The notes under the pieces were generated by a model. It was given only the letters and a program-made list of their open reading frames with translations, was not told the DNA's origin and made no database searches. DNA of 64,000 nucleotides, taken from assembly GCF_003205235.1 (NCBI RefSeq), contig NZ_QJSM01000018.1, positions 1-64,000 on the forward strand, read 5' to 3'. A program made the translations under genes and the position numbers. This DNA comes from Thermoplasma sp. Kam2015. GTDB lineage: Archaea > Thermoplasmatota > Thermoplasmata > Thermoplasmatales > Thermoplasmataceae. Positions 1 to 64,000 of the stretch are shown here, piece after piece. Within the stretch, counting starts at the first letter, position 1. Every line of letters starts with the position of its first letter.

Positions 1-405
1 ATTTAAATATACCAATATATCCATAAATCTGTATCAATATCCGCAATTTTCCAGCGAGGTAGGGTGCTTCGCAAACTAATCTTAAGCTGAATCATCGATT
101 TCTTCATTTCATCGAAGGGAGGTCTGCCTGTATGAATATATTCAGGTGAAGCCCTATATCCCGATATCCGCAGGCGTAAATTGGGATCGCACAGATCTCA
201 TTCCGTATTATACCATTTTCTTCTCATGGAATATAAAAAAGAACCTGGAAATAGAATTTATAAACCCATCCATTGGGGAGCCAGCATATTTTCCCATTAA
301 AGTCTGGTGTTTATCGTTTCACTCAAACTCCAAATTTCGCCTATAGGCGAAGAAATCATATTAAACAATCTCAGTACGAACGTAGCTGAAACTGTTAGAT
401 TGAGA
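1..405. other. Intergenic, no assignable gene
   Basis: I see no supported gene here. A 66-codon frame at 146-346 (+) has no recognisable motif, no convincing Shine-Dalgarno or TATA spacing, and may be decayed coding sequence. A TATA-like stretch is present at positions 1-10, and the nonamer TACCAATAT at 10-18 recurs around the thiolase promoter at 20.65-20.70 kb. What the left edge belongs to cannot be told from this window. Confidence 0.4.
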
Positions 406-478
406 TGCAGGTGTCGGGATTTGGACCCGAGTCGAAAGCTTGGAAGGCTCTCGTGCTACCAGGCTACACCACACCTGC
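406..478 (-). tRNA. tRNA-Gly (anticodon TCC)
   Basis: On the minus strand the sequence folds as a full cloverleaf: acceptor GCAGGTG/CACCTGC, a D arm containing GCCTGGTAGC, anticodon stem AGAGC/GCTTT with loop CTTCCAA (anticodon TCC, reading GGA and probably GGG), and T stem TCGGG/CCCGA. The T loop is TCCAAAT instead of the usual TTCAAAT, a variant seen in archaeal tRNAs. The discriminator is A and no CCA is encoded. No intron is visible. Confidence 0.95.
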
Positions 479-603
479 AGAAAGGCAAAATGGATATTGA
501 AAAAGGCTAAAAAACTTTTCCCTGCTCACCAGTGCTTAGTGGACGATCTCGACGTCTGTTGGAATTTAAAGATAATTTATTGTGATCAAACAATTTTCAG
601 TCA

Positions 604-627
604 ATCAGAGTGCATGGCACCTCTGAT
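604..627. other. Hairpin upstream of mtnP
   Basis: ATCAGAG at 604-610 pairs with CTCTGAT at 621-627, and inner TGC/GCA pairs with an ATG loop and a single bulged C extend the stem to ten pairs. It sits between tRNA-Gly and the phosphorylase gene, about 130 nt before the latter. It could be a terminator or leader structure; nothing else in 479-751 is recognisable. Confidence 0.3.
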
Positions 628-751
628 ACCACACTCGATCCACCATCTTAAGATCCGAAATTTCAGCCAGAGGTTGCTTGCTTTTGGAATTTTGTAGTTT
701 TTCGAGAAGAGTTAAATTTTTGTTTACATCTAAATTGAAGTGACGGTAAAG

Positions 752-1525
752 ATGGTTTACATAGGTATCATTGGAGGCAGTGGACTTTACGATCTTATGC
801 CTGAATCTGTTAAGAAAGAGATGGATACGCCATTCGGAAAGCCTTCCGATGCAATAGAGATTGGAGATGTTAATGGAGTAGAGGTTGCATTCATTCCAAG
901 GCATGGAAAGAAGCATACCATACCGCCTCATAAGGTGAATTACAGGGCCAATATTTGGGCCCTTCATGATCTCGGTGTTGAGAGGATCATCGGGCTGAAT
1001 GCCGTTGGTTCCTTAAGGGAAGACTACAAGCCTGGAGAGATAGTGATCCCGGATCAGTACATCGATTTCACCAAACGCCGTGAACTGACCTTCTATGATG
1101 GACCTCAGGTGTATCACATCTCCGAGGCCGATCCTTTCTGCCCGGAGATGAATTCTATATTATATGAAGTGGCCAGAAATCTTAAAATCCCAGTTCATAA
1201 TTCAGGTACATATATAACGATTGAGGGTCCTAGATTCTCAACGAGAGCAGAATCGAAGATGTTCAGGCAATTTGCGGATATAATTGGAATGACGCTTGTG
1301 CCGGAGGTAAGTCTGGCAGGCGAGCTTGCGCTGTGTTATTCGGTTATCGCTTCCGTAACGGATTACGATGTATGGTCAACTAAACCGGTTGATGCTAGGG
1401 AAGTGATGAACATAATGAAACAGAACGACCGCAAGGTGCGAGACATCCTGTTCAATGCACTTCCTCTAATAAAAAAGGAGAGGACGTGCTCATGCTCTCT
1501 TCGTTTAGATAACGCTAAAATGTGA
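752..1525 (+). CDS. mtnP: S-methyl-5'-thioadenosine phosphorylase
   Basis: This cytosolic enzyme cleaves methylthioadenosine with phosphate to adenine and methylthioribose 1-phosphate, starting methionine salvage. The about 258-residue product begins with the phosphate-binding [12 protein letters not shown] motif, has the [19 protein letters not shown] block and the NAVGSL segment, and [16 protein letters not shown] is the nucleoside-binding loop of the MTAP/PNP family. I choose the ATG at 752 because it places MVYIGIIGG at the family N-terminus; a GTG at 740 would add four residues. A TATA-like GTTAAATTTT lies near 711-720. The stop overlaps the start of the next gene (ATGTGATG), so the two are probably cotranslated. 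The substrate is the by-product of the spermidine synthase encoded at 23.3 kb. MTIP-type specificity (methylthioinosine) cannot be excluded. Confidence 0.93.
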
Positions 1526-2754
1526 TGAAAATGAAATTGAAGTTTTTAGGTGGTGCAGAAGAAGTAGGAAGACTAGGAGTGAAAATAACCGATAGAGATA
1601 CCAGCGTGATCGTGGACTACGGCGTGATACCGGAGAAACCTCCACAGTACCCGTTGCCTCCAGAGCCGGTAGATGCGATGTTCATAACGCATTCGCATCT
1701 GGATCACATCGGAGCAATACCTGTCTACTACCACAAGGGTGAACCGGATCTGTATGCAACTCAGATGACGCTGAACACGATGAAGCCTTTGCTTCGCGAT
1801 GCCCTCAAGGTCACCAATCTGGAAGGATATCCGGCGATGTTCAACGAGGACGACATAAACAGCGCGCTTGCGAACATGAGGCCGGCAAGATACTTTGAGC
1901 CGATAGAGATCGGCAGCATGGTTGCTACGCCGTATCCTGCAGGGCACATACCGGGTTCCACTATGTGGAAGTTCGAAGACGGCATGTCTGTTACGGTTAC
2001 GGGCGACGTGAACACCATAGATACGTACCTAATCAATGGCGCAAAGCCCATAAAGACAGACGTTCTGATCATAGAGAGTACCTATGCCGGTAAGAACCAC
2101 GAGAGCAGAGAAGACGTCAGGAAGAGGTTCAGAGACAGTGTAAAGGAGGTCATAGACAGTGGTGGCAAGGTGATCATGCCGGCCTTCGCCGTTGGCAGAA
2201 CACAGGAACTCATAATGACCATCGCAGACATGGGCTATGATGTTGCTGTGGATGGCATGGGTAACGATATAAGCACCATATATCTCAATACACCCGGCTT
2301 CCTGAGATCCAAGAAGGAGTTTCTGAGAGCCCTCAGCAAGGTAAGGATCATAAAAGGCCGGAACATGAGGGAGAATGCTATAAGGAGCGATATCATAATA
2401 TCGACCTCAGGTATGCTCGACGGCGGTCCAGTTCTTGGATACATTCAGAAGTTGCTGGAAGACGAGAAGAGCGCGATATTCGTCACCGGTTATCAGGTGG
2501 AAGGTACAAACGGAAGGAGCCTGCTAGAAAGCGGTACACTCACCATAGCTGGAGTGACTGTGAAGCCTAAGATGCGCGTGGAATTCTTTGATATGTCGGC
2601 GCATGCAGGTCACGATGAACTGGTCAGCTTCATAAAGGCCATAGATCCTAAGAAGATCGTACTTTGCCACGGAGATCACAGGGAGAACCTATTGCCGGAT
2701 CTGGAAGGCTATGACGTGCTTCTGCCGTACAACGGAAAAGAATACGAAATCTGA
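1525..2754 (+). CDS. Beta-CASP metallo-beta-lactamase ribonuclease (aRNase J/aCPSF2-like)
   Basis: A two-zinc RNA-processing nuclease of about 409 residues. Motif 2 is THSHLDHIGA, motif 3 is PAGHIPGS, motif 4 is TGDVNT, followed by IESTYA at the entry to the beta-CASP cap; STSGMLDGGP and MSAHAGHDEL (motif B) and the terminal LCHGD (motif C) are intact. There is no N-terminal KH pair, which separates it from full-length aCPSF1 and points to aCPSF2 or aRNase J; choosing between endo- and 5-prime exonuclease needs biochemistry. The ATG at 1525 overlaps the mtnP stop; a GTG at 1522 would add one residue. The gene is followed by an AT-rich stretch ending in TTTTTAATATTTTA, probably its terminator, and a convergent transporter gene. 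Confidence 0.9.
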   Translation: MKMKLKFLGGAEEVGRLGVKITDRDTSVIVDYGVIPEKPPQYPLPPEPVDAMFITHSHLDHIGAIPVYYHKGEPDLYATQMTLNTMKPLLRDALKVTNLEGYPAMFNEDDINSALANMRPARYFEPIEIGSMVATPYPAGHIPGSTMWKFEDGMSVTVTGDVNTIDTYLINGAKPIKTDVLIIESTYAGKNHESREDVRKRFRDSVKEVIDSGGKVIMPAFAVGRTQELIMTIADMGYDVAVDGMGNDISTIYLNTPGFLRSKKEFLRALSKVRIIKGRNMRENAIRSDIIISTSGMLDGGPVLGYIQKLLEDEKSAIFVTGYQVEGTNGRSLLESGTLTIAGVTVKPKMRVEFFDMSAHAGHDELVSFIKAIDPKKIVLCHGDHRENLLPDLEGYDVLLPYNGKEYEI

Positions 2755-2775
2755 AAAATAAATATTTTTAATATT

Positions 2776-4113
2776 TTATGCCTTTGTGTTCCAGATCTTT
2801 TCCAGTGGCTTCTTCTTTGTTTCTGGTGCGAACAGGACTGTTATTATGAAAGCCAGAAACATAAGGGCTGCAAACAGGAACATAGAATGGAATATTGGAT
2901 ACAGTGGAAACAGTACCACACCCATTATGGCACCGACTCTCGATACCGAGGTGGCTATACCCTGTATCGTTGATCTGTAGTTTGTCGGATAGAGCTCCGT
3001 CGGATAGAATAGCGTTGCAGCACCAACCCACTGTTCGAAGAGCACAAACGAGAAGAAGAAGGACACGAGCGGTACTATGGATACTATCCTGACAATTGAT
3101 CCAATGAGCAGAAGTGCGAACATCACGAAGACGCCCATCAGTGTGAGAACACGTCTCCCAATCCTGTCCGCCAGCGCCATGGCAACGATGTATCCTGCTA
3201 TGGCACCTGCCGCCACGATCATACCGCTTTCAGCTATAACGCGCAGTCCAGCGGTGTTCAGTGCAGTGGCAGCGAGTCCGATCTCCCTTATCATTGTAGG
3301 ATAGTAAAAACCTATTCCGTAGGAAGCCACATCGAAGAGGAACCAGACGGAGAGCACGAATATGGTCTTAGGCAGGAATCCCGATGCGAACAGATCCCGG
3401 AATCTGACCGCTTTCTCCTCTCTTCCCTCGGTGAGGCCCTCCATGAGATCCGGCTCCTTGCCCGTTATGTTCTCGATCACCCGGCTAGCCTCCTCCGCTC
3501 GGCCATGGCTAACGAGCCATCTGGGTGACTCTGGTATCTGCATCCTCAGAAATATGATCGGAATTGCCACTATGCCACCGATTATGAAGGTGTATCTCCA
3601 AAAGTAGTAGGTGAAGGCGAATGCGTAGTTCATAACGCTGGAAAAGAGCGAACCGAACCAGTACATGCCGACCATGGCATACAGGAGGGATCCACGCCTT
3701 TTCACCGGTGCAAACTCAGATACTATCGTTGAACTTATCGGATAGTCTCCGCCTATGCCAACACCAAGCATGAACCTGCTCAGAAACATCATCCAGAAGT
3801 TTGTGGCGAGCCCAGCAGCTATGGCAAAAACAACGAAGAGTATTAGGTCAATGCCGAAGATTTTCTTACGCCCAATGCGGTCTGATAGCCTCCCCAGCAG
3901 CGGGGCGCCAACTATCATGCCGGCGAAGGCCGACACGTTGACAAGTATATACTCAAGCTTGGTGAATCCAAGCTGCACAGGCATCAGGAGTATGGCCATA
4001 GTTATGACTGAAAGGTCATAGCCGTCGAGGAACATACCCATGGATGCAAGCAGCTCCATCTTCCTGTGGAACGGTCTCATCCTCATATTGTCCATTTCAT
4101 CAAAGAATCCCAT
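2776..4113 (-). CDS. MFS transporter, sugar porter type
   Basis: A 445-residue, twelve-segment membrane protein of the major facilitator superfamily. The loop 2-3 signature GRLSDRIGRKK is present near residue 100 and its repeat ADRIGRR in the second half; MQIPESPRWLV before the central loop is the PESPRW motif of sugar and organic-solute porters, and APETKKKPLE near the end corresponds to the PETKG motif. The N-terminal part (FLDGYDLSVI, conserved D) also resembles phosphate/aromatic acid symporters, so the substrate is open. A Shine-Dalgarno GGAGGT lies 7 nt before the ATG, and a TATA-like run at 4201-4216 gives an about 60-nt leader containing the small inverted repeat GCGCT-ATC-AGCGC. It is divergent from the nucleotidyltransferase gene. 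Confidence 0.88.
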   Translation of the reverse strand: MGFFDEMDNMRMRPFHRKMELLASMGMFLDGYDLSVITMAILLMPVQLGFTKLEYILVNVSAFAGMIVGAPLLGRLSDRIGRKKIFGIDLILFVVFAIAAGLATNFWMMFLSRFMLGVGIGGDYPISSTIVSEFAPVKRRGSLLYAMVGMYWFGSLFSSVMNYAFAFTYYFWRYTFIIGGIVAIPIIFLRMQIPESPRWLVSHGRAEEASRVIENITGKEPDLMEGLTEGREEKAVRFRDLFASGFLPKTIFVLSVWFLFDVASYGIGFYYPTMIREIGLAATALNTAGLRVIAESGMIVAAGAIAGYIVAMALADRIGRRVLTLMGVFVMFALLLIGSIVRIVSIVPLVSFFFSFVLFEQWVGAATLFYPTELYPTNYRSTIQGIATSVSRVGAIMGVVLFPLYPIFHSMFLFAALMFLAFIITVLFAPETKKKPLEKIWNTKA

Positions 4114-4311
4114 GAACTATACCTCCATATGCATACGTCCCGCAGCGCTATCAGCGCATGGCAGGTATGAAAAATTACCTTTCCTACATATGAAGATACG
4201 CTTTACATATATATAGATTTTTGATGGGCAAAACGGTGAATGCCGATCTGGGATGAAATTTCTCCAGGCATCATGCGTGAAAGAAATATAATGGAGTTGC
4301 GATAGCCTTCT

Positions 4312-5256
4312 ATGATTGGTGCTATACTAGCCGGTGGTTATGGCAAACGCCTGAAACCCATAACTGATTCCATACCCAAGGCGCTGGTTGAGATAAAGGA
4401 CAACTACACCATAATGGATCGCCAGCTTTTCGATTTCAGCGTGATGGGGGTTGAATCGGTCTACATACTTTCAGGATATCTGGGCAATAAGATCGAGGAG
4501 AGATATGGAAACACCTTCAGAGATATGAACATCTTCTACCTCAGGGAGGAGAAGCCCCTGGGTACCCTTTATTCCCTAAGGAACCTCATAGATGAGGTCA
4601 AGGACGATGATATAGTTCTCAGGAATGGAGACACTGTAACCGATGTCAACTTTCTCAATTTTCTCAAGAAGGCACAGGATCAGAAATACTACATAACGAT
4701 GTTCGTAACCAAGATGAAGAGCCCGTTTGGCATAGTTGAGACCTTTGGCGACCAGATCGTCAGATTCAGAGAGAAACCAGAACTCGACCATTACATAAAT
4801 GCAGGGCTCTACTACATAAAAACTGAGGCTTTTCCCTACTTTTTCGAGAAATATGTGGATAGGGATCTGGAGACCACGGTCTTCCCTAGGATGGCCAGAG
4901 AAGGTCTTGTCGGTTCATACACAGAGGAAGCCATGTGGATCGGCATAGACAGTGAGAAGGATCTTGAAAGGATAAGGGGAGACTACAGGAACAGGGACGA
5001 CTTTCCATGGGGCTATTCAAGGGTACTCTTCGATGACGGCAGATCCAAGCTCATAGAATACTCGATCAAGTCAGGTTCTGATGTAGACATAGACTGTGGC
5101 GATGGCTGCATAATGCGCATACAGTCTGGGCTTGGAACTTTTGGAGGATCTCCAGAGGATAAATTCGGCAATGGAGATGTCAGGAGCATGTCTGGCAAGA
5201 TCCATATAAATGCGCTTGAGAATACGAAAGTCGAATTAATTCTCTCAAAAAAATAA
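4312..5256 (+). CDS. NDP-sugar nucleotidyltransferase with unusual C-terminal domain
   Basis: The first about 230 residues are a RmlA/HddC-type nucleotidyltransferase that joins a sugar 1-phosphate to an NTP. Seen are the NTP-binding loop AILAGGYGKRLKPITDSIPK at residues 4-23, the metal-binding LRNGDTV around residue 105, and REKPELDHYINAGLYYI, the sugar-binding EKP and NAG motifs. The remaining about 80 residues contain no left-handed beta-helix hexapeptides, unlike many archaeal relatives; they are rich in D, G and S and look like a small beta domain. A TATA-like AAATATA at 4284-4290 lies about 25 nt before the ATG, so the transcript is probably leaderless. A role in glycogen, glycoprotein or lipid glycan precursor synthesis is likely; sugar and base are unknown. 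Confidence 0.85.
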   Translation: MIGAILAGGYGKRLKPITDSIPKALVEIKDNYTIMDRQLFDFSVMGVESVYILSGYLGNKIEERYGNTFRDMNIFYLREEKPLGTLYSLRNLIDEVKDDDIVLRNGDTVTDVNFLNFLKKAQDQKYYITMFVTKMKSPFGIVETFGDQIVRFREKPELDHYINAGLYYIKTEAFPYFFEKYVDRDLETTVFPRMAREGLVGSYTEEAMWIGIDSEKDLERIRGDYRNRDDFPWGYSRVLFDDGRSKLIEYSIKSGSDVDIDCGDGCIMRIQSGLGTFGGSPEDKFGNGDVRSMSGKIHINALENTKVELILSKK

Positions 5257-5337
5257 ATATAATATATATCTGATACGAAAAGCCATGCTGATACATAGCA
5301 AAATTTAAAAATGATCTTAACATAAACATCCGGTTCT

Positions 5338-5691
5338 ATGGGGATCGTAACTAGGGAGAAGCTTCTGCAGGCCCTTGACAACATATACGGGAAAAAGGGC
5401 ATGTCGAGGCCTGATGTGGAGGATCTTTCCGATTTCGTGCTTTCGTTCTTCGGTTACGATGACTACGTGCTTGACAATGTGCTGTCTCCCGCTGAGAGAG
5501 ACGTTTTCTACAATCTGGAAGAATATGGGATACTGGAAACATACAGGGAAGAAATATCAATACTTCATGGCAAGGTCTGGAGAGTCAACCAGTGGCGCTA
5601 CAGGAAGGACAAGATAGATGAGCTTGCATCGGCCAGCGCAGACCGCAAGAATGAGACAAATATTTATGATGAGATTTTCAAGGAAATGTAA
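5338..5691 (+). CDS. Small acidic protein of unknown function
   Basis: A 117-residue protein without a family I can name. The first half (MGIVTREKLLQAL, SRPDVEDLSDFVLSFFGY) reads like helices of a small winged-helix or saposin-like fold, and a tyrosine- and glutamate-rich segment leads to the basic tail VWRVNQWRYRKDKI. It has no signal peptide and no membrane segment. TATA-like AAATTTAAAA at 5301-5310 lies about 30 nt upstream of the ATG, supporting a leaderless start. Codon use matches its neighbours, so I consider it a genuine gene, probably restricted to Thermoplasmatales. Confidence 0.7.
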   Translation: MGIVTREKLLQALDNIYGKKGMSRPDVEDLSDFVLSFFGYDDYVLDNVLSPAERDVFYNLEEYGILETYREEISILHGKVWRVNQWRYRKDKIDELASASADRKNETNIYDEIFKEM

Positions 5692-5698
5692 GTAACCT

Positions 5699-6070
5699 TT
5701 ACAATTTTTTTCTGAAGATTAATAAAGGAAAAAGTGCAAGCAGTGGAAGTATTATGGATCCATACTTTGGAGCATCATTTATCAGGTGCAGAACAGGATG
5801 TTTTGCCGGATCGTACTTATCCACGTGTATTTCGTATCTGTCTATGTACTCCACTGCATGCACGCTTCTGTTATCCCATGGCATAGTGAAACGCCAGTCG
5901 GCGATCTGCCCCTTAGGTTCACCTATGGATCTGCGAAATATTCCGCTTTTTGATATATTCGGCACCTTTCCGTAGACCGGATCATTCTTGTACAACGTCA
6001 TGCTACCTTCGTTCAGCGCCTTTAGCGCTATGCCATTCCAGAACTCTGATTCCGTGTAGCTCAACTGCAT
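5699..6070 (-). CDS. Tail-anchored small protein of unknown function
   Basis: A 123-residue product that starts on the ATG overlapping the stop of the upstream isoaspartyl peptidase gene, so it is very likely translated from the same mRNA. Its body is soluble, with aromatic residues in ADWRFTMPWDNRSVHAVEY; residues about 103-123 (YGSIILPLLALFPLLIFRKKL) form one membrane helix followed by a basic tail, with the soluble part probably outside (positive residues inside). No homologous family is recognised. The convergent gene at 5338-5691 ends 7 nt away. Confidence 0.7.
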   Translation of the reverse strand: MQLSYTESEFWNGIALKALNEGSMTLYKNDPVYGKVPNISKSGIFRRSIGEPKGQIADWRFTMPWDNRSVHAVEYIDRYEIHVDKYDPAKHPVLHLINDAPKYGSIILPLLALFPLLIFRKKL

Positions 6071-6894
6071 CAGAACTCCTTCAATCCAACCGCCATGGGT
6101 TTATTGGCATAGTATGCATAATCTTTCTCGTCCACAGCGATTATTCCAACTGGAACGCTGAATTTATCCACCTCTTCTTTTATTATGTCGTACAGCTTTC
6201 CAGTGCCGATCCTGCTGTATATGCGGAACGACAGCACATTTTTTGCTATCTCTTCGCCAACGCCCGTCGCCACTACTGCACCCTTCTCGCCTACATATAT
6301 CCCCGCACCGGGGATTGGCGAATCTCCGACTCTGCCCCTCAGCATCGGAAATGATCCACCAGTGGAAACCGCTCCGGCAAATTCACCCTCTACGCGTGCC
6401 ACGGCACCAACTGTATCATGCACCTTCACGTATTTGAAATATATCTTGAATTTATCCGGAATCTCATTCCTCTCGACGTCTTCTTCAAATTTTTTTAGCA
6501 GATTCCTGGCCTTCTCAGTCATGGGATCATAGTCAGGATATCCCATGAGCCTTGCAAATCTTATCGCACCATCCCCGGTCATCATTATGTGCGGTGATTT
6601 TGCCATAACATCTCTGGCCACCAGTATTGGGTTCTTCACGCGCTCTATGTTTATCACGGAACCGAAGTGCCCAGGGATCATGACCGCTGCATCCATCTGT
6701 ATGCTTCCGTCGATTCTCGGCACCGATCCGGTACCTGCATTGAAGTCAGGGTCATCCTCCATCTTTATCACGGCACGCACCGCATTGTCCAGTGCACTCA
6801 GTTCTTCGGAGGCCGTCTCGGCATAAGTGTTGAGCCTTCCGTTGAAGGAGGGATCTGAACCGACGCCACCGTGGATCAGAAGAACATTCCTCAT
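6070..6894 (-). CDS. Isoaspartyl peptidase / type III L-asparaginase (Ntn hydrolase)
   Basis: This 274-residue protein belongs to the plant-type asparaginase/glycosylasparaginase family, made as an inactive precursor that cuts itself before a threonine. The nucleophile is T161 in VHDTVGAVA; upstream the family signature appears as FNAGTGSVPRIDGSIQMDAA and the substrate-binding STGG and GTG motifs follow (AVSTGGSFPML, ATGVGEEI). Likely roles are repair or degradation of isoaspartyl peptides and asparagine hydrolysis. A TATA-like AATTTAATAC (minus strand of 6916-6925) lies about 27 nt before the ATG, indicating a leaderless mRNA that continues into the small tail-anchored protein gene through a stop/start overlap. 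Confidence 0.9.
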   Translation of the reverse strand: MRNVLLIHGGVGSDPSFNGRLNTYAETASEELSALDNAVRAVIKMEDDPDFNAGTGSVPRIDGSIQMDAAVMIPGHFGSVINIERVKNPILVARDVMAKSPHIMMTGDGAIRFARLMGYPDYDPMTEKARNLLKKFEEDVERNEIPDKFKIYFKYVKVHDTVGAVARVEGEFAGAVSTGGSFPMLRGRVGDSPIPGAGIYVGEKGAVVATGVGEEIAKNVLSFRIYSRIGTGKLYDIIKEEVDKFSVPVGIIAVDEKDYAYYANKPMAVGLKEF

Positions 6895-6933
6895 GATGGG
6901 TTATCTGTTTGTCTGTATTAAATTTCATTCGCT

Positions 6934-8076
6934 TTATTGCATGACATTTTTCCCGTAGTCCTTACCGCAGAGAATATCAAGTGCAGCATTTGTGTATATG
7001 AACGCCAGATAGGGAGAACGATATGGATTGAAGTATTCATGAACTGTAAAATCCTGCTCATCGCCTATCGACATATAGTATATCACATCTGATGTCTGGA
7101 AATAACCCCACAGATCCCCAAGCTTATCTTTGCATTCCCTTATTCTGTCAAAGGTGCTGACCTGCATAAGGTTGCCCATCCATGCGCTGAGATCCCTGTT
7201 CTTATCAGCCCATGACGTTGTCTTTTCGATGCTTATGAAATCTCTGGTCCTGTGCCGCAGTTCGGCCTCGCGTACAAGAATAGTATCGATACCGTATTCC
7301 TGGAAATATCTGGGCAGATGCTTTAGAAATTCGAATATGCCGGTTTCAGGCCTCTGATGTTCACCAAAGGTCTCGTAGTCCATGAAAAGGTTTATGAGAT
7401 CGCCATCGGCCAGCGATATCCATCTTGCAAATTTGTCCGCGGTGAGTGGATAATCCTTCCATGATCTGTTGGAGAACCTGAATGATATGTCGTCGCTGAG
7501 CGGATAATTCCTGAGGTAGAGGTTTATCCCCGATGGAGCCGCATAGCGGTGATTCACGTTATAACGTGACGATATCCCATCGGTCCCCTCAGCAAGTATG
7601 TTCCTGAATCCCATTTTTTTAGCCATTTCAGCTATATGATCATTGTATATCAGCTCGGTGTTCCTGAATGATACTGGATCATAGTTGAAGACATTCTTCA
7701 AAGATCTGGTCTGCATGGAAACCTGCCTGGTGAATTCCTCATCGTTCCATATTGATGCGAGGGAATGATAATAGGTTTCAGCCATAAGTTCGCACAGTCC
7801 GCTCTTCACGTAATCTTCGATAACGTCGATCACCTTTGGGCAGTACCTTGAAGCCTGCTCCATGAAGGTGCCGGAGAGCGAGAAGGAGGATCGTATTCCA
7901 TACTCCATAAGATGCTGGGTAGCTGGTATATAGTTGTTCACCGCTATCCTCTTGAATATCTCCTCGTTTTTCTCATCCCAGAAGATATCTCTGGTTCCGC
8001 CCCTCAGATCGGTGAGGTTGATGGGCCTCAATCTGAACGGCTGATGCAGCTCAAAATAGAACATTACATCCTTCAT
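6934..8076 (-). CDS. Alpha-amylase / glucan hydrolase of family GH57
   Basis: A 380-residue retaining glycosidase. All GH57 landmarks are visible: HQPFR at residues 11-15, CELMAETYYHS around 95-105, the nucleophile E141 in FRNTELIYND, the acid/base D233 in MDYETFGEHQ, and a final aromatic SDVIYYMS block. There is no signal peptide, so it acts inside the cell on glycogen-like glucan. It is the last gene of a three-gene set: its ATG overlaps the stop of the glycosyltransferase (ATGA). The length fits the compact archaeal amylase subgroup better than amylopullulanases or branching enzymes, although branching activity in some GH57 members means the exact reaction is inferred. Confidence 0.9.
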   Translation of the reverse strand: MKDVMFYFELHQPFRLRPINLTDLRGGTRDIFWDEKNEEIFKRIAVNNYIPATQHLMEYGIRSSFSLSGTFMEQASRYCPKVIDVIEDYVKSGLCELMAETYYHSLASIWNDEEFTRQVSMQTRSLKNVFNYDPVSFRNTELIYNDHIAEMAKKMGFRNILAEGTDGISSRYNVNHRYAAPSGINLYLRNYPLSDDISFRFSNRSWKDYPLTADKFARWISLADGDLINLFMDYETFGEHQRPETGIFEFLKHLPRYFQEYGIDTILVREAELRHRTRDFISIEKTTSWADKNRDLSAWMGNLMQVSTFDRIRECKDKLGDLWGYFQTSDVIYYMSIGDEQDFTVHEYFNPYRSPYLAFIYTNAALDILCGKDYGKNVMQ

Positions 8077-9182
8077 AATGACTCGTACACCCCCATGGTA
8101 CTTATTGCAGCCTTACGCCAGGTGAACCTCATAGCCTCGATCCTCCCGAATTCAGACATGGTCTTGAGCAGTCCTGAATGGTTCAGTATTGATATGGTGT
8201 AAAGGGCCATCCTGTCAGTATCCCAAAAGTCCGCGGATAAGACATGGTTCAGTGCTTCGCCCACTCCCGTGGTCTTGCTGAGTATGACCGGAGTTCCGGA
8301 TATCATGGCCTCAAGCACAGTCATTCCGAAGGGCTCTGATATGGCAGGAATTATGAAAACTGACGATCTCTTGTAATAACCTATAGCTCTTCTGAACGAT
8401 ACGAAACCTGGAAAGTCCATATGGTTTAGGAAGCCGTTTTCAAGTGCAAATCTCTTCATCTCAGGGAGGAGCTCACCGGTGCCTGCAACGGTGAATCTAA
8501 CATTTCTGTCAAGTTCAAGCACCTTCATGGCGACCTCCATGAAGAACTTCGGGCCCTTCTGGCTCGTGACTCTGCCAAAATAGAGAACGCTGCGTTCCCT
8601 TTTCTGTTCAGGATAAGATATATATGGCGTAGGATCGACCCCGTTGTATATAGTCCTGATTCTTCTGTCGTCCGCGCCGTAATGATCCACTATCATCCGC
8701 TTTGTGAGGTTGGAAACGCATATGATCCTGTCAGCGTTTTGTGCCCCTTCCCTCTCCACGGCCATTATTCTCTCCTGCGGATTGAAGAATGCGGATCGAT
8801 CGAATTCGGTGCTGTGGAATGTTACGACAAGGGGAATGCCATATTTCTCCCTGATTCTCAGGCCGGCAGGGAAAGTGATCCAGTCATGGCAATGTACGAG
8901 ATCTACCCCATCAGGATCAAATGATTCAACAACTCTATCGTTGTAGTCCATCACTGCGTCATAAAAATCATCTATCATGGCATAGCCCGAGATGAATTTG
9001 ACTCGTTTCAACCTGATTTTTCTTACATTGAACGGATATTCCGGAAAATCGTAGCCTAGATCCGGCACGTATATGGTCACATTGTGGAAATGGCCAATTA
9101 TGGAGAACAGATTGACGGTGTGTATGCCGAGCCCACCCGAAAATGCCGGTGGAAGTTCCCAGCCTATAACCGATATCTTCAA
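8073..9182 (-). CDS. GT4 glycosyltransferase, glycogen synthase-like
   Basis: A 369-residue GT-B transferase. The N-terminal domain opens with ISVIGWELPPAFSGGLGIHT, the glycogen/starch synthase-type acceptor loop (the family's KxGGL position); the C-terminal domain carries YFGRVTSQKGP for the nucleotide-sugar phosphate and SEPFGMTVLEAMISGTPVI, the E-x7-E motif. It probably elongates alpha-glucan from UDP- or ADP-glucose. The start codon is a TTG whose last bases overlap the stop of the preceding debranching gene (TTGA), a coupling repeated at asd-aspartokinase in this window. Its own stop overlaps the amylase ATG. Sucrose- or trehalose-type GT4 activities are possible alternatives but the context favours glycogen. 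Confidence 0.87.
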   Translation of the reverse strand: MKISVIGWELPPAFSGGLGIHTVNLFSIIGHFHNVTIYVPDLGYDFPEYPFNVRKIRLKRVKFISGYAMIDDFYDAVMDYNDRVVESFDPDGVDLVHCHDWITFPAGLRIREKYGIPLVVTFHSTEFDRSAFFNPQERIMAVEREGAQNADRIICVSNLTKRMIVDHYGADDRRIRTIYNGVDPTPYISYPEQKRERSVLYFGRVTSQKGPKFFMEVAMKVLELDRNVRFTVAGTGELLPEMKRFALENGFLNHMDFPGFVSFRRAIGYYKRSSVFIIPAISEPFGMTVLEAMISGTPVILSKTTGVGEALNHVLSADFWDTDRMALYTISILNHSGLLKTMSEFGRIEAMRFTWRKAAISTMGVYESL

Positions 9183-10975
9183 GCGGGTGCACCTCTGAGA
9201 TCCTCAAAATATGACCTGATTATCTCTCCATGGCTCCAGGCCTGCATCATGCATCCCTTGGGTCTGCCAGAGCTGTTGCCATCGAAGAGCTCCGGTATCT
9301 TCGCCATTGAAAAAAGCGGGAGAAATTTCTCGAACAGATCCCGGACGCTGTATCCCATTCTCACAGCCGATTTGATGAAGACGCCTGCCAGCCATGGCCA
9401 GACCGTACCGTTGTGATACGCTCTGTCCCCCTCCGGCTGTGGACCGGAGTACTGCGGGACGTAGTCCGGATCATCCGGAGAGAGGCTTCTTAAACCGTAT
9501 GGCGTTACGAGTTTTTCCCAGGCAAGATCCACCCATCTCCTGTCGTCCATGACAGGGTATGGAAGAAAATATCCGATAAGAAAATTCGGTCTAAGCCTAG
9601 TATCGTCCGGATCTGAAACATCAAGAATTGAGTCATTCTTCACGAACTTCCTTGCGAAGTTCATCTTAACCTTCTCAGCCATATCCGCAAATTCACCTGC
9701 ATCCTCCTGCCCAAGTTTTCTAGCAGTGGATGAATAGAATGACAGTGCATTGTACCAGAGGGCGTTTATCTCTACAGGGAATCCAGTCCTAGGCGTTACG
9801 GCCTTGCCTCCAATCAGAGCATCCATCCAGGTCAGAGGTGATTCAATGACTCTTATAAAATTATCTTCCATGCGAAACATATCGGTACCACCAATATACG
9901 AATCAAGAATTGCCCTCATATGGGGCATCATCTCTGCAACAAACTTCTCGTCATTGGAGTATTCTTGATATTTTTGAACGGCATATATGAACCAGAGAGG
10001 AGTATCAGCTGAGAAATGAAGCGAATCTATGTCCAGAGTATTAGGTATCAATCCACCCTTCATGTCCTTTGCATATTTTTTCAATATCTGCTTTGCAATG
10101 TTAAATCTCCTCGATACAAGGAGTATTCCCGGCATCGAGATGAAGGTATCTCTTCCCCATGGGCCGAACCAGTGATAACCAGCTATCATGTCATCATGCA
10201 TGAGGAAGGACAGCGAATTATACCGAAGGTCATTCAGATCTCCATTGACGGATCTGAAATCCACATATTTTTTCAGAACTTCATCGAACCTTACCTTCAC
10301 CGCATCCGCCGTAACAGCGATATCAAAACCACTGCCCGGATCCTCTATCGCTATAACCCCTGGATTGTAAAGATCCTCCTCATCGTTGGTCCCTCGCTCC
10401 GTCTCCCTTGGATACCTGAAATTATAATACCAGTAACGTTTTTCGTAAAAGACTCCGGAAGATAATATGTCCACGTGATATTTCCCATCGGATATCCTTA
10501 TGCCATCTTCGATCTGATCGGTTGAAAAATTTCTATCTCCGCTTCTGATGACCCGATGAAAGCTTCTGAAGGAAACCAGGGGATATAGATAGACCGCATC
10601 TGGTGGATCACCAGAAAAGCGATATCTGATCAGGACCGTATCCGAATCCTGATCCATAACCAGAGATTTTGTCACACTGTGGTCATCATCGAATCTAAAG
10701 CCGCATTCCGGTATTGGAATCTCCTTGCAGCTATATATGAACTTGAAACCATCTGGATATACGGTGTCTCTATAATAATTTGTATCTATACTGAATGTTT
10801 TATCGTTAAAGCGTATCTCTTCAAATAACTTTGATAAAAGGACGGTGGCGCCGAAATTCGTATGATCTCTTTTCACCAGAATACCATGATATGTTCTTGT
10901 ATTTGCAAAGGAATATGTTGAGGAAGCGTAAGATCCATTTGAATTTGTTATGATCCATTCGGCATTAAGATCCAT
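9179..10975 (-). CDS. Glycogen debranching enzyme (amylo-alpha-1,6-glucosidase)
   Basis: A 598-residue protein with the archaeal/bacterial debranching-enzyme layout. The N-terminal beta domain (residues 1-about 220) begins NAEWIITNSNGSYASSTYSF; the C-terminal (alpha/alpha)6 barrel contains YHWFGPWGRDTFISMPGI, SADTPLWFIYAV, EINALWYNAL and the final AYHNGTVWPWLAG, the substrate-binding regions of GH133-like enzymes. It removes alpha-1,6 branches of intracellular glucan. It is the first gene of the minus-strand glucan operon; TATA-like ATTTAATA (minus strand of 10999-11006) stands about 27 nt before the ATG, so translation is leaderless. It faces the glucoamylase gene across 105 bp. Confidence 0.92.
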   Translation of the reverse strand: MDLNAEWIITNSNGSYASSTYSFANTRTYHGILVKRDHTNFGATVLLSKLFEEIRFNDKTFSIDTNYYRDTVYPDGFKFIYSCKEIPIPECGFRFDDDHSVTKSLVMDQDSDTVLIRYRFSGDPPDAVYLYPLVSFRSFHRVIRSGDRNFSTDQIEDGIRISDGKYHVDILSSGVFYEKRYWYYNFRYPRETERGTNDEEDLYNPGVIAIEDPGSGFDIAVTADAVKVRFDEVLKKYVDFRSVNGDLNDLRYNSLSFLMHDDMIAGYHWFGPWGRDTFISMPGILLVSRRFNIAKQILKKYAKDMKGGLIPNTLDIDSLHFSADTPLWFIYAVQKYQEYSNDEKFVAEMMPHMRAILDSYIGGTDMFRMEDNFIRVIESPLTWMDALIGGKAVTPRTGFPVEINALWYNALSFYSSTARKLGQEDAGEFADMAEKVKMNFARKFVKNDSILDVSDPDDTRLRPNFLIGYFLPYPVMDDRRWVDLAWEKLVTPYGLRSLSPDDPDYVPQYSGPQPEGDRAYHNGTVWPWLAGVFIKSAVRMGYSVRDLFEKFLPLFSMAKIPELFDGNSSGRPKGCMMQAWSHGEIIRSYFEDLRGAPA

Positions 10976-11080
10976 CGGTAATAAAAGTATACAATGCTAT
11001 TAAATGTATCCAATAAAGCATCAGCGATCTCATGGACACGTATACAAAAAAGCTATAAGCCTACATGTAGATAAGCCCCC
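10976..11080. promoter_or_regulatory. Divergent promoter of the alpha-glucan genes
   Basis: Two TATA-like boxes point outward: ATTTAATA on the minus strand (10999-11006) for the debranching operon and GCTATAAGC (about 11049-11057) on the plus strand for glucoamylase, each about 27-28 nt before the start codon. The octamer GTATACAA occurs twice in direct orientation (10987-10994 and 11040-11047), each copy close to one of the promoters, and could be a shared regulator site. This is inferred from sequence only. Confidence 0.5.
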
Positions 11081-12991
11081 ATGGTCAGATATACACCGCT
11101 CGGCAATGGGCGGTTACTCGTGGCTTTTGACACTGATTACAGGATTGTTGATTTTTACTATTCAAAATATGCCTCCGAGAATCACTCTTCCGGTCATCCA
11201 TTCTATTTTGGCGTTTCAGTGAATGGAAATTTTCACTGGATAGACCGAAATTCAATAAAGCATATGGATTATTTTGATCACACAATGGTTTCCGTCATCA
11301 ATTACACCCAGGACGGAGTGGATTTTGAAAATAGGGACATGGTTGATATTTATAAGGACGTTTACATCAGACGGGTGGTTGCTGAAAATAAGACTGGAAA
11401 GGATGTTAATCTGAAACTTTTCTTCCATCAGAATTTTTACATATATGGAAATGACATAGGAGATACGGCAGCATATTTTCCAGAATACAGGGGTATAATA
11501 CATTACAAAGGCGGCAGATATTTTCTGGCATCCACGCTTGATGAATCCGGCAACTTCTGCGATCAGTATGCCACAGGAGTCAAAGACATAGGTGAGTTGA
11601 AGGGAACATGGAAGGATGCTGAGGACAATGAGCTGTCTATGAATCCCGTTGCCATAGGATCAGTTGATTCCGTGGTCAGGCATTCTGCCGTTTTAAAGCC
11701 TGGATCAAAATTCACCATGTATTATTTCATTATAGCTGGCAGAAACATCAACGATATAGAGAACGAATATTCCAATGTTAACGTCCAGTATCTTCAAAAA
11801 CTTTTACGAAGAACCACCAACTACTGGGAACTCTGGTCTTCGAAGGTTACGCCGAACCTTGACTCAGACACTACCGCTCTCTACAGGAGATCTCTCTTCG
11901 TAACGAAGAGCCATGCGAACGATCTCGGTGCAATAGCGGCATCCTGCGACAGCGATATACTGAAGCTTAGCCACGATGGCTATTATTATGTCTGGCCAAG
12001 GGATGCCTCCGTGGCAGCCTATGCACTGAGCATCTCAGGCCACAGCGAGACCGCACGCCGCTTCTTTGCTCTCATGGAGGATTCGCTTTCCGAGGAGGGG
12101 TATCTTTACCACAAGTACAACGTAGATGGAAAGATAGCCAGCAGTTGGCTTCCTCATATCATGAATGGTAAATCCATATACCCGATTCAGGAGGATGAAA
12201 CGGCGCTCGTCGTCTGGGTACTGTGGGAGTACTTCAGAAAGTACAATGATATAGGCTTCACAGCGCCGTATTATGAACGGTTGATAACCAGGGCAGCAGA
12301 CTTTATGACGACATTCGTTGACAGCGATGGCCTGCCCAAACCGTCCTTCGATCTTTGGGAAGAGCGATATGGTATACATGCATATACCGTGGCTACAGTT
12401 TATGCCGCTCTGAAGGCAGCATCCAATTTTGCAAATGTCTTCGGAGATCCGGATCTATCAGAAAAATATGATAATGCGGCAGAACGCATGTATCAGGCCT
12501 TTGATGAGAAATTCTATTCGGAGGATGTGGGTTACTATGCACGAGCGATCATAGATGGGAAGCAGGATTTCACAGTTGATAGCGCACTTTCATCTCTTGT
12601 CATATTCGGTATGAAGGATGCCAGCGATCCCAAGGTCGTCGCCACCATGCAGAAAATATCGGAGGATCTCTGGGTCAACGGTGTTGGAGGCATTGCGAGG
12701 TATCAGAACGACAGGTACATGAGGGTAAAGGACGATCCTGCAATTCCGGGAAACCCCTGGATAATAACAACGCTTTGGATGGCAAGATACTACATGAGAT
12801 TCGGCGACTTCGAAAAGGCGTGGAACCTCATCCAGTGGGTGAAATCACACAGGCAGAGATCTGGTATTTTTTCAGAGCAGATCAATCCGTATACCGGAGA
12901 GCCGCTCTCGGTGTCTCCGCTTGTATGGAGCCATGCTGAATTTATAATATCTCTTATTGAATATTCTGACCTTATGAGGAACAGAACATAA
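11081..12991 (+). CDS. Glucoamylase, family GH15
   Basis: A 636-residue inverting glucoamylase releasing glucose from alpha-glucan ends. An N-terminal super-beta-sandwich of about 250 residues is followed by an (alpha/alpha)6 barrel: YYVWPRDASVAAYAL, FDLWEERYGIHAYTVATVY with the catalytic acid Glu near residue 426, NPWIITTLWMARYYM, and near the end SPLVWSHAEFI with the catalytic base Glu near residue 620. The ATG lies 28 nt after a TATA-like box. No signal peptide is present, which suggests an intracellular role with the divergently encoded debranching enzyme, synthase and amylase, although T. acidophilum glucoamylase-type enzymes are known to be acid-active and surface release cannot be ruled out. 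Confidence 0.94.
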   Translation: MVRYTPLGNGRLLVAFDTDYRIVDFYYSKYASENHSSGHPFYFGVSVNGNFHWIDRNSIKHMDYFDHTMVSVINYTQDGVDFENRDMVDIYKDVYIRRVVAENKTGKDVNLKLFFHQNFYIYGNDIGDTAAYFPEYRGIIHYKGGRYFLASTLDESGNFCDQYATGVKDIGELKGTWKDAEDNELSMNPVAIGSVDSVVRHSAVLKPGSKFTMYYFIIAGRNINDIENEYSNVNVQYLQKLLRRTTNYWELWSSKVTPNLDSDTTALYRRSLFVTKSHANDLGAIAASCDSDILKLSHDGYYYVWPRDASVAAYALSISGHSETARRFFALMEDSLSEEGYLYHKYNVDGKIASSWLPHIMNGKSIYPIQEDETALVVWVLWEYFRKYNDIGFTAPYYERLITRAADFMTTFVDSDGLPKPSFDLWEERYGIHAYTVATVYAALKAASNFANVFGDPDLSEKYDNAAERMYQAFDEKFYSEDVGYYARAIIDGKQDFTVDSALSSLVIFGMKDASDPKVVATMQKISEDLWVNGVGGIARYQNDRYMRVKDDPAIPGNPWIITTLWMARYYMRFGDFEKAWNLIQWVKSHRQRSGIFSEQINPYTGEPLSVSPLVWSHAEFIISLIEYSDLMRNRT

Positions 12992-12995
12992 GAGC

Positions 12996-13040
12996 GAATG
13001 CCATAGGCATTCAAAGCATGGAATGCAAGATTCCATGCTT
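12996..13040 (+). terminator. Tandem hairpins after glucoamylase
   Basis: Two perfect inverted repeats follow the stop codon directly: GAATGCC-ATA-GGCATTC at 12996-13012, and an eleven-pair stem AAGCATGGAAT / ATTCCATGCTT with loop GCAAG at 13014-13040. No U-run follows immediately, so this is not a bacterial-type terminator; it may protect the 3-prime end or guide processing. The T-rich stretch near 13108-13120 (GTTTTATCTTTTTTAT) could be the true termination point. Confidence 0.45.
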
Positions 13041-13139
13041 GATGTTGCTATGGAAAAAGCCGGCAGATCTTAAACTGCGAATAAAGAAGGTTATATCTAA
13101 CGCCTGTTTTATCTTTTTTATAATATATAAATTTGCGTA

Positions 13140-13244
13140 TCAGAGAAATTCAGGAATGCTTAGCAAATGATCTTCTTCCATAAGACCTTCCACTGTGTAC
13201 CTTTTCCTTTGGATGAATATATCGTTCAAAAATTCATCATTCAC
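13140..13244 (-). CDS. Possible 34-residue microprotein
   Basis: A GTG-initiated frame on the minus strand encodes VNDEFLNDIFIQRKRYT and continues to SIPEFL. The composition is protein-like and amphipathic, but there is no Shine-Dalgarno site and no homologue I recognise, and it may equally be a remnant of a longer decayed gene. It is the only coding-like signal in the 300-bp gap between glucoamylase and the epimerase, and it would be transcribed divergently from the epimerase. Confidence 0.2.
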   Translation of the reverse strand: MNDEFLNDIFIQRKRYTVEGLMEEDHLLSIPEFL

Positions 13245-13291
13245 GGAACGATGGATACAGAATTTTTTATATTGTCTGGCAATTTAAGGAT

Positions 13292-14215
13292 ATGGATATT
13301 AAGGGAAAGGAAATACTGGTGACGGGCGGGGCCGGCTTTATCGGTTCCAATCTAGTTGTAAGACTTGCCAAAGAAAATCATGTATACGTGGTGGATGATC
13401 TGCAGACCGGATCAATCCGCAATCTGTCGTCTGTATATAGCGATATTGACTTTGTTAAGGATCGCGTGATAAATCTGAAGGATTACTGCTTCGACCCTGA
13501 CTACATATTCCATATCGGCCTATATTCATCCTCACCGATGTACAAGGAAAACCCATATCTGGTTGGCGATCTCGTGAAGGACATGATCTCTGTCTTGGAG
13601 CTCGCAAGGAAGAAAAATAGCATGGTAGTATATGCTTCGACATCGTCAATATATAACGGTGTGAAGCCGCCGCACAGGGAAGATGTGATACCATATGTTA
13701 CTGATTTCTATACCGAAGCCAGGTATTCGACCGAACGCATCAGCGAATTATACTCAAAATTGTACAATATAAACGTTTCAGCGATGAGGTTTTTCTCGGT
13801 ATACGGGTACAATGAGAGATCAAAGAAGAAATTTGCAAATCTAGTATCGCAGTTCATGTGGGATATGCATGAGGGAAAGCAGCCCGTTATATACGGAGAT
13901 GGTGAGCAGCGCAGGGATTTTGTCTTTGTCGACGACGTTGTGGATGCATTGATAAATGCGGCCATGTACAACAGCGGATTCAACGTGTACAACGTCGGAA
14001 CTGGAAAGAATTACTCGCTGAACGATCTTGTCAAAAAGCTGAACGAACACCTGAAGACAAACATCAAGGCGAAATACGTTGAGAACCCTATGGCCAAGAC
14101 CTATGTTCATGAAACTCTTGCGGATACGAAAAAGGCGGAGGAGAAGATAAAATTCAAGGCAAAAATCGGGCTGGATGAGGGGATAGACAAATTGATAAAA
14201 TATTATGGATACTGA
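13292..14215 (+). CDS. NAD-dependent nucleotide-sugar epimerase/dehydratase (extended SDR) with K-to-R change
   Basis: A 307-residue extended short-chain dehydrogenase, most like UDP-glucose/UDP-galacturonate 4-epimerases. The NAD-binding VTGGAGFIGSN is at residues 10-20, the serine/threonine of the active site lies in YASTSSIYN (114-122), and FFSVYG, GDGEQRRDFVFVDD and YNVGTG are the family substrate-site blocks. The catalytic YxxxK reads Y145-S-T-E-R149, so the conserved lysine is replaced by arginine. TATA-like TTTTTATATT at 13263-13272 lies about 25 nt before the ATG, consistent with leaderless expression. It converges on the GHMP kinase gene. Function in surface glycan precursor synthesis is inferred; whether R149 supports full activity is unknown. 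Confidence 0.85.
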   Translation: MDIKGKEILVTGGAGFIGSNLVVRLAKENHVYVVDDLQTGSIRNLSSVYSDIDFVKDRVINLKDYCFDPDYIFHIGLYSSSPMYKENPYLVGDLVKDMISVLELARKKNSMVVYASTSSIYNGVKPPHREDVIPYVTDFYTEARYSTERISELYSKLYNINVSAMRFFSVYGYNERSKKKFANLVSQFMWDMHEGKQPVIYGDGEQRRDFVFVDDVVDALINAAMYNSGFNVYNVGTGKNYSLNDLVKKLNEHLKTNIKAKYVENPMAKTYVHETLADTKKAEEKIKFKAKIGLDEGIDKLIKYYGY

Positions 14216-14283
14216 CAGAGTTCCAGAAAATAAAAATCATCTAATATTCATACAACTTTATTGATTTCTCTATGATCGGGAAT

Positions 14284-15255
14284 CTATCTATCCTGATAGT
14301 ATATGATCCTTGATCCCTCAAAATCGAAATCGTAATCTATCTGGCGCAACCCAAGCTCCTTCAGCCTGTCCCTTTTTTCCCTATCTATGAAGAACAGCAG
14401 AAAGCCTCCTCCTCCTGCACCTATGAGCTTTCCTCCATAGGCGCCAAGATCCCTTGCACGCGAGTAAAGGCGATCTATCACATCATTCGAGATCTTACTG
14501 GACAACCTCTTCTTGAGGACCCAGTTCCGATCCATTATATCACCGAGTTCCTCTATGCTGCTGGAATAAAGCTTCACTGCGAATTCCTCCGCCAGCTTCT
14601 TCATCTCCAGGTACTCTTCGGTATGTTCTTCTATCCTTGATATCTGATCGGTGTGTATCTCCGTGGACGACCTTTCAACGCCTGTGTAAAGCAGAATCGT
14701 ATTTTCTTTGAGATACTGCAGGCGTTCTGTCTTCAGAGGTATGGGATTGACGCGAACCTCACCATTCTGGAGGAACTGAAGGAGGTCTATTCCGCCGTAT
14801 GCGGCCATATACTGATCCTGCTTGCCTCCGGCTTCTTTCAGAATCTCTCTCTCGATCTTGACAGCCTCCTTTGCAAGAGTTTCATTGGATACGTATTCTG
14901 ATCTGTAGGCATGCAGTGCGTTGAGCAGACCCACAAGGAAGGATGATGAGGATCCAAGGCCTGTACCCTGAGATGGGACATCGCTTATGGAAAGTATCTC
15001 TATCCCGCCATCAAGATCCAGCAGCTTCAACGCCTCTCTGACTGTTGGGTGCCTGATCTCATCGACCGAATCAACGATCTCGGTTTTTGAATATGATACC
15101 CGAATCTTGCTGTCAAATTTCTTGTTGACTATGATGTATATGTACTTGTTTATCGCGGCAGACACCACTGAGCCTCCGTGCTTTGAGTAAAAATCGGGCA
15201 GATCTGTACCGCCACCGACGAAGGTTATCCTGAGGGGCGTACGTGTTATTATCAT
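14284..15255 (-). CDS. GHMP sugar kinase, heptose-7-phosphate kinase-like (HddA)
   Basis: A GHMP-superfamily kinase of about 323 residues that phosphorylates the anomeric position of a sugar or sugar phosphate. The N-terminal IITRTPLRITFVGGGTDLP is typical of the HddA/LmbP group; the phosphate loop is VPSQGTGLGSSSSFLVGL, and GGKLIGAGGGGFLLFF is motif 3. The ATG at 15255 is chosen over a GTG at 15270: AAATTAAATA (minus strand of 15279-15288) is centred 28 nt upstream of 15255, the expected leaderless spacing, and family members start at MIITRTP. With the nucleotidyltransferase at 4.3 kb and the epimerase next door it could supply a nucleotide-activated sugar, possibly a heptose; fucose or galacturonate kinase activity is an alternative. 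Confidence 0.86.
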   Translation of the reverse strand: MIITRTPLRITFVGGGTDLPDFYSKHGGSVVSAAINKYIYIIVNKKFDSKIRVSYSKTEIVDSVDEIRHPTVREALKLLDLDGGIEILSISDVPSQGTGLGSSSSFLVGLLNALHAYRSEYVSNETLAKEAVKIEREILKEAGGKQDQYMAAYGGIDLLQFLQNGEVRVNPIPLKTERLQYLKENTILLYTGVERSSTEIHTDQISRIEEHTEEYLEMKKLAEEFAVKLYSSSIEELGDIMDRNWVLKKRLSSKISNDVIDRLYSRARDLGAYGGKLIGAGGGGFLLFFIDREKRDRLKELGLRQIDYDFDFEGSRIIYYQDR

Positions 15256-15393
15256 TTGCGTTAAAATCACGATCGATCTATTTAATTTTTGTTTGTTGGG
15301 ACAGCATTCATTCGCTCTGACCGTCGATATTGCGATCTAGATATGCGATATCTGATCATGCATGTGAAAAGTTTCAATTAGTATTTTTGCATT

Positions 15394-15867
15394 ATGCATC
15401 CGATAACTATAAAGATGCATGACGTTGTTCTTGGGCTTATCGTTGCGGCCATTGGCGGCATAGTCTTTACCGTCAGTCTATATCTGGGAATAGCCAATAT
15501 GATAATAGGCATCATACTGCTTTTCTTTGGCCTTGAAGTTCAGATACCCCTGGGGGCAAAACAGGACGTCAGATTCGAGGGCAAAGTCAGATATGAATGG
15601 GCCATAAAGGAGGGCTTGGCGCGGATAGCGGATGGACGCATGCATGTGGATAAAGGCGCCTTCCTGAGCATAATGGAGAAGTCAAAGGAGGCACTGAACT
15701 ACGCTGATAACATACCTGAATTTGGAATGGAGGCTATTTACCTGTATTTCTCAAACAGGGAGAGGGCAGCCCACATAGCCGATCAGCTGAGATCTGCAGG
15801 CATAGACGCAGATGTGCAGGACGATAAGGTGGGTAGCACATTGAAGATAAGCTTCACTCGAAAATGA
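15394..15867 (+). CDS. Two-segment membrane protein of unknown function
   Basis: A 157-residue protein. Residues about 10-50 form two closely spaced membrane helices (VVLGLIVAAIGGIVFTVSLYL and a second LGIANMIIGIILLFFGL region), after which a soluble domain of about 100 residues follows, with IADQLRSAGIDADVQDDKVG resembling a small alpha/beta fold. No family is recognised. An ATG at 15415 would shorten the N-terminus by seven residues. It precedes the padR gene on the same strand by 44 bp but has its own promoter context. Confidence 0.65.
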   Translation: MHPITIKMHDVVLGLIVAAIGGIVFTVSLYLGIANMIIGIILLFFGLEVQIPLGAKQDVRFEGKVRYEWAIKEGLARIADGRMHVDKGAFLSIMEKSKEALNYADNIPEFGMEAIYLYFSNRERAAHIADQLRSAGIDADVQDDKVGSTLKISFTRK

Positions 15868-15877
15868 AGGAACCATC

Positions 15878-15899
15878 ATAGATAAATGTCTTATAGACA
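15878..15899 (+). promoter_or_regulatory. padR promoter with candidate PadR operator
   Basis: The 11-mer ATAGATAAATG (15878-15888) overlaps the position expected for the TATA box of padR (centre about 29 nt before its ATG) and runs into the inverted repeat TGTCT-TAT-AGACA (15887-15899). The same 11-mer recurs at 16294-16304 in front of the next gene. PadR regulators bind short inverted repeats in their own promoters, so autoregulation is plausible but inferred. Confidence 0.45.
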
Positions 15900-15911
15900 A
15901 GTTTTTAAGCT

Positions 15912-16283
15912 ATGGACTCATGTGATTATATGAACACCGACCCCACCCGTGAGAGGATACTTCATGGGTTGATAACGTTGTATATATTGAAGGAGCTTGT
16001 GAAGCGCCCCATGCATGGATATGAGCTGCAGAAGAGCATGTATGAAACGACAGGCCAGTCTCTGCCTCAAGGGTCTATATACATCCTGCTCAAATCCATG
16101 AAGGAGAAGGGCTATGTGACTGCGGAATCCGCAGTAAACGATAAGGGGCAGCAGCTGACCATATATCACATCACTGAGGAGGGCAAAAAGTTTCTCTGCA
16201 ACCATTCTGAGGCCCTGCTGCTGGCTAGAAAGATAATAGACGATCTTCTAAGCACTGTTAATCTCATAGAGTACAAGAATTAA
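15912..16283 (+). CDS. PadR-family transcriptional regulator
   Basis: A 123-residue winged-helix repressor. The core RERILHGLITLYILKELV, then HGYELQKSM and SIYILLKSMKEKGYV (the recognition helix and start of the wing) match the PadR signature, with a C-terminal dimerisation helix (EALLLARKIIDDLL). PadR proteins commonly respond to small hydrophobic or toxic compounds and repress adjacent exporters; here the downstream genes are an unknown binding-protein-like gene and an MFS transporter that share the same promoter 11-mer. A second ATG at residue 7 (MNTDPTRE) is a possible alternative start. Confidence 0.9.
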   Translation: MDSCDYMNTDPTRERILHGLITLYILKELVKRPMHGYELQKSMYETTGQSLPQGSIYILLKSMKEKGYVTAESAVNDKGQQLTIYHITEEGKKFLCNHSEALLLARKIIDDLLSTVNLIEYKN

Positions 16284-16293
16284 TAAGTTATTT

Positions 16294-16316
16294 ATAGATA
16301 AATGACATATCGATGT
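16294..16316 (+). promoter_or_regulatory. Promoter with repeated 11-mer before the MFS locus
   Basis: ATAGATAAATG at 16294-16304 is identical to the 11-mer in the padR promoter and overlaps the TATA position of the gene starting at 16317. It is followed immediately by the inverted repeat ACAT-ATCG-ATGT (16305-16316), which abuts the start codon. A bound PadR dimer would block both TBP and the ribosome entry point of a leaderless mRNA. Confidence 0.4.
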
Positions 16317-16982
16317 ATGGAAAAGATAAAGGTTATTGCAGCTCCTGGTCCTGTATCATACCCGATCATTGCTGCAAAGTCTGATGTTTTTGATATTGTC
16401 TTTGACAAGGAAGGAAAGGGCGATATAGTGCTTGATTCCAGCGTTTCGCTCATCAGAAGGGGTATAAATTTCAACGTCTCTCTAATAAGAGGTCTTTCTA
16501 TCATATCCCCAGGCATCGGCAGAAGGATCGCAGTCTGGAGGCGCGGAAGCGCAAACGATGTGCTGCTCAGAGCAGTCCTTGATCTTGAAAATATAAAGGC
16601 AGACGTGTTATATGCAGAGGATCAAAGGGAGATCATGGAACTGCTTAAGAGCGGAAAGGTAGATTCAGCCGTGGTGGCATCGCCTTTCGGCAGCGGTATG
16701 AAGTTTGAGGACATCATGATCAAGCATGGAATAGTCATGCCAGGGAACTGCACGGCATACGTTAGGGACGACCTGATGGATCTTTTCTTTAGTGAATATC
16801 AGAGGGGTGTAGATAACCTCAGATCGGATCCTGAGGAGGTCTCTAAGTATGTGGCTTCAAAACTACCTAACAGCGTCGATCCTAAATTCATTGCTGGAAC
16901 CATAATGAGATCAGACGTCTCTCCGGTTCGGGTTTCAGATTCCTCAAGTTTCATTGAAACCGTGAAAAAATACCTGAATTGA
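16317..16982 (+). CDS. Periplasmic-binding-protein-like protein of unknown function (DUF3834-like)
   Basis: A 221-residue soluble protein that, from memory, matches the archaeal family DUF3834. Its pattern resembles one of the type II binding-protein folds: MEKIKVIAAPGPVSYPIIAA at the start, a hinge region GRRIAVWRRGSANDVLLRA, and ILYAED/VDSAVVASPFGSG-like strand-turn motifs in the middle. There is no signal peptide, so if it binds a ligand it does so in the cytoplasm. The ATG at 16317 is preferred to the upstream in-frame TTG/ATG at 16302 because it aligns with the promoter. The stop lies 11 nt before the MFS gene start, suggesting cotranscription. Confidence 0.7.
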   Translation: MEKIKVIAAPGPVSYPIIAAKSDVFDIVFDKEGKGDIVLDSSVSLIRRGINFNVSLIRGLSIISPGIGRRIAVWRRGSANDVLLRAVLDLENIKADVLYAEDQREIMELLKSGKVDSAVVASPFGSGMKFEDIMIKHGIVMPGNCTAYVRDDLMDLFFSEYQRGVDNLRSDPEEVSKYVASKLPNSVDPKFIAGTIMRSDVSPVRVSDSSSFIETVKKYLN

Positions 16983-16993
16983 AAGTGATTGCT

Positions 16994-18187
16994 ATGTCCA
17001 GGGAAAACGAAGGCGGTATCTCGTTCGTCTCGATGCTCCTGATCATAGCCTCGATAACGTTCGCGGTCAGGGGAAGCAACAACATGTACATGACTGAGAT
17101 ACCGCTGATCGCTCGCTACGTATTCCATTATGGCGAATTCCTAGTCGGTGCGATATCAGCCCTGACCGCAGTGGGAACATTCATAATGAGCGCGCTAATA
17201 AATTCCAGACTAAGATCAAAGGAGAGGCGCAGGGTTTTCATAGTTTCTTCACTTATATATGCGGTGGTATTTCCGCTGTTCTATCTTTCGAATGCGATAA
17301 CAATATGGCCCATAGCATTTTTTGCCGGCTTCTCACTTGGCGCGCTTATGCCAAACATAATAACATCCGCTGGTCTGCTCCCTGACAGAAAGCAGAGGGA
17401 AAGGCTACTATCCATATATACCCTCACACTGAGCGTTTCCCTCGTCGTTGGCCCAGCTCTTGAGGGCTATCTGCTTAAATTCATGCCACTGATGAAGACC
17501 TTCCTCGTTTTCAGCATTTTCCCCATCATCGTATTCGGAATGTCATTTTTCCTGAGGTTCCCCGATGAAAGAAACATGCAGAAGATAGAAACTGGGGACG
17601 TTCTCAGGAACCATGGATTCAGAGCGGCGATCTACAATATAATGACATATAACATCCCCTTTGCCTTCATACTCACATTTGGCGGTATTTACGCTATGTC
17701 AAGGTTCGATGTGACGTACTCAACCGTGACGCTCATGTTTGCCAGCTTCTTCTTCACATCATTCCTGAGCAGGGTTCTTCTTGCCGTAAGGCCTCCAGAG
17801 GACATATGGAAGCTGATGATACTCTCGGTGGTCATAACATCGATAGGTCTCATAGGCATTGTGGAATCTTTGAATATTCTCATGCTGGAAGCTTGCTTTC
17901 TTCTTCTGGGATTCCCCCATGGCTTCACCTTTCCACTGTCTGTTATCTCCATATCCAGATCATTCAGCACAGAATCAAGAAATGCTGCGAACAGTCTGTT
18001 TTTCTCCGTAATGATGGCGGTCGGAGCAGTTATGCCTTTTGTCTCTGGCGGGCTCGTCAGCGCTATAGGACTGAAATATTCATTCGGGATATTGGTGCCG
18101 GTGATAATAGCGCTTCTGTTCATGCTGAGCCATGAAATGTCATGCATAAAAAAAGGTAAATCGAATGAGGGTCTGCTCCCCTCATGA
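16994..18187 (+). CDS. MFS transporter, drug/metabolite exporter-like
   Basis: A protein of about 397 residues with twelve predicted membrane helices. The first helix follows a short polar N-terminus (MSRENEGGISFVSMLLIIAS); the loop between segments 2 and 3 has NSRLRSKERRRVFIVSS in place of the classical GxLxDRxGRR motif. Its last residues form a basic tail (KKGKSNEGLLPS). I choose ATG 16994 over the in-frame TTG at 16979 and GTG at 16985, which would overlap the preceding gene. Location downstream of padR and the 11-mer promoter suggests that it exports, or imports, the compound sensed by PadR. The substrate is unknown. Confidence 0.85.
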   Translation: MSRENEGGISFVSMLLIIASITFAVRGSNNMYMTEIPLIARYVFHYGEFLVGAISALTAVGTFIMSALINSRLRSKERRRVFIVSSLIYAVVFPLFYLSNAITIWPIAFFAGFSLGALMPNIITSAGLLPDRKQRERLLSIYTLTLSVSLVVGPALEGYLLKFMPLMKTFLVFSIFPIIVFGMSFFLRFPDERNMQKIETGDVLRNHGFRAAIYNIMTYNIPFAFILTFGGIYAMSRFDVTYSTVTLMFASFFFTSFLSRVLLAVRPPEDIWKLMILSVVITSIGLIGIVESLNILMLEACFLLLGFPHGFTFPLSVISISRSFSTESRNAANSLFFSVMMAVGAVMPFVSGGLVSAIGLKYSFGILVPVIIALLFMLSHEMSCIKKGKSNEGLLPS

Positions 18188-18190
18188 TTT

Positions 18191-19717
18191 TTACGAGAAT
18201 GATAGTTTTTCAACCTGAGACACAGATTCTGGAGTAGATCTTGTGCCTATGTAGAAGACTCCAAGCGCCACAGCCATGGTCAGTACTATGTCCAGTGGGA
18301 ACGGTATGAGATCAATACCGTAGCTTCCGAGGTAGGATATAACCGGCAGTATTGCGAGTATTATGACTATATAGATACCCTGGGAGAGGTCTTTCAACGG
18401 ATTCTTTCCGGAGAAGACGAACAGCGCCAGGCCAACAAGGGCGATTATGCTCATGTAAAGCGTCGTGGGATACTGAGACCAGTAGACTATCAGAACTGAT
18501 AGGGCAAAGCCGATCGGTGCCAGTATCTTCAGCGCAGGAAGCCTGAATCCCTTTGATGCTACGCCATACTTATCGAAGATGGCCAGCGATACAGGCCCAC
18601 TCATATAGGCGATTATTGTCAGATCCGAATTTACTGAAACGAGGGATTGCCATGAAGGGAACGGCAGAACAAAGAGTATCATGACGATGAGATCGAATAT
18701 GAGAGCATATATAGGCACCTGCCTGGAATTCAGTGCAGATATCCTCTTCGGGAGAAATCCCATCTCGCTTATCCTGTATGAAACCCTTGCAGTCGTTGTC
18801 TGGTAGATGCTGCTGGTTCCAAGCGGTGAAATTATCCCATCGAAGAGGAGCACGGATGCAAGCGCGCCGAGACCCAGCGTGGAGGCCAGCACCAGCATTG
18901 GACCACTGGAATAACCGCTGTTTGCAAGTGCAGACCAGTCACCAGGCTTTATGTTCCCCCACTGAAGTGAACCTATGAATGCGATCTGGACTATCATGTA
19001 TATCGCTGAGGCCACAGCTACTGACAGAATTATGGCCAGTGGTACAGTTTTCTGCGGGTTTTTAGCCTCTCCTGATAGTTCAACAGCCTGCCTGAAGCCG
19101 AGGAACGAAAAGGCGATTCCTGCACCTGGAACCGCTGTGAATATACCCTCAGGCTTTACTGTTCCAACCAGCGTGAAGTTCCTGATCGAGAATATCGTGA
19201 ATATGAAGAAAAAGCTGGTTATGATTGGTATCGCTATCTTCATGTAGGATACTATGTTGTTGAATCTTGACGTGTTTCTGATCCCTGTTGCATTCAGGGC
19301 GAAGAAGAATATCAAAAGCCCCACGGCAAGCAGTATACCCGCAGGTGTAAGGAGACCATCGCTGTTCAGGAGGTTCGGTATCAGGAAGCTCAGGTAGCTG
19401 ATTGCTGCTATAACCTCAAGGGGCGGGGTGGAGGCATAGCCGAGAAACAGCGACCATGCATTCAGTGACCCAGCCACGGTTCCATTTGAGAGGAAAGGGT
19501 ATCCTGCGGCAGCTCCGGCCATTGGCACCCTGCTGCTTAGATCGGCGTATATCAGCGCCAGTATGGCAACTATGCCGGTTCCGACCAACCATGAAAATAT
19601 GGAGTAAGGCCCGGCCATGGATGAGGCATAGAAAGCGGAAAAGAGCCAGCCCGATCCTATCATGCCAGTTACTGAAGCCATCATGAGATCGATTACACCA
19701 AGTTCCTTTTTCATCAT
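18191..19717 (-). CDS. APC-superfamily amino acid permease
   Basis: A 508-residue membrane protein with about twelve helices. The first helix has the APC signature VTGMIGSGWLF (unwound GxG substrate site), helix 6 has FSFLGFRQAVELSGEAKNP, a conserved APC segment, and GLGALASVLLFDG follows. It probably imports an amino acid or amine with protons, which suits an acidophile with a large inward pH gradient. TATA-like GCTTATAAG (minus strand of about 19740-19749) lies about 28 nt before the first of two adjacent ATGs. The gene converges with the MFS transporter, ending 3 bp from its stop. Confidence 0.9.
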   Translation of the reverse strand: MMKKELGVIDLMMASVTGMIGSGWLFSAFYASSMAGPYSIFSWLVGTGIVAILALIYADLSSRVPMAGAAAGYPFLSNGTVAGSLNAWSLFLGYASTPPLEVIAAISYLSFLIPNLLNSDGLLTPAGILLAVGLLIFFFALNATGIRNTSRFNNIVSYMKIAIPIITSFFFIFTIFSIRNFTLVGTVKPEGIFTAVPGAGIAFSFLGFRQAVELSGEAKNPQKTVPLAIILSVAVASAIYMIVQIAFIGSLQWGNIKPGDWSALANSGYSSGPMLVLASTLGLGALASVLLFDGIISPLGTSSIYQTTTARVSYRISEMGFLPKRISALNSRQVPIYALIFDLIVMILFVLPFPSWQSLVSVNSDLTIIAYMSGPVSLAIFDKYGVASKGFRLPALKILAPIGFALSVLIVYWSQYPTTLYMSIIALVGLALFVFSGKNPLKDLSQGIYIVIILAILPVISYLGSYGIDLIPFPLDIVLTMAVALGVFYIGTRSTPESVSQVEKLSFS

Positions 19718-19844
19718 TGATCTATCCGATTTTTCATCTACTTATAAGCTTGGCGTCCTTCTCTGGATTTTATGGACGTATTTGTCCTATTTTGGATATT
19801 AATATCCAGAAATAAACTTATGTATCAAAATGGGATGGCATAAG

Positions 19845-20489
19845 ATGAGCATATCAGAGGAAGTGAGGGCATATATCGAAAGGAATCCCCATATCATGCG
19901 TGCCCTGAATGAAGATGTGATCAACTACTCTGCACTTGCCAGAAAGATAATGGAGGAAACCGGCCTTGAGAATTTTCAGGCCATAATCGCTGCGCTGAAG
20001 AGATACAGGGCTCCGGCCTCCGAGATAGATCACTCAGCCATACTCTCTAGATCAAGCGTGGAGATGTACACGAACATATCCGTGGTGATACTGAAGCCGA
20101 AGAATGAAAACGTGAAGATGGTTCTCAACAACGCGGAACGTTCTATGCTCAATTACAGCAGATTCAGGATAATTCAGGGGGTACAGGGCGCAGTGGTGGT
20201 CATCAACGATAACGATCTGGATAGAATAATGCGTGGAATTCCGAAGAGTGAGATCATAAGCGTGGACAGGAAGCTTGCTGAAATAGTGATAACTAGCCCA
20301 CAGACGATAACGTATACCCGCGGTTACGTGGCTCATCTCTCATCGCTCCTTGCCTATCATGGGATAAATGTCGTTCAGCTGGTCTCCTTCTACACCGATG
20401 TGACATTCATACTTGAATCCAAGGATCTGACGGCGAGTTTCAGCATAATATCAGACATCATTGAGAGATCAGCACAGCGGAAGACCTGA
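19845..20489 (+). CDS. ACT-domain regulator of amino acid metabolism (COG2150-like)
   Basis: A 214-residue protein. Residues 1-60 are a predicted helical DNA-binding-like region (EVRAYIERNPHIMRALNEDV, YSALARKIMEETGL) and the C-terminal half carries ACT-type strands, including YVAHLSSLLAYHGINVVQLV and DVTFILESKDL, which match the ligand-binding interface of ACT domains. Homologues are described as predicted amino-acid-responsive regulators. The ATG at 19845 is favoured over one at 19830 because TATA-like ATAAACTT is about 30 nt upstream. The adjacent divergent APC permease is a natural target. Ligand and target genes are not known. Confidence 0.82.
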   Translation: MSISEEVRAYIERNPHIMRALNEDVINYSALARKIMEETGLENFQAIIAALKRYRAPASEIDHSAILSRSSVEMYTNISVVILKPKNENVKMVLNNAERSMLNYSRFRIIQGVQGAVVVINDNDLDRIMRGIPKSEIISVDRKLAEIVITSPQTITYTRGYVAHLSSLLAYHGINVVQLVSFYTDVTFILESKDLTASFSIISDIIERSAQRKT

Positions 20490-20565
20490 GGATAAAAAGG
20501 ACAACGAGCTGAATTTTAGAGATGCGAGCGACCTGTCATGGATCGATGAGTTCCTTAGACAATAA
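20461..20565 (+). CDS. Possible 34-codon overlapping reading frame
   Basis: A frame entered by a TTG at 20461 runs in a different register through the end of the ACT-protein gene and beyond, encoding a highly charged peptide containing RPEDKKDNELNFRDASDL and ending WIDEFLRQ. The composition past the ACT stop looks like genuine protein. It is either a small coupled gene or a C-terminal extension reached by frameshift or exposed by an ancestral indel. No independent initiation signal is evident. Confidence 0.25.
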   Translation: MRDQHSGRPEDKKDNELNFRDASDLSWIDEFLRQ

Positions 20566-20646
20566 TCGCCACAAAACATCATCGAGGGATTTATTTATAT
20601 GCCTATAATAACACCTAATCAAATCTTTATTAAATTAATTATTTTC

Positions 20647-20695
20647 TACCAATATTCGCAAAACTTTTATTAATTATATTAAGTTATACCAATAT
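20647..20695 (+). promoter_or_regulatory. Promoter of the thiolase-DUF35 operon with repeated TACCAATAT
   Basis: The AT-rich core TTATTAATTATATT (about 20667-20680) is flanked by two direct copies of TACCAATAT, at 20647-20655 and 20687-20695. The second copy contains the first two bases of the start codon. The 40-nt spacing is close to four helical turns. The arrangement resembles an operator pair around a core promoter, and a third copy occurs at positions 10-18 of the window. Confidence 0.4.
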
Positions 20696-21956
20696 GAAGG
20701 AAAAGCCCAGAAATGTGTATATGGTTGCCGGAGGCGTGACAAAATTCGCCAAGGCATCACCTGAAATGGATTTTCGGCTGCGAGTGAAGAAAGCCTTCGA
20801 TTATGCAATGAATGATGCTGGACTGACTCTGGCCGATATAGACGGATCTGTTGCATCCTATTTTTCGGATCATTTCCAGAGGCAGCTGATGTCCGGGATA
20901 ATGGTGCAGGACTATCTTGGGCTTGTACCGAAGCCGAGCAAGAGAATCGAAGGTGGCGGAGCGACAGGTGGGCTTGCATTCCAGGCTGGCTATGAAGAGA
21001 TAGCCTCTGGGCGCATGGATACGGTTGCGGTCTACGGATTTGAAACCATGTCGCATGTCAATACCTGGAAGGGCAATGAGTTCATAGCTCTGGCCAGCGA
21101 TACTAATTTCGACTACCCCATAGGCGGCTTCTATACGGGCTATTATGCGATGATGGCCGTTCGCCACATGTATGAGTTCGGAACAACCGTTGAACAGATG
21201 GCCAAGGTTTCGGTCAAGAATCACGGAAACGCCCTTCACAATCCCTATGCTCAGAGCCCCATGAAGCTTACGGTGGAGGACGTCAGAAATGCACCAATGG
21301 TATCGTATCCGCTTACCAGACTTGACGTCTGCGCCATGTCTGATGGTGCGGCAGTGGCGATACTTGCATCGGAAGATAAGGCATTCGAGATAACCGATCA
21401 TCCCGTTCTGATAAAGGGCATTGGCACCGGTACAGATTCCATGAGGCTGGCCGACAGGCCTTTTGGCGAGGTGCCACTTTTACCAAACGAGAAACCTTCT
21501 GATTACAAGGGTCTGAAATATCCCGGCGTGCACTCCTTCAGGGCAGGGCGCATGGCGGCGAAGGAAGCATATGAGATGGCAGGCATAACCGATCCGATCA
21601 ATGAGATCGATCTGATAGAGCTCCATGACGCCTACACATCGTCAGAGATACAGACGTATGAAGATCTTGGACTCTGCAAGTACGGCGAGGGCGGCCAGTT
21701 CATAGACGAGGGAAAGCCGGAGCTCCATGGCAAGATACCCGTCAATCCATCCGGAGGGCTTCTGGCTGCTGGCCATCCTGTTGGAGCTACGGGAATAATG
21801 CAGGCAGTGTTCATGTTCTGGCAGCTCCAGCACACCGTGAAGAAACACTTCCATGACGATTATTTGCAGGTTCCAAATGCGAAGAGAGGGTTAATTCACA
21901 GCCATGCTGGAACGGGTACTTATGTTACTGTAACTATAATGGAGGCGGCAAAATGA
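20694..21956 (+). CDS. Thiolase-fold protein (SCP-x/Ltp type) lacking the nucleophilic cysteine
   Basis: A 420-residue thiolase-superfamily protein usually annotated as acetyl-CoA acetyltransferase. The oxyanion-hole histidines are present: H311 in IELHDAYTSSE and H361 in GLLAAGHPVGATG. However, the nucleophile block that normally reads E-x-x-C-A-S-G-G is E86-G-G-G-A-T-G-G93, so residue 89 is glycine, and the second cysteine block near the C-terminus reads HSHAGTGTY. The only cysteines are about 213 and 328. Classical thiolysis or Claisen condensation through a cysteine thioester is therefore unlikely. Ltp2-type aldolases share this loss and work with a DUF35 partner, and exactly such a partner follows with a 4-bp overlap. 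Confidence 0.85.
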   Translation: MKEKPRNVYMVAGGVTKFAKASPEMDFRLRVKKAFDYAMNDAGLTLADIDGSVASYFSDHFQRQLMSGIMVQDYLGLVPKPSKRIEGGGATGGLAFQAGYEEIASGRMDTVAVYGFETMSHVNTWKGNEFIALASDTNFDYPIGGFYTGYYAMMAVRHMYEFGTTVEQMAKVSVKNHGNALHNPYAQSPMKLTVEDVRNAPMVSYPLTRLDVCAMSDGAAVAILASEDKAFEITDHPVLIKGIGTGTDSMRLADRPFGEVPLLPNEKPSDYKGLKYPGVHSFRAGRMAAKEAYEMAGITDPINEIDLIELHDAYTSSEIQTYEDLGLCKYGEGGQFIDEGKPELHGKIPVNPSGGLLAAGHPVGATGIMQAVFMFWQLQHTVKKHFHDDYLQVPNAKRGLIHSHAGTGTYVTVTIMEAAK

Positions 21957-22447
21957 CACTTGATCCAAATGCAAAACTGCCAGAAACCGAAGAGGGAACG
22001 GTGGTATACAACACCGATCCGCTCATAGTGAGATCGCATTATGAGATAGATTACATACACAGCTATGCGCAGGACAGCGAATTCTTCAGAGCACTGGGAA
22101 GAAAGAAGTTGATGGGAAGCAAATGCAAAAAATGCGGTTATGTCTATGCCACACCCAGATCGCATTGCATGATGTGCGGTGCGGAGACCGAATGGTATGA
22201 ACTCCCGCTTAAGGGACGTGTACATACATTCACGACCTGCTATTTCAGTGGAGAGGAGTTTCTGAACGAAACGCCATTCAACCTCGTAATGGTCGAGTTC
22301 GACGGTGTCAATTCGCTCTTCATGAGCAGGCTGATCGGAGCTGAGACAAAGGACATATACATAGGGATGCCCGTCAGAGCAAAATTTAGAAGGAACTTAA
22401 AGATGAACGTAACGGACGTTTACTTCGTACCGGACGTTGAAAGATAA
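21953..22447 (+). CDS. DUF35 OB-fold zinc-ribbon protein, thiolase partner
   Basis: A 164-residue protein with a rubredoxin-like zinc ribbon followed by an OB fold. The ribbon cysteines are CKKC and CMMC, ten residues apart, around position 60; the OB part begins at LKGRVHTFTTCYF. DUF35 proteins form stable complexes with thiolase-like enzymes: in archaeal mevalonate synthesis they bridge thiolase and HMG-CoA synthase, in steroid degradation they bind Ltp2 aldolase. Here the ATG overlaps the stop of the thiolase-fold gene, so a 1:1 complex is probable. No HMG-CoA synthase gene is next to it in this window. Confidence 0.9.
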   Translation: MTLDPNAKLPETEEGTVVYNTDPLIVRSHYEIDYIHSYAQDSEFFRALGRKKLMGSKCKKCGYVYATPRSHCMMCGAETEWYELPLKGRVHTFTTCYFSGEEFLNETPFNLVMVEFDGVNSLFMSRLIGAETKDIYIGMPVRAKFRRNLKMNVTDVYFVPDVER

Positions 22448-22911
22448 TGAGGCATGGGGAGGCAGCGGTAGGCTTGATCATCGACAGGAGCGATCTCATC
22501 CTGATAAAGAGGAAGATCAGGTCAGATGATCCATGGTCCGGAGATGTTGCCTTCCCCGGTGGGTTTTTGAAGGAAAATGAGAGTCCGGCACAGTGCGTTC
22601 TCAGGGAGATAAGGGAAGAGGTATCGCTATATCTCACGGAGAGGGATATACTCGCAGAGATGCCACTCCACTATCCCATGTCGAGGCAACTGCCTGTGCA
22701 TCCATTCATAATAAGGGGATATTCGCTCGAAGATGCAAGGCCAGGGGAGGAGGTCGACGAAGTTAGGGTTGTCAACGTATCCGAGCTCATAAAAGATTAT
22801 GACCAGAACAAAGGTAACATATACAGATATCAGGACTGGATCATTTGGGGGCTGACTTACAGGATTCTCACAACGTACATCGAACGCTACTATGGGAATT
22901 TTGACTTCTGA
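22447..22911 (+). CDS. Nudix hydrolase, CoA-diphosphatase-like
   Basis: A 154-residue Nudix enzyme. The catalytic box runs from the GG of FPGGFLKENESP to LREIREEV: G-x5-E-x7-REIREE is intact, while the usual terminal glycine is serine. The lead-in SGDVAFPGG resembles NUDT7/CoA-pyrophosphatase enzymes, which would fit the neighbouring CoA-related pair, but substrate assignment from this motif alone is weak; ADP-ribose or mutagenic nucleotides are alternatives. Its ATG shares one base with the stop of the DUF35 gene (TAATG), making it a third member of the operon. Confidence 0.85.
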   Translation: MRHGEAAVGLIIDRSDLILIKRKIRSDDPWSGDVAFPGGFLKENESPAQCVLREIREEVSLYLTERDILAEMPLHYPMSRQLPVHPFIIRGYSLEDARPGEEVDEVRVVNVSELIKDYDQNKGNIYRYQDWIIWGLTYRILTTYIERYYGNFDF

Positions 22912-22964
22912 TCATTTTTTCAGGGAAAACGACATTTAAAATATGGAGATATATTTAACAGAAT

Positions 22965-23330
22965 ATGGAACGATCCATCAGAGACTATCAGTTCATCATC
23001 TATGCTGTTGTATTTGTGGCAAGCTTCACCGTACTCATAATAGCTTCAAACCAGCTACTGTTCCACAATGCATTTCTAGATGCTGCAGCCTTTGATGTTG
23101 GTGACTGGGTATACTGGATATTTGCCCTGAGCTTCATCTTTACAATTACGATGGCCTATCTTATGGTGAAGAATCTCAGCGATAGGGCTAAGTTCGAATC
23201 CATGATCAACAGCCCAAGCAAGAGCATCTTTGTGAGGAATATGAACGATCTAGAGATGCTCGCCGCTAGACTGGGAAAAAGCTACAAGATACAGTTGGAT
23301 CAGGCAAAGGAAAAATGGAAGGTCAAGTGA
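22965..23330 (+). CDS. Two-segment membrane protein with C-terminal soluble domain
   Basis: A 121-residue protein. Segments [19 protein letters not shown] and [19 protein letters not shown] are two membrane helices; the rest (about 50 residues, ending [10 protein letters not shown]) is soluble, probably cytoplasmic by the positive-inside rule. I recognise no function; comparable small proteins are confined to Thermoplasmatales. TATA-like ATTTAAAATAT precedes the ATG at about the leaderless distance. Its last 8 bases overlap the 3-prime end of spermidine synthase on the other strand. Confidence 0.7.
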
Positions 23331-24144
23331 TCAGATCCTTCACAAACTGTGGCAGTTTGAACGATCCGTCCATTACCTCAGCATTGAAGTATTTTCCTGA
23401 GATGCTGACCGGCCTCGGCTTCATTGTCCAAGGCGATGCGACAGTGAACGACCAGAAACCGCTCGGATAAGTCGGTATGAATCCAGTATAGACGCGCACA
23501 TCATTGAAAACCTCTTTCATGCCGGAATAGGCAAGTTTTATTGCCTTTGGCTGGTAAAATGGAGAGCCGGACTGCGATACCAGGACTGCCCCCTGGTTCA
23601 TGATCCTCTTTGTGTCTGCATAGAACTCCTTTGAGAACAGGCCTTCGGCTGGTCCTTCTGGATCGGTTGAATCGATTATTATTAGATCGAACTTTTCTTC
23701 CGTATTCTTAACGTATTTTATACCATCCTGTATTAGCAGCTTGACGTGGCTATCACTGAAGGCAGAGGATAGATTTGGAAAGAATCTTTTCGACACCTCG
23801 ACCACTTGATCGTCTATTTCAACATTTACTATGTGCTTCAGGCCGAGATCGAGAAGGCGCCTCGCTGCTCCACCATCACCGCCTCCGATGATGAGGGCGC
23901 TCTCTGGAGGTTTCTGGGTGAGGTGATACGGCACCATCGTTATGAGTTCATGGTAGATGTATTCATCCCTCTCGGTAAGCTGTACGGTACCGTCTATGGC
24001 TAGGAGCTTACCGAAATCATAGGTGTCGAACAGATCGATCCTCTGATAATCGGTCTTTATGGACAGGAGCTGATCGCTTACCCTGAATGAGAGCTGCAGA
24101 TTGTCTGAATATCTTTCTGAAAACCAATTTTCTATTAACTTCAT
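23323..24144 (-). CDS. speE: Spermidine synthase / polyamine aminopropyltransferase
   Basis: A 273-residue enzyme transferring aminopropyl from decarboxylated S-adenosylmethionine to a polyamine, releasing methylthioadenosine. The dcSAM site is [16 protein letters not shown], followed by [16 protein letters not shown], and the catalytic aspartate region [12 protein letters not shown] is intact; [12 protein letters not shown] is the usual N-terminal substrate block. It is divergent from deoxyhypusine synthase, which consumes its spermidine product, and MTA is handled by the phosphorylase at 0.75 kb. Archaeal members can be specific for agmatine or make longer polyamines, so the acceptor is not certain. 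Confidence 0.93.
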
Positions 24145-24248
24145 CCCGCTTTTATTGTTTGTGCGTATTTAGATTTTAGCCGATTGAAAATTCTTTACCG
24201 TGAATCTGTCAATGCAGAAAGCTAAAATCAGCGATACAATATACTTTC

Positions 24249-25181
24249 ATGGATAGAAAGCAGCTTTTGACTAGACCGGTCAGAGATCTCTCAATAAGTG
24301 CAGAAACAAAACTTGGCGACCTCATGTCTCAGTTCTCAAGCGTTGGTGGATTCACTGCGGCGAAGATATATGAGGCATACACCATAATAAGGGATATGCT
24401 GCAGGAGGAGAACACAACGTTTCTTTCATTTCCGGCCGATATAATATCCACTGGATTGCGCGGAGTCATAAATGAAATTGTGAAGAGAAAGCTCGTGGAT
24501 GTGATAATAACAACATCTGGAACGCTTGATCACGACATAGCCAGAACTTACAGGGATTACTACTGTGGATCCTTCAGCTACAGCGATGTTGAGCTGAGGG
24601 ACATAGGCATAAACAGACTCGGCAATGTACTGGTTCCCGACGAATCCTACGGAGAGATCATCGAGGAGAAGGTCATGGAATCGCTGGAGAAATTGTACGG
24701 AAAAAAGAAGGAATGGGCAACCGTTGATCTCATAAGGGAGGTTGGTCTTGATATAAACGACGATCGCTCAATACTCTACAACGCGGCCAGAAACAACATA
24801 CCTGTGTTCGTGCCTGGAATAACTGACGGCTCCTTTGGATCACAGCTCTGGAGCTTCTATGAGCAGCACCATGACTTCAAGATAAACCTTCTTGAGGACG
24901 AGCACAGGCTGTCGGATATAATATTCGATGCAAAGAAGACGGGCGCAATAATGATAGGCGGAGGAATATCGAAGCATCATACCATCTGGTGGAATCAGTT
25001 CCGCGATGGATTGGATTACGCAGTTTATGTGACTACCGCCCAGGAATACGATGGATCGCTTTCTGGTGCGAAGCTTGAGGAGGCAATTTCGTGGAAGAAA
25101 GTGAGGCCTGATGCGAGGTATGTGAACGTGTATGGTGATGCAACGGTCATAATGCCTTTGCTTATGGCACCATTCCTCTGA
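24249..25181 (+). CDS. dys: Deoxyhypusine synthase
   Basis: A 310-residue NAD-dependent enzyme that transfers the aminobutyl group of spermidine to a lysine of translation factor aIF5A. The active-site lysine is K242 in IGGGISKHHTIWW; ITTSGTLDHDI, the NAD-binding VFVPGITDGSFGSQLW and the C-terminal SGAKLEEAISWKK block are typical. The gene is divergently arranged with speE, which provides spermidine. Length is slightly below that of the eukaryotic enzyme, as expected for archaea. Start ATG 24249 fits the family N-terminus. Confidence 0.94.
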   Translation: MDRKQLLTRPVRDLSISAETKLGDLMSQFSSVGGFTAAKIYEAYTIIRDMLQEENTTFLSFPADIISTGLRGVINEIVKRKLVDVIITTSGTLDHDIARTYRDYYCGSFSYSDVELRDIGINRLGNVLVPDESYGEIIEEKVMESLEKLYGKKKEWATVDLIREVGLDINDDRSILYNAARNNIPVFVPGITDGSFGSQLWSFYEQHHDFKINLLEDEHRLSDIIFDAKKTGAIMIGGGISKHHTIWWNQFRDGLDYAVYVTTAQEYDGSLSGAKLEEAISWKKVRPDARYVNVYGDATVIMPLLMAPFL

Positions 25182-25266
25182 TCATTTTGATCTTTAATAT
25201 TATGCTTTTTTGAATCAGTCAGGAAGGATATCATAACCTTTATTAATTAATAACATATCTTACTAT

Positions 25267-25722
25267 ATGGAACTTTTAAATATTGGTGAAATGGCTCCGG
25301 ATTTTGAGACGATCGATCAGAATGGAAACACTGTGAAGCTAAGTTCTTACAGAGGAAAGCCTGTTGTTCTGTACTTTTATCCTAAGGATAATACTCCAGG
25401 ATGTACAACAGAGGCCTGCAATTTCAGGGATAATTTCAATTCGTTCAGAGAGGCCGGCGTTGAGGTTATAGGGGTGAGTGTTGACTCGCCAGAGTCGCAC
25501 AAGAGGTTTGCTGAAAAATACAATCTGAACTTCACACTGGCTTCAGATAAATCGAAGGATATCGTTAAGAAATACGGCGTGCTTGGACTGGCCACGGCAA
25601 AACGTGTGACATATATAATAGATCCATATGGAAAGATAGCGTATGTTTATCCTAAGGTGACGCCGAAAGATCATGCGCTTGAGGTCATGAACAAGCTTAA
25701 GGAATTGAATCTTGTTAAATAA
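25267..25722 (+). CDS. bcp: Peroxiredoxin, Bcp/PrxQ type
   Basis: A 151-residue thiol peroxidase detoxifying hydrogen peroxide and organic peroxides in the cytosol. PKDNTPGCTTEAC gives the peroxidatic cysteine C46 and, five residues on, the resolving C51 typical of atypical two-cysteine PrxQ enzymes. The family frame GEMAPDFETID, KPVVLYFYPKD, GVSVDSPESHKRFAEKY and FTLASD is complete. A TATA-like CTTTATTAATTAA at about 25238 stands close to 25-28 nt before the ATG. Confidence 0.94.
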   Translation: MELLNIGEMAPDFETIDQNGNTVKLSSYRGKPVVLYFYPKDNTPGCTTEACNFRDNFNSFREAGVEVIGVSVDSPESHKRFAEKYNLNFTLASDKSKDIVKKYGVLGLATAKRVTYIIDPYGKIAYVYPKVTPKDHALEVMNKLKELNLVK

Positions 25723-25932
25723 CGGATTGGCATGATCTGGAAATACATGTTAAATATCATCAGAATAGCATTTCATCAATGGAAATATACCTATATTTCA
25801 TCGCCGGAGATCACAATTGTACATTGATAGTTCAACGATCTGATAAAATAGCTGTTAACCTTGAATTTTCATAATGGTATACTGTGATGGTCTATCTGCA
25901 TATAAAATAAAAAATAGAATCTATTTTTAAAT

Positions 25933-26541
25933 TTAATTTATAGATTCGCTCATGCTCAGGCTGAAGGATGGTGCACTGGTACCAGATGATATAGATCCAG
26001 ATCCGATCTCAAACGCTACATATATCGTTGTTCCATGCGCTACATCATCAAAGGTGAATGTTTCACTTCCAGGGCTTGCCAGTGAAAACGAATACACCGG
26101 TCCGGAGTTAGAGATAGTCGTTCCACTTATTGTAAACGGAGTTTCTGAGAGATAGATCGTTGTACTAGCTGGAAACGCACTGCTACCAGATGCAGCATCA
26201 GTCTTAGCGCTTGGGACATTAATGGTTACGTTGAATGTTCCCGGCATGGAGCTAGTAAAGTTAATGTCAAGAACATTGACTTCATATATGGTCTCGTTGG
26301 TCATGACTCCAAGAGTTATGTTACCTATCACTTCGCTTTCGCTGCTAGATCTAGCGTGCCACCCAAATCCTACGCTCATGTTCGCCGCCATATAGTTGCT
26401 TCCAGGCTGTATGTAGAATAAAGGTTGAACCTGTACCCCTGTTCCGCCGCTGAAGCCAACGACAAGAACGTCTGCAACCGCCACAGCCGGCAGTACGGTT
26501 GCAACCACTGCTACCAATACCAACATCATCTTTCTATTCAT
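25933..26541 (-). CDS. Secreted sequon-rich beta protein, filament-subunit candidate (paralogue A)
   Basis: The about 202-residue product starts at MNRKMMLVLVAVVATVLPAV, a Sec signal peptide probably cut after AVAVA to leave DVLVVGF at the mature N-terminus. The rest is serine/threonine-rich, predicted beta, and has five N-glycosylation sequons (NMS, NIT, NET, NFT, NVT); no cysteine in the mature part, no membrane anchor. Two ATGs compete; 26541 is preferred because GTGAGGAA precedes it and the paralogue at 40437 starts there. The first 35 codons are almost identical in DNA to paralogue B. YEVNVLDINFTSS is shared in protein but has drifted at third positions. Similar architecture to thread or TasA/AbpA-type subunits is an inference. 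Confidence 0.75.
   Translation of the reverse strand: MNRKMMLVLVAVVATVLPAVAVADVLVVGFSGGTGVQVQPLFYIQPGSNYMAANMSVGFGWHARSSSESEVIGNITLGVMTNETIYEVNVLDINFTSSMPGTFNVTINVPSAKTDAASGSSAFPASTTIYLSETPFTISGTTISNSGPVYSFSLASPGSETFTFDDVAHGTTIYVAFEIGSGSISSGTSAPSFSLSMSESIN
26437..26541 (-). repeat. 105-nt block nearly identical to 40437-40541
   Basis: The first 35 codons of paralogue A and of paralogue B at 40437-40541 (+) differ by eye at three third-codon positions only (AGA/AGG, GTA/GTC, GGG/GGA). Immediately after it the sequences diverge. This is a dispersed inverted duplication 14 kb apart. Confidence 0.9.
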
Positions 26542-26574
26542 TTCCTCACATCCTATTCTTACACCTGTTAAAGG

Positions 26575-26586
26575 CAATTAAAGTAA
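26575..26586 (-). promoter_or_regulatory. Shared dodecamer upstream of paralogue A
   Basis: Read on the minus strand this is TTACTTTAATTG, 33 nt before the start codon. The identical twelve bases stand 28 nt before paralogue B (40397-40408). It may be a TATA/BRE element or an operator common to both secreted-protein genes. Confidence 0.45.
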
Positions 26587-26936
26587 CAATAGTGAATATT
26601 AAACGAAAAGGAATTTAAATTATGTTAGAAAATTATGTATCTTTATTACATAATATAACTTTCTACGAGTCTTATTTAAAGATTCAATATTCACAGAAAG
26701 TTTATAGGCCTAGTGGAAGCAAAAAAACTCTGATCTTTGGATAGAATATGCAGAGACTTCGCCTGCTTTAAAGATTCATAAAATTTAAGGAGACAGACAT
26801 AGATAAAGCTGGAAAGATGATAATGATAATAGAGAACCTAAAAGCATCATTTAGGAGATACACATCATGATGAAACGCAATGAATAGTAGGTTTCATTAG
26901 CTCAATAATATTTAAAACGAAAATTGTAAAATAATC
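26587..26936. other. AT-rich intergenic, nothing assignable
   Basis: I find no gene, RNA or repeat that can be defended in this stretch between paralogue A and the stalk-protein operon. It contains several short TATA-like runs and no reading frame of plausible composition. Confidence 0.4.
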
Positions 26937-27113
26937 TCATATGCTATAATTTTTGTCGTCCTCCATGAGCATCAGGGAGACGAATATCGATCCCAATATC
27001 CATATCAACGCTATTATAAGCAATATAATATTGTTGTATGCGATCGCTATAATAAATAGAACAATGGGGATAAAATACTTCAGCAATCCCCATGTGAGAT
27101 CGTAGTAATCCAT
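26937..27113 (-). CDS. 58-residue double-spanning membrane protein after rpl12
   Basis: An ATG 6 nt after the rpl12 stop opens a frame of 58 residues beginning MDYYDLTWGLLKYFIP and ending MEDDKNYSI. Almost the whole middle is hydrophobic, giving two helices separated by YNN. Codons are normal and the position directly behind rpl12 implies that it is carried on the ribosomal mRNA. No function is known to me; comparable small membrane proteins are easily missed because of length. Confidence 0.6.
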   Translation of the reverse strand: MDYYDLTWGLLKYFIPIVLFIIAIAYNNIILLIIALIWILGSIFVSLMLMEDDKNYSI

Positions 27114-27119
27114 TTAGGA

Positions 27120-27440
27120 TCATCCGAAGAGTGCGCTCAGTCCAGACATTGCCTCTTCTTCTTCGTGTTCCTTGTCCTCTTCTTTCTTCTTCTCCTCTTT
27201 CTTCTTTGGCTCTTCCTTCTTCTTTTCTTCCGCAGCAGGAGCTGGTGCAGCAGCAACCTGGGCCACGGAGGCATTCTTCAGAACCTCATCTATGTTAACG
27301 CCCTTTAGTCCAGAAACCAGTGTTTTAAGTCTGGCCTCATCGACCTGAACGCCAACGTCTTCCAGTACCTTTTTCAGCTTTTCTTCATCTACTTCCTTTC
27401 CAGCTGCATGAAGCAGCAGAGCTCCATATACATATTCCAT
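27120..27440 (-). CDS. rpl12: Ribosomal protein P1/L12, stalk
   Basis: A 106-residue archaeal P1 protein: N-terminal dimerisation domain [17 protein letters not shown], an alanine/proline hinge, a lysine/glutamate-rich stretch and the C-terminal SGLSALFG motif that recruits elongation and initiation factors. Two ATGs occur (27446 and 27440). The Shine-Dalgarno GGAGGT lies 7 nt before the second and only 1 nt before the first, so 27440 is the start; this also matches archaeal homologues. It is the last ribosomal gene of the L11-L1-L10-L12 operon. The acidic tail is long compared with many archaeal versions. Confidence 0.95.
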
Positions 27441-27452
27441 CTTCATTACCTC

Positions 27453-28397
27453 CTATTGAAACAGAGCACCGAGTCCCTCGGATATGCTCTCATCAGGCGA
27501 TTTTTCCTCCGTTTTCGCCTCTTCCTTATTCTCTTCAGGGGTTTCCTGTGTATTACCCTTATTCAAAACATTGTTTAAAATTATCGCATTCGCATTGGCT
27601 CTCACTAGGAAGTCCTTCACATTGTCTTCTGTTATGAACTGCCCTGCGAGTGCAAGAGCATCAGCCTTTATCTTAGCCTCAGCTAACAGATCTTTGAGAA
27701 CCTCATCCACGAAGAACATTGAAGTCTTCGCCAATGATTTAGCTTGGGCAAATGCGCTTGCAAGCTCACCTGCAATCTTATCCGGTGTAAGGGCCAGAAC
27801 ATCCTTTGAATAGATCAGCCCTTCGCTGTATAGGCCTAGCAGCTGAAGTCCGACTTCAAGTGGTTTGATTTCGAGCATCTCCAGTATCTTGGCCTTGTCT
27901 TTGGATATCGTTTCTCCCTTCTTGACGAACACAGTCTCCTTCTTTATAGCTATCTTGCCCTTCTCAACGCCCGTCTGAAGACCTACCTTCTGGAATTCCG
28001 TCATCATTGGTCCTGGTGGAAAACCTGTTGTCATTGGCTGAATGACTATGTCTTCTGGTGCAATCTCGCCACCGCGCGGAGCGGTCTTCTGGAAGGTAGA
28101 CTCTATTATCCTGTATATCTCAGTGGGATCCAGATCCGATGTGATTAAGGCTATCTGTCCTCCAGAATTCTCCTTGAGTTTAGCGAGATTGCTATCACCC
28201 ATACTGTCAAGCGCTTTGAACAAAAGGGTCTTCTTTAATACCTTTAGGGTAATCTTTCCCCTATTCTTTCCCCTGATATCTTGTATCTGTCTTGTCCTTA
28301 TACCTGCTGTATCTACCAGAGCAACGGATCTTGAATTTTTGATCCTCTGGGTGATTTCATTAACAAGTTCCTTCTTCTTCTGGCTGACTTCCTTCAT
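27453..28397 (-). CDS. rpl10: Ribosomal protein P0/L10
   Basis: A 314-residue P0 protein anchoring the L12 dimers to 23S rRNA through the N-terminal domain ([28 protein letters not shown]). An insertion domain (about residues 105-180, [14 protein letters not shown] to FVKKGETI) follows as in other archaea, then helices that bind L12 dimers, and an acidic tail ending SEGLGALFQ that repeats the factor-binding motif of L12. The ATG overlaps the L1 stop (ATGA) and GGTGA sits just upstream within the end of rpl1. Confidence 0.96.
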
Positions 28398-29047
28398 TTT
28401 TCATCACCGGCCGATATTTCGATGGCATTACCCATGGTTGTCTTCACGTACACGCTGCGTATATTTGATGCACCACGTTCAAGCTTGCCGGTTATCCTGT
28501 TCATAACTGCCATTATGTTTTCGCTGATCTTGTCTGTGTCCATGGATCTTGTGCCGACTGGTACGTGGAAGGTCAGGGCATTTCTGCTCCTTGCCTTCAC
28601 GGTGTTCTTCAGATTCTTGATCAGAGGAGCAGGATCCTGTCCGGGCGGTATAGGCCTGGGCATCTTTCCTCTTGGGCCGAGGACCTGACCAAGGCTTTTA
28701 CCTATGTTGGCCATCAGTGTTGCCTCGGCTATGAAGAAATAAGCCTGATTTACGATCTTCTTGAACGCCTTCTTGTCCTCGGCGAATTTTGATATATCCT
28801 CAGCTCCGAAGACGAAATCTGCTGAACCTCTGGCCTTTGCCTTGAGCTCGTCAGAACCAAATACAGCAACCTTTACGTCCTTTCCTCGACCATTTGGAAG
28901 CAGAATTTCTTCATTAATCCTGTTTTTGGGATTACTCATGTCAACGTCTTTGAGATTTATTGCAATCTCCACGCTTTCCTCAAATTTCCTTTGTGGAGAT
29001 TTCTCCTTTACTTCGTTAACTGCCTTCTTCACGTCATTGATGTTCAA
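28394..29047 (-). CDS. rpl1: Ribosomal protein L1
   Basis: A 217-residue L1 protein of the mobile stalk, also a likely translational autoregulator by analogy with archaeal L1. [21 protein letters not shown] is the family signature, and NVKDV-like N-terminal helix ([15 protein letters not shown]) and [10 protein letters not shown] follow expected positions. The start is a TTG at 29047: the strong Shine-Dalgarno GAGGTG lies about 7 nt upstream, and no ATG gives a complete N-terminus. The operon order L11-L1-L10-L12 is the standard archaeal one. Confidence 0.95.
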
Positions 29048-29060
29048 TCATCCCACCTCT

Positions 29061-29531
29061 TCAAATGGATATTTCTCCGGCTTTTATCTGGCGCTGGACT
29101 TCCTTGGGGTCCTTTCCATCAACATTTATCCCCATGGAGACGCATGTCCCCAGCACTTCCAGCGTAGCAGCCTTCAGATCACTGGCCAGCATGGAAACCA
29201 TTTTAGTCTTCGCGACTTCCACTATCTGATCCAGCGTAGCATTTCCAGCCACTGCCTCCTTTCTCTTTGCAGCTCCCTTTTCAATACCAAGCTTCTTCTT
29301 CAACAGTGCAGAGGTGGGAGGAATCCCAACGGTTATTTCGTATTTCTTTGTCTCAGGATCCACAACAGTAATAGTAACAGGGACTCTCATTCCCTGGAAT
29401 TCTTTAGTCTTTTCATTAATTTCTTTGACTACCTGGGCAACGTTCAATCCAAGTGGACCTAGTGCAGGTCCTATGGGTGGTCCCGTGGTGGCCTTCCCAC
29501 CTTCCACCATCGTCTTCACTGACTGTGCCAT
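29061..29531 (-). CDS. rpl11: Ribosomal protein L11
   Basis: A 156-residue L11 protein binding the GTPase-associated region of 23S rRNA. GGKATTGPPIGPALGPLGLN is the N-terminal signature, followed by VPVTITVVDPETKKYEI and the C-terminal rRNA-binding helices (LDQIVEVAKTKM, VLGTCVSMGINVDGKDP). It is the first gene of the stalk operon; TATA-like TTTATATTAG lies on the minus strand near 29565. Confidence 0.96.
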   Translation of the reverse strand: MAQSVKTMVEGGKATTGPPIGPALGPLGLNVAQVVKEINEKTKEFQGMRVPVTITVVDPETKKYEITVGIPPTSALLKKKLGIEKGAAKRKEAVAGNATLDQIVEVAKTKMVSMLASDLKAATLEVLGTCVSMGINVDGKDPKEVQRQIKAGEISI

Positions 29532-29658
29532 TATTGAGCACCCTGAAACTCAATATAAAACTAATATAAATAACCATCTCAAATGCAGAATACTAATCGT
29601 AATGGTCCAGTGTGTTTCAAATATATATAAAAAGATATGATCCAGCCAAACCATCAGG

Positions 29659-30687
29659 TTATTCCGGAGAAGCTGGTAGAAGATCATGAAGAGGTAGTAC
29701 CTCAACTATGCGATTCTTATGAACTGATCTTTTTGGATTTGACCAGTATTTTCCCAGCGCTTTGAAAAAATCTATCTGATCTTCTCTTCTTATCAAGAAG
29801 TAGTTGTCAAGATGGCCCGCCCCATCGCTGTATCCCCAGTAATCAATCGGGCCCATAACACTTTTGACTATGTCAAAGAAGAAATCATGGAACCAGCTAC
29901 TCTCAAGATGGAACTGTACAATCTTTGAGTTCTTGTTTGATTTATATATTTCGAACTGACCATTGAATTTTATATTGCTGTTATGAACTCTAGCTATGAT
30001 CTCATTGGTGTCTGATGCAACATACTTCATTCTGAAATTCATAGTGTTCTGAAATAAACCTCCTGAATTGGTTGTAAGTTCCTCGTCTGAGAGAGTCCAG
30101 GTTGTCCTTATCACAAGCACCATATTCGGATTTATGTCCTTTCTTTCTATGGCTATTCTAAATGATGGAACAGTTAATCCTTCAAGCCTTTCCAGTCTAA
30201 TGATCTCGGCAGGTAATGGAGCGAGATTTACGTAGTCAAGCACCAGCTTAGTAACGGAGTCAAGGGCATCTTCAACGAACTCAAAGGCGATTATGAGTTC
30301 ATCCCTCCCTAGGCTTATTACTGGGTACATTGTGAGGCCAGGGATCGATGCCAGCCGGTTGATGGACGCATTGGAAACTTCAGATATATCTCTTATCAGG
30401 GCGTTTGTATCATGCTTCATGACCTTTCCCAGCCCCATCTTTGTGTAGAAGGAATTTATGTAATCAACAACAGATTCAACTTCATCAGTCTTGAGAGTCT
30501 TGAAGGCATTTATAAACATCCTCCACCTTCCATTTTCTCTCGCGAACATAGCACCGAAGTTGTACCTCTTGTTCTCTTCGTTGTATCCTGGAAACATCTT
30601 GAGAAGACGTTCTGGAACGGGATTAGGTACGCTTACCCTTATGGTAGCAAGATAGTCTAGTGAAGGAGGAAAGACGTGATCATTCAT
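29659..30687 (-). CDS. 342-residue protein of unknown function
   Basis: The product is soluble, without signal peptide or membrane segment. Its C-terminal half, with alternating aromatic and charged stretches such as ESSWFHDFFFDIVKSV and GYSDGAGHLDNYFLIRRED, has the look of a mixed alpha/beta domain, and the N-terminal half (ATIRVSVPNPVPERLLKMFP) may be a duplicated version. I do not recognise a family. It is transcribed separately between the stalk operon and the lysine/threonine-pathway genes, and diverges from asd. Probably lineage-restricted. Confidence 0.65.
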   Translation of the reverse strand: MNDHVFPPSLDYLATIRVSVPNPVPERLLKMFPGYNEENKRYNFGAMFARENGRWRMFINAFKTLKTDEVESVVDYINSFYTKMGLGKVMKHDTNALIRDISEVSNASINRLASIPGLTMYPVISLGRDELIIAFEFVEDALDSVTKLVLDYVNLAPLPAEIIRLERLEGLTVPSFRIAIERKDINPNMVLVIRTTWTLSDEELTTNSGGLFQNTMNFRMKYVASDTNEIIARVHNSNIKFNGQFEIYKSNKNSKIVQFHLESSWFHDFFFDIVKSVMGPIDYWGYSDGAGHLDNYFLIRREDQIDFFKALGKYWSNPKRSVHKNRIVEVLPLHDLLPASPE

Positions 30688-30780
30688 CTGATCTTTATCC
30701 TGACCTGTATTAATTTAATTTCGTTCAAGCTTCCTGCATGATTGCGAAATTTTTCCATAACAGAATGAGATCCGTACACT

Positions 30781-30797
30781 AATTACCAACGGTAATT
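30781..30797. promoter_or_regulatory. Inverted repeat between the 342-aa gene and asd
   Basis: AATTACC-AAC-GGTAATT is a perfect 7-bp inverted repeat with a 3-bp centre, lying in the divergent intergenic region about 190 bp before asd and 94 bp before the minus-strand gene. The size and symmetry suit a dimeric regulator; a short RNA hairpin is the alternative. Confidence 0.35.
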
Positions 30798-30941
30798 TAT
30801 TATTATAGAAATTAGAAATATTTAATTCTTATACTGGAAAACACAAACTGGATGATAACATAGTAAATGCACAATTTGGTAAGCATTTAGGGGTAAAACT
30901 CTGAATGCTTTATAAGAAATATGGTAAATGGGAATTAAAAT

Positions 30942-30977
30942 ATGACTATAGGTAATATGGTGCTGATCCATGGATAA
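30942..30977 (+). CDS. Possible 11-codon leader frame overlapping asd start
   Basis: ATG at 30942 encodes MTIGNMVLIHG and stops inside the asd start region. A TATA-like TTTATAAG at 30909-30916 would place transcription initiation about 2 nt before this ATG. Met, Thr, Ile and Asn, all aspartate-family amino acids, make up over half of it. A second AT-rich box (ATTAAAATAT, about 30934-30943) instead suits leaderless initiation at asd itself, so the leader may be fortuitous. Confidence 0.2.
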   Translation: MTIGNMVLIHG

Positions 30978-31983
30978 GATAAAAGTTGGATTGATAGGTT
31001 CAACAGGCATTGTTGGTTCGCTCATCTCTAAGATGATTGTAGATCACCCCTATTTCGAATTATCCAATGTGTATGCATCGGATAGGAGTGCAAATAGAAA
31101 ATACGGAGAAGCGGCCTACGGAAATATACCGGCCAAGTACGAAGATATTCTTGTGAAAGAAAGTGATGCCGATCTCATTATAAAGGATAGAAATGACATC
31201 ATATTCAGCGCCGTCAGCGATGAAAGGGCAGGTGTAATAGAAAGAAGGCTTGCAGAATCTGGGATCCCTGTTTTCACAAATGCTTCCGCAAATAGAATGG
31301 AGCCGGATGTTCCCATAATTATCCCGGAGATAAATGGCGATTTGATCAACAGGATCAGGAGCGACGGCTTCATCATTGCGAACGGCAATTGCAGTACCAT
31401 CGGCCTTTCACTTGGCATTGATCCGATAATTCACGAAGCTATTGAGGAGATAGACGTGACAACCCTTCAATCTGTGAGTGGTGCAGGTTATCCCGGGATG
31501 GCTTCCATCGATATAATAGATAACGTTATCCCATATATCGCGAAGGAGGAAACCAAGATAGAGAGAGAAACAGCAAAGATATTTTCAGGCAAGTTGAACG
31601 CGGAGATATATGCAACAGCCACACGTGTTCCAGTAAAAATAGGACATCTTGAATCCATACACGTTAGATTTAGGAAGGACATAGATGCTGAAACAATTCT
31701 GGAAGAATTCAAAAACTACAGGAATGGCTCTCTGAAGACGGATCTACCTTCACTGCCTGAGAATTCTGTTGTCATGGTGCAGGAAGATGACAGGCCACAA
31801 CCCGCAATCGATGGTATGAACGGCGGCCCGGGTCTCAAAGCGGGCATGTCCGTATCGATTGGAAGGATCAGGGTGAAGGCCAGAAGTTTGGACTTTGTGT
31901 TATTGGTTAACAATATTGTGAGAGGTGCGGCCGGTTCCACGCTCCTTAACGCTGAACTTGCCCATGCAGAGGGATTGATTTGA
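30970..31983 (+). CDS. asd: Aspartate-semialdehyde dehydrogenase
   Basis: A 337-residue NADPH enzyme reducing aspartyl phosphate, supplying the branch point for threonine, methionine and lysine. The dinucleotide loop is GLIGSTGIVGS, the nucleophile C141 lies in IIANGNCSTIGLSL, and SVSGAGYPG and the histidine in ATRVPVKIGHLESIHV are the archaeal/fungal-type ASADH signatures. The aspartokinase gene follows with a TTGA overlap, so the first two steps of the pathway are made together. Confidence 0.94.
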   Translation: MDKIKVGLIGSTGIVGSLISKMIVDHPYFELSNVYASDRSANRKYGEAAYGNIPAKYEDILVKESDADLIIKDRNDIIFSAVSDERAGVIERRLAESGIPVFTNASANRMEPDVPIIIPEINGDLINRIRSDGFIIANGNCSTIGLSLGIDPIIHEAIEEIDVTTLQSVSGAGYPGMASIDIIDNVIPYIAKEETKIERETAKIFSGKLNAEIYATATRVPVKIGHLESIHVRFRKDIDAETILEEFKNYRNGSLKTDLPSLPENSVVMVQEDDRPQPAIDGMNGGPGLKAGMSVSIGRIRVKARSLDFVLLVNNIVRGAAGSTLLNAELAHAEGLI

Positions 31984-32789
31984 GGGGAAAATGTGTTGTG
32001 AAGATAGGAGGATCAGTATTGAAGGATAGTTCCTCCCTTGTTCGAATAGACAGCATCGTGAGACATTTTGAAGATCCTGTTATAGTCGTTAGTGCCTTTA
32101 AGGGGATCACGGATGCACTCTATGATCTTTACGAGTGTGGCGAATGCAGGTTGAATGGTCTAAAGGATCTTATCAATATGCATTTAAGAATGATCAAGGA
32201 AGAATTCTCCTATTCTGGCGATTTTCAGATATCGCAAGACAGCATAAAGGAAAGGGATTCATACGTCTCCTATGGAGAGAAGATCTCCGCCTACGTCATC
32301 GCCAGGTTTCTGACGCAGAACGGGCTAAAATCTATCCCAGTGTATGCAGACAGTTCGGGGATCATGATAAACGATTCCAGCGCAGATTCCGAAATAGATA
32401 TACAGGCATCATCCTTGTTTTTAAGGAAAATTGAAGATATAATGGACATGAAACAAATACCCATAGTGACCGGATTCTTCGGATCAGATAAGTTTGGAAA
32501 GACCCGCGTGCTCGGAAGGAACTCCAGTGATTACTCTGCGGTTGCAGTTGCCGCAATTCTCGGTATAGACAGAGTGGTGCTCGTCAAGGATGTTCCAGGA
32601 ATATATCTGAATATAACAGACAGCAAATCACTTGCAAGAAGAATTGATTATGAAAGGGCCCTGGAGTTGTGTGAGGCCGGAGCCAGAGTTGTGCATCCTA
32701 AAGCTTTGAAGTTAGCCAGGGAACGCAACATCAGCCTGATAATCACTTCTGGAGAGAGCATTGAATCAGGAACAGTAATAAGTGATTGA
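31980..32789 (+). CDS. Aspartate kinase, short form without ACT domains
   Basis: A 269-residue amino acid kinase-fold protein. KCVVKIGGSVLKD is the ATP loop, VSAFKGITDALYDL and RDSYVSYGEKISA are the aspartokinase-specific blocks, and VLGRNSSDYSAVAVA corresponds to LGRGGSD, changed to NSSD. Usual aspartokinases have about 450 residues including two ACT domains; these are absent, so direct feedback inhibition by lysine or threonine is not expected. The start is a TTG overlapping the asd stop, the in-frame GTG at 31998 being too deep into the ATP loop. An ACT-only protein is encoded at 19.8 kb, but a link is speculative. Confidence 0.85.
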   Translation: MRGKCVVKIGGSVLKDSSSLVRIDSIVRHFEDPVIVVSAFKGITDALYDLYECGECRLNGLKDLINMHLRMIKEEFSYSGDFQISQDSIKERDSYVSYGEKISAYVIARFLTQNGLKSIPVYADSSGIMINDSSADSEIDIQASSLFLRKIEDIMDMKQIPIVTGFFGSDKFGKTRVLGRNSSDYSAVAVAAILGIDRVVLVKDVPGIYLNITDSKSLARRIDYERALELCEAGARVVHPKALKLARERNISLIITSGESIESGTVISD

Positions 32790-32855
32790 ACGGGGTTATG
32801 AGGAAAAAATCAAAAAAGGTTAAATTCTCATTATTCATTTCCCTTTGCCTTATAT

Positions 32856-32927
<72 letters not shown>

Positions 32928-33359
32928 TTCTGCATTCAGGTTATTCAATGTTGATATGGTAGTACTACTTTTTTATCCTTATGTATGCTTTCCGTTCAGA
33001 TCATTTTTCCTGTTCTGTCTTCGCCATTACAAACTATACCCTGCTTCGTGAGTATGAGGAAAAGGGAGGAGGGCATAATTCTGATCTATCATTATTAGAA
33101 TGATCGATTTACCTTGGTCAGGGTAGGACAACGTTTGAAGAACTCGATATAAAATGCTATTGTTGATTTGAGCAGTATGTTTGGATCGTCTGGTGCTGCA
33201 GTCACCACTGTTTCTATTTTAGCTAACTACCTCACCTTTTTGTCGATGTAGAATGTCTGCATGGAAATTCTGTTGCCTTCACTGTTTGTAGGTTCCCCAA
33301 CAATGTACGCTTTGGAGCAGAAGGATGGTATGATAGATAATCAATGTTGTGCTTGTCAG
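32928..33359. other. Decayed, mobile-element-like sequence
   Basis: No intact gene. Minus-strand reading yields broken protein-like stretches, such as RISMQTFYIDKKVR before a stop and LLKSTIAFYIEFFKRCPTL, separated by stops and frame changes. This is consistent with an old, disrupted gene between tRNA-Val and the tnpB remnant; family not identified. Confidence 0.4.
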
Positions 33360-33766
33360 CTACTCCTCGCTAAAGCTTCGGAGCTTGCTGCTGGTTTCCC
33401 CTTCACCCGTAGACGAGGTTTCATTGAACCGCAACGATCGGCTGGCTGACAGCAGCCTGAAGTACCCAGATGTACCGGGCACTTCGATGTTCCTTGAGGC
33501 ATTCAGATCCGCATTGAGTTGGAATCCGCATTTCCTGCATTTGTGTATTCACCCCTGTATTTATCGATCAGGGGTGAATGAGCCACTTGATATGCCAGCC
33601 TGCCCTGTACTGTGGTGAGGGATATCGCATGTGAGTCAGGATAGAACTTGAACGTCCTGTTATCAAAACCATAGTCCAGAACCAACTGACATGCATCCCT
33701 GAACTGCTTCACTGCTTCAATTAATGACCTATTGTATGGTAGTTTCAGTTTAATAGTCCTGAACAT
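33360..33766 (-). pseudogene. tnpB: tnpB remnant (IS200/IS605 family), internally deleted
   Basis: The remnant is about 407 nt against roughly 1.2 kb for intact tnpB. It begins with a good TnpB N-terminus (MFRTIKLKLPYNRSLIEAV, QLVLDYGF). After about 70 codons the frame breaks, and another frame encodes the C-terminal zinc-ribbon end CRKCGFQLNADLNASRNIEV followed by SLRFNETSSTGEGETSSK and a stop at 33360. The RuvC catalytic core is missing, so it cannot be a functional nuclease. The last 60 bases (GAAGGGGAAACC to GGAGTAGCTGAC) match the element's right end seen again at 34.9 kb. Confidence 0.85.
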
Positions 33767-34238
33767 CTATTATTAGTCTAGCAAACTTATTGATAAATTA
33801 TCTCAATTGAGGAAGTCCGTGCATCTCTTGTCCGAAGAAAGAGTTTTACAGCTCCGCTCAAACACCTAACTTTCCTATAAATATAGGCCCTTCTGGCTAC
33901 AATCTGCCACGCGTGCTATCGGGTCAGGTCACGGGACAGAGGGCGATAGATAAGTGGACATTAATGAGGATAAGGAAAGCCATCGATCGTTTTCTGGGAA
34001 GATATATAACTTATTCAATTCTCCTTATCACAATCTTCTTATCGACTTCATAGAACCCAACGAATCCCATTTCTTCAACATTCAATAATTCCGCAATTTT
34101 TCAATATCGGTTTTCAATGAGATGATACTTTTGAAGTTACACGTAACCTTAATTATTAATAGTATTATAAGCCATATAGAATATTAATTCAGTCTAATCA
34201 AAAACAAATTAACCTGTATTTATAGATTTTCCGTATTC
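33767..34238. other. Intergenic with decayed reading frames and inverted repeats
   Basis: A minus-strand stretch near 33800-33925 reads HAWQIVARRAYIYRKVR and continues without a stop for about 20 more codons, looking like a gene fragment. The plus strand carries CCTATA-AA-TATAGG at 33875-33888 and CTATCG/CGATAG arms around 33916-33949. Further right the sequence is simply AT-rich. I cannot name a gene or RNA here. Confidence 0.35.
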
Positions 34239-34694
34239 TTATAAAGCATTATTTTTGGCAGCTACCTTCATCTTGCAATATGCGTATAGTGCATCATATG
34301 CAGGAAACTGTAGTTTTATATTTTCCAGATCATCTCTTGCAATTTCCCTGAATCCCCTTGCCAGCGCCTTCATTCCTGGGCTTTCTGGAGGGGGGTTGTC
34401 GATCTTTGCATCAGCGCCTCTGACTATCCTCGCAAGCTCAAGGAGAGCAGGATCCCGCAGGTTATACTTTTTGATAAACGCGTCAAAACTGACTCGTTCT
34501 TCATTTCCTTCCCTGAAATGCGTCAGTTCTACATTTTCGACATCGAATGGCACGGCATTAAGTTCTTTAGCTCTTTTCAATACTTCCTGAGGCGGAACAT
34601 AGATAAATTCAGCATCAGGATCAATGAACCTTTTTATCAGCCAAGGGCAGGCAATTCTGTCCACCATAGCTCTTTCTCTTGTTATCCATTTCAT
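34239..34694 (-). CDS. ChrB-type chromate-resistance domain protein
   Basis: A 151-residue protein corresponding to the C-terminal domain of bacterial ChrB (Chrome_Resist family). The family start MKWITRERAMVDRIACPWLI is complete, followed by KRFIDPDAEFIYVPP and ELTHFREGNEERVSFDAFI. In bacteria ChrB regulates or supports chromate efflux, and standalone versions often lie near rhodanese or transporter genes, which are not seen here. The region between two IS605 remnants suggests that it was acquired with them. The function in an archaeon without an adjacent ChrA is unknown. Confidence 0.85.
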   Translation of the reverse strand: MKWITRERAMVDRIACPWLIKRFIDPDAEFIYVPPQEVLKRAKELNAVPFDVENVELTHFREGNEERVSFDAFIKKYNLRDPALLELARIVRGADAKIDNPPPESPGMKALARGFREIARDDLENIKLQFPAYDALYAYCKMKVAAKNNAL

Positions 34695-34890
34695 AATTAT
34701 GATTAGGGATCATGCATATTTAAAGGAATGTTATGATTCTTGAGAAGCCATAAATCCCAATAGCTTTCGCGATCATATATGCGTGGTATTCCACTGGAAT
34801 ATTCAACATAGAATTTTGCAAGATTTATAATAATATAGCTTGTGCAGTCCGAATTCACGCCTGTGGTTATAGCGATATATAGCTTCTACG

Positions 34891-34961
34891 GATGTTCGGA
34901 GAGGCAGAGGTCTCTCCGATGAAGGGAAGCCCCGATGCTTTAGCTTAGGAGTAGCTCACTT
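34891..34961 (+). mobile_element. Solo right end of an IS200/IS605 (TnpB) element
   Basis: The stretch contains a hairpin with stem CGGAGAG/CTCTCCG (34897-34903 with 34912-34918) and then GAAGGGAAGCCCCGATGCTT followed by TAGCTTAGGAGTAGCTCAC. This layout is typical of the 3-prime end of tnpB elements, where the guide (omega) RNA scaffold is encoded. It aligns with the end of the tnpB remnant at 33.36-33.43 kb on the other strand. No tnpB frame precedes it. Either a passive end left by excision or a relic of a deletion. Confidence 0.6.
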
Positions 34962-35052
34962 GGATCTTCTTTGCTCATGACATATTTTTTGAATGGTATT
35001 GATATCTTAGAAAGTTATAAAGTATCCGAAGTCTCTCATGGTGATAATCTGC

Positions 35053-35421
35053 ATGGCTGAAAAAGATCATGACCGGAACAAAAACACAGAAGAAATGGTT
35101 GCAGAATTGAGATGTGAGAATAAATCTGTCAAGCAGATAATGAAAACGCTCTCATTGCGCAAAGAAGAAATTGAAAAAATGATCAAAAACTGGATCATTG
35201 AAACAGATCCTTTTATAGAAAAAATGGTGAAGGGAAGAAAGGTATCATCATCGCCCGATGTCAATAAGATATCTCAACTTATCAAGCAGGATATACGGGA
35301 GATATTAGATGATCCTCTTGCTCTGGATTACATCGCAAAGAAAAGATCAGATCATCATGACAGGTTCATGGACTGCATAAGGTTCAAGATCAAGCAATAT
35401 CTTGAAAAAGGATCAAAATAA
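35053..35421 (+). CDS. Small charged helical protein of unknown function
   Basis: A 122-residue, highly charged protein. NTEEMVAELRCENKSVKQIM followed by KTLSLRKEEIEKMIKNWI reads like a helix-turn-helix with a helical extension, so a DNA-binding role is possible; the second half is helical and basic, with DHHDRFMDC containing two histidines. No family is recognised. The ATG at 35053 (MAEKDHDRN) is preferred to an upstream start at 35038. Together with the ChrB gene it lies in the accessory region. Confidence 0.6.
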   Translation: MAEKDHDRNKNTEEMVAELRCENKSVKQIMKTLSLRKEEIEKMIKNWIIETDPFIEKMVKGRKVSSSPDVNKISQLIKQDIREILDDPLALDYIAKKRSDHHDRFMDCIRFKIKQYLEKGSK

Positions 35422-35467
35422 TTTAAAATAAATGAAATTTTTAACTGTTCTTAATATTCAGATTTTA

Positions 35468-38400
35468 TCATTTTATTTTCTTTCTTCTGGGTATTATAAG
35501 AGCGATGGAGACCGTTAGTATTATGCCCGCTATTATTACGGACGAGATCATTGCGATTAGACCAGTGGGATAGCTGCCAAATATGCCAGAACTTCTTACG
35601 ATCTGCGGGCCTGTCAGATGTTCAGCCATTGAAGTTATCTCAGCATGATAGGTCTTAAGATCTGATCTATAGGAAGATATCTGTGTCTGAACGGTGTTGT
35701 ATGTCGTTGAATTTATCATGCCACTGCTGTAAAGCACCTCAGCCTGCGCCTGAAGTGTATTGAGATCCTTCACACTCTGGTTAAACTGATCCATCAATGC
35801 AGCGATCAATGAAGACTTCAAAGCGCTGGATGAGGAATAACCTGTGGCAGTCGATGAATATGAGGCGATGGCTTTTTCTGCACTTGTCAGATTGTTCTGA
35901 AGATTATATACATCGTTGTAGACGAAGAATCCATATGTTGCAGATGCAGAAAGACCAGTTGGCGTGGAAACAGTGAATACCGCATAGTAGTATCCGTCGC
36001 TGAGAGATTCGGTGTTTATCTCTACATTTCCAGTTGTTCCGCTGCGCGTCAAGATCATCTGTTTGGAGCTGCTGTAAACGTTTAGTTTGCCCTCAATATT
36101 GCTACCAGGCCATGAGGAGGAATATGATATTCCAAAGGATCCAGAAACTATGCCTTTCTGGGATCCAGATATTGAGGCAGATGGATCTGGCCCAGGATTG
36201 CTAACAGGCAGCGTATAATGCCATATGATGGGGTGCTGTATATCGTATATTAGGAAGGTGAATCCGAAGAAGCTGAATGACACGCTCAGATCGTTGATAC
36301 CAGAAGCCGTCATATTCAGCATTATGGTCTGTCCGGGTGGTGGCAGGATCGTGAAGTTGAACGGTATGTAGCCATTTGATATACCGCTCACTGTGGTATT
36401 GGCCCTGCTATCGAAGAACAGCGGTGGATAGCTCACGTTAGTGTACTGGCCTGGCATGGATCCGATAGATATATTGACGTAGTTTACGTATTTCATATCA
36501 GCAAAATCTACAACTCCAGATATGTAATGCCCTGAAACGTAGTTGATGCTGGGTATGAAGTCGCCAGCCTGTGGTTCTATATATACGGTGACGGTGTTCG
36601 AGGTAAGTCCGTCGTAGGTAGCCCTGAGCTGGACTACCTGTGTGAGAAGTGTGCCGTTGGTCTCCGCAAGGAGTGCATCGGTCCAGAAGGCGAAATTGCC
36701 ACGCGCATCGGTCAGGAAGTGCCCTAAGGTGACACCCGGCGCGTAGGACGATACCGGCATCGTTGGGTCGATAAGGTAGAACTGGCTAACATTGACGGAT
36801 ATTTCTGAGACTACTGCGCTAGCTACGGGCTCCCCGTTAAGCATAACTTCCGCTGGTCCAATTCCATAGGTGTTGTAGAAGCCTGTCAGCGTTGTGGTGA
36901 ACATCGGTATTTCAACTGTTCCTGTCTCCGCAATACCTTCGGGATTCGTTACGGTCAGCACTAGGTTTCCGCTGGCCATAGGCTGTGAAACCCCAAACTG
37001 CTGGAAATCCCATGCCGGCATGACCACAGGCGAGTTCATCACCGAGACCAAGAAATAGCCGTATTCAGTTGCATTGCCCAGGAAGCTCAGCCTTGAATAT
37101 GATGGCGTATAGTTGAAGAAGCCTGTGGCATTGGGTGTTATCTGGGTCATGACGCCACCGCTGAATGCATCTATCATGTAGTTACTGCCGGCAATCGCGC
37201 CATTTGACGTCACTATCCTGAATGTATACATCTGTCCAGACGTAAGGGTTGTGAATGGGGATAGGCCAGACGGAGTCACCATCATCACGCTGAAGGCAGG
37301 ATTGATAAGCGAGTAGCCCTCCTCAGAAACCGTGCCTATAAGATCTTTAGACATTGCCGCGGCATTTATGAATCCAAGGCCCTGCAGGAAGTTCCAGCCA
37401 CTGCCGGCAGGATTGAATAAGGTCGCGTACCAGCCAGGAAGCACAGGATCGCTGGGCTCGCTGATGCTGAGGTTGAAGAGGTACCAGGAATAGTCGTTGA
37501 TGGGGCCATAATTGAAACCCTTACCTATATTTATCATATCGACGTATGGATTGGAAATTCCGGGGACGTTGGCGTTATAGGCATTGTGAGCTTCAAACAG
37601 CAGTGGATTTACATTGCCCATCTTTGGAGTCGCGGATGGAAGCATGGAAGCCTGTTCTTCTATAAGAGCCCATTCACCTGCAGTTATCGGTGTTGCAAAT
37701 GATGTACCTCCATAGAAGAGGTTCCATGTTCCGAATCCGTATATGGACATATTGAAGGCAGCCGGGCCGGATACTATTGGATCTATCAATGCTCCGGTGT
37801 CATACACGTCAAGGCCCGCTTCATACCATGGCTGCTGTTCCATAACTGATTCTCCGAAACCACCACCTATTTCTCCCTTGAAAGTACCATCGAAGCCAAA
37901 CCCGTAGCTCCAGTATGTGAAGCTGGCCAGGCCTGTCGCCGAAGCGACATACATCGGTATGGATATTCCAAATATGCTGTAGTTTACGATCACGTTAGTT
38001 AATGGGAACTCAACGCCATTCGATTCAGCGGTTGCCTGACCACCACCAACCGATGTTGCAAACGGCGACTGAGAGGGCATAGACGGTGAGGCGGCCATGG
38101 AGTTTGATCCCTCATCTCCCGAGGCAAAGAAATTAGTAACACCAACCGCGTTAAGCTGAGCAAGCAGTTCATCTTCAACCGTAACGTACATTGGTGATCC
38201 CAAGAATACTGCTTCCCATTCTGGAGCGCCGTATGAATTGCTTGTTATCGTTATGTTTGTGGCACCTGCGGTTGGTCCGAAAACTACGTTTCCGCTGGGT
38301 ATTGCAGAAACAGGATCGTTGTTGACAAGGTACTGCGCTATAAACTGATATGCATTATCGAAGCTGGAAAATTCAGGGTTAGGCACAGCTACAACGTCAA

Positions 38401-39601
38401 TGTGGGCCATAGGAGCCATGGCTGCGATATACTCTATATCCAGCTCGGTTTCCAGAGTCCATCCATAGTTGAAGCCGTCTATTATGCCGTCAAACACTGA
38501 CGGTATACCTACACCTATGTATGTGAGCCTGTCAGGAAGCTGGTTTGGATTTCCGAATACCTGCTGAGAGAACTGAGCCATATCGGACGGGATCGGGAAT
38601 CCAACCTCAATCACTGCTACGGTTATTCCCTGTCCAAGGTCGGGACTTTCGCGTATCGCATCAGCTCCGTTCCAGAGATTTTCTGCGCCGGTGAGTATAT
38701 GCATAGTGCTTGGAAATACGAACTGATAGTTGCCTAGATCAGATGGGAAGCCGAGTACCGGGCCGACAGCTACAGGCGTTGCCCACGTGTAGTTGGCATA
38801 TGTCAGGTTCTGTATGTTGTCTATTGACGGAATGTACGTCACGCCCGGGTCGTTGTTGCCAGATCCGGAACCAGCAGCAGAAACCATGGTGGGAGAAAGC
38901 CCATAGGGAAGCATAAGATCTGGCTGTGCGAAGAGACCATTCAGACCGGAGATGCCAGAGACATAATGTTCAAGATCGCCGGGGAGTTTCAGATCGCCTG
39001 TGGCAGCATAGAATGGTTGAGAATACGTGACGGAACCCTTCACAGCACTGCTGTTACCAAATAATGGATTCCAAATACCATTCGATGTGTACTGGTATCT
39101 GAAGGATTGGATCGTTGTATGGAAGGCGCTCTCAAACTGCGATACAGTTCCTGTTAGATATAGATCAAGGCGACTGGGATTTTGTGAAACATATATGCCA
39201 TAACTCTCGAAGTATTGGACAAATTCGCCGTAGACGTATGGACTCACACCAAACCTGTTGCCTATCTGCGAGGGAGTGAGAAACTGATGGTAGTAGGAAC
39301 TACTGGGATCATAGAGTCCGTTCACGTATGCCTGAATATCACCGCTGGGCTCAAGTGCAATGAAAACGCTTATAACAGCCGAGGGATCGTATGCGCTCTG
39401 ATACGGGATCAGCGAATATCCGGATGAAATGTTTCCAGTCTGCTGATTCAGTGATGATCCACTGAGTGCGATCAGTGGCTGCTCATTGGGCCCGCCCATT
39501 GTCTGCGGATTAAAACCGCTTCCGGCTACTGAAAAAGCCAGGAGAGACAGAGCAACGATCAATATCGCTCCAATCGTAAATCCTATGTTTTTCGAATTCA
39601 T
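35468..39601 (-). CDS. Giant membrane-anchored sedolisin/kumamolisin-type (S53) protease
   Basis: About 1,377 residues. A signal sequence (MNSKNIGFTIGAILIVALSL) is followed by a pro-kumamolisin activation domain (SSYYHQFLTPSQIGNRFGVS) and the S53 catalytic domain: E and D of ETELDIEYIAAMAP (about E386/D388), the oxyanion aspartate in FFASGDEGSN and the nucleophile serine (about S634) in YGGTSFATPITAGEW; GSGWNFLQGLGFINA gives the calcium site. About 600 residues of beta-sandwich-like repeats follow, then a helical stalk and one membrane helix with the basic end PRRKKIK. S53 enzymes act at acid pH; a surface enzyme degrading external protein is the natural reading. In-frame starts up to 39634 exist. 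Confidence 0.92.
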   Translation of the reverse strand: MNSKNIGFTIGAILIVALSLLAFSVAGSGFNPQTMGGPNEQPLIALSGSSLNQQTGNISSGYSLIPYQSAYDPSAVISVFIALEPSGDIQAYVNGLYDPSSSYYHQFLTPSQIGNRFGVSPYVYGEFVQYFESYGIYVSQNPSRLDLYLTGTVSQFESAFHTTIQSFRYQYTSNGIWNPLFGNSSAVKGSVTYSQPFYAATGDLKLPGDLEHYVSGISGLNGLFAQPDLMLPYGLSPTMVSAAGSGSGNNDPGVTYIPSIDNIQNLTYANYTWATPVAVGPVLGFPSDLGNYQFVFPSTMHILTGAENLWNGADAIRESPDLGQGITVAVIEVGFPIPSDMAQFSQQVFGNPNQLPDRLTYIGVGIPSVFDGIIDGFNYGWTLETELDIEYIAAMAPMAHIDVVAVPNPEFSSFDNAYQFIAQYLVNNDPVSAIPSGNVVFGPTAGATNITITSNSYGAPEWEAVFLGSPMYVTVEDELLAQLNAVGVTNFFASGDEGSNSMAASPSMPSQSPFATSVGGGQATAESNGVEFPLTNVIVNYSIFGISIPMYVASATGLASFTYWSYGFGFDGTFKGEIGGGFGESVMEQQPWYEAGLDVYDTGALIDPIVSGPAAFNMSIYGFGTWNLFYGGTSFATPITAGEWALIEEQASMLPSATPKMGNVNPLLFEAHNAYNANVPGISNPYVDMINIGKGFNYGPINDYSWYLFNLSISEPSDPVLPGWYATLFNPAGSGWNFLQGLGFINAAAMSKDLIGTVSEEGYSLINPAFSVMMVTPSGLSPFTTLTSGQMYTFRIVTSNGAIAGSNYMIDAFSGGVMTQITPNATGFFNYTPSYSRLSFLGNATEYGYFLVSVMNSPVVMPAWDFQQFGVSQPMASGNLVLTVTNPEGIAETGTVEIPMFTTTLTGFYNTYGIGPAEVMLNGEPVASAVVSEISVNVSQFYLIDPTMPVSSYAPGVTLGHFLTDARGNFAFWTDALLAETNGTLLTQVVQLRATYDGLTSNTVTVYIEPQAGDFIPSINYVSGHYISGVVDFADMKYVNYVNISIGSMPGQYTNVSYPPLFFDSRANTTVSGISNGYIPFNFTILPPPGQTIMLNMTASGINDLSVSFSFFGFTFLIYDIQHPIIWHYTLPVSNPGPDPSASISGSQKGIVSGSFGISYSSSWPGSNIEGKLNVYSSSKQMILTRSGTTGNVEINTESLSDGYYYAVFTVSTPTGLSASATYGFFVYNDVYNLQNNLTSAEKAIASYSSTATGYSSSSALKSSLIAALMDQFNQSVKDLNTLQAQAEVLYSSGMINSTTYNTVQTQISSYRSDLKTYHAEITSMAEHLTGPQIVRSSGIFGSYPTGLIAMISSVIIAGIILTVSIALIIPRRKKIK

Positions 39602-39731
39602 AAGAGACCATGAAAACATGTGATGTTCATTCAAATCCGTTATGAACGGAAAGAACTTACAGAAAATAAGCAGTAAAGTGGTATCTGAAATTCGCGCCTT
39701 TTCATTGTTTCATAGAGGATATATGAAAATA

Positions 39732-39752
39732 ATACTTACCAGAGATAAGTAT
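39732..39752. promoter_or_regulatory. 21-bp inverted repeat between the S53 protease and regulator genes
   Basis: ATACTTA-CCAGAGA-TAAGTAT is a perfect 7-bp inverted repeat with a 7-bp spacer in the divergent intergenic region. It lies just upstream of the TATA-like CATTATATAAGG of the winged-helix gene and about 130 bp before the protease gene, an ideal place for a dimeric repressor of both. Confidence 0.45.
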
Positions 39753-39797
39753 GAAGCTTACATAGGCATTATATAAGGTACTTTATTGTAATTGATC

Positions 39798-40244
39798 ATG
39801 GATCCTTCCGTTCCGCTTAAAGCGAAAGGTTCTGGGGCAGAAGCTGATCAGAAATTTGCCAATATTGCTATAAAAGGAGTTGATCATAGCATACCCATCC
39901 CATCCCATTCTTTTGACGTGGCAGTCGTGCTTAAGGATCCCTACCCATCAAAGAAAATGAAACTAAATTACATTGTTAGCAGGGATAAATTCTCTGAGGT
40001 ATACAGGGTTATCAGAACATTGATGGCTTCGGACAGGCCACTGACCAAGACAGAACTTCTGCACAGGAGCTGTATGAATTTTAGAACAGGTTCCTCTCTG
40101 CTTGTTGGAATGAAAAAGGCAGGCCTCATTGAAGAAATAAAAATAAGACACAGGATCTATATGCGCCTCACAGATCTTGGAATTCTGTTCTCACAGATGA
40201 TGGTGATCATCTCACCATTCATACTTTCCATATTTCAACCTTAG
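39798..40244 (+). CDS. Winged-helix regulator-like protein
   Basis: A 148-residue protein. Residues about 60-135 (VYRVIRTLMASDRPLTKTEL, SSLLVGMKKAGLIEEIKI, MRLTDLGILFSQ) form a winged helix of the archaeal ArnR1-like type, preceded by an uncharacterised 50-residue region and followed by a hydrophobic C-terminus (MVIISPFILSIF) that may touch the membrane. The ATG at 39798 lies about 25 nt after TATATAAGG and is preferred to an in-frame TTG at 39792. It is divergent from the S53 protease and is the first gene of the secreted-protein cluster; regulation of one or both is likely. Confidence 0.75.
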   Translation: MDPSVPLKAKGSGAEADQKFANIAIKGVDHSIPIPSHSFDVAVVLKDPYPSKKMKLNYIVSRDKFSEVYRVIRTLMASDRPLTKTELLHRSCMNFRTGSSLLVGMKKAGLIEEIKIRHRIYMRLTDLGILFSQMMVIISPFILSIFQP

Positions 40245-40396
40245 ATGTCATGAAATATCGTTTAAAAAGATGCTGATGCTTGATGATTTAAATTTCTCCG
40301 CCTTCCGGCATATCCTGAATGGAATATTTTTCTGTATGCAAGATTAGTAACGATACTACATATTATCTGTTCTTTTCGATTAAATATCATGACCGC

Positions 40397-40408
40397 TTAC
40401 TTTAATTG
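40397..40408 (+). promoter_or_regulatory. Shared dodecamer upstream of paralogue B
   Basis: TTACTTTAATTG is identical to the element in front of paralogue A (26575-26586). A small hairpin TGCTC-GAAA-GAGCA follows between it and the Shine-Dalgarno GGTGA, which is 7-9 nt before the ATG. Confidence 0.45.
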
Positions 40409-40436
40409 TGCTCGAAAGAGCAAACGGTGAAAGAAA

Positions 40437-40541
40437 ATGAATAGGAAGATGATGTTGGTATTGGTCGCAGTGGTTGCAACCGTACTGCCGGCTGTGGCGG
40501 TTGCAGACGTTCTTGTCGTTGGCTTCAGCGGCGGAACAGGA
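40437..40541 (+). repeat. 105-nt block nearly identical to 26437-26541
   Basis: The plus-strand partner of the block described for paralogue A; it covers the signal peptide and the first eleven mature residues. Three silent differences are visible. Identity ends sharply at codon 35. Confidence 0.9.
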
Positions 40542-40994
40542 CATGAAATAGGACCGGCTTTTTATGTGCAACCTGGCAGCAACTATATGGCGGCTAGTGA
40601 AGCTGCAGGTTTTAAATGGACACCTGACATGGTGAGTTCGACAGAGTTCATAGGAAATATGACCATTGGATACATGACGAATGAGACCATATATGAGGTC
40701 AATGTGCTTGACATAAACTTCACAAGTTCAACCTCAGGTACGTTTATGATAAATATCACGGTTACGAACCCATTCCCTGAAGGATCGTATATATATTTCA
40801 GCACCAGTCCTTTCGCTTCCACCGCAATTCCAGCCCATACCATGAACTTTACGCTCAGCTCAACAGCAAGCCAAACAGCACTGACATTCTCTGGTGTACA
40901 TAAGGGAGAAACCATCTACGTAGCATTCGTTATCGGTTCCGGTGCCCCAAGCACAGCGCCGTCATTCACATTGACAATGTCCGAGGCCTTCTGA
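40437..40994 (+). CDS. Secreted sequon-rich beta protein, filament-subunit candidate (paralogue B)
   Basis: A 185-residue protein with signal peptide MNRKMMLVLVAVVATVLPAV and predicted mature start DVLVVGFSGG. Sequons: NMT, NET, NFT, NIT, NFT. The body alternates strand-like hydrophobic/threonine stretches (TIYEVNVLDINFTSS, ETIYVAFVIGSG) and ends without membrane anchor or cell-wall signal. It precedes a signal peptidase gene by 117 bp and another secreted protein by 1 kb. The first 35 codons are nearly identical in DNA to paralogue A at 26.4 kb. A donor-strand filament subunit is the best structural guess; an S-layer-associated or binding protein is an alternative. Confidence 0.78.
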   Translation: MNRKMMLVLVAVVATVLPAVAVADVLVVGFSGGTGHEIGPAFYVQPGSNYMAASEAAGFKWTPDMVSSTEFIGNMTIGYMTNETIYEVNVLDINFTSSTSGTFMINITVTNPFPEGSYIYFSTSPFASTAIPAHTMNFTLSSTASQTALTFSGVHKGETIYVAFVIGSGAPSTAPSFTLTMSEAF

Positions 40995-41111
40995 GATTGA
41001 AATAGACCTATTTTCTTTTTTTGCGTATCCACCTCTGTTAGCGAAGGTTATCTATATTTTTTAATTTTTTAAATAAAAAACTATTTATTATTTGGTTATC
41101 ATGATGTCTTG

Positions 41112-41906
41112 ATGGACTTAAGGAGGATAATAGCTATTGCAGTGATCATTGGCGTAGTAATTTTTCTGACGTCTGTGACAATATATTCCGGGATATGGCC
41201 TCCAGTGGATACCATAGCTTCTGAGAGCATGACCCATTCAGACTACTGGACATACGGGACGATGAATGTCGGCGATATCGTATTCGTTAAGAGAGTATCA
41301 AGCGTTCCCGGTCCGGTCATAACCTACGTTGTTGGGCGACAAACTGGATTCTCAACATATGGCGAGTATGGAAATGTTATCCTATACAAGAATCCAGAAG
41401 GTCAGACAATAATACATAGAGCAATGTTCTATCTTTCCTGGGCTGATGGAATGCCGGTGGTCCAAGGGTTTCATAATCAGAGCTGGATGAAGGTAACTAA
41501 GATGTATATTCTGATATATGACGTTGGCTTTTCTCACAGAAATCTTGTTGTATATCTCAGAGGAATGGTTAATGAAAGTGGGTTTATTACTGTGGGGGAT
41601 TTCAATCTGGCTTACCGTGGAATATACAACTCAAGCCTGAACGCTTATGAGGCCGCAGATCAGAATGTTGGAATAACAAATGCCCCAGTAAATTCATCCA
41701 ATATAATAGGTATGGCATTCTGGGATATACCATGGTTTGGGCTCATAAAGCTCAATATTCTAAAGGCATATGGGCAATGGCCCTATTCGAACGAAGTCGC
41801 CAAAAATTCATACGATTATCTCTTTGCCTCCATCATAATAATAGCAGCTTTAATCTTCCTGCCATACAGCAAAATTTATGATTTCTATAGAAAACGTAAA
41901 AAATAA
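41112..41906 (+). CDS. Signal peptidase I-like protein of the Ser-His-Asp (SipW/Sec11) type
   Basis: A 264-residue membrane protease. Helix one is IIAIAVIIGVVIFLTSVTIY, box B ASESMTHS gives the nucleophile S39, NVGDIVFVK is box C, IIHRAMFYL gives H102 (a lysine in the bacterial housekeeping type), and ITVGDFNLAYRG around D163 is box E. A second helix near the C-terminus (YLFASIIIIAALIFLPYS) and a basic tail RKRKK end it. SipW/Sec11-type enzymes often process a few dedicated substrates; here it lies between two small secreted proteins. An extended middle region of about 60 residues between box D and E is longer than usual. Confidence 0.85.
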   Translation: MDLRRIIAIAVIIGVVIFLTSVTIYSGIWPPVDTIASESMTHSDYWTYGTMNVGDIVFVKRVSSVPGPVITYVVGRQTGFSTYGEYGNVILYKNPEGQTIIHRAMFYLSWADGMPVVQGFHNQSWMKVTKMYILIYDVGFSHRNLVVYLRGMVNESGFITVGDFNLAYRGIYNSSLNAYEAADQNVGITNAPVNSSNIIGMAFWDIPWFGLIKLNILKAYGQWPYSNEVAKNSYDYLFASIIIIAALIFLPYSKIYDFYRKRKK

Positions 41907-42030
41907 ACCACATAATACTTATAGAGATTTGGAAATACAGTTTCAATCCACGATAACTTATCATAATTACATATTTATTTAATATTAGTAATATTTATAT
42001 TCAGCATTGCATTGTTTATATTGTACAAAT

Positions 42031-42636
42031 ATGAATTCCGGTTTAAGAATCATGTTCTCGCTCTTCATAATTCTGATTGCGATAGCGCTTATAGCTATAC
42101 CAGCCGAAGGCGACGTCATGATAATATCTCACGCAAATGGAAACGGATTCCTCGTGCAGAAGCCGATCATCATAAATCTCACCAGCAATGCGACTGAATA
42201 TAAAGGGGCCACATTTGTATGGACTATAGAAAACGGTACTGTTTCTGGAAATTATATCAACATAACTGGTGTACTAAGAATCCATGTAAATTGGAACGTT
42301 TCTAACACAGATTATTTTCTCAACATACTATCCATAGGAAATGGCCTGGATAAAAATGCCTCGTTCAATCTTACGCTCGATCAGATAGCAAAGCAGGCGA
42401 ATAAAGTTCTCAACAGCAGCGAAACATCAGCTCTTTCCGTGTATATCAAGGAAGGCTATCAGAGCGAATCTTCGCTAGGTACTATAATTTACAATCAAAC
42501 TCTGGAAGGCCCGTTCAATATGCAGTATCCAAATTTCGTACCCTATTATATTGGTTTTTACTATGAAAAACCACCAGATACGAATAACAGCGTGGGTCAA
42601 TACCTTAATTTCACATTTAATTTTGTGTATGTATGA
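42031..42636 (+). CDS. Secreted sequon-rich protein, distant paralogue C
   Basis: A 201-residue protein with signal peptide MNSGLRIMFSLFIILIAIAL and predicted mature start DVMIISHANGNG, which parallels DVLVVGFSGGTG of A and B. About eleven NxS/T sequons are present (for example NLT, NAT, NGT, NIT, NVS, NQT, NFT), cysteine is absent, and the protein ends on the strand-like NFTFNFVYV. The ATG at 42031 is chosen over an in-frame TTG at 42007. It sits 124 bp after the signal peptidase, on the same strand. Likely a minor subunit or cap of the same structure, by inference. Confidence 0.72.
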   Translation: MNSGLRIMFSLFIILIAIALIAIPAEGDVMIISHANGNGFLVQKPIIINLTSNATEYKGATFVWTIENGTVSGNYINITGVLRIHVNWNVSNTDYFLNILSIGNGLDKNASFNLTLDQIAKQANKVLNSSETSALSVYIKEGYQSESSLGTIIYNQTLEGPFNMQYPNFVPYYIGFYYEKPPDTNNSVGQYLNFTFNFVYV

Positions 42637-42757
42637 GTTAGACAGAACAAAATTTAAATTCGCGATTGGTGAAGACATTGATCCCAAAGTTTTAATCGAT
42701 CAAAAACGTCTATACCAATGGAAACCTTTATAAATATTCTTATGGTATTTATATACG

Positions 42758-43156
42758 ATGACTATTGCTGCTATTTCAATCTCAAATTCAGTTGATGAAA
42801 AGATTGATCGATATCAAAAGGTATTATGGTTAAAGCAACAAAAAAATGTAAGATATGCATGGCGAGGTGAGTTGCACCTCCATCATAAGTGGAATCCATA
42901 CCCCGTAGCGGATCTGATGGAAAAAACTCCTGGAATATGCAAAGTGAAAAATGGATCACTGGATATACCAGTTAAAGTATGTGGGAATAAACCCGAAAGC
43001 ATAAAGGATTTGAAATCAACTAACGTTTGCATCCTGAATAATGTTGATCTGGCTTTTTTAAATGATACATGCTCGTATAGAAAACTATTCTTCGGAATGA
43101 ACATATGGTGCATAAACTGCTATTCATCATTACGAGGTAGTGCCTTTGAATCCTGA
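42758..43156 (+). CDS. Cysteine-containing small protein of unknown function
   Basis: A 132-residue product with seven cysteines, including WCINC near the C-terminus, and no signal peptide. Support is positional: TTTATAAATA at 42727-42736 is centred 26 nt before the ATG, the ideal leaderless spacing. Its stop overlaps the next gene by 17 bases, suggesting coupling. I recognise no family. The alternative is that this is an untranslated AT-rich leader of the membrane-protein gene. Confidence 0.5.
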   Translation: MTIAAISISNSVDEKIDRYQKVLWLKQQKNVRYAWRGELHLHHKWNPYPVADLMEKTPGICKVKNGSLDIPVKVCGNKPESIKDLKSTNVCILNNVDLAFLNDTCSYRKLFFGMNIWCINCYSSLRGSAFES

Positions 43157-43865
43157 TCTTTCATTACTTATCGCGTTGATTCCGCAATTCGTTATCTCGG
43201 CAATTCTGACTGGATTCGTCTTTCAGGCAATTACCAGTGAAAAAACCTTCATACAACCCAAGATCATTAAGAGAGATGCCGGTCATAAAAAGGAAGACCC
43301 ATCTATTCAAGTAAAGAAAGATCAATCAGATCTGAATCAATATGAAAGACTGAAGAACAGATCAGGGTTCCAAAATTTGCTGTTCAATCAGAATCTTAAG
43401 ATGCTATCAACATCAACACTTACGGCTAGCACGTGGATCCTCATTGTATATGCTATGCTTGGAATTGATAGATCTTCCCTGTTTATGCCAAACTACAGCT
43501 TTGAGATGAACTTTGCAGTTTATATGCCGCTGATCTCTCTTTTCGCAATTGCCATGATATCATCTTTCTCTACTATAGTAAGGCTAAAAAACATGTATCG
43601 ATGGTTAGGTACAATTTTGGCGTTGATATCTGTAATTGTATTTTTTAAATTGCCAGCTATGAAATGGTTTTTTTCAATCTACCCAGTGAACGTGGTCATT
43701 TATATATTCATTTATTTTGCGGGTCTTTTCATTGTTTTCCTGTGCTACCTCTTCTGGTGGAAAATGTATCCGAAGACCGTATTTTATATATCATTTTATT
43801 CCTCCATATTGACATATTTCATGCTGGTATCACTTATGATTCTCAAAGCAATACCAAAGTTCTGA
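43140..43865 (+). CDS. Six-segment membrane protein of unknown function
   Basis: A 241-residue protein starting at a GTG (or the TTG six bases on) after a GAGGT Shine-Dalgarno. One N-terminal helix (LSLLIALIPQFVISAILTGFV) is followed by a polar, lysine-rich cytoplasmic loop of about 50 residues, then five helices (for example WILIVYAMLGI, LISLFAIAMISSF, VVIYIFIYFAGLFIVFL, TYFMLVSLMILKAI). No transporter motif is evident. It closes the secreted-protein cluster and might be an assembly platform or a sensor; that is a guess from position. Confidence 0.68.
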   Translation: MPLNPDLSLLIALIPQFVISAILTGFVFQAITSEKTFIQPKIIKRDAGHKKEDPSIQVKKDQSDLNQYERLKNRSGFQNLLFNQNLKMLSTSTLTASTWILIVYAMLGIDRSSLFMPNYSFEMNFAVYMPLISLFAIAMISSFSTIVRLKNMYRWLGTILALISVIVFFKLPAMKWFFSIYPVNVVIYIFIYFAGLFIVFLCYLFWWKMYPKTVFYISFYSSILTYFMLVSLMILKAIPKF

Positions 43866-44211
43866 AAACTTCAGCAATCCTTTTTTAAGATGCTAAAAAG
43901 TCTCGTTAGTCAGACACTGATGTCAATAAACATTTTTACATATAAATTTTAAAATCGATTGCATTTAGAAAAGCTGTAAAAATAAATATTTTTAGGTTGG
44001 AACCGAAAGATATGTAGCTTTGATATTTAATTCCATGATAATCGATAGAAGGGATCTTCGAATTTTTTAAATGGCTTTTAACGCCTCATGGCAATGTAAT
44101 TTGTTCACAATGAATTTTTGTCTGACACCTAATAAAATTTTAATTTTTGGGCATTTTTCTAGATCAGCTATAATTACAAAATGTTTATATCTGATCATCA
44201 GGTGTTCATTT
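43866..44211. other. AT-rich intergenic, no gene
   Basis: The sequence has many stops in all frames, several TATA-like runs and no definite structure except CTGATCATCAG (44191-44201), a perfect odd palindrome between the TATA box (about 44183-44190) and the start of the following regulator. That palindrome is a candidate autoregulatory operator. Confidence 0.4.
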
Positions 44212-44511
44212 ATGGAGTCTTTAACTAGTATTAGCCCTAATAGAAAAAATAGAGATCGTGGGGACCTCGTATTTGGTATATTGAGAGAATTATACAACAC
44301 TGATGGACAGATAGGAATAACAAGACTGATATATAAAGTAAATACAAACTATAATATAGCACGGGATATCCTCGATATGCTTTCCAGAAGTGGCCTCATA
44401 GAAAGGAAATCAAAAAATGAAAGATCCGAGTTCAGGGTTACGGATAAAGGATTGAGATTCATCGAAGCATATGAGAGAATAAATTCAGTGCTGGGTCATA
44501 AAAAAAGATAG
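44212..44511 (+). CDS. ArnR1-like winged-helix regulator
   Basis: A 99-residue DNA-binding protein: DLVFGILRELYNTDGQIG, TRLIYKVNTNYNIARDIL, DMLSRSGLIERKSKNERSEF and RVTDKGLRFIEAYERI are helices 1-4 and the wing of the archaeal ArnR1/DUF-type wHTH. The ATG at 44212 is supported by GGTG 7 nt upstream; longer frames start in non-coding sequence. The same domain forms the C-terminus of the convergent gene at 44517-45206, so the two are likely related by duplication. Confidence 0.82.
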   Translation: MESLTSISPNRKNRDRGDLVFGILRELYNTDGQIGITRLIYKVNTNYNIARDILDMLSRSGLIERKSKNERSEFRVTDKGLRFIEAYERINSVLGHKKR

Positions 44512-44516
44512 ACATT

Positions 44517-45206
44517 CTATTTTCCCAATATATCACGTATGAATTCATAATCATTCGCGAGCAAAATCCCCTTCTGGGTTAATTCCACTAGATTCCTATT
44601 GGACCCTGATTTCTTTATACAGACTATGCCAGACCGCTCCAGATCTTCTATTATGCCCTTTCCCATCCTGTGATTTAGATTGCAGGCATAGAATAGTCTG
44701 GTCAATGGTATCTGATTTGAATTCTCCCTTATCGTGGATATCAGATCCATTATTATATTTGCGCGAGATCTTTTCCTCTGAGCTTCACCACCATCATTTT
44801 CTGGCATATCCTGAATGATATTATCAGGAATTTCAGCATCATTTCCTATACCTTCGCCCTTGCAGAAGATGCTGGGTAGTATTAGAACAGATATACCTTG
44901 GGACTTGAAGTTCTCTATTGTATCCGATTCTATCTCACCACAGGTTATGAGAAATTTCCTCTTGGCGCCAATATCCTCTGAATTATAATTGAATTCCTTT
45001 GCCATCTTCGAAATATCAGAAGAATTCGGGGCGATCATGACAGTGACGATCTCATTAAGTTCAGATTTGTATACAGCATCGAATAGATGATCTTTCCCAG
45101 ATTTCCCTCTTATCATTTCTCTGTATTTGATCTCCCACCTACCGGGTGTTATTGAAAGATAGTTCAAAACAGAAGCGTAGGGATCAAATTTAGTATGTTT
45201 TTCCAA
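44517..45206 (-). CDS. Two-domain protein: nuclease-like N-terminus plus winged helix
   Basis: A 229-residue protein. The first about 105 residues (DHLFDAVYKSELNEIVTVMI, KRKFLITCGEIESDTIENFK) have the strand-helix rhythm of a restriction-endonuclease-like or Mrr/RecB-like fold, but I see no complete D-ExK set, so it may be a ligand or protein-binding relic. After an acidic linker, residues about 145-229 repeat the winged helix of its convergent neighbour (RANIIMDLISTI, LTRLFYACNLNHRMGKGII, LERSGIVCIKK, LTQKGILLANDYEFI). Their stops lie 5 bp apart. Target genes unknown. Confidence 0.7.
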   Translation of the reverse strand: MEKHTKFDPYASVLNYLSITPGRWEIKYREMIRGKSGKDHLFDAVYKSELNEIVTVMIAPNSSDISKMAKEFNYNSEDIGAKRKFLITCGEIESDTIENFKSQGISVLILPSIFCKGEGIGNDAEIPDNIIQDMPENDGGEAQRKRSRANIIMDLISTIRENSNQIPLTRLFYACNLNHRMGKGIIEDLERSGIVCIKKSGSNRNLVELTQKGILLANDYEFIRDILGK

Positions 45207-45343
45207 CTTCCATCGATAATAAAATTAGTTCATGGCTATATAAGGATTATGAAAGATAATTACGTAAATATTTTAATACAAGTATTCAGGTGGCAGGTTC
45301 CCTTAAAAAATAAATATAGAGTACGAATAGTCCAGCAATAAAT

Positions 45344-46420
45344 ATGCTATCAAAGATAATCGAGGTGGACACCGCAAAGCAGAATATAGATATGAAGGTG
45401 AAAATTCTGTCCCTGAATAAACGCACCGTGAAGAATGAACGCGGTGAGACCGTTTACTATTATGGTATAATCGGCGATGAGACAGGTACGCTGCCATTCA
45501 CGGCCTGGGTCTTCCCGCCTGCCATTCGGGTTGGTGACGTGGTCGAAATAAGGTCATGCTATTCGAGCATCTATAACGGAAAGATCAGGATATACGTCGA
45601 TGGCAGATCCGAGGTGATCTTGAAGCCCGACGTGGACATGGAGGTCAAGAGAACCTCAGATCTGGTGAAGATAAGGGATATCAGTCTGAGCATGCCGTAT
45701 GTCTCTGTGGTCGGAAAGATAACTGGCGTACATAAAAGAGAATATGAAAACGAGGGCATTTCTAAGAACGTATATCAGGCGTACATAGAAGATGAAACGG
45801 CAAGGGTCAGGATATCTTCATTCGGGAAGGTGCTACAGGAAAATGATGTTGTACGCATAGATAATGCACGTGTAACTCAGTTCAATGGCTATATCAGCCT
45901 TTCCATAGGCGATAACTCCAAAATAGAGGCTGTAAATACTACAATACCAGATAAGCCAAGGCATATCTTCATATCTGAGATAAGATCGCCCGTGGGCGGT
46001 ATAACCATAGCTGGTTTTGTTGTCAATGTCGGTCAAGGGAGCAGGATTTTCACGAAATGCAGTGTATGCAAGAAGATAGTGGAGAACGGCAAATGCAATG
46101 ATCATCCAAAGGCCCCGGTATACCCAGATTTATTTGGATATTTCTCAATATCCGATGGTACCGGAACCATAACTTGCTATATTAACGGAGATAGCTTCTT
46201 GCCATATGCTGGTATTCCACAGGAACAGTTCAGGAGAGACGCATATTCAATGAATCCAAATGCCATAATCAAAAAGAATCTGATCGGGAAATGCATATCC
46301 GTTACCGGTGATCTGAGAATGCAGGATGATAAGATCACGTTGAACGTGCAATCGATACGCGCCATCTCCGCTGAAGATAACAGAGAGATCACGAATATAA
46401 TAGAGGAGGAATTCCAATGA
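45344..46420 (+). CDS. Replication protein A-like ssDNA-binding protein
   Basis: A 358-residue RPA with three OB folds. Fold 1 spans about residues 10-90 (VKILSLNKRTVKN, GDETGTLPFTAW), fold 2 about 110-190 (VVGKITGVHKREYENEG, DETARVRISSFG), fold 3 the rest, with a zinc finger CSVCKKIVENGKCNDH inserted before FSISDGTGTITCYI. It binds single-stranded DNA in replication, repair and recombination. The ATG of the RPA-associated gene overlaps its stop (ATGATG), so a complex of both is produced from one mRNA. Confidence 0.92.
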   Translation: MLSKIIEVDTAKQNIDMKVKILSLNKRTVKNERGETVYYYGIIGDETGTLPFTAWVFPPAIRVGDVVEIRSCYSSIYNGKIRIYVDGRSEVILKPDVDMEVKRTSDLVKIRDISLSMPYVSVVGKITGVHKREYENEGISKNVYQAYIEDETARVRISSFGKVLQENDVVRIDNARVTQFNGYISLSIGDNSKIEAVNTTIPDKPRHIFISEIRSPVGGITIAGFVVNVGQGSRIFTKCSVCKKIVENGKCNDHPKAPVYPDLFGYFSISDGTGTITCYINGDSFLPYAGIPQEQFRRDAYSMNPNAIIKKNLIGKCISVTGDLRMQDDKITLNVQSIRAISAEDNREITNIIEEEFQ

Positions 46421-47235
46421 TGCATAAGAGAGATCAGGATTACTGGATTTTTTCAGCAGAACTCAGAGATTCAAAAGTCATCAACGATTCATCAGATAAG
46501 CCCATGATTTTGACTCCGCTAGGCATATCAGTGAAGCGAATACTCTGCACCGGAAATGTCACTTCCAAGCAGGGGGACGATAGAATGACCAGAATAACCA
46601 TGGCAGATCCTGTTGGGAATTTCTATGTTGTAGGGTTTTCCAACGGTTTCAATCCGGAGGAAAAATCCATGCTGGATGGGCTTAATGTGGATGATAGGGT
46701 TATGGTAATTGGAAGGATAAGCGCATATCGCAATTCAGGTGGAAATTATCTGTTTTCAATCAGGCCGGAACTGGTGTCAAAGATAGATGAGGAAGCATCG
46801 AGATTCTGGATACTGAAAGCGTACTATTTTGCAAAGAGAAGATATTTTGCCATAAGAGAAGCGCAGAAATCTGAGGATTCCAGCATAGAAACACTCAAGG
46901 AATCAGGCTACACCGCTGTTGAAGCCGAATCGGCGTTAAATGCGATAAAGAACTTCAGGGACTATGATTATCAGAAACTCTTTGAGATCATTGAGCCAGC
47001 AATGAACTCACTCGGTTCATCTGGCCAGCTGCCGGAGATACGTTCATTCATGCTGGATTATATCAAGAACAACGATCTCGATGGGAAGGGCTGCAGATAC
47101 GAGGACATAGTTGTAGCGGCGAAGAATCAGGGCATAGATCAGAGTACAGTAGATGAGATACTTAATTCCCTTGGTTCCATGGGAGAAATTTTTGAGGTAT
47201 CTCTGAAGCGATACAAGTTTGTTGATACCTCATGA
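46417..47235 (+). CDS. RPA-associated protein (COG3390, RPA32-like)
   Basis: A 272-residue protein. Residues about 30-115 form an OB fold (GISVKRILCTGNVTSKQGDD, DRVMVIGRISAYRNSGGNYL), a helical region follows, and the final 70 residues resemble a winged helix (FMLDYIKNNDLDGKGCRYED to MGEIFEVSLKRYKFV), as in RPA2/RPA32. It is a partner of the preceding RPA subunit. Two ATGs occur at 46417 and 46420; both are in frame. Confidence 0.9.
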   Translation: MMHKRDQDYWIFSAELRDSKVINDSSDKPMILTPLGISVKRILCTGNVTSKQGDDRMTRITMADPVGNFYVVGFSNGFNPEEKSMLDGLNVDDRVMVIGRISAYRNSGGNYLFSIRPELVSKIDEEASRFWILKAYYFAKRRYFAIREAQKSEDSSIETLKESGYTAVEAESALNAIKNFRDYDYQKLFEIIEPAMNSLGSSGQLPEIRSFMLDYIKNNDLDGKGCRYEDIVVAAKNQGIDQSTVDEILNSLGSMGEIFEVSLKRYKFVDTS

Positions 47236-47428
47236 TCGAGAAAATCGAACACCGTGATCAGAGGATTTCGCAAACTTATACTGCAGAGAGTTGCAGTACA
47301 AACGGAATGAATGAGGCAAACATATGGTGATCAGGTGTTTCACATCGGTTTGCGCGAGGGCGAATAAATCCCCTTTGCCCTCGTCTAAAAAGTTTATTAA
47401 TTGCCTCGCTATGTAGGCTTCTAATCAT

Positions 47429-47502
47429 GGGCCCGTAGCTCAGCCAGGTAGAGCATCTGGCTTTTAACCAGGTGGTCAGGGGTTCGAACCCCCTCGGGCC
47501 CG
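47429..47502 (+). tRNA. tRNA-Lys (anticodon TTT)
   Basis: Cloverleaf: acceptor GGGCCCG/CGGGCCC, D arm TAGCTCAGCCAGGTAGA, anticodon stem with loop CTTTTAA (anticodon TTT), T arm GGGGGTTCGAACCCCC-like (CAGGGGTTCGAACCCCCT), discriminator G, no CCA. It stands 20 bp before rpoH, and may be cotranscribed with the RNA polymerase operon. Confidence 0.96.
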
Positions 47503-47521
47503 CTCACGCGTGGTGACGAAA

Positions 47522-47785
47522 ATGGCAAAATTTAATGTATTAGATCATAATCTCGTTCCGGAGCATCACATAGTATCAGAAGAGGAGGAGAAGGAGATCC
47601 TTAAGGAATTGAATATTGATAAGGAATTTCTGCCGAAAATCAGCCCTAATGACCCTGCTATAAAGGCTCTGGAGGCCGTTCATGGCAAGATCAAGGAGGG
47701 AACGATAATCAAGATAGTGAGAAAAAGCCCTACAATGGGGCATTCGGTATATTATCGTGTTGTTGCGTCTGAGGTGTTTAAGTGA
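47522..47785 (+). CDS. rpoH: DNA-directed RNA polymerase subunit H
   Basis: An 87-residue RPB5 C-terminal homologue, the assembly domain near the downstream DNA jaw. [40 protein letters not shown] and [16 protein letters not shown] are the family blocks. The start is ATG 47522; a GTG at 47510 would add four residues overlapping the tRNA spacer. Its stop overlaps the GTG start of rpoB. Confidence 0.95.
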
Positions 47786-50700
47786 AGGAAATTGTTGATG
47801 CATATTTTAAAAAGTATGGAATAGTAAACCATCAGCTTGATTCGATGAATTCTTTCTATGCCACGCCTGACAACCCGAACAGCGTGATGCAGCAGATTGT
47901 GGATGAGACAAAGGTATCAGATGATGCGGATCCAGGTTATTTTGTACTAGATCCTGCCAAGACAGGTGGCCATGACATAAGGATATACTATGGCAGAATA
48001 AGGGAAAACAACCACTATATCGGTGAGCAGACAATTTTCATTGGAAAACCGGAAATAAAGGAAGCGTCTGGCGCATCAAATCAGATAACACCAAACGAGG
48101 CTAGGCTCAGGGATCTGAACTATCTGGCGCCGGTAACGTTAAAACTCAGGATAGTGGAAGATGGAATTGAGAAAGGATCTGAAATAATAAAGGTCGGCGA
48201 TCTACCCGTTATGGTGAGGTCGAAGATATGCACGCTTTCCGAGGAGAACCTGGATCAGTATATAGAGAAAAATAACGGCCCCATCGGTCTTTCCAGAAGA
48301 GAAAAGCTGCAGTACGTTGGAGAGGATCCGGATGATCCTGGAGGTTATTTCATAATAGGCGGATCAGAGAGAGTTATAGTCTCCCTTGAGGACCTCGCAC
48401 CAAATAAGATAATGGTTGAATGGGAGGATCGCTACGAATCCAAGGTTGAGGTCTCTAAGGTATTTTCCCAACGCGGTGGTTTCCGCGCACTTACAAGCAT
48501 GGAGAAGGGGACAGATGGAACCATAAATGTCTCTATTCCAAGCGTCGCCGGTACAGTACCACTCGTCATACTAATGAAGGCCCTCGGTCTGGAGAGGGAT
48601 GTGGATGTGCATGATGCCATAGCCTCCGTACCTGAGATGGAGCCGATAATATATGCAAATATAGAGGATTCGAAGAACCCAAAGGTGCTCCCTCCAAACG
48701 GCGTAAATACAACTGAAGATGCAATATCATATCTTGAGAAGAGGTTTGCCGCAGGTCAGGCCAAAGAATTCAGGGACAAGAAGATATCCCAGATGCTGGA
48801 TCACTCGCTTCTGCCCCATCTTGGCGATTCCCCATCGGACCGCATAAGGAAGGCAATATATCTGGGCAGGATGGCCAGATCCTTGCTGGAACTGAGCCTG
48901 GGAATAAGAAAAGAGGATGATAAGGATCATCTTGCGAATAAGAGGATAAAACTTGCTGGAGACCTCATGGATGAGCTTTTCAGAAGCGCATTCCAGAGCG
49001 TCATGAAGGATCTGAAATATCAGCTCGAGAAAACGTACAACAGGAAACGCGGTATTAAGATAAGGCCTGCGGTCAGGCAGGATCTGCTGACGCAGAGGGT
49101 GTTGCATGCCATGTCCACAGGAAACTGGATAGGTGGCAGGACAGGCGTATCGCAGCTTCTTGACAGGGTTTCTAATCTGAGCACTATAAGCCATCTGAGG
49201 AGGATCATATCTCCGCTCACAAGGACGCAGCCTCACTTTGAGGCAAGGGATCTTCATCCAACGCAGTGGGGAAGGATATGCCCAAATGAAACTCCAGAGG
49301 GTCAGAACTGTGGCCTTGTGAAGAACGCTGCATTGCTCATAAATGTGACACAGGGTATAGATCCGGACAGCGTTATGGAGATATTGAAGGGGCTCGATGT
49401 GCGTGAGGTCCTTGAGGAGAGCCCCAAGAAGGGAAGGGTGTATCTCAATGGTGATTTCATAGGGTATCATGACGATCCTAGGTACCTTGTATCGAGGATA
49501 CGCGAGGAGAGAAGATCCGGTCGTATTTCAGATGAGGTAAATGTTAGATACGACGATAACACGAATGAGGTTATAGTCAATTGCGATCGTGGAAGGCTCA
49601 GAAGGCCGCTTTTGATATTGAAGGACGGAAGAACTGTTCTGGATAGATCGATGATCGAGAAGCTGAAGCACGGGGAGATCAACTTTGAAGATCTGGTGAG
49701 GCAGGGTGCCATAGAATGGCTAGATGCTGAAGAGGAGGAAGACACATACATCGCAGTATATGCCTATGATATACCAGAGAAATGCCCCCATTGTAATTCC
49801 TATCTGTACAGATCGATGGTGGAATGGGTAAACCCCGGCGAATCCGAGATAACCCTGGAATGCGGCTTCTGCCATCAGAGATTCAATGTCGACTCAAAGC
49901 TTTCAAAGGAGAATACTCATCTTGAGATAGATCCAGCGATGATACTGGGAGTCGTTGCATCCATAATTCCATATCCTGAACATAATTCGTCGCCAAGGAT
50001 CACCATAGCTTCAGCAATGGCCAAACAGTCCCTCGGATTTGCGCAATCAAACGTCAGGATCAGACCGGATACCAGAGGCCATCTGCTCCATTATCCGCAG
50101 GTTCCGCTGGTCAGAACCAGAGTGATGGACTATATACATTACGATCGGAGGCCCGCTGGTCAGAATTTTGTGGTTGCTGTCCTATCGTATGAAGGCTATA
50201 ACATACAGGATGCCCTTGTCATAAACAAGGCCGCAATTGAAAGGGGCCTTGGAAGAAGCACATTCTTCAGGACATATTCAGCGGAAGAACGGCGTTATCC
50301 TGGAGGTCAGGAGGATAAATTCGAGATCCCAACCCACGATATAATAGGTGCTAGAGCCGAGGAATATTACAAGAATCTAGACGAAAGCGGTATAATATAT
50401 CCCGAGGCTTATGTGGAGGGCTCTGATGTATTGATTGGAAAGACCTCGCCCCCCAGATTCCTTGAAGAAGGAGAAGAGAAGTTGGGCCCCCAGAGAAGGC
50501 GCGAATCGTCAGTGACGATGAGGCCCAATGAGAGCGGATACGTGGATAACGTGTTTCTGACAGTTTCAGAGAGCAACAGCAGGGTCGTGAAGATAAAGGT
50601 TAGAAGTGAAAGGATACCAGAGCTTGGAGATAAATTCGCCTCGAGGCATGGGCAGAAGGGAGTTGTCGGTCTTGTGGTACCGCAGGAGGATATGCCGTTC

Positions 50701-51365
50701 ACGGAGGACGGAATAATCCCAGATCTGATATTCAATCCGCATTCAATACCGTCCAGGATGACGGTTGGTCATATACTGGAAATGATCGGTGGAAAGATAG
50801 CGTCAAGGACTGGAAGGTTCATAGACGGTACCATATTCAGTGGAGAGCCAGAAAAAAGCCTGAGAGATGCGCTGGTAAAATACGGCTTCAGGAAATCATC
50901 CACGGAGGTCATGTACGACGGAATTACAGGCAGAAGATTCAAGGCTGACATATTTGTCGGCGTCATATACTACCAGAAACTGCATCATATGGTCGCAGGG
51001 AAGTTCCATGCCAGGTCCAGAGGGCCGGTACAGATACTCACGAGGCAGCCTACAGAGGGAAGATCCAGGCAGGGAGGTCTCAGGTTCGGTGAAATGGAGA
51101 GGGATACCCTTATAGCGCATGGAGCTGCCATGGTCATAAAGGATCGTCTGCTCGATCAGAGCGATGGAACCGTACTGTACGTTTGCGGGAACCCATCCTG
51201 CGGGCATATAGCAATATATGATCGCAGAAAGGGAACGCTGAGATGCCCCGTCTGCGGAAATACCGGGAATATATACCCGATTGAGACCAGCTATGCCTTC
51301 AAGCTGATGAGGGATGAGCTGATTTCCCTTGGTGTTGTTATGAGATTAATGCTTGGTGATATGAA

Positions 51366-51369
<4 letters not shown>
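47782..51369 (+). CDS. rpoB: DNA-directed RNA polymerase subunit B (fused)
   Basis: A 1195-residue beta subunit homologue, undivided, whereas methanogens and halophiles split it into B-double-prime and B-prime. Seen are [20 protein letters not shown] (fork loop 2 area), [16 protein letters not shown]-type motif ([20 protein letters not shown]), [18 protein letters not shown] and the hybrid-binding motif [20 protein letters not shown]. Zinc ribbons are CPHC/CGFC in the middle and [16 protein letters not shown] at the end. Starts on GTG coupled to rpoH; stop overlaps rpoA1 ATG. Confidence 0.97.
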
Positions 51370-55555
<4,186 letters not shown>

Positions 55556-55564
55556 GGAATAGAG

Positions 55565-55993
55565 ATGAATGAGATAACTGTTGATAATGAGACCATGGCT
55601 CATATAGCCATATTCGAAAAGATTGCAAGGATCGAGCTGATGGAGTGCGTCGAGAACGAGGATATGATCCTCTTCGTTGTGGGCGAACGCAAGATGGCAG
55701 AGATGTTCAAGAAAAACAAGGATGTCATCTCGCAGCTGAAGGAAAAGATCAACAAGCACATCCTCGTGGCTGAGATCTCAAGGGATCTCCTGACATTCGT
55801 TAGGAACATATTCTTCAGATACGGCGTCAATGAGATTCAGATTTCGTGGAAGAACAACAGAACCGACATAGTTGTGGGCGTCAAGCCAGAGGAAATTGGC
55901 AAGGTAATAGGGAAGGAAGGCAAAAATATAAAGCTCTTCAAGGATGCCGTGTCCAGGTACTTCAACGTCAACAGCATAAGCGTGAAGCAGTAG
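55565..55993 (+). CDS. nusA: NusA-like KH transcription factor
   Basis: A 142-residue archaeal NusA homologue consisting of two KH domains only, without the S1 and N-terminal domains of bacterial NusA. VGERKMAEMFKKNKDVISQL covers the first KH and VVGVKPEEIGKVIGKEGKNI the second GxxG loop. It follows rpoA2 after 9 bp with the Shine-Dalgarno GAGGAA. In many archaea rpl30e lies between the two genes; it is absent here. Confidence 0.93.
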   Translation: MNEITVDNETMAHIAIFEKIARIELMECVENEDMILFVVGERKMAEMFKKNKDVISQLKEKINKHILVAEISRDLLTFVRNIFFRYGVNEIQISWKNNRTDIVVGVKPEEIGKVIGKEGKNIKLFKDAVSRYFNVNSISVKQ

Positions 55994-55995
55994 CC

Positions 55996-56026
55996 GGAAA
56001 ATTTTCCAGAAAACTTGGAATTTTCC
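55996..56026. promoter_or_regulatory. Tandem GGAA-TTTTCC palindromes before the aIF1A promoter
   Basis: The 12-bp palindrome GGAAAATTTTCC (55996-56007) and GGAATTTTCC (56017-56026) have centres 20 bp apart, so both lie on the same DNA face, and end just before the TATA-like TATTTAAAT at 56032-56040. Between them TTCCA/TTGGAA adds a further inverted repeat. They could be an operator for the aIF1A-RIO1 operon or a terminator for the polymerase operon. Confidence 0.45.
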
Positions 56027-56064
56027 ACAAATATTTAAATTTGTATTTGTAATTAGCAATCCAT

Positions 56065-56106
56065 ATGCTCTATCGGCATGGCCATGCTGCGCATGCATTG
56101 CCATAG
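56065..56106 (+). CDS. Possible 13-codon leader peptide upstream of aIF1A
   Basis: The ATG at 56065 lies about 29 nt downstream of the TATA centre, so it would be the very first codon of the transcript. It encodes MLYRHGHAAHALP, with three histidines in thirteen residues, and stops 30 nt before aIF1A. The DNA includes the palindrome GCATGGCCATGC (56076-56087). Leaderless initiation is common in this group. aIF1A has its own GGTGA site. Confidence 0.35.
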   Translation: MLYRHGHAAHALP

Positions 56107-56136
56107 ACCAGGTGAACATTGAAAGAATGGTGAAGT

Positions 56137-56496
56137 ATGGGCGACGAAGATGTTGACGATGGTATCAAAAATTTCGAGAATAACGAAGAGAATGAGGAAT
56201 CGATAGGGCGCGTTATACTCCCCAATAAGAAAAAGGGGGAGATGTTCGGTATAGTTGAGAAGATGGAGGGCGCTTCAAGGCTTTCCGTCATGTGTGAGGA
56301 TGGGTATACCAGAAATGCCAGGATACCGGGCAGAATGCGCAAGCGTATGTGGATAAGGGAAAAGGATCTGGTTATAGTTAAACCTTGGGAATTTCAGCCT
56401 GAGAAGGCTGATGTCGTCTACCGCTACACGAAGACTCAGGCTAGTTATCTCAGCAGGAATCACATGCTGCCTGAGGTGATCGATATATTCAAGTGA
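56137..56496 (+). CDS. eif1A: Translation initiation factor aIF1A
   Basis: A 119-residue factor with an S1-like OB fold that helps initiator tRNA binding on the 30S subunit. An acidic N-terminal tail (DEDVDDGIKNFENNEENEES) is longer than in most archaea; the core is GEMFGIVEKMEGASRLSVMC and NARIPGRMRKRMWIREKDL, the family signature. The Shine-Dalgarno GGTGA is 4 nt before the ATG. Its stop overlaps the start of RIO1 (GTGAGG), forming an operon with small-subunit assembly genes. Confidence 0.95.
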   Translation: MGDEDVDDGIKNFENNEENEESIGRVILPNKKKGEMFGIVEKMEGASRLSVMCEDGYTRNARIPGRMRKRMWIREKDLVIVKPWEFQPEKADVVYRYTKTQASYLSRNHMLPEVIDIFK

Positions 56497-57248
56497 GGTG
56501 GTTAAGGATAGATGACTCAGCTCTCAAACAGCTCATAAAAAACGATGAATTTGCATTCAGATCCAACCTTGATAGAAAGACGCTTGATCTTGTTTTTGAC
56601 AAGCGTACCCTTGAGGCATTGAAATACGTTTTTTCAAGATACAGTATTGATTATCTGGATTTTCCAATTTCCTCCGGCAAGGAATCCGTCGTCTTCAGGG
56701 CAATCTCCGGCAGAAAGTTCGTGGCGGTGAAGATATTCAAGATGTCAACGCTGAAGTTCATGAACATAAGAAAATACATCGAGGGCGACCAGCGATTTGC
56801 AAAGATAAGGATCGACAGAAACGATATAATACCCGTATGGGTAAGAAAGGAGTACACAAACCTGATGGCCTTGGAAAATGCGGGAGTGCCAGCACCAAAA
56901 CCGATAGGGTTCTTCAAAAACATCCTGGTTATGTCCTATATAGGAACCAAGTCCGGTCCGGCTCCACAGATAAGGGATGTCGAAATAAATGATGCAATAT
57001 ATGAAGAAGTTCTCGATGGTATGCGCCGCATGTACAGGAATAGGATAGTGCACTCGGATCTAAGCGAATACAACATGCTTTACCACAGAAGGGTCTACTT
57101 CATAGATCTGGCGCAGGCGGTGGATATAGATCACCCGATGGCCTCAGAATTTCTTGAAAGGGATATAATCAATGTAAGCAACTTTTTCTCGAAACATGGA
57201 ATTGCGACAACCCCCGAATCCATAGAAAAATACATAAAAGGAAAGTAG
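56493..57248 (+). CDS. rio1: RIO1-type serine protein kinase/ATPase
   Basis: A 251-residue atypical kinase acting in late 30S maturation. The flexible P-loop is PISSGKESVVFRA (family STGKEA-like), VAVKIFKMSTLKFMNIRKYI and VWVRKEYTNLMALENAGVPA are RIO1 blocks, the catalytic loop is HSDLSEYNML with the usual HAD written HSD, and the metal motif is FIDLAQAVD. It starts on a codon overlapping the aIF1A stop; its own stop codon overlaps the 3-prime end of the initiator tRNA gene on the other strand. Confidence 0.93.
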   Translation: MRWLRIDDSALKQLIKNDEFAFRSNLDRKTLDLVFDKRTLEALKYVFSRYSIDYLDFPISSGKESVVFRAISGRKFVAVKIFKMSTLKFMNIRKYIEGDQRFAKIRIDRNDIIPVWVRKEYTNLMALENAGVPAPKPIGFFKNILVMSYIGTKSGPAPQIRDVEINDAIYEEVLDGMRRMYRNRIVHSDLSEYNMLYHRRVYFIDLAQAVDIDHPMASEFLERDIINVSNFFSKHGIATTPESIEKYIKGK

Positions 57249-57320
57249 CGGGGGATGGATTTGAACCATCGATCTACGGGTTATGAGCCCATCGGGATTT
57301 CCTGACTACCCCACCCCGCT
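57246..57320 (-). tRNA. Initiator tRNA-Met (anticodon CAT)
   Basis: The minus strand begins AGCGGGG and ends CCCCGCT plus discriminator A, giving the A1-U72 pair of archaeal/eukaryal initiators; the anticodon stem GGG/CCC encloses loop CTCATAA, the three G-C pairs of initiators. T arm GATGG/CCATC with TTCAAAT. No intron, no CCA. It lies between RIO1 and the Dim2-like gene, sharing its three last bases with the RIO1 stop codon. Confidence 0.95.
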
Positions 57321-57420
57321 TTTAGATGTAGTATCGGCCTAATACGAGGCTGTAAGGGTTTATGGCATCTGGCTTAATCAACCTTTCGCTGGAATAGGGA
57401 GTTCTCGTATTTTTCAACGG

Positions 57421-57990
57421 TCATCCAAAGCTCTCTTCTATCCTCTTGAATCTCAGCTCTCTGGCCTTCCTCTCCAGGAATTCATACACTGTCCTGTGTT
57501 TCTTCCCATTTATGATCATATTGATGGCCTCCTCCGCATAGGTAACTGCCAGATAGTCTCCTATGATGGAAACGGTATCGCCATATACCGATATGAACGA
57601 TCCTGTGAGCTCCTCTATTATGGTGCGAGTTTTTCCACCTGTACCTATGACCCTGGCCTTGATCTGTGCGATCCTGCTTGAACCGGGTTTCGCGAATTCT
57701 CTCAGCGATATTATCACCAGCTGCATACCCTCTTCAAAGAGGAGCATCGCCTTCTCCGGGTTGAATCCACGGCCTATGGCCTGAACCACGCTTTTCGCGG
57801 TATTGGATTTTATCGCATCGCCCATCTGGTCTATAGATACCTCTCCCTCATCGCTGTCTATGGTGAGCTTTACCTCGCCGTTCTTCTCTATCTCCTTCTT
57901 TGTTGAACCGTCCTTTCCGATGACCACGCTTATTCTGTCCTTCGGAACTCTGACGGTATCGAAATACACTCTATCATCACCAGTGGACAA
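57421..57990 (-). CDS. Dim2/Pno1-like KH-domain protein
   Basis: A 189-residue protein with two KH domains: VRVPKDRISVVIGKDGSTKK has the GxxG loop GKDG in the first; KARVIGTGGKTRTIIEELTG has GTGG in the second, as in Pno1/Dim2, which binds the 3-prime end of 16S/18S rRNA during small-subunit maturation. In many archaea it follows rio1 in the aIF1A operon; here it lies nearby but on the opposite strand, behind the initiator tRNA. TEE-like C-terminal RKARELRFKRIEESFG is basic. Confidence 0.9.
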   Translation of the reverse strand: MSTGDDRVYFDTVRVPKDRISVVIGKDGSTKKEIEKNGEVKLTIDSDEGEVSIDQMGDAIKSNTAKSVVQAIGRGFNPEKAMLLFEEGMQLVIISLREFAKPGSSRIAQIKARVIGTGGKTRTIIEELTGSFISVYGDTVSIIGDYLAVTYAEEAINMIINGKKHRTVYEFLERKARELRFKRIEESFG

Positions 57991-58045
57991 TTATTGTGTT
58001 CTGGCATATCAACGTTATCCTTCCGACCGGACTTATGCTGTATGA

Positions 58046-59233
58046 TCAGCGCAGATATTCCTTGCCTATGGATTCCCTTGCCACGATAAGCTTCATTATC
58101 TCGCGCGATCCCTCGGCCAGCATAAACGATCTTATCCCGCGGAGGGCCCATTCTTCTGGGCAGTCCTTGGAGTATCCATATGCCCCCTGCCACTGCATTG
58201 CATCGTTTATGGCATCGAAACCCCAGGTCGTTGATATGAGCTTGGCCATGGCTATGTTCTTGCTCACATAGAATCTGCTGTATCTCCCATATCTCTGTTC
58301 CTGATCGTAGATCCAGAGCGATCTGTAGGCGAAATTCAGCGCAGCCTCCATCTTTGCAACGTCGTCTGCAACCTGGAACTGGAGCCCTTCGTAGGTGGCT
58401 ATCTCGCGCCCGAAGGCCTTCCTCTGCTTCATGTAATTTATTCCGTTTTCAATGGATTTCAGGGCAGTTCCTGCGGAAATTACGGATATGAGACCTCTCG
58501 CAAATTCAAAACCTTCATGCACTATGTTGAAGCCGTGGTTCTCCTCTCCAATCAGGTATCTGGATGGTACATGGAGATCGTTGAATCTCAGCACACCCCA
58601 TGAGGATCCTTCTCTTCCCATCTCCTCAAGGTAGGATATCTCTATATCATCGGAATATGGTACGTAGAGTAGTGATATGCCCTTCGATCCAGCACCTTCC
58701 TTTGTCTTCACTACCGTCACGAAACCCCCACCGTGCTCCTTCACATCTCTGACCAGGCTTATGAAGGATTTCTCGCCGTTGACTATGTATTCATCGCCGC
58801 TTCTCTTCGCAGTTGTATCGATTCCGGCGACATCTGATCCGTGTCCGGACTCGGTTGAGGCGATAGCTGTGATCCATTGGCCCTTCGCTACCTTTCGCAG
58901 AACATCTCCAAATACTTCCTCCTTTCCATACTTGGAGATAAGATACGACCATGCATTGTCCACAAGGAACAGAACAGGTATGGAAGCCGTCGGATCGCTT
59001 CTAGCAATCTGCTCTGCAACAATGCCAGTCGAAACGGCATCGGCCCCCATTCCTCCGAATTTCTCAGGAACCGTCATGCCAAGGTAACCCATCCTTGCCA
59101 TCTCGCTGTAAACCTCCTCTGGGATCCTCCTCTGACTGCGCATCTTCGCTATGGATGGTGCTATGACCGATTCAGAGAATTTCCTTGCAGTTTCCATCAG
59201 TAGCTTCTGATCTTCGCTAAATTCAAAATCCAT
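58046..59233 (-). CDS. Acyl-CoA dehydrogenase
   Basis: A FAD enzyme of about 395 residues oxidising acyl-CoA to enoyl-CoA. DFEFSEDQKLLMETARKF starts the helical N-domain, ITAIASTESGHGSDVAGIDT gives the FAD/substrate beta-domain motif, ERQ-like RKAFGREIATYEGLQFQVAD and GAYGYSKDCPEEWALR the C-domain, and the C-terminal AEGSREIMKLIVAR contains the catalytic-glutamate region. The ATG at 59233 is preferred to the frame opening five codons earlier because it begins the conserved N-helix. Substrate chain length cannot be read from the sequence. It is monocistronic. Confidence 0.9.
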   Translation of the reverse strand: MDFEFSEDQKLLMETARKFSESVIAPSIAKMRSQRRIPEEVYSEMARMGYLGMTVPEKFGGMGADAVSTGIVAEQIARSDPTASIPVLFLVDNAWSYLISKYGKEEVFGDVLRKVAKGQWITAIASTESGHGSDVAGIDTTAKRSGDEYIVNGEKSFISLVRDVKEHGGGFVTVVKTKEGAGSKGISLLYVPYSDDIEISYLEEMGREGSSWGVLRFNDLHVPSRYLIGEENHGFNIVHEGFEFARGLISVISAGTALKSIENGINYMKQRKAFGREIATYEGLQFQVADDVAKMEAALNFAYRSLWIYDQEQRYGRYSRFYVSKNIAMAKLISTTWGFDAINDAMQWQGAYGYSKDCPEEWALRGIRSFMLAEGSREIMKLIVARESIGKEYLR

Positions 59234-59324
59234 GATGTTGAAGCACAATACCGATTAAATTTTTTTCCAGTGGGCATTCATATATCAAGCATAATTATAA
59301 TATACATAGGAACAATGAAAGAAT

Positions 59325-59864
59325 ATGGACAGTTTATATCATTCGGTACCAGTGGGTCCAAAGCCACCAGATGAAGTATATACAATCGTGGAGATCCCGA
59401 GGGGAAGCAGGGTAAAATACGAGATAGCTAAGGAATTCCCAGGCATGCTCGTCGATAGGGTTCTCTATTCATCTGTTGTGTATCCCGTGGACTACGGCCT
59501 GATTCCCAGAACCCTGTATTACGATGGCGATCCTATGGACGTCATGATTCTGATATCGCAGCCAACATTTCCGGGTGCCATCATGAAGGTCAGGCCTATT
59601 GGTATGATGAAGATGCTAGATCAGGGTGAGACAGATAATAAGATACTGGCTGTCTTCGATAAGGATCCGAACGTGAGCAATATAAAGGACATTAAGGATG
59701 TGAATGCACATCTTCTGGATGAGATCGCCAATTTCTTCTCCACGTATAAGCTTCTTGAGAAGAAGGAGACCAAGGTTCTGGGCTGGGAAGGAAAGGACGC
59801 GGCGCTGAAGGAAATACAGGTATCAATGAAGATGTACGAGGAGAAGTACGGAAAGAAGGATTAG
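59325..59864 (+). CDS. ppa: Inorganic pyrophosphatase (family I)
   Basis: A 179-residue soluble hexameric-type pyrophosphatase. [12 protein letters not shown] is the N-terminal phosphate-binding block, [20 protein letters not shown] contains the metal aspartates with [10 protein letters not shown], and [17 protein letters not shown] is the usual third site. It drives biosynthetic reactions by hydrolysing pyrophosphate. The N-terminus [16 protein letters not shown] is as expected for archaeal enzymes. Confidence 0.96.
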
Positions 59865-59873
59865 GTGTGTGGC

Positions 59874-60197
59874 ATGGCATGGATAAAGATCCGTGTCGGA
59901 TCCGGTGTCCTAATGATAGATGATGGATTGGGCGAAACGATGCGAAACAGATACCTCGTTCTGCGCACCAGGATGGAAAACGGGCCATGTCAGGACGGCA
60001 TGTGTCAGATAATAAGGCAGATAGACGCATCACTCGAGGATCAGGTTCCGGACAACATGCTCTTCTTTGGCGATCAGCAGATACGCATCGCCATGGATAC
60101 CCAGACATATCGATCCATAAATAAGGGCAGAGAAAGCCTGAAGATCAGGCTTGCTCGTGCCGGTATACAGGTATCGGGTTTCACTTACGTAACCTGA
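59874..60197 (+). CDS. Small protein of unknown function downstream of ppa
   Basis: A 107-residue protein starting 10 bp after the ppa stop (ATG 59874; a GTG at 59865 is possible), so probably cotranscribed with it. It is mixed alpha/beta with a strand-rich start (WIKIRVGSGVLMIDDGLG) and a GPCQDGMC segment whose two cysteines could bind metal or form a disulfide. No family is known to me. Confidence 0.6.
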   Translation: MAWIKIRVGSGVLMIDDGLGETMRNRYLVLRTRMENGPCQDGMCQIIRQIDASLEDQVPDNMLFFGDQQIRIAMDTQTYRSINKGRESLKIRLARAGIQVSGFTYVT

Positions 60198-60248
60198 TAC
60201 ATATATGAATACAGAGAATCTATTTACTTTTGGAAATAATTTACCAAT

Positions 60249-61109
60249 GTGCCTGATCCATATTATGACAAGTTGCAAAGAATACGCATACTCATAACGT
60301 TAAAGAGATACGCGGAAGCGATCAGGATCATAGACGCTATCCTCGCGGAGAAAGAGGATCAGGTTCTGTTCTACTATAAGATGTCCCTGCTATACCAATT
60401 GGGAAGGTTCGATGAACTAAGAAGGACGGCGGATTACGCCGTTTCACGTTTTCCTGAGAGCCTGTCTATGAGGATATGGCATCTCATAAGTGACATAAAG
60501 ATCGGCGATGTGCTGGCAGCTGCAGATCTGATGCCATCAATAGATCGCATAGCCTCTTCAGATAAGAAGGATGACAGGATCAGATTCCCGGATCCGTTCG
60601 CTGAAAGATTCTACGGTTCGGTTAGATTTCTGAAAGAAATGTATGGAAAATCGGTGCTGACGTGGGAAATGGGCGATCTGATAAGAAAGATGGTTGATGA
60701 CAGGGTTCCGCAGGAGACAATTGAAGGTCTATATACATCCCACTTCGATCACCTGGACAGAAATCTGAAGGATCTGAATGGAAACAGCAGATCCTTTTAC
60801 CTGCTCTCCAAGGGACGTATAGGTGATGCCCTGCTGGATATGCTTCGCAACGGTCAAGCCGAAATATACAGGAAATTTATGCTGGATAAATTCACGGAAT
60901 TCTACAAGCAGACCGAATCTCAGAGGGATCCATTCATACTGGCCGTTCGCTATCACATTGCACGGCTAAAAGATAAAAGCATTCAGGCCCTGAACGATGC
61001 AACTAGCATTGATTATATGGAAAAGGGCATTGCAAGGATGATCATTGAGTCTGAGAATAACGTGTTAACCTCTTCAGAGGTTCCACAAACGGTTCAGGCG
61101 TTACGCTGA
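60249..61109 (+). CDS. TPR-like helical protein of unknown function
   Basis: A 286-residue, all-helical protein starting on GTG. The N-terminal 90 residues contain two tetratricopeptide-like repeats (YYDKLQRIRILITLKRYAEA, VLFYYKMSLLYQLGRFDELR); the remainder is a less regular helical domain. It may serve as a scaffold. Its 3-prime end overlaps the convergent ATPase-TPR gene by 68 bp. The TACCAAT heptamer stands directly before the start codon, as at the thiolase gene. Confidence 0.65.
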   Translation: MPDPYYDKLQRIRILITLKRYAEAIRIIDAILAEKEDQVLFYYKMSLLYQLGRFDELRRTADYAVSRFPESLSMRIWHLISDIKIGDVLAAADLMPSIDRIASSDKKDDRIRFPDPFAERFYGSVRFLKEMYGKSVLTWEMGDLIRKMVDDRVPQETIEGLYTSHFDHLDRNLKDLNGNSRSFYLLSKGRIGDALLDMLRNGQAEIYRKFMLDKFTEFYKQTESQRDPFILAVRYHIARLKDKSIQALNDATSIDYMEKGIARMIIESENNVLTSSEVPQTVQALR

Positions 61110-63594
61110 TTATGTGCCTTAGATCTTCATCCTTGCCGGCAAATCTGTAAAGCGCAAATGCATTCAGAAGCACTGGAAGCATGGATTTCAGAGATCCGTG
61201 GAGATGATCCTCCTCGATTATTCTGTACCTTGAAGACACTATGCCGTCATAGTTCTCGCTGCGTATATTGCCGAATATAGAATAGCACGCATCATAGTAT
61301 TCGATATTTGTTGGAGGCTTTGGCATCTTATCGAAGTACATTCTGAATTCCTCAATATTATCTGTGAACAGGTACATTAACGCCCTGTGGAACGATGCAT
61401 TCACTATCTCATATGGAATGTTCATATGGTATGCTGCCTGATCAGCCTTTTCCATATACTTCATGGCCAGATCGCCATTGCCCTTCAGATAGAAATAGTA
61501 GGAGATTGCTATATAAAATGTGCTGGCATAATCATCTCTGTACACATTTCTCTCTATCTCCTGTTCAGATACCTCTGATCCGCCATCTGCAATGCTCGAT
61601 ATTATCTGCGTGAATATCCTGGCCATAGAAGACTGTTCTTCATTTGCACCCTCTTCAGCTGCGAGCATGGCATACTTCCTTGCCAGTTTGAAGTCCAGCA
61701 GACCTGTGTAATAGAGTGCAAGGAACCTGTGTATGTGATAGGCAACACGTTTTTCACCGGTGACATCCAGTATTCTCAGCATGAGCGGTATATACCCCTC
61801 CGCATACTCCTGATGGCCAATTACGTAGTATATCTCGGAGAGATTGTACACAGCGTATAGTCTGGATATCAGATCCCCAGTGGTGTAGGTTTGTTCGATC
61901 AGCTCTTTGAGGGTGCTTATTGCCTGATCATACTTGCCCGTATACACATCTATGAGAGATATGTTGTTTAGGTTCCTTGCCACCTCGGAGTAGTTGCCAA
62001 TGGTCCTGTTTATCTCCAGGGCCTCACCATATTTCTTCAGGGCATCATCGTATCTGTACTCCGCCATGTCTATACCGCCGAGCAGGTTCAGGGCTCCTGC
62101 CTCCATGTCCTTCAGGCCCATCTTCCTCGACCTGATCAGAACATCCTGGAGAAGATCCGTTGCGGCATCATAGTCCCCCCTTCTGTAAAGTATGGATGCC
62201 TTCTTGTATTTGAGCGATATTTCGTCCCTCTCATCATTGAGCTTTCCAGAGAGGCTATCAAGTAGCTCGCTGGCTCTATCATATTCGCCCTTCGATATCA
62301 GAATACTGGATACATCCATGACCACGGTGAGGCTGTCGTGATCGTATGCATTGTAGCATTCCAGGGCTCTTTCCAGCTCCCCCTTTCTGTAATAGGCATG
62401 GCACAGAACATATGCTGCCGGTGATTTGCTGTCTTTCCCGAAGACGAACTCCAGATCCTCTATCGCCTCATCTATCGAACCGTACATATCCACTATCTTT
62501 TCTCCAGTCTGCTCTATGATCTTCATTATGTCGTTCAGGCGCCCTCCCTGTCTCAATATGTGTATCTTCTGGGCCTCATTGAGAGATCTGAAGAAATCCG
62601 TCTCATACATCCTCTGTATTATGTATTCTTTTTCTGATTCTGATATATTTCGCATCACCGTTTGCTTGATCTTATCATTATCATACCTCACAACTCCATT
62701 GACGAATCTTATCATGCCAGACGCCTCAAGGCTCTTCATCATCTCAAGCAGATCTGACTTCGGCTTGCCTAGAAGCGTGGAGAGATCATCTAGAGTGAGA
62801 TCCCTTCCAGCCACAGCCATTATCTGTATCATAGTTCTCTGAAGTTCCGTCAGATTCCTGAGAACGCGTTCATAGTAGATCTCCGTAGTGGGTGGAACCG
62901 GAAAGTAGCGGAAGGATACCTCATTTATTTCGTTTTTCTCGTTTATTAGCCCAAGATCCTTATAATATCTCAGAGCATAGCGAAAATTATCCATGTTGAA
63001 GTTTGTTATTCTGGCAATCTCTTTTACGAAATTCTCCGGCAGCTTGTAACCCATCTTCTTAGTCAAAAATACTATATCATCAAGGCCGGGTTTCTCTATC
63101 TTCAGTATATTTATGTAATCCTCACTAGCTATAAAATTTATGAATCTATCATAATCTTCAGCATCATCCGTACTGTACGTTCCTATGAAGGTTATGTTCC
63201 TGTTCCGCGTTGCTCTGCACATATAGAGCAGTATGTTCTTCGATTCTATGGTGAGCCTCTCCATTCCGTATACCGCAACCACGATCCTCTTCCTGTTGTT
63301 CTTGACGAATTCATCAAATTCCCTTATTATTTCATTCCTATCTCTGCTCTCAGTCCTTGATGTCAACTTATCCATTATAGCGTTCACGGTCTGATTCCTG
63401 TAAAGCTCTCCGATGGGAGGGGCAGCCTCGGAGACAACAAAGTAATCGAGCTTCTCCAGAGATTTCAGCAGTATCTCCAGAATATCCTTTTTCCCTATGA
63501 AGCTATCCCCAACCAGCACATATGAAGATGAGCTTTTCTGAATGCTTGATATGATAAAATCAGGAATCTCCTTGAGCGATAGCGCTTTCTCCAT
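61042..63594 (-). CDS. STAND-like ATPase with TPR domain, degenerate Walker A
   Basis: An 850-residue protein. Residues 1-about 230 look like an AAA/STAND nucleotide-binding domain: SYVLVGDSFIGKKDILEIL is the Walker A region with the final S/T of GxxxxGK[ST] changed to K (K36), and KRIVVAVYGMERLTIESKNI is the Walker B strand with no DE pair. A winged-helix-like section follows (LTELQRTMIQIMAVAGRDLT, LEASGMIRFVNGVVRYDNDK), then about twelve TPR-like repeats to the end (for example YRYDDALKKYGEALEINRTI). MalT-type regulators share this order. Function unknown; ATP use is doubtful. Confidence 0.72.
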   Translation of the reverse strand: MEKALSLKEIPDFIISSIQKSSSSYVLVGDSFIGKKDILEILLKSLEKLDYFVVSEAAPPIGELYRNQTVNAIMDKLTSRTESRDRNEIIREFDEFVKNNRKRIVVAVYGMERLTIESKNILLYMCRATRNRNITFIGTYSTDDAEDYDRFINFIASEDYINILKIEKPGLDDIVFLTKKMGYKLPENFVKEIARITNFNMDNFRYALRYYKDLGLINEKNEINEVSFRYFPVPPTTEIYYERVLRNLTELQRTMIQIMAVAGRDLTLDDLSTLLGKPKSDLLEMMKSLEASGMIRFVNGVVRYDNDKIKQTVMRNISESEKEYIIQRMYETDFFRSLNEAQKIHILRQGGRLNDIMKIIEQTGEKIVDMYGSIDEAIEDLEFVFGKDSKSPAAYVLCHAYYRKGELERALECYNAYDHDSLTVVMDVSSILISKGEYDRASELLDSLSGKLNDERDEISLKYKKASILYRRGDYDAATDLLQDVLIRSRKMGLKDMEAGALNLLGGIDMAEYRYDDALKKYGEALEINRTIGNYSEVARNLNNISLIDVYTGKYDQAISTLKELIEQTYTTGDLISRLYAVYNLSEIYYVIGHQEYAEGYIPLMLRILDVTGEKRVAYHIHRFLALYYTGLLDFKLARKYAMLAAEEGANEEQSSMARIFTQIISSIADGGSEVSEQEIERNVYRDDYASTFYIAISYYFYLKGNGDLAMKYMEKADQAAYHMNIPYEIVNASFHRALMYLFTDNIEEFRMYFDKMPKPPTNIEYYDACYSIFGNIRSENYDGIVSSRYRIIEEDHLHGSLKSMLPVLLNAFALYRFAGKDEDLRHIISVTPEPFVEPLKRLTRYSQTQ

Positions 63595-63645
63595 GCTGCA
63601 GCATCTACGAATATAAATTAAAACTTTCTTCCATAAATCAAGATT

Positions 63646-64000
63646 TCATTTCATATTGAGGCTTATTCTCTTTCCAGAATATGTGGTTCTGTAAATTCCG
63701 AACTCCGGATTATCCCTGAGCTGTTCTATGCTGAATACGGGTCCCTGTTTGCAGACCTGAAGGCCACCAACTGAACACGAATCGCATATGCCAATACCGC
63801 ATTTCATTGTTCGTTCAAGAGAGAACTCAGCATCGACTTGTCTATCCTTGAGTTTCAGCATAACCCTGTAAAGCATCTGTTCAGGTCCGCACACATAGAT
63901 CTTCCTGTACACGGACAGATCCATGCGATCCAGGAGATCGTGGGGGAAACCATGGAAACCGGCGCTGCCATCATCCGTCGCAAGGAACAGTCTGCTATCA
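63646..64000 (-). CDS. Dihydroorotate dehydrogenase electron-transfer subunit (PyrK-like), partial
   Basis: The frame is open to the right edge, so the N-terminal FAD domain is missing. The visible 117 residues contain LFLATDDGSAGFHGFPHDLL and KIYVCGPEQMLYRVML, the NAD(P)H-binding end of the ferredoxin-reductase module, then the [2Fe-2S] cysteines in CGIGICDSC plus a fourth, spaced C-x4-C-x2-C-x7-C, and the strand tail of PyrK proteins. It would pass electrons to the PyrD catalytic subunit in pyrimidine synthesis; sulfhydrogenase gamma subunits are a possible alternative. The next gene is beyond the window. Confidence 0.85.
   Translation of the reverse strand, partial: DSRLFLATDDGSAGFHGFPHDLLDRMDLSVYRKIYVCGPEQMLYRVMLKLKDRQVDAEFSLERTMKCGIGICDSCSVGGLQVCKQGPVFSIEQLRDNPEFGIYRTTYSGKRISLNMK

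Follow-up and report, generated by a model that had tools for sequence, protein, structure and literature searches.

The DNA analyzed here is a 64,000-nt window from Thermoplasma sp. Kam2015 (GCF_003205235.1, contig NZ_QJSM01000018.1, positions 1–64,000, forward strand), to which all coordinates refer. Between 39798 and 43865, the plus strand carries in tandem the genes for a winged-helix protein (39798–40244), a secreted protein B (40437–40994), a signal peptidase (41109–41906), protein C (42031–42636, with the start codon best placed at 42031), and a multi-helix membrane protein (43140–43865); the open reading frames confirm this same-strand order, as proposed in a first-pass annotation. Paralogue A, putatively a second filament-subunit gene, lies on the minus strand (25933–26541) and matches B in its signal peptide and opening ~12 mature residues, and a third A/B-type copy is present elsewhere in the genome. 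The locus is also carried by a single-contig Thermoplasma genome of 1,564,906 bp.

The 39798 winged-helix protein has weak Sso10a/HTH matches and a C-terminal hydrophobic helix (residues 129–147), with counterparts beside the peptidase in genome G001 and at the B locus of the close relative G003, and it is a candidate membrane-tethered regulator of the locus. An HTH_45/Sso10a-like winged-helix protein is encoded at 44212–44511 on the plus strand (the ORF from 44071 matches Pfam HTH_45 at E=4.5e-12), and an ORF on the minus strand (44517–45206) codes for a paralogous winged-helix protein assigned by family comparison to family F3, relatives of which recur at the loci of G001, G003, G061, G066, and G067, and 10 kb away in G038. 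We excluded from the system a plus-strand ORF at 42758–43156, previously listed as a small cysteine-containing protein, for which coding constraint is not evident. Its counterpart in G003 has 82.7% DNA identity and only 65.6% protein identity, with the differences spread 28/19/29 over codon positions, whereas in the same comparison intergenic DNA is 82–87% identical and the real neighbors are 87–97% identical in protein; in G001 the frame is not conserved, and the membrane protein gene directly follows C.

B begins with a predicted Sec/SPase I signal peptide (40437–40505; residues 1–23, ending LPAVAVA before an Asp), and its mature part (40506–40994) is modeled by AF2 as a beta-sandwich, a predicted filament subunit, with pLDDT 82.3 and pTM 0.78. 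A Foldseek search of mature B against 350,542 PDB chains gave E<1e-3 for two structures only, 7UEG (the Pyrobaculum bundling pilus; E=1.1e-5, TM 0.56/0.52) and 7PNB (the Sulfolobus thread; E=3.4e-4, TM 0.59/0.53); the third-ranked match has E=3.3e-3 and TM ≤0.34, and nearly all others have TM ≤0.36. With TM-scores of ~0.55, the relation of B to these filaments is at the level of fold. 7UEG and 7PNB represent the two archaeal systems that the first-pass annotation had named, and the predicted fold supports its reading of B as akin to donor-strand subunits. A profile of 36 family members also ranks 7PNB first in the PDB (E=0.032), in an alignment that starts at residue 1 and spans the signal peptide, with both proteins cleaved before Asp24.

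The layout of M1–A23 followed by D24 is shared by A, B, and nearly all of their relatives, and hardly any member departs from the mature N-terminal Asp, the G47-x-N49 turn, or N89-V90. Conservation is highest in the N-terminal segment, which lies outside the predicted sandwich core. A strand is predicted at residues 2–8 of mature B, with residues 1–3 and 6–14 below pLDDT 50 in the AF2 monomer, and this N-terminal strand and extension (mature residues 1–14) is, on the model, a candidate donor strand. No TasA structure is among the 50 Foldseek matches of B listed, and in Pfam and NCBIfam (E≤1) B matches neither TasA/camelysin nor SipW-cognate signal-peptide models; none of B, C, and the membrane protein could be placed in a family from these collections.

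AbpA, the Pyrobaculum calidifontis bundling-pilus subunit (7UEG) and the top structural match to mature B, is a secreted beta-sandwich protein; a summary in PMC9674648 gives its polymerization by donor strand and its relation to TasA. AbpA belongs to another phylum and no sequence-level match to it was found, and the Thermoplasma locus differs in having, in addition, a linked second peptidase, several copies of the subunit gene, and a membrane protein that is conserved. Saci_0406 of Sulfolobus acidocaldarius (7PNB), the best sequence-profile match and second structural match to B, has a signal peptide spanning Met1–Ala23, SPase I cleavage, and an N-terminal Asp24 (PMC9715654). B has the same signal-peptide length, predicted SPase I cleavage, N-terminal Asp24, and conserved mature N-terminus, and each cluster has a related second gene, Saci_0405 in threads (PMC9715654) and C in Thermoplasma. 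The YYY motif that follows Asp24 in threads is absent from all relatives of B, which have DV[LM][IV]xG instead, and B lacks a clear equivalent of thread Asn57, the isopeptide partner of Asp24, although N49 and N89 are nearly invariant; we therefore regard B as thread/ABP-like and not as a strict thread protein (arCOG10215). The thread study confines threads to Crenarchaea and mentions no linked signal peptidase (PMC9715654).

In the Bacillus TasA/TapA/SipW system and the B. cereus sipW-calY1-calY2 cluster, a dedicated ER-type signal peptidase is accompanied by two related secreted fiber proteins (PMC10151520), and TasA has an N-terminal donor strand (PMC9674648). The Thermoplasma locus likewise has a Ser-His-Asp peptidase of a separate clade, putatively dedicated, between the related genes B and C, although this peptidase is of the ordinary archaeal type. 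In the literature consulted, the filaments so far described in Thermoplasmatales are type IV pili and archaella (CdiP, ArlB), which are N-glycosylated surface filaments (PMC12448462). Their class III signal peptides, N-terminal helix core, and ATPase machinery were not found at the Thermoplasma locus, and B does not fit the type IV pilin pattern: its hydrophobic segment precedes the AVA/D junction, and the mature protein is predicted to have a strand at its N-terminus and no long helix.

Protein C is secreted and is a distant paralogue of A and B, as had been proposed. The A/B and C profiles align by hhalign with E=3.1e-5 and 73% probability over nearly their whole length, beginning at mature residue 1, and the A1 profile retrieves C homologues with E=1.9e-9 and 1.6e-6. 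The suggestion that these proteins are rich in sequons holds clearly for C, with 11 in 174 aa (none of 2,000 shuffles as high), and modestly for B, with five in 162 aa (P=0.02), but not clearly for A (P=0.07); among cytosolic neighbors the density is 0–0.9 per 100 aa. The predicted model of C is weak (pLDDT 66.5, from eight aligned sequences), and its best structural matches, themselves weak, are to carbohydrate-binding module (CBM) and ephrin-receptor jelly rolls. Since neither sequence nor fold searches of the PDB gave a significant match, the role of C is drawn from homology to B and synteny, which make it a candidate initiator, cap, or minor subunit.

The archaeal-type signal peptidase I between B and C has a transmembrane helix at each end and, in agreement with the annotation's Ser-His-Asp assignment, intact Ser, His, and Asp motifs (SESM, IIHR, GDFNL). 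It scores 18 bits against TIGR02228 (E=0.002; cut-off 51.85), and the other copy in this genome (G000:C8:4463-5251), which has a conserved context, is likewise below the cut-off. The label 'SipW-like' was discarded as uninformative, because the same catalytic set is present in every archaeal-type SPase compared. In phylogenies, the window-type peptidase forms a clade separate from the context-conserved copy with support of 100/99, and its members adjoin B/C-type genes or their usual neighbors in three Thermoplasma species, Thermogymnomonas, and two further genomes; the linkage to B, C, F5 (membrane protein), and F14 genes is seen in Thermoplasma, Thermogymnomonas, and G066. In two other Thermoplasma species, which do not have the locus, only the context-conserved peptidase is retained, so that within the genus (n=2 for absence) the window type is not kept without these neighbors.

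We interpret these relationships, as far as phylogeny and gene context indicate, as a second, locus-specific peptidase clade, although an additional peptidase of general function with no specificity for A, B, and C is a serious, if less favored, alternative. The catalytic motifs common to all archaeal SPases compared would suit a general enzyme, as would the single SPase of some genomes with B arrays and the presence of a related peptidase beside alpha-amylase genes in G069 and G016; the clade separation, the linkage to locus genes across genera, and the presence and absence of the peptidase with the locus in Thermoplasma all point instead to a locus-specific role. An extra peptidase is missing from four genomes that carry both C and a B-type array, so a dedicated enzyme is not obligatory, and in ASS_A1 the locus-linked peptidase falls outside the window clade.

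The genes for A/B, C, and the membrane protein cluster across genera in shuffled orders, and the peptidase accompanies them in several genera. A/B-type (F0) genes occur together with C-type (F2) genes in 11 genomes and with membrane protein (F5) genes in 10; Fisher tests give p=2e-11 for the first pair (3e-4 by genus) and p=4e-9 for the second (0.01 by genus). Within Thermoplasma, all four parts are present in three genomes and absent altogether from two. The membrane protein is found in 12 genomes, each time within ~3 kb of an A/B-type gene and only near such genes, and is a candidate assembly platform or anchor.

Thermoplasma is a wall-less, acid-loving archaeon without an S-layer. We consider it likely that the locus encodes a donor-strand surface filament of the thread or archaeal-bundling-pilus kind; the fold of B, the distribution of the peptidase, and the synteny support the filament system envisaged in the annotation, with polymerization as its inferred outcome. 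A, B, and the third copy would be the major subunits, exported by Sec and cleaved by signal peptidase I after Ala23, which would expose an N-terminal Asp and, after it, a beta-strand; this strand would fill the incomplete beta-sandwich of an adjacent subunit, the arrangement known from threads, AbpA, and TasA. The 41109 peptidase may be a second copy specialized for these preproteins, C probably starts, caps, or anchors the fiber in a TapA- or Saci_0405-like role, and the membrane protein is probably an assembly or anchor component.

Alternatively, A, B, and C could be non-polymerizing jelly-roll adhesins or carbohydrate-binding glycoproteins of an amorphous cell coat, with the resemblance of the fold to filament structures coming from a common beta-sandwich. 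All three are secreted and prone to glycosylation, and CBM and ephrin-receptor jelly rolls, although weak, are the next-best matches for B as well as the best for C. We think this unlikely, as the two filament matches of B stand clear of generic beta-sandwiches, and conservation is greatest in an N-terminal segment outside the core, a pattern expected of a donor strand but not of a ligand-binding domain.

In the literature, we found no report of a thread- or ABP-type filament in Thermoplasmatales. Should the locus make such a fiber, donor-strand filaments would extend to Thermoplasmatota, and this one would need no S-layer pore. The second peptidase, C, and the membrane protein are also candidates for the thread assembly machinery, which the authors of the thread study describe as unknown (PMC9715654).

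The 5′ segment common to A and B is a 122-nt inverted repeat (40419–40540 on the plus strand at B) with 93% identity, rising to 97% over 109 nt. The signal peptide and putative donor-strand segment are nearly identical in DNA among paralogues of one genome: the paralogous 5′ segments agree at 220 of 220 synonymous-capable codons in one genome and at 63 of 69 in Kam2015. Such homogenized 5′ ends occur in two genomes out of the seven that have at least three full-length, ungapped copies; most of the rest are MAGs. Between genomes, a fraction of only ~0.36 of the synonymous-capable codons in this segment is identical, and since the same amino acids are specified by different codons, the DNA itself is not constrained. 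A synonymous variant at codon 23 (GCA/GCG) is fixed at all three loci in one species, with the other form at all three in a second. The B gene of G003 is a mosaic, with a 53-nt patch that is identical to A at 51 positions and to its own orthologue at 33, adjoins B-specific sequence, and carries private variants.

From the within-genome identity of 5′ DNA together with the mosaic B, we infer that gene conversion acts on A/B-type genes. The genomes of G003 and G058 are draft MAGs, and the G003 contigs break exactly within the repeat, but purifying selection on RNA or DNA, or an assembly artifact, is a very improbable source of the near-identical ends, and both were rejected given the codon divergence between genomes, the codon 23 pattern, the G003 mosaic, and the setting of A and B, which share a contig, have unique flanking DNA, and differ by a few variants specific to each locus. 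In the filament model, conversion would keep the signal peptide and donor strand of the paralogues alike, and the shared 5′ end would let subunits with different heads use one peptidase and join the same fiber. We speculate, tentatively, that conversion keeps this secretion and donor-strand cassette uniform among dispersed paralogues while conversion patches mix the exposed heads, in an archaeal counterpart of pilin or surface-antigen variation. Gene conversion of such a cassette would be an uncommon way for filament subunits to evolve.

At the A locus of G003, the 5′ half of the third copy is followed by a gap of Ns and then by A; this arrangement, which we left out of the evidence, is probably a scaffolding effect, since the contigs are broken in the repeat.

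The genes at 39798-43865 probably encode a Thermoplasmatales donor-strand filament system of the kind represented by the Sulfolobus thread (Saci_0406, 7PNB) and the archaeal bundling pilus (AbpA, 7UEG), which is the best supported reading of the locus. Mature B (from 40437-40994, + strand; full length 185 aa), aligned with 27 homologues from public genomes, gave a confident structure model (mean pLDDT 82.3, pTM 0.78), in which N-terminal residues 1-14 are largely uncertain and the remainder is predicted to form a beta-sandwich. When the PDB was searched with this model, Foldseek placed exactly two structures below E=1e-3: 7UEG, the bundling pilus of Pyrobaculum calidifontis (E=1.1e-5), and 7PNB, the thread (E=3.4e-4), with TM-scores of 0.52-0.59; the next matches are generic beta-sandwich proteins (E=3.3e-3 or weaker, nearly all with TM ≤0.36). 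In an independent search, an HMM built from 36 members of the family ranked 7PNB top among all PDB sequences (E=0.032), with the alignment beginning at residue 1. The first-pass annotation had guessed at filaments of donor-strand subunits, and the predicted B fold is indeed related to such subunits; fold and sequence matches thus provide two independent lines of support for that guess, with polymerisation itself an inference.

Thread subunits have a signal peptide (Met1-Ala23), mature Asp24, and a conserved mature N-terminus; they are joined by donor-strand complementation and an Asp24-Asn57 isopeptide bond, and the thread gene has a neighbor of related fold, Saci_0405 (PMC9715654). B and its paralogue A (25933-26541, minus strand, about 200 aa; 62-64% identity) share the same 23-residue leader and predicted mature start at Asp24, as in the thread, although the thread's YYY motif is missing. 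A third A/B copy lies on a different contig of the genome, a 1.79-Mb draft whose closest GTDB relative is a 'Thermoplasma sp.' MAG. There is also a second, older pair of distant B-like secreted genes at G000:C18:168210-169318 (L092:8211-9318), with an MFS transporter gene on one side and ftsZ on the other; its first gene has homologues in 5/5 Thermoplasma genomes searched, even where the peptidase locus is missing.

The gene order proposed for the locus was correct on ORF reading; the small cysteine-containing protein (42758-43156, + strand) included in it is not part of the filament system. B, the peptidase (41109-41906, + strand), and C (42031-42636, + strand) are separated by spacers of 110-130 nt, with AT-rich, TATA-like stretches 5′ of the peptidase and C; judged from these features, they are a tandem cluster with no evident single operon. 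Divergently oriented is a gene (35468-39634, − strand) whose 1,388-aa product is secreted, carries a pro-kumamolisin (S53) activation domain, and has a TM helix at its C-terminus; a homologue also adjoins the locus in genomes G001 and G003.

By profile comparison, C is a remote homologue of A/B along its full length (hhalign E=3.1e-5, from mature residue 1), and the A/B profile retrieves C homologues at E=1.9e-9 and 1.6e-6. Its structure model is poor, with no significant structural match in the PDB; by analogy with TapA and Saci_0405, C may be a minor subunit, initiator, or cap.

The locus genes co-occur and cluster across genera. In a set of 77 genomes from the family, strong A/B-type matches share 11 genomes with C (p=2e-11; by genus, p=3e-4) and 10 with the membrane protein (43140-43865, + strand; p=4e-9; by genus, p=0.01). 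The three are grouped together in varying order. Four genomes of a single genus have C-B-B-B-membrane protein, whereas the arrangement is B-B-B-membrane protein-peptidase in ASS_A1 and, in Thermogymnomonas acidicola, membrane protein-HTH-F14-peptidase-B (F14 being a neighboring gene family). In the genus Thermoplasma, B, C, the membrane protein, and a second peptidase are all present in three genomes and all absent from two. The membrane protein matches no Pfam family, its alignment has invariant Pro/Trp/Tyr positions, and in 12/12 genomes with a credible copy an A/B-type gene is no more than about 3 kb away, three other matches full of stops being left out. This constant partnership with A/B-type genes makes it the leading candidate for a role in anchoring or assembly.

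The genome has two signal peptidase genes. The one in the cluster had been called SipW-like, and its Ser/His/Asp motifs are intact, but they are intact in both kinds of peptidase, so the likeness is generic. Judged from sequence, the informative point is the linked second clade: the window copy falls into one clade with the copies from Thermogymnomonas, G066, G067, and two Thermoplasma relatives (support 100/99), and the other (on G000:C8) keeps its gene context in 5/5 Thermoplasma genomes. The second peptidase is not obligatory, since four genomes with B arrays have none. In G069 and G016 (L115, L116), a relative of the locus-clade peptidases has a MarR-type gene and alpha-amylase/GlgE-like genes as its neighbors, not filament genes.

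The newest element, absent from the first-pass annotation, is probable gene conversion. Over the signal peptide and first mature residues, a 109-nt stretch is 97% identical between A and B; identity falls to about 60-65% downstream, and further upstream the sequences are unrelated. Counting only sites where the amino acid agrees and synonymous codons exist, comparisons over codons 1-26 show the identical codon in 63/69 cases among paralogues of the window genome and in 220/220 for five G058 paralogues, versus fractions of 0.38-0.52 within five other genomes, 0.36 between genomes, and 0.45-0.49 in the rest of the gene. At a synonymous site in codon 23, the window genome and its close relative G003 differ identically at all three loci. 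G003 B (L095, G003:C37, 1-171) is a mosaic, in which a 53-nt patch matches A at 51/53 positions and its own orthologue at 33/53, followed 3′ by B-specific sequence (48/50). These patterns point to conversion between the genes, preserving a shared leader and putative donor strand and exchanging the head segments next to them. With one cleavage site and one donor strand among them, all paralogues would be able to join a single fiber.

The G058 paralogues are five tandem genes (L099, G058:C76, 4791-11218), 100% identical in DNA across roughly the first 80 coding nt, with strongly diverged heads. At the G003 A locus (L096 8005-8970, G003:C29), the assembled sequence runs from the 5′ half of the third copy through a stretch of Ns into an A-type 3′ part, either an assembly effect or a real recombinant. 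In the window, the 5′ ends of A (26438-26559) and B (40419-40540) are the two arms of a 122-nt inverted repeat. They lie 13.9 kb apart, on either side of ribosomal-protein genes and the S53 protease gene, and a recombination event joining them would invert the intervening segment, swapping the promoters of A and B.
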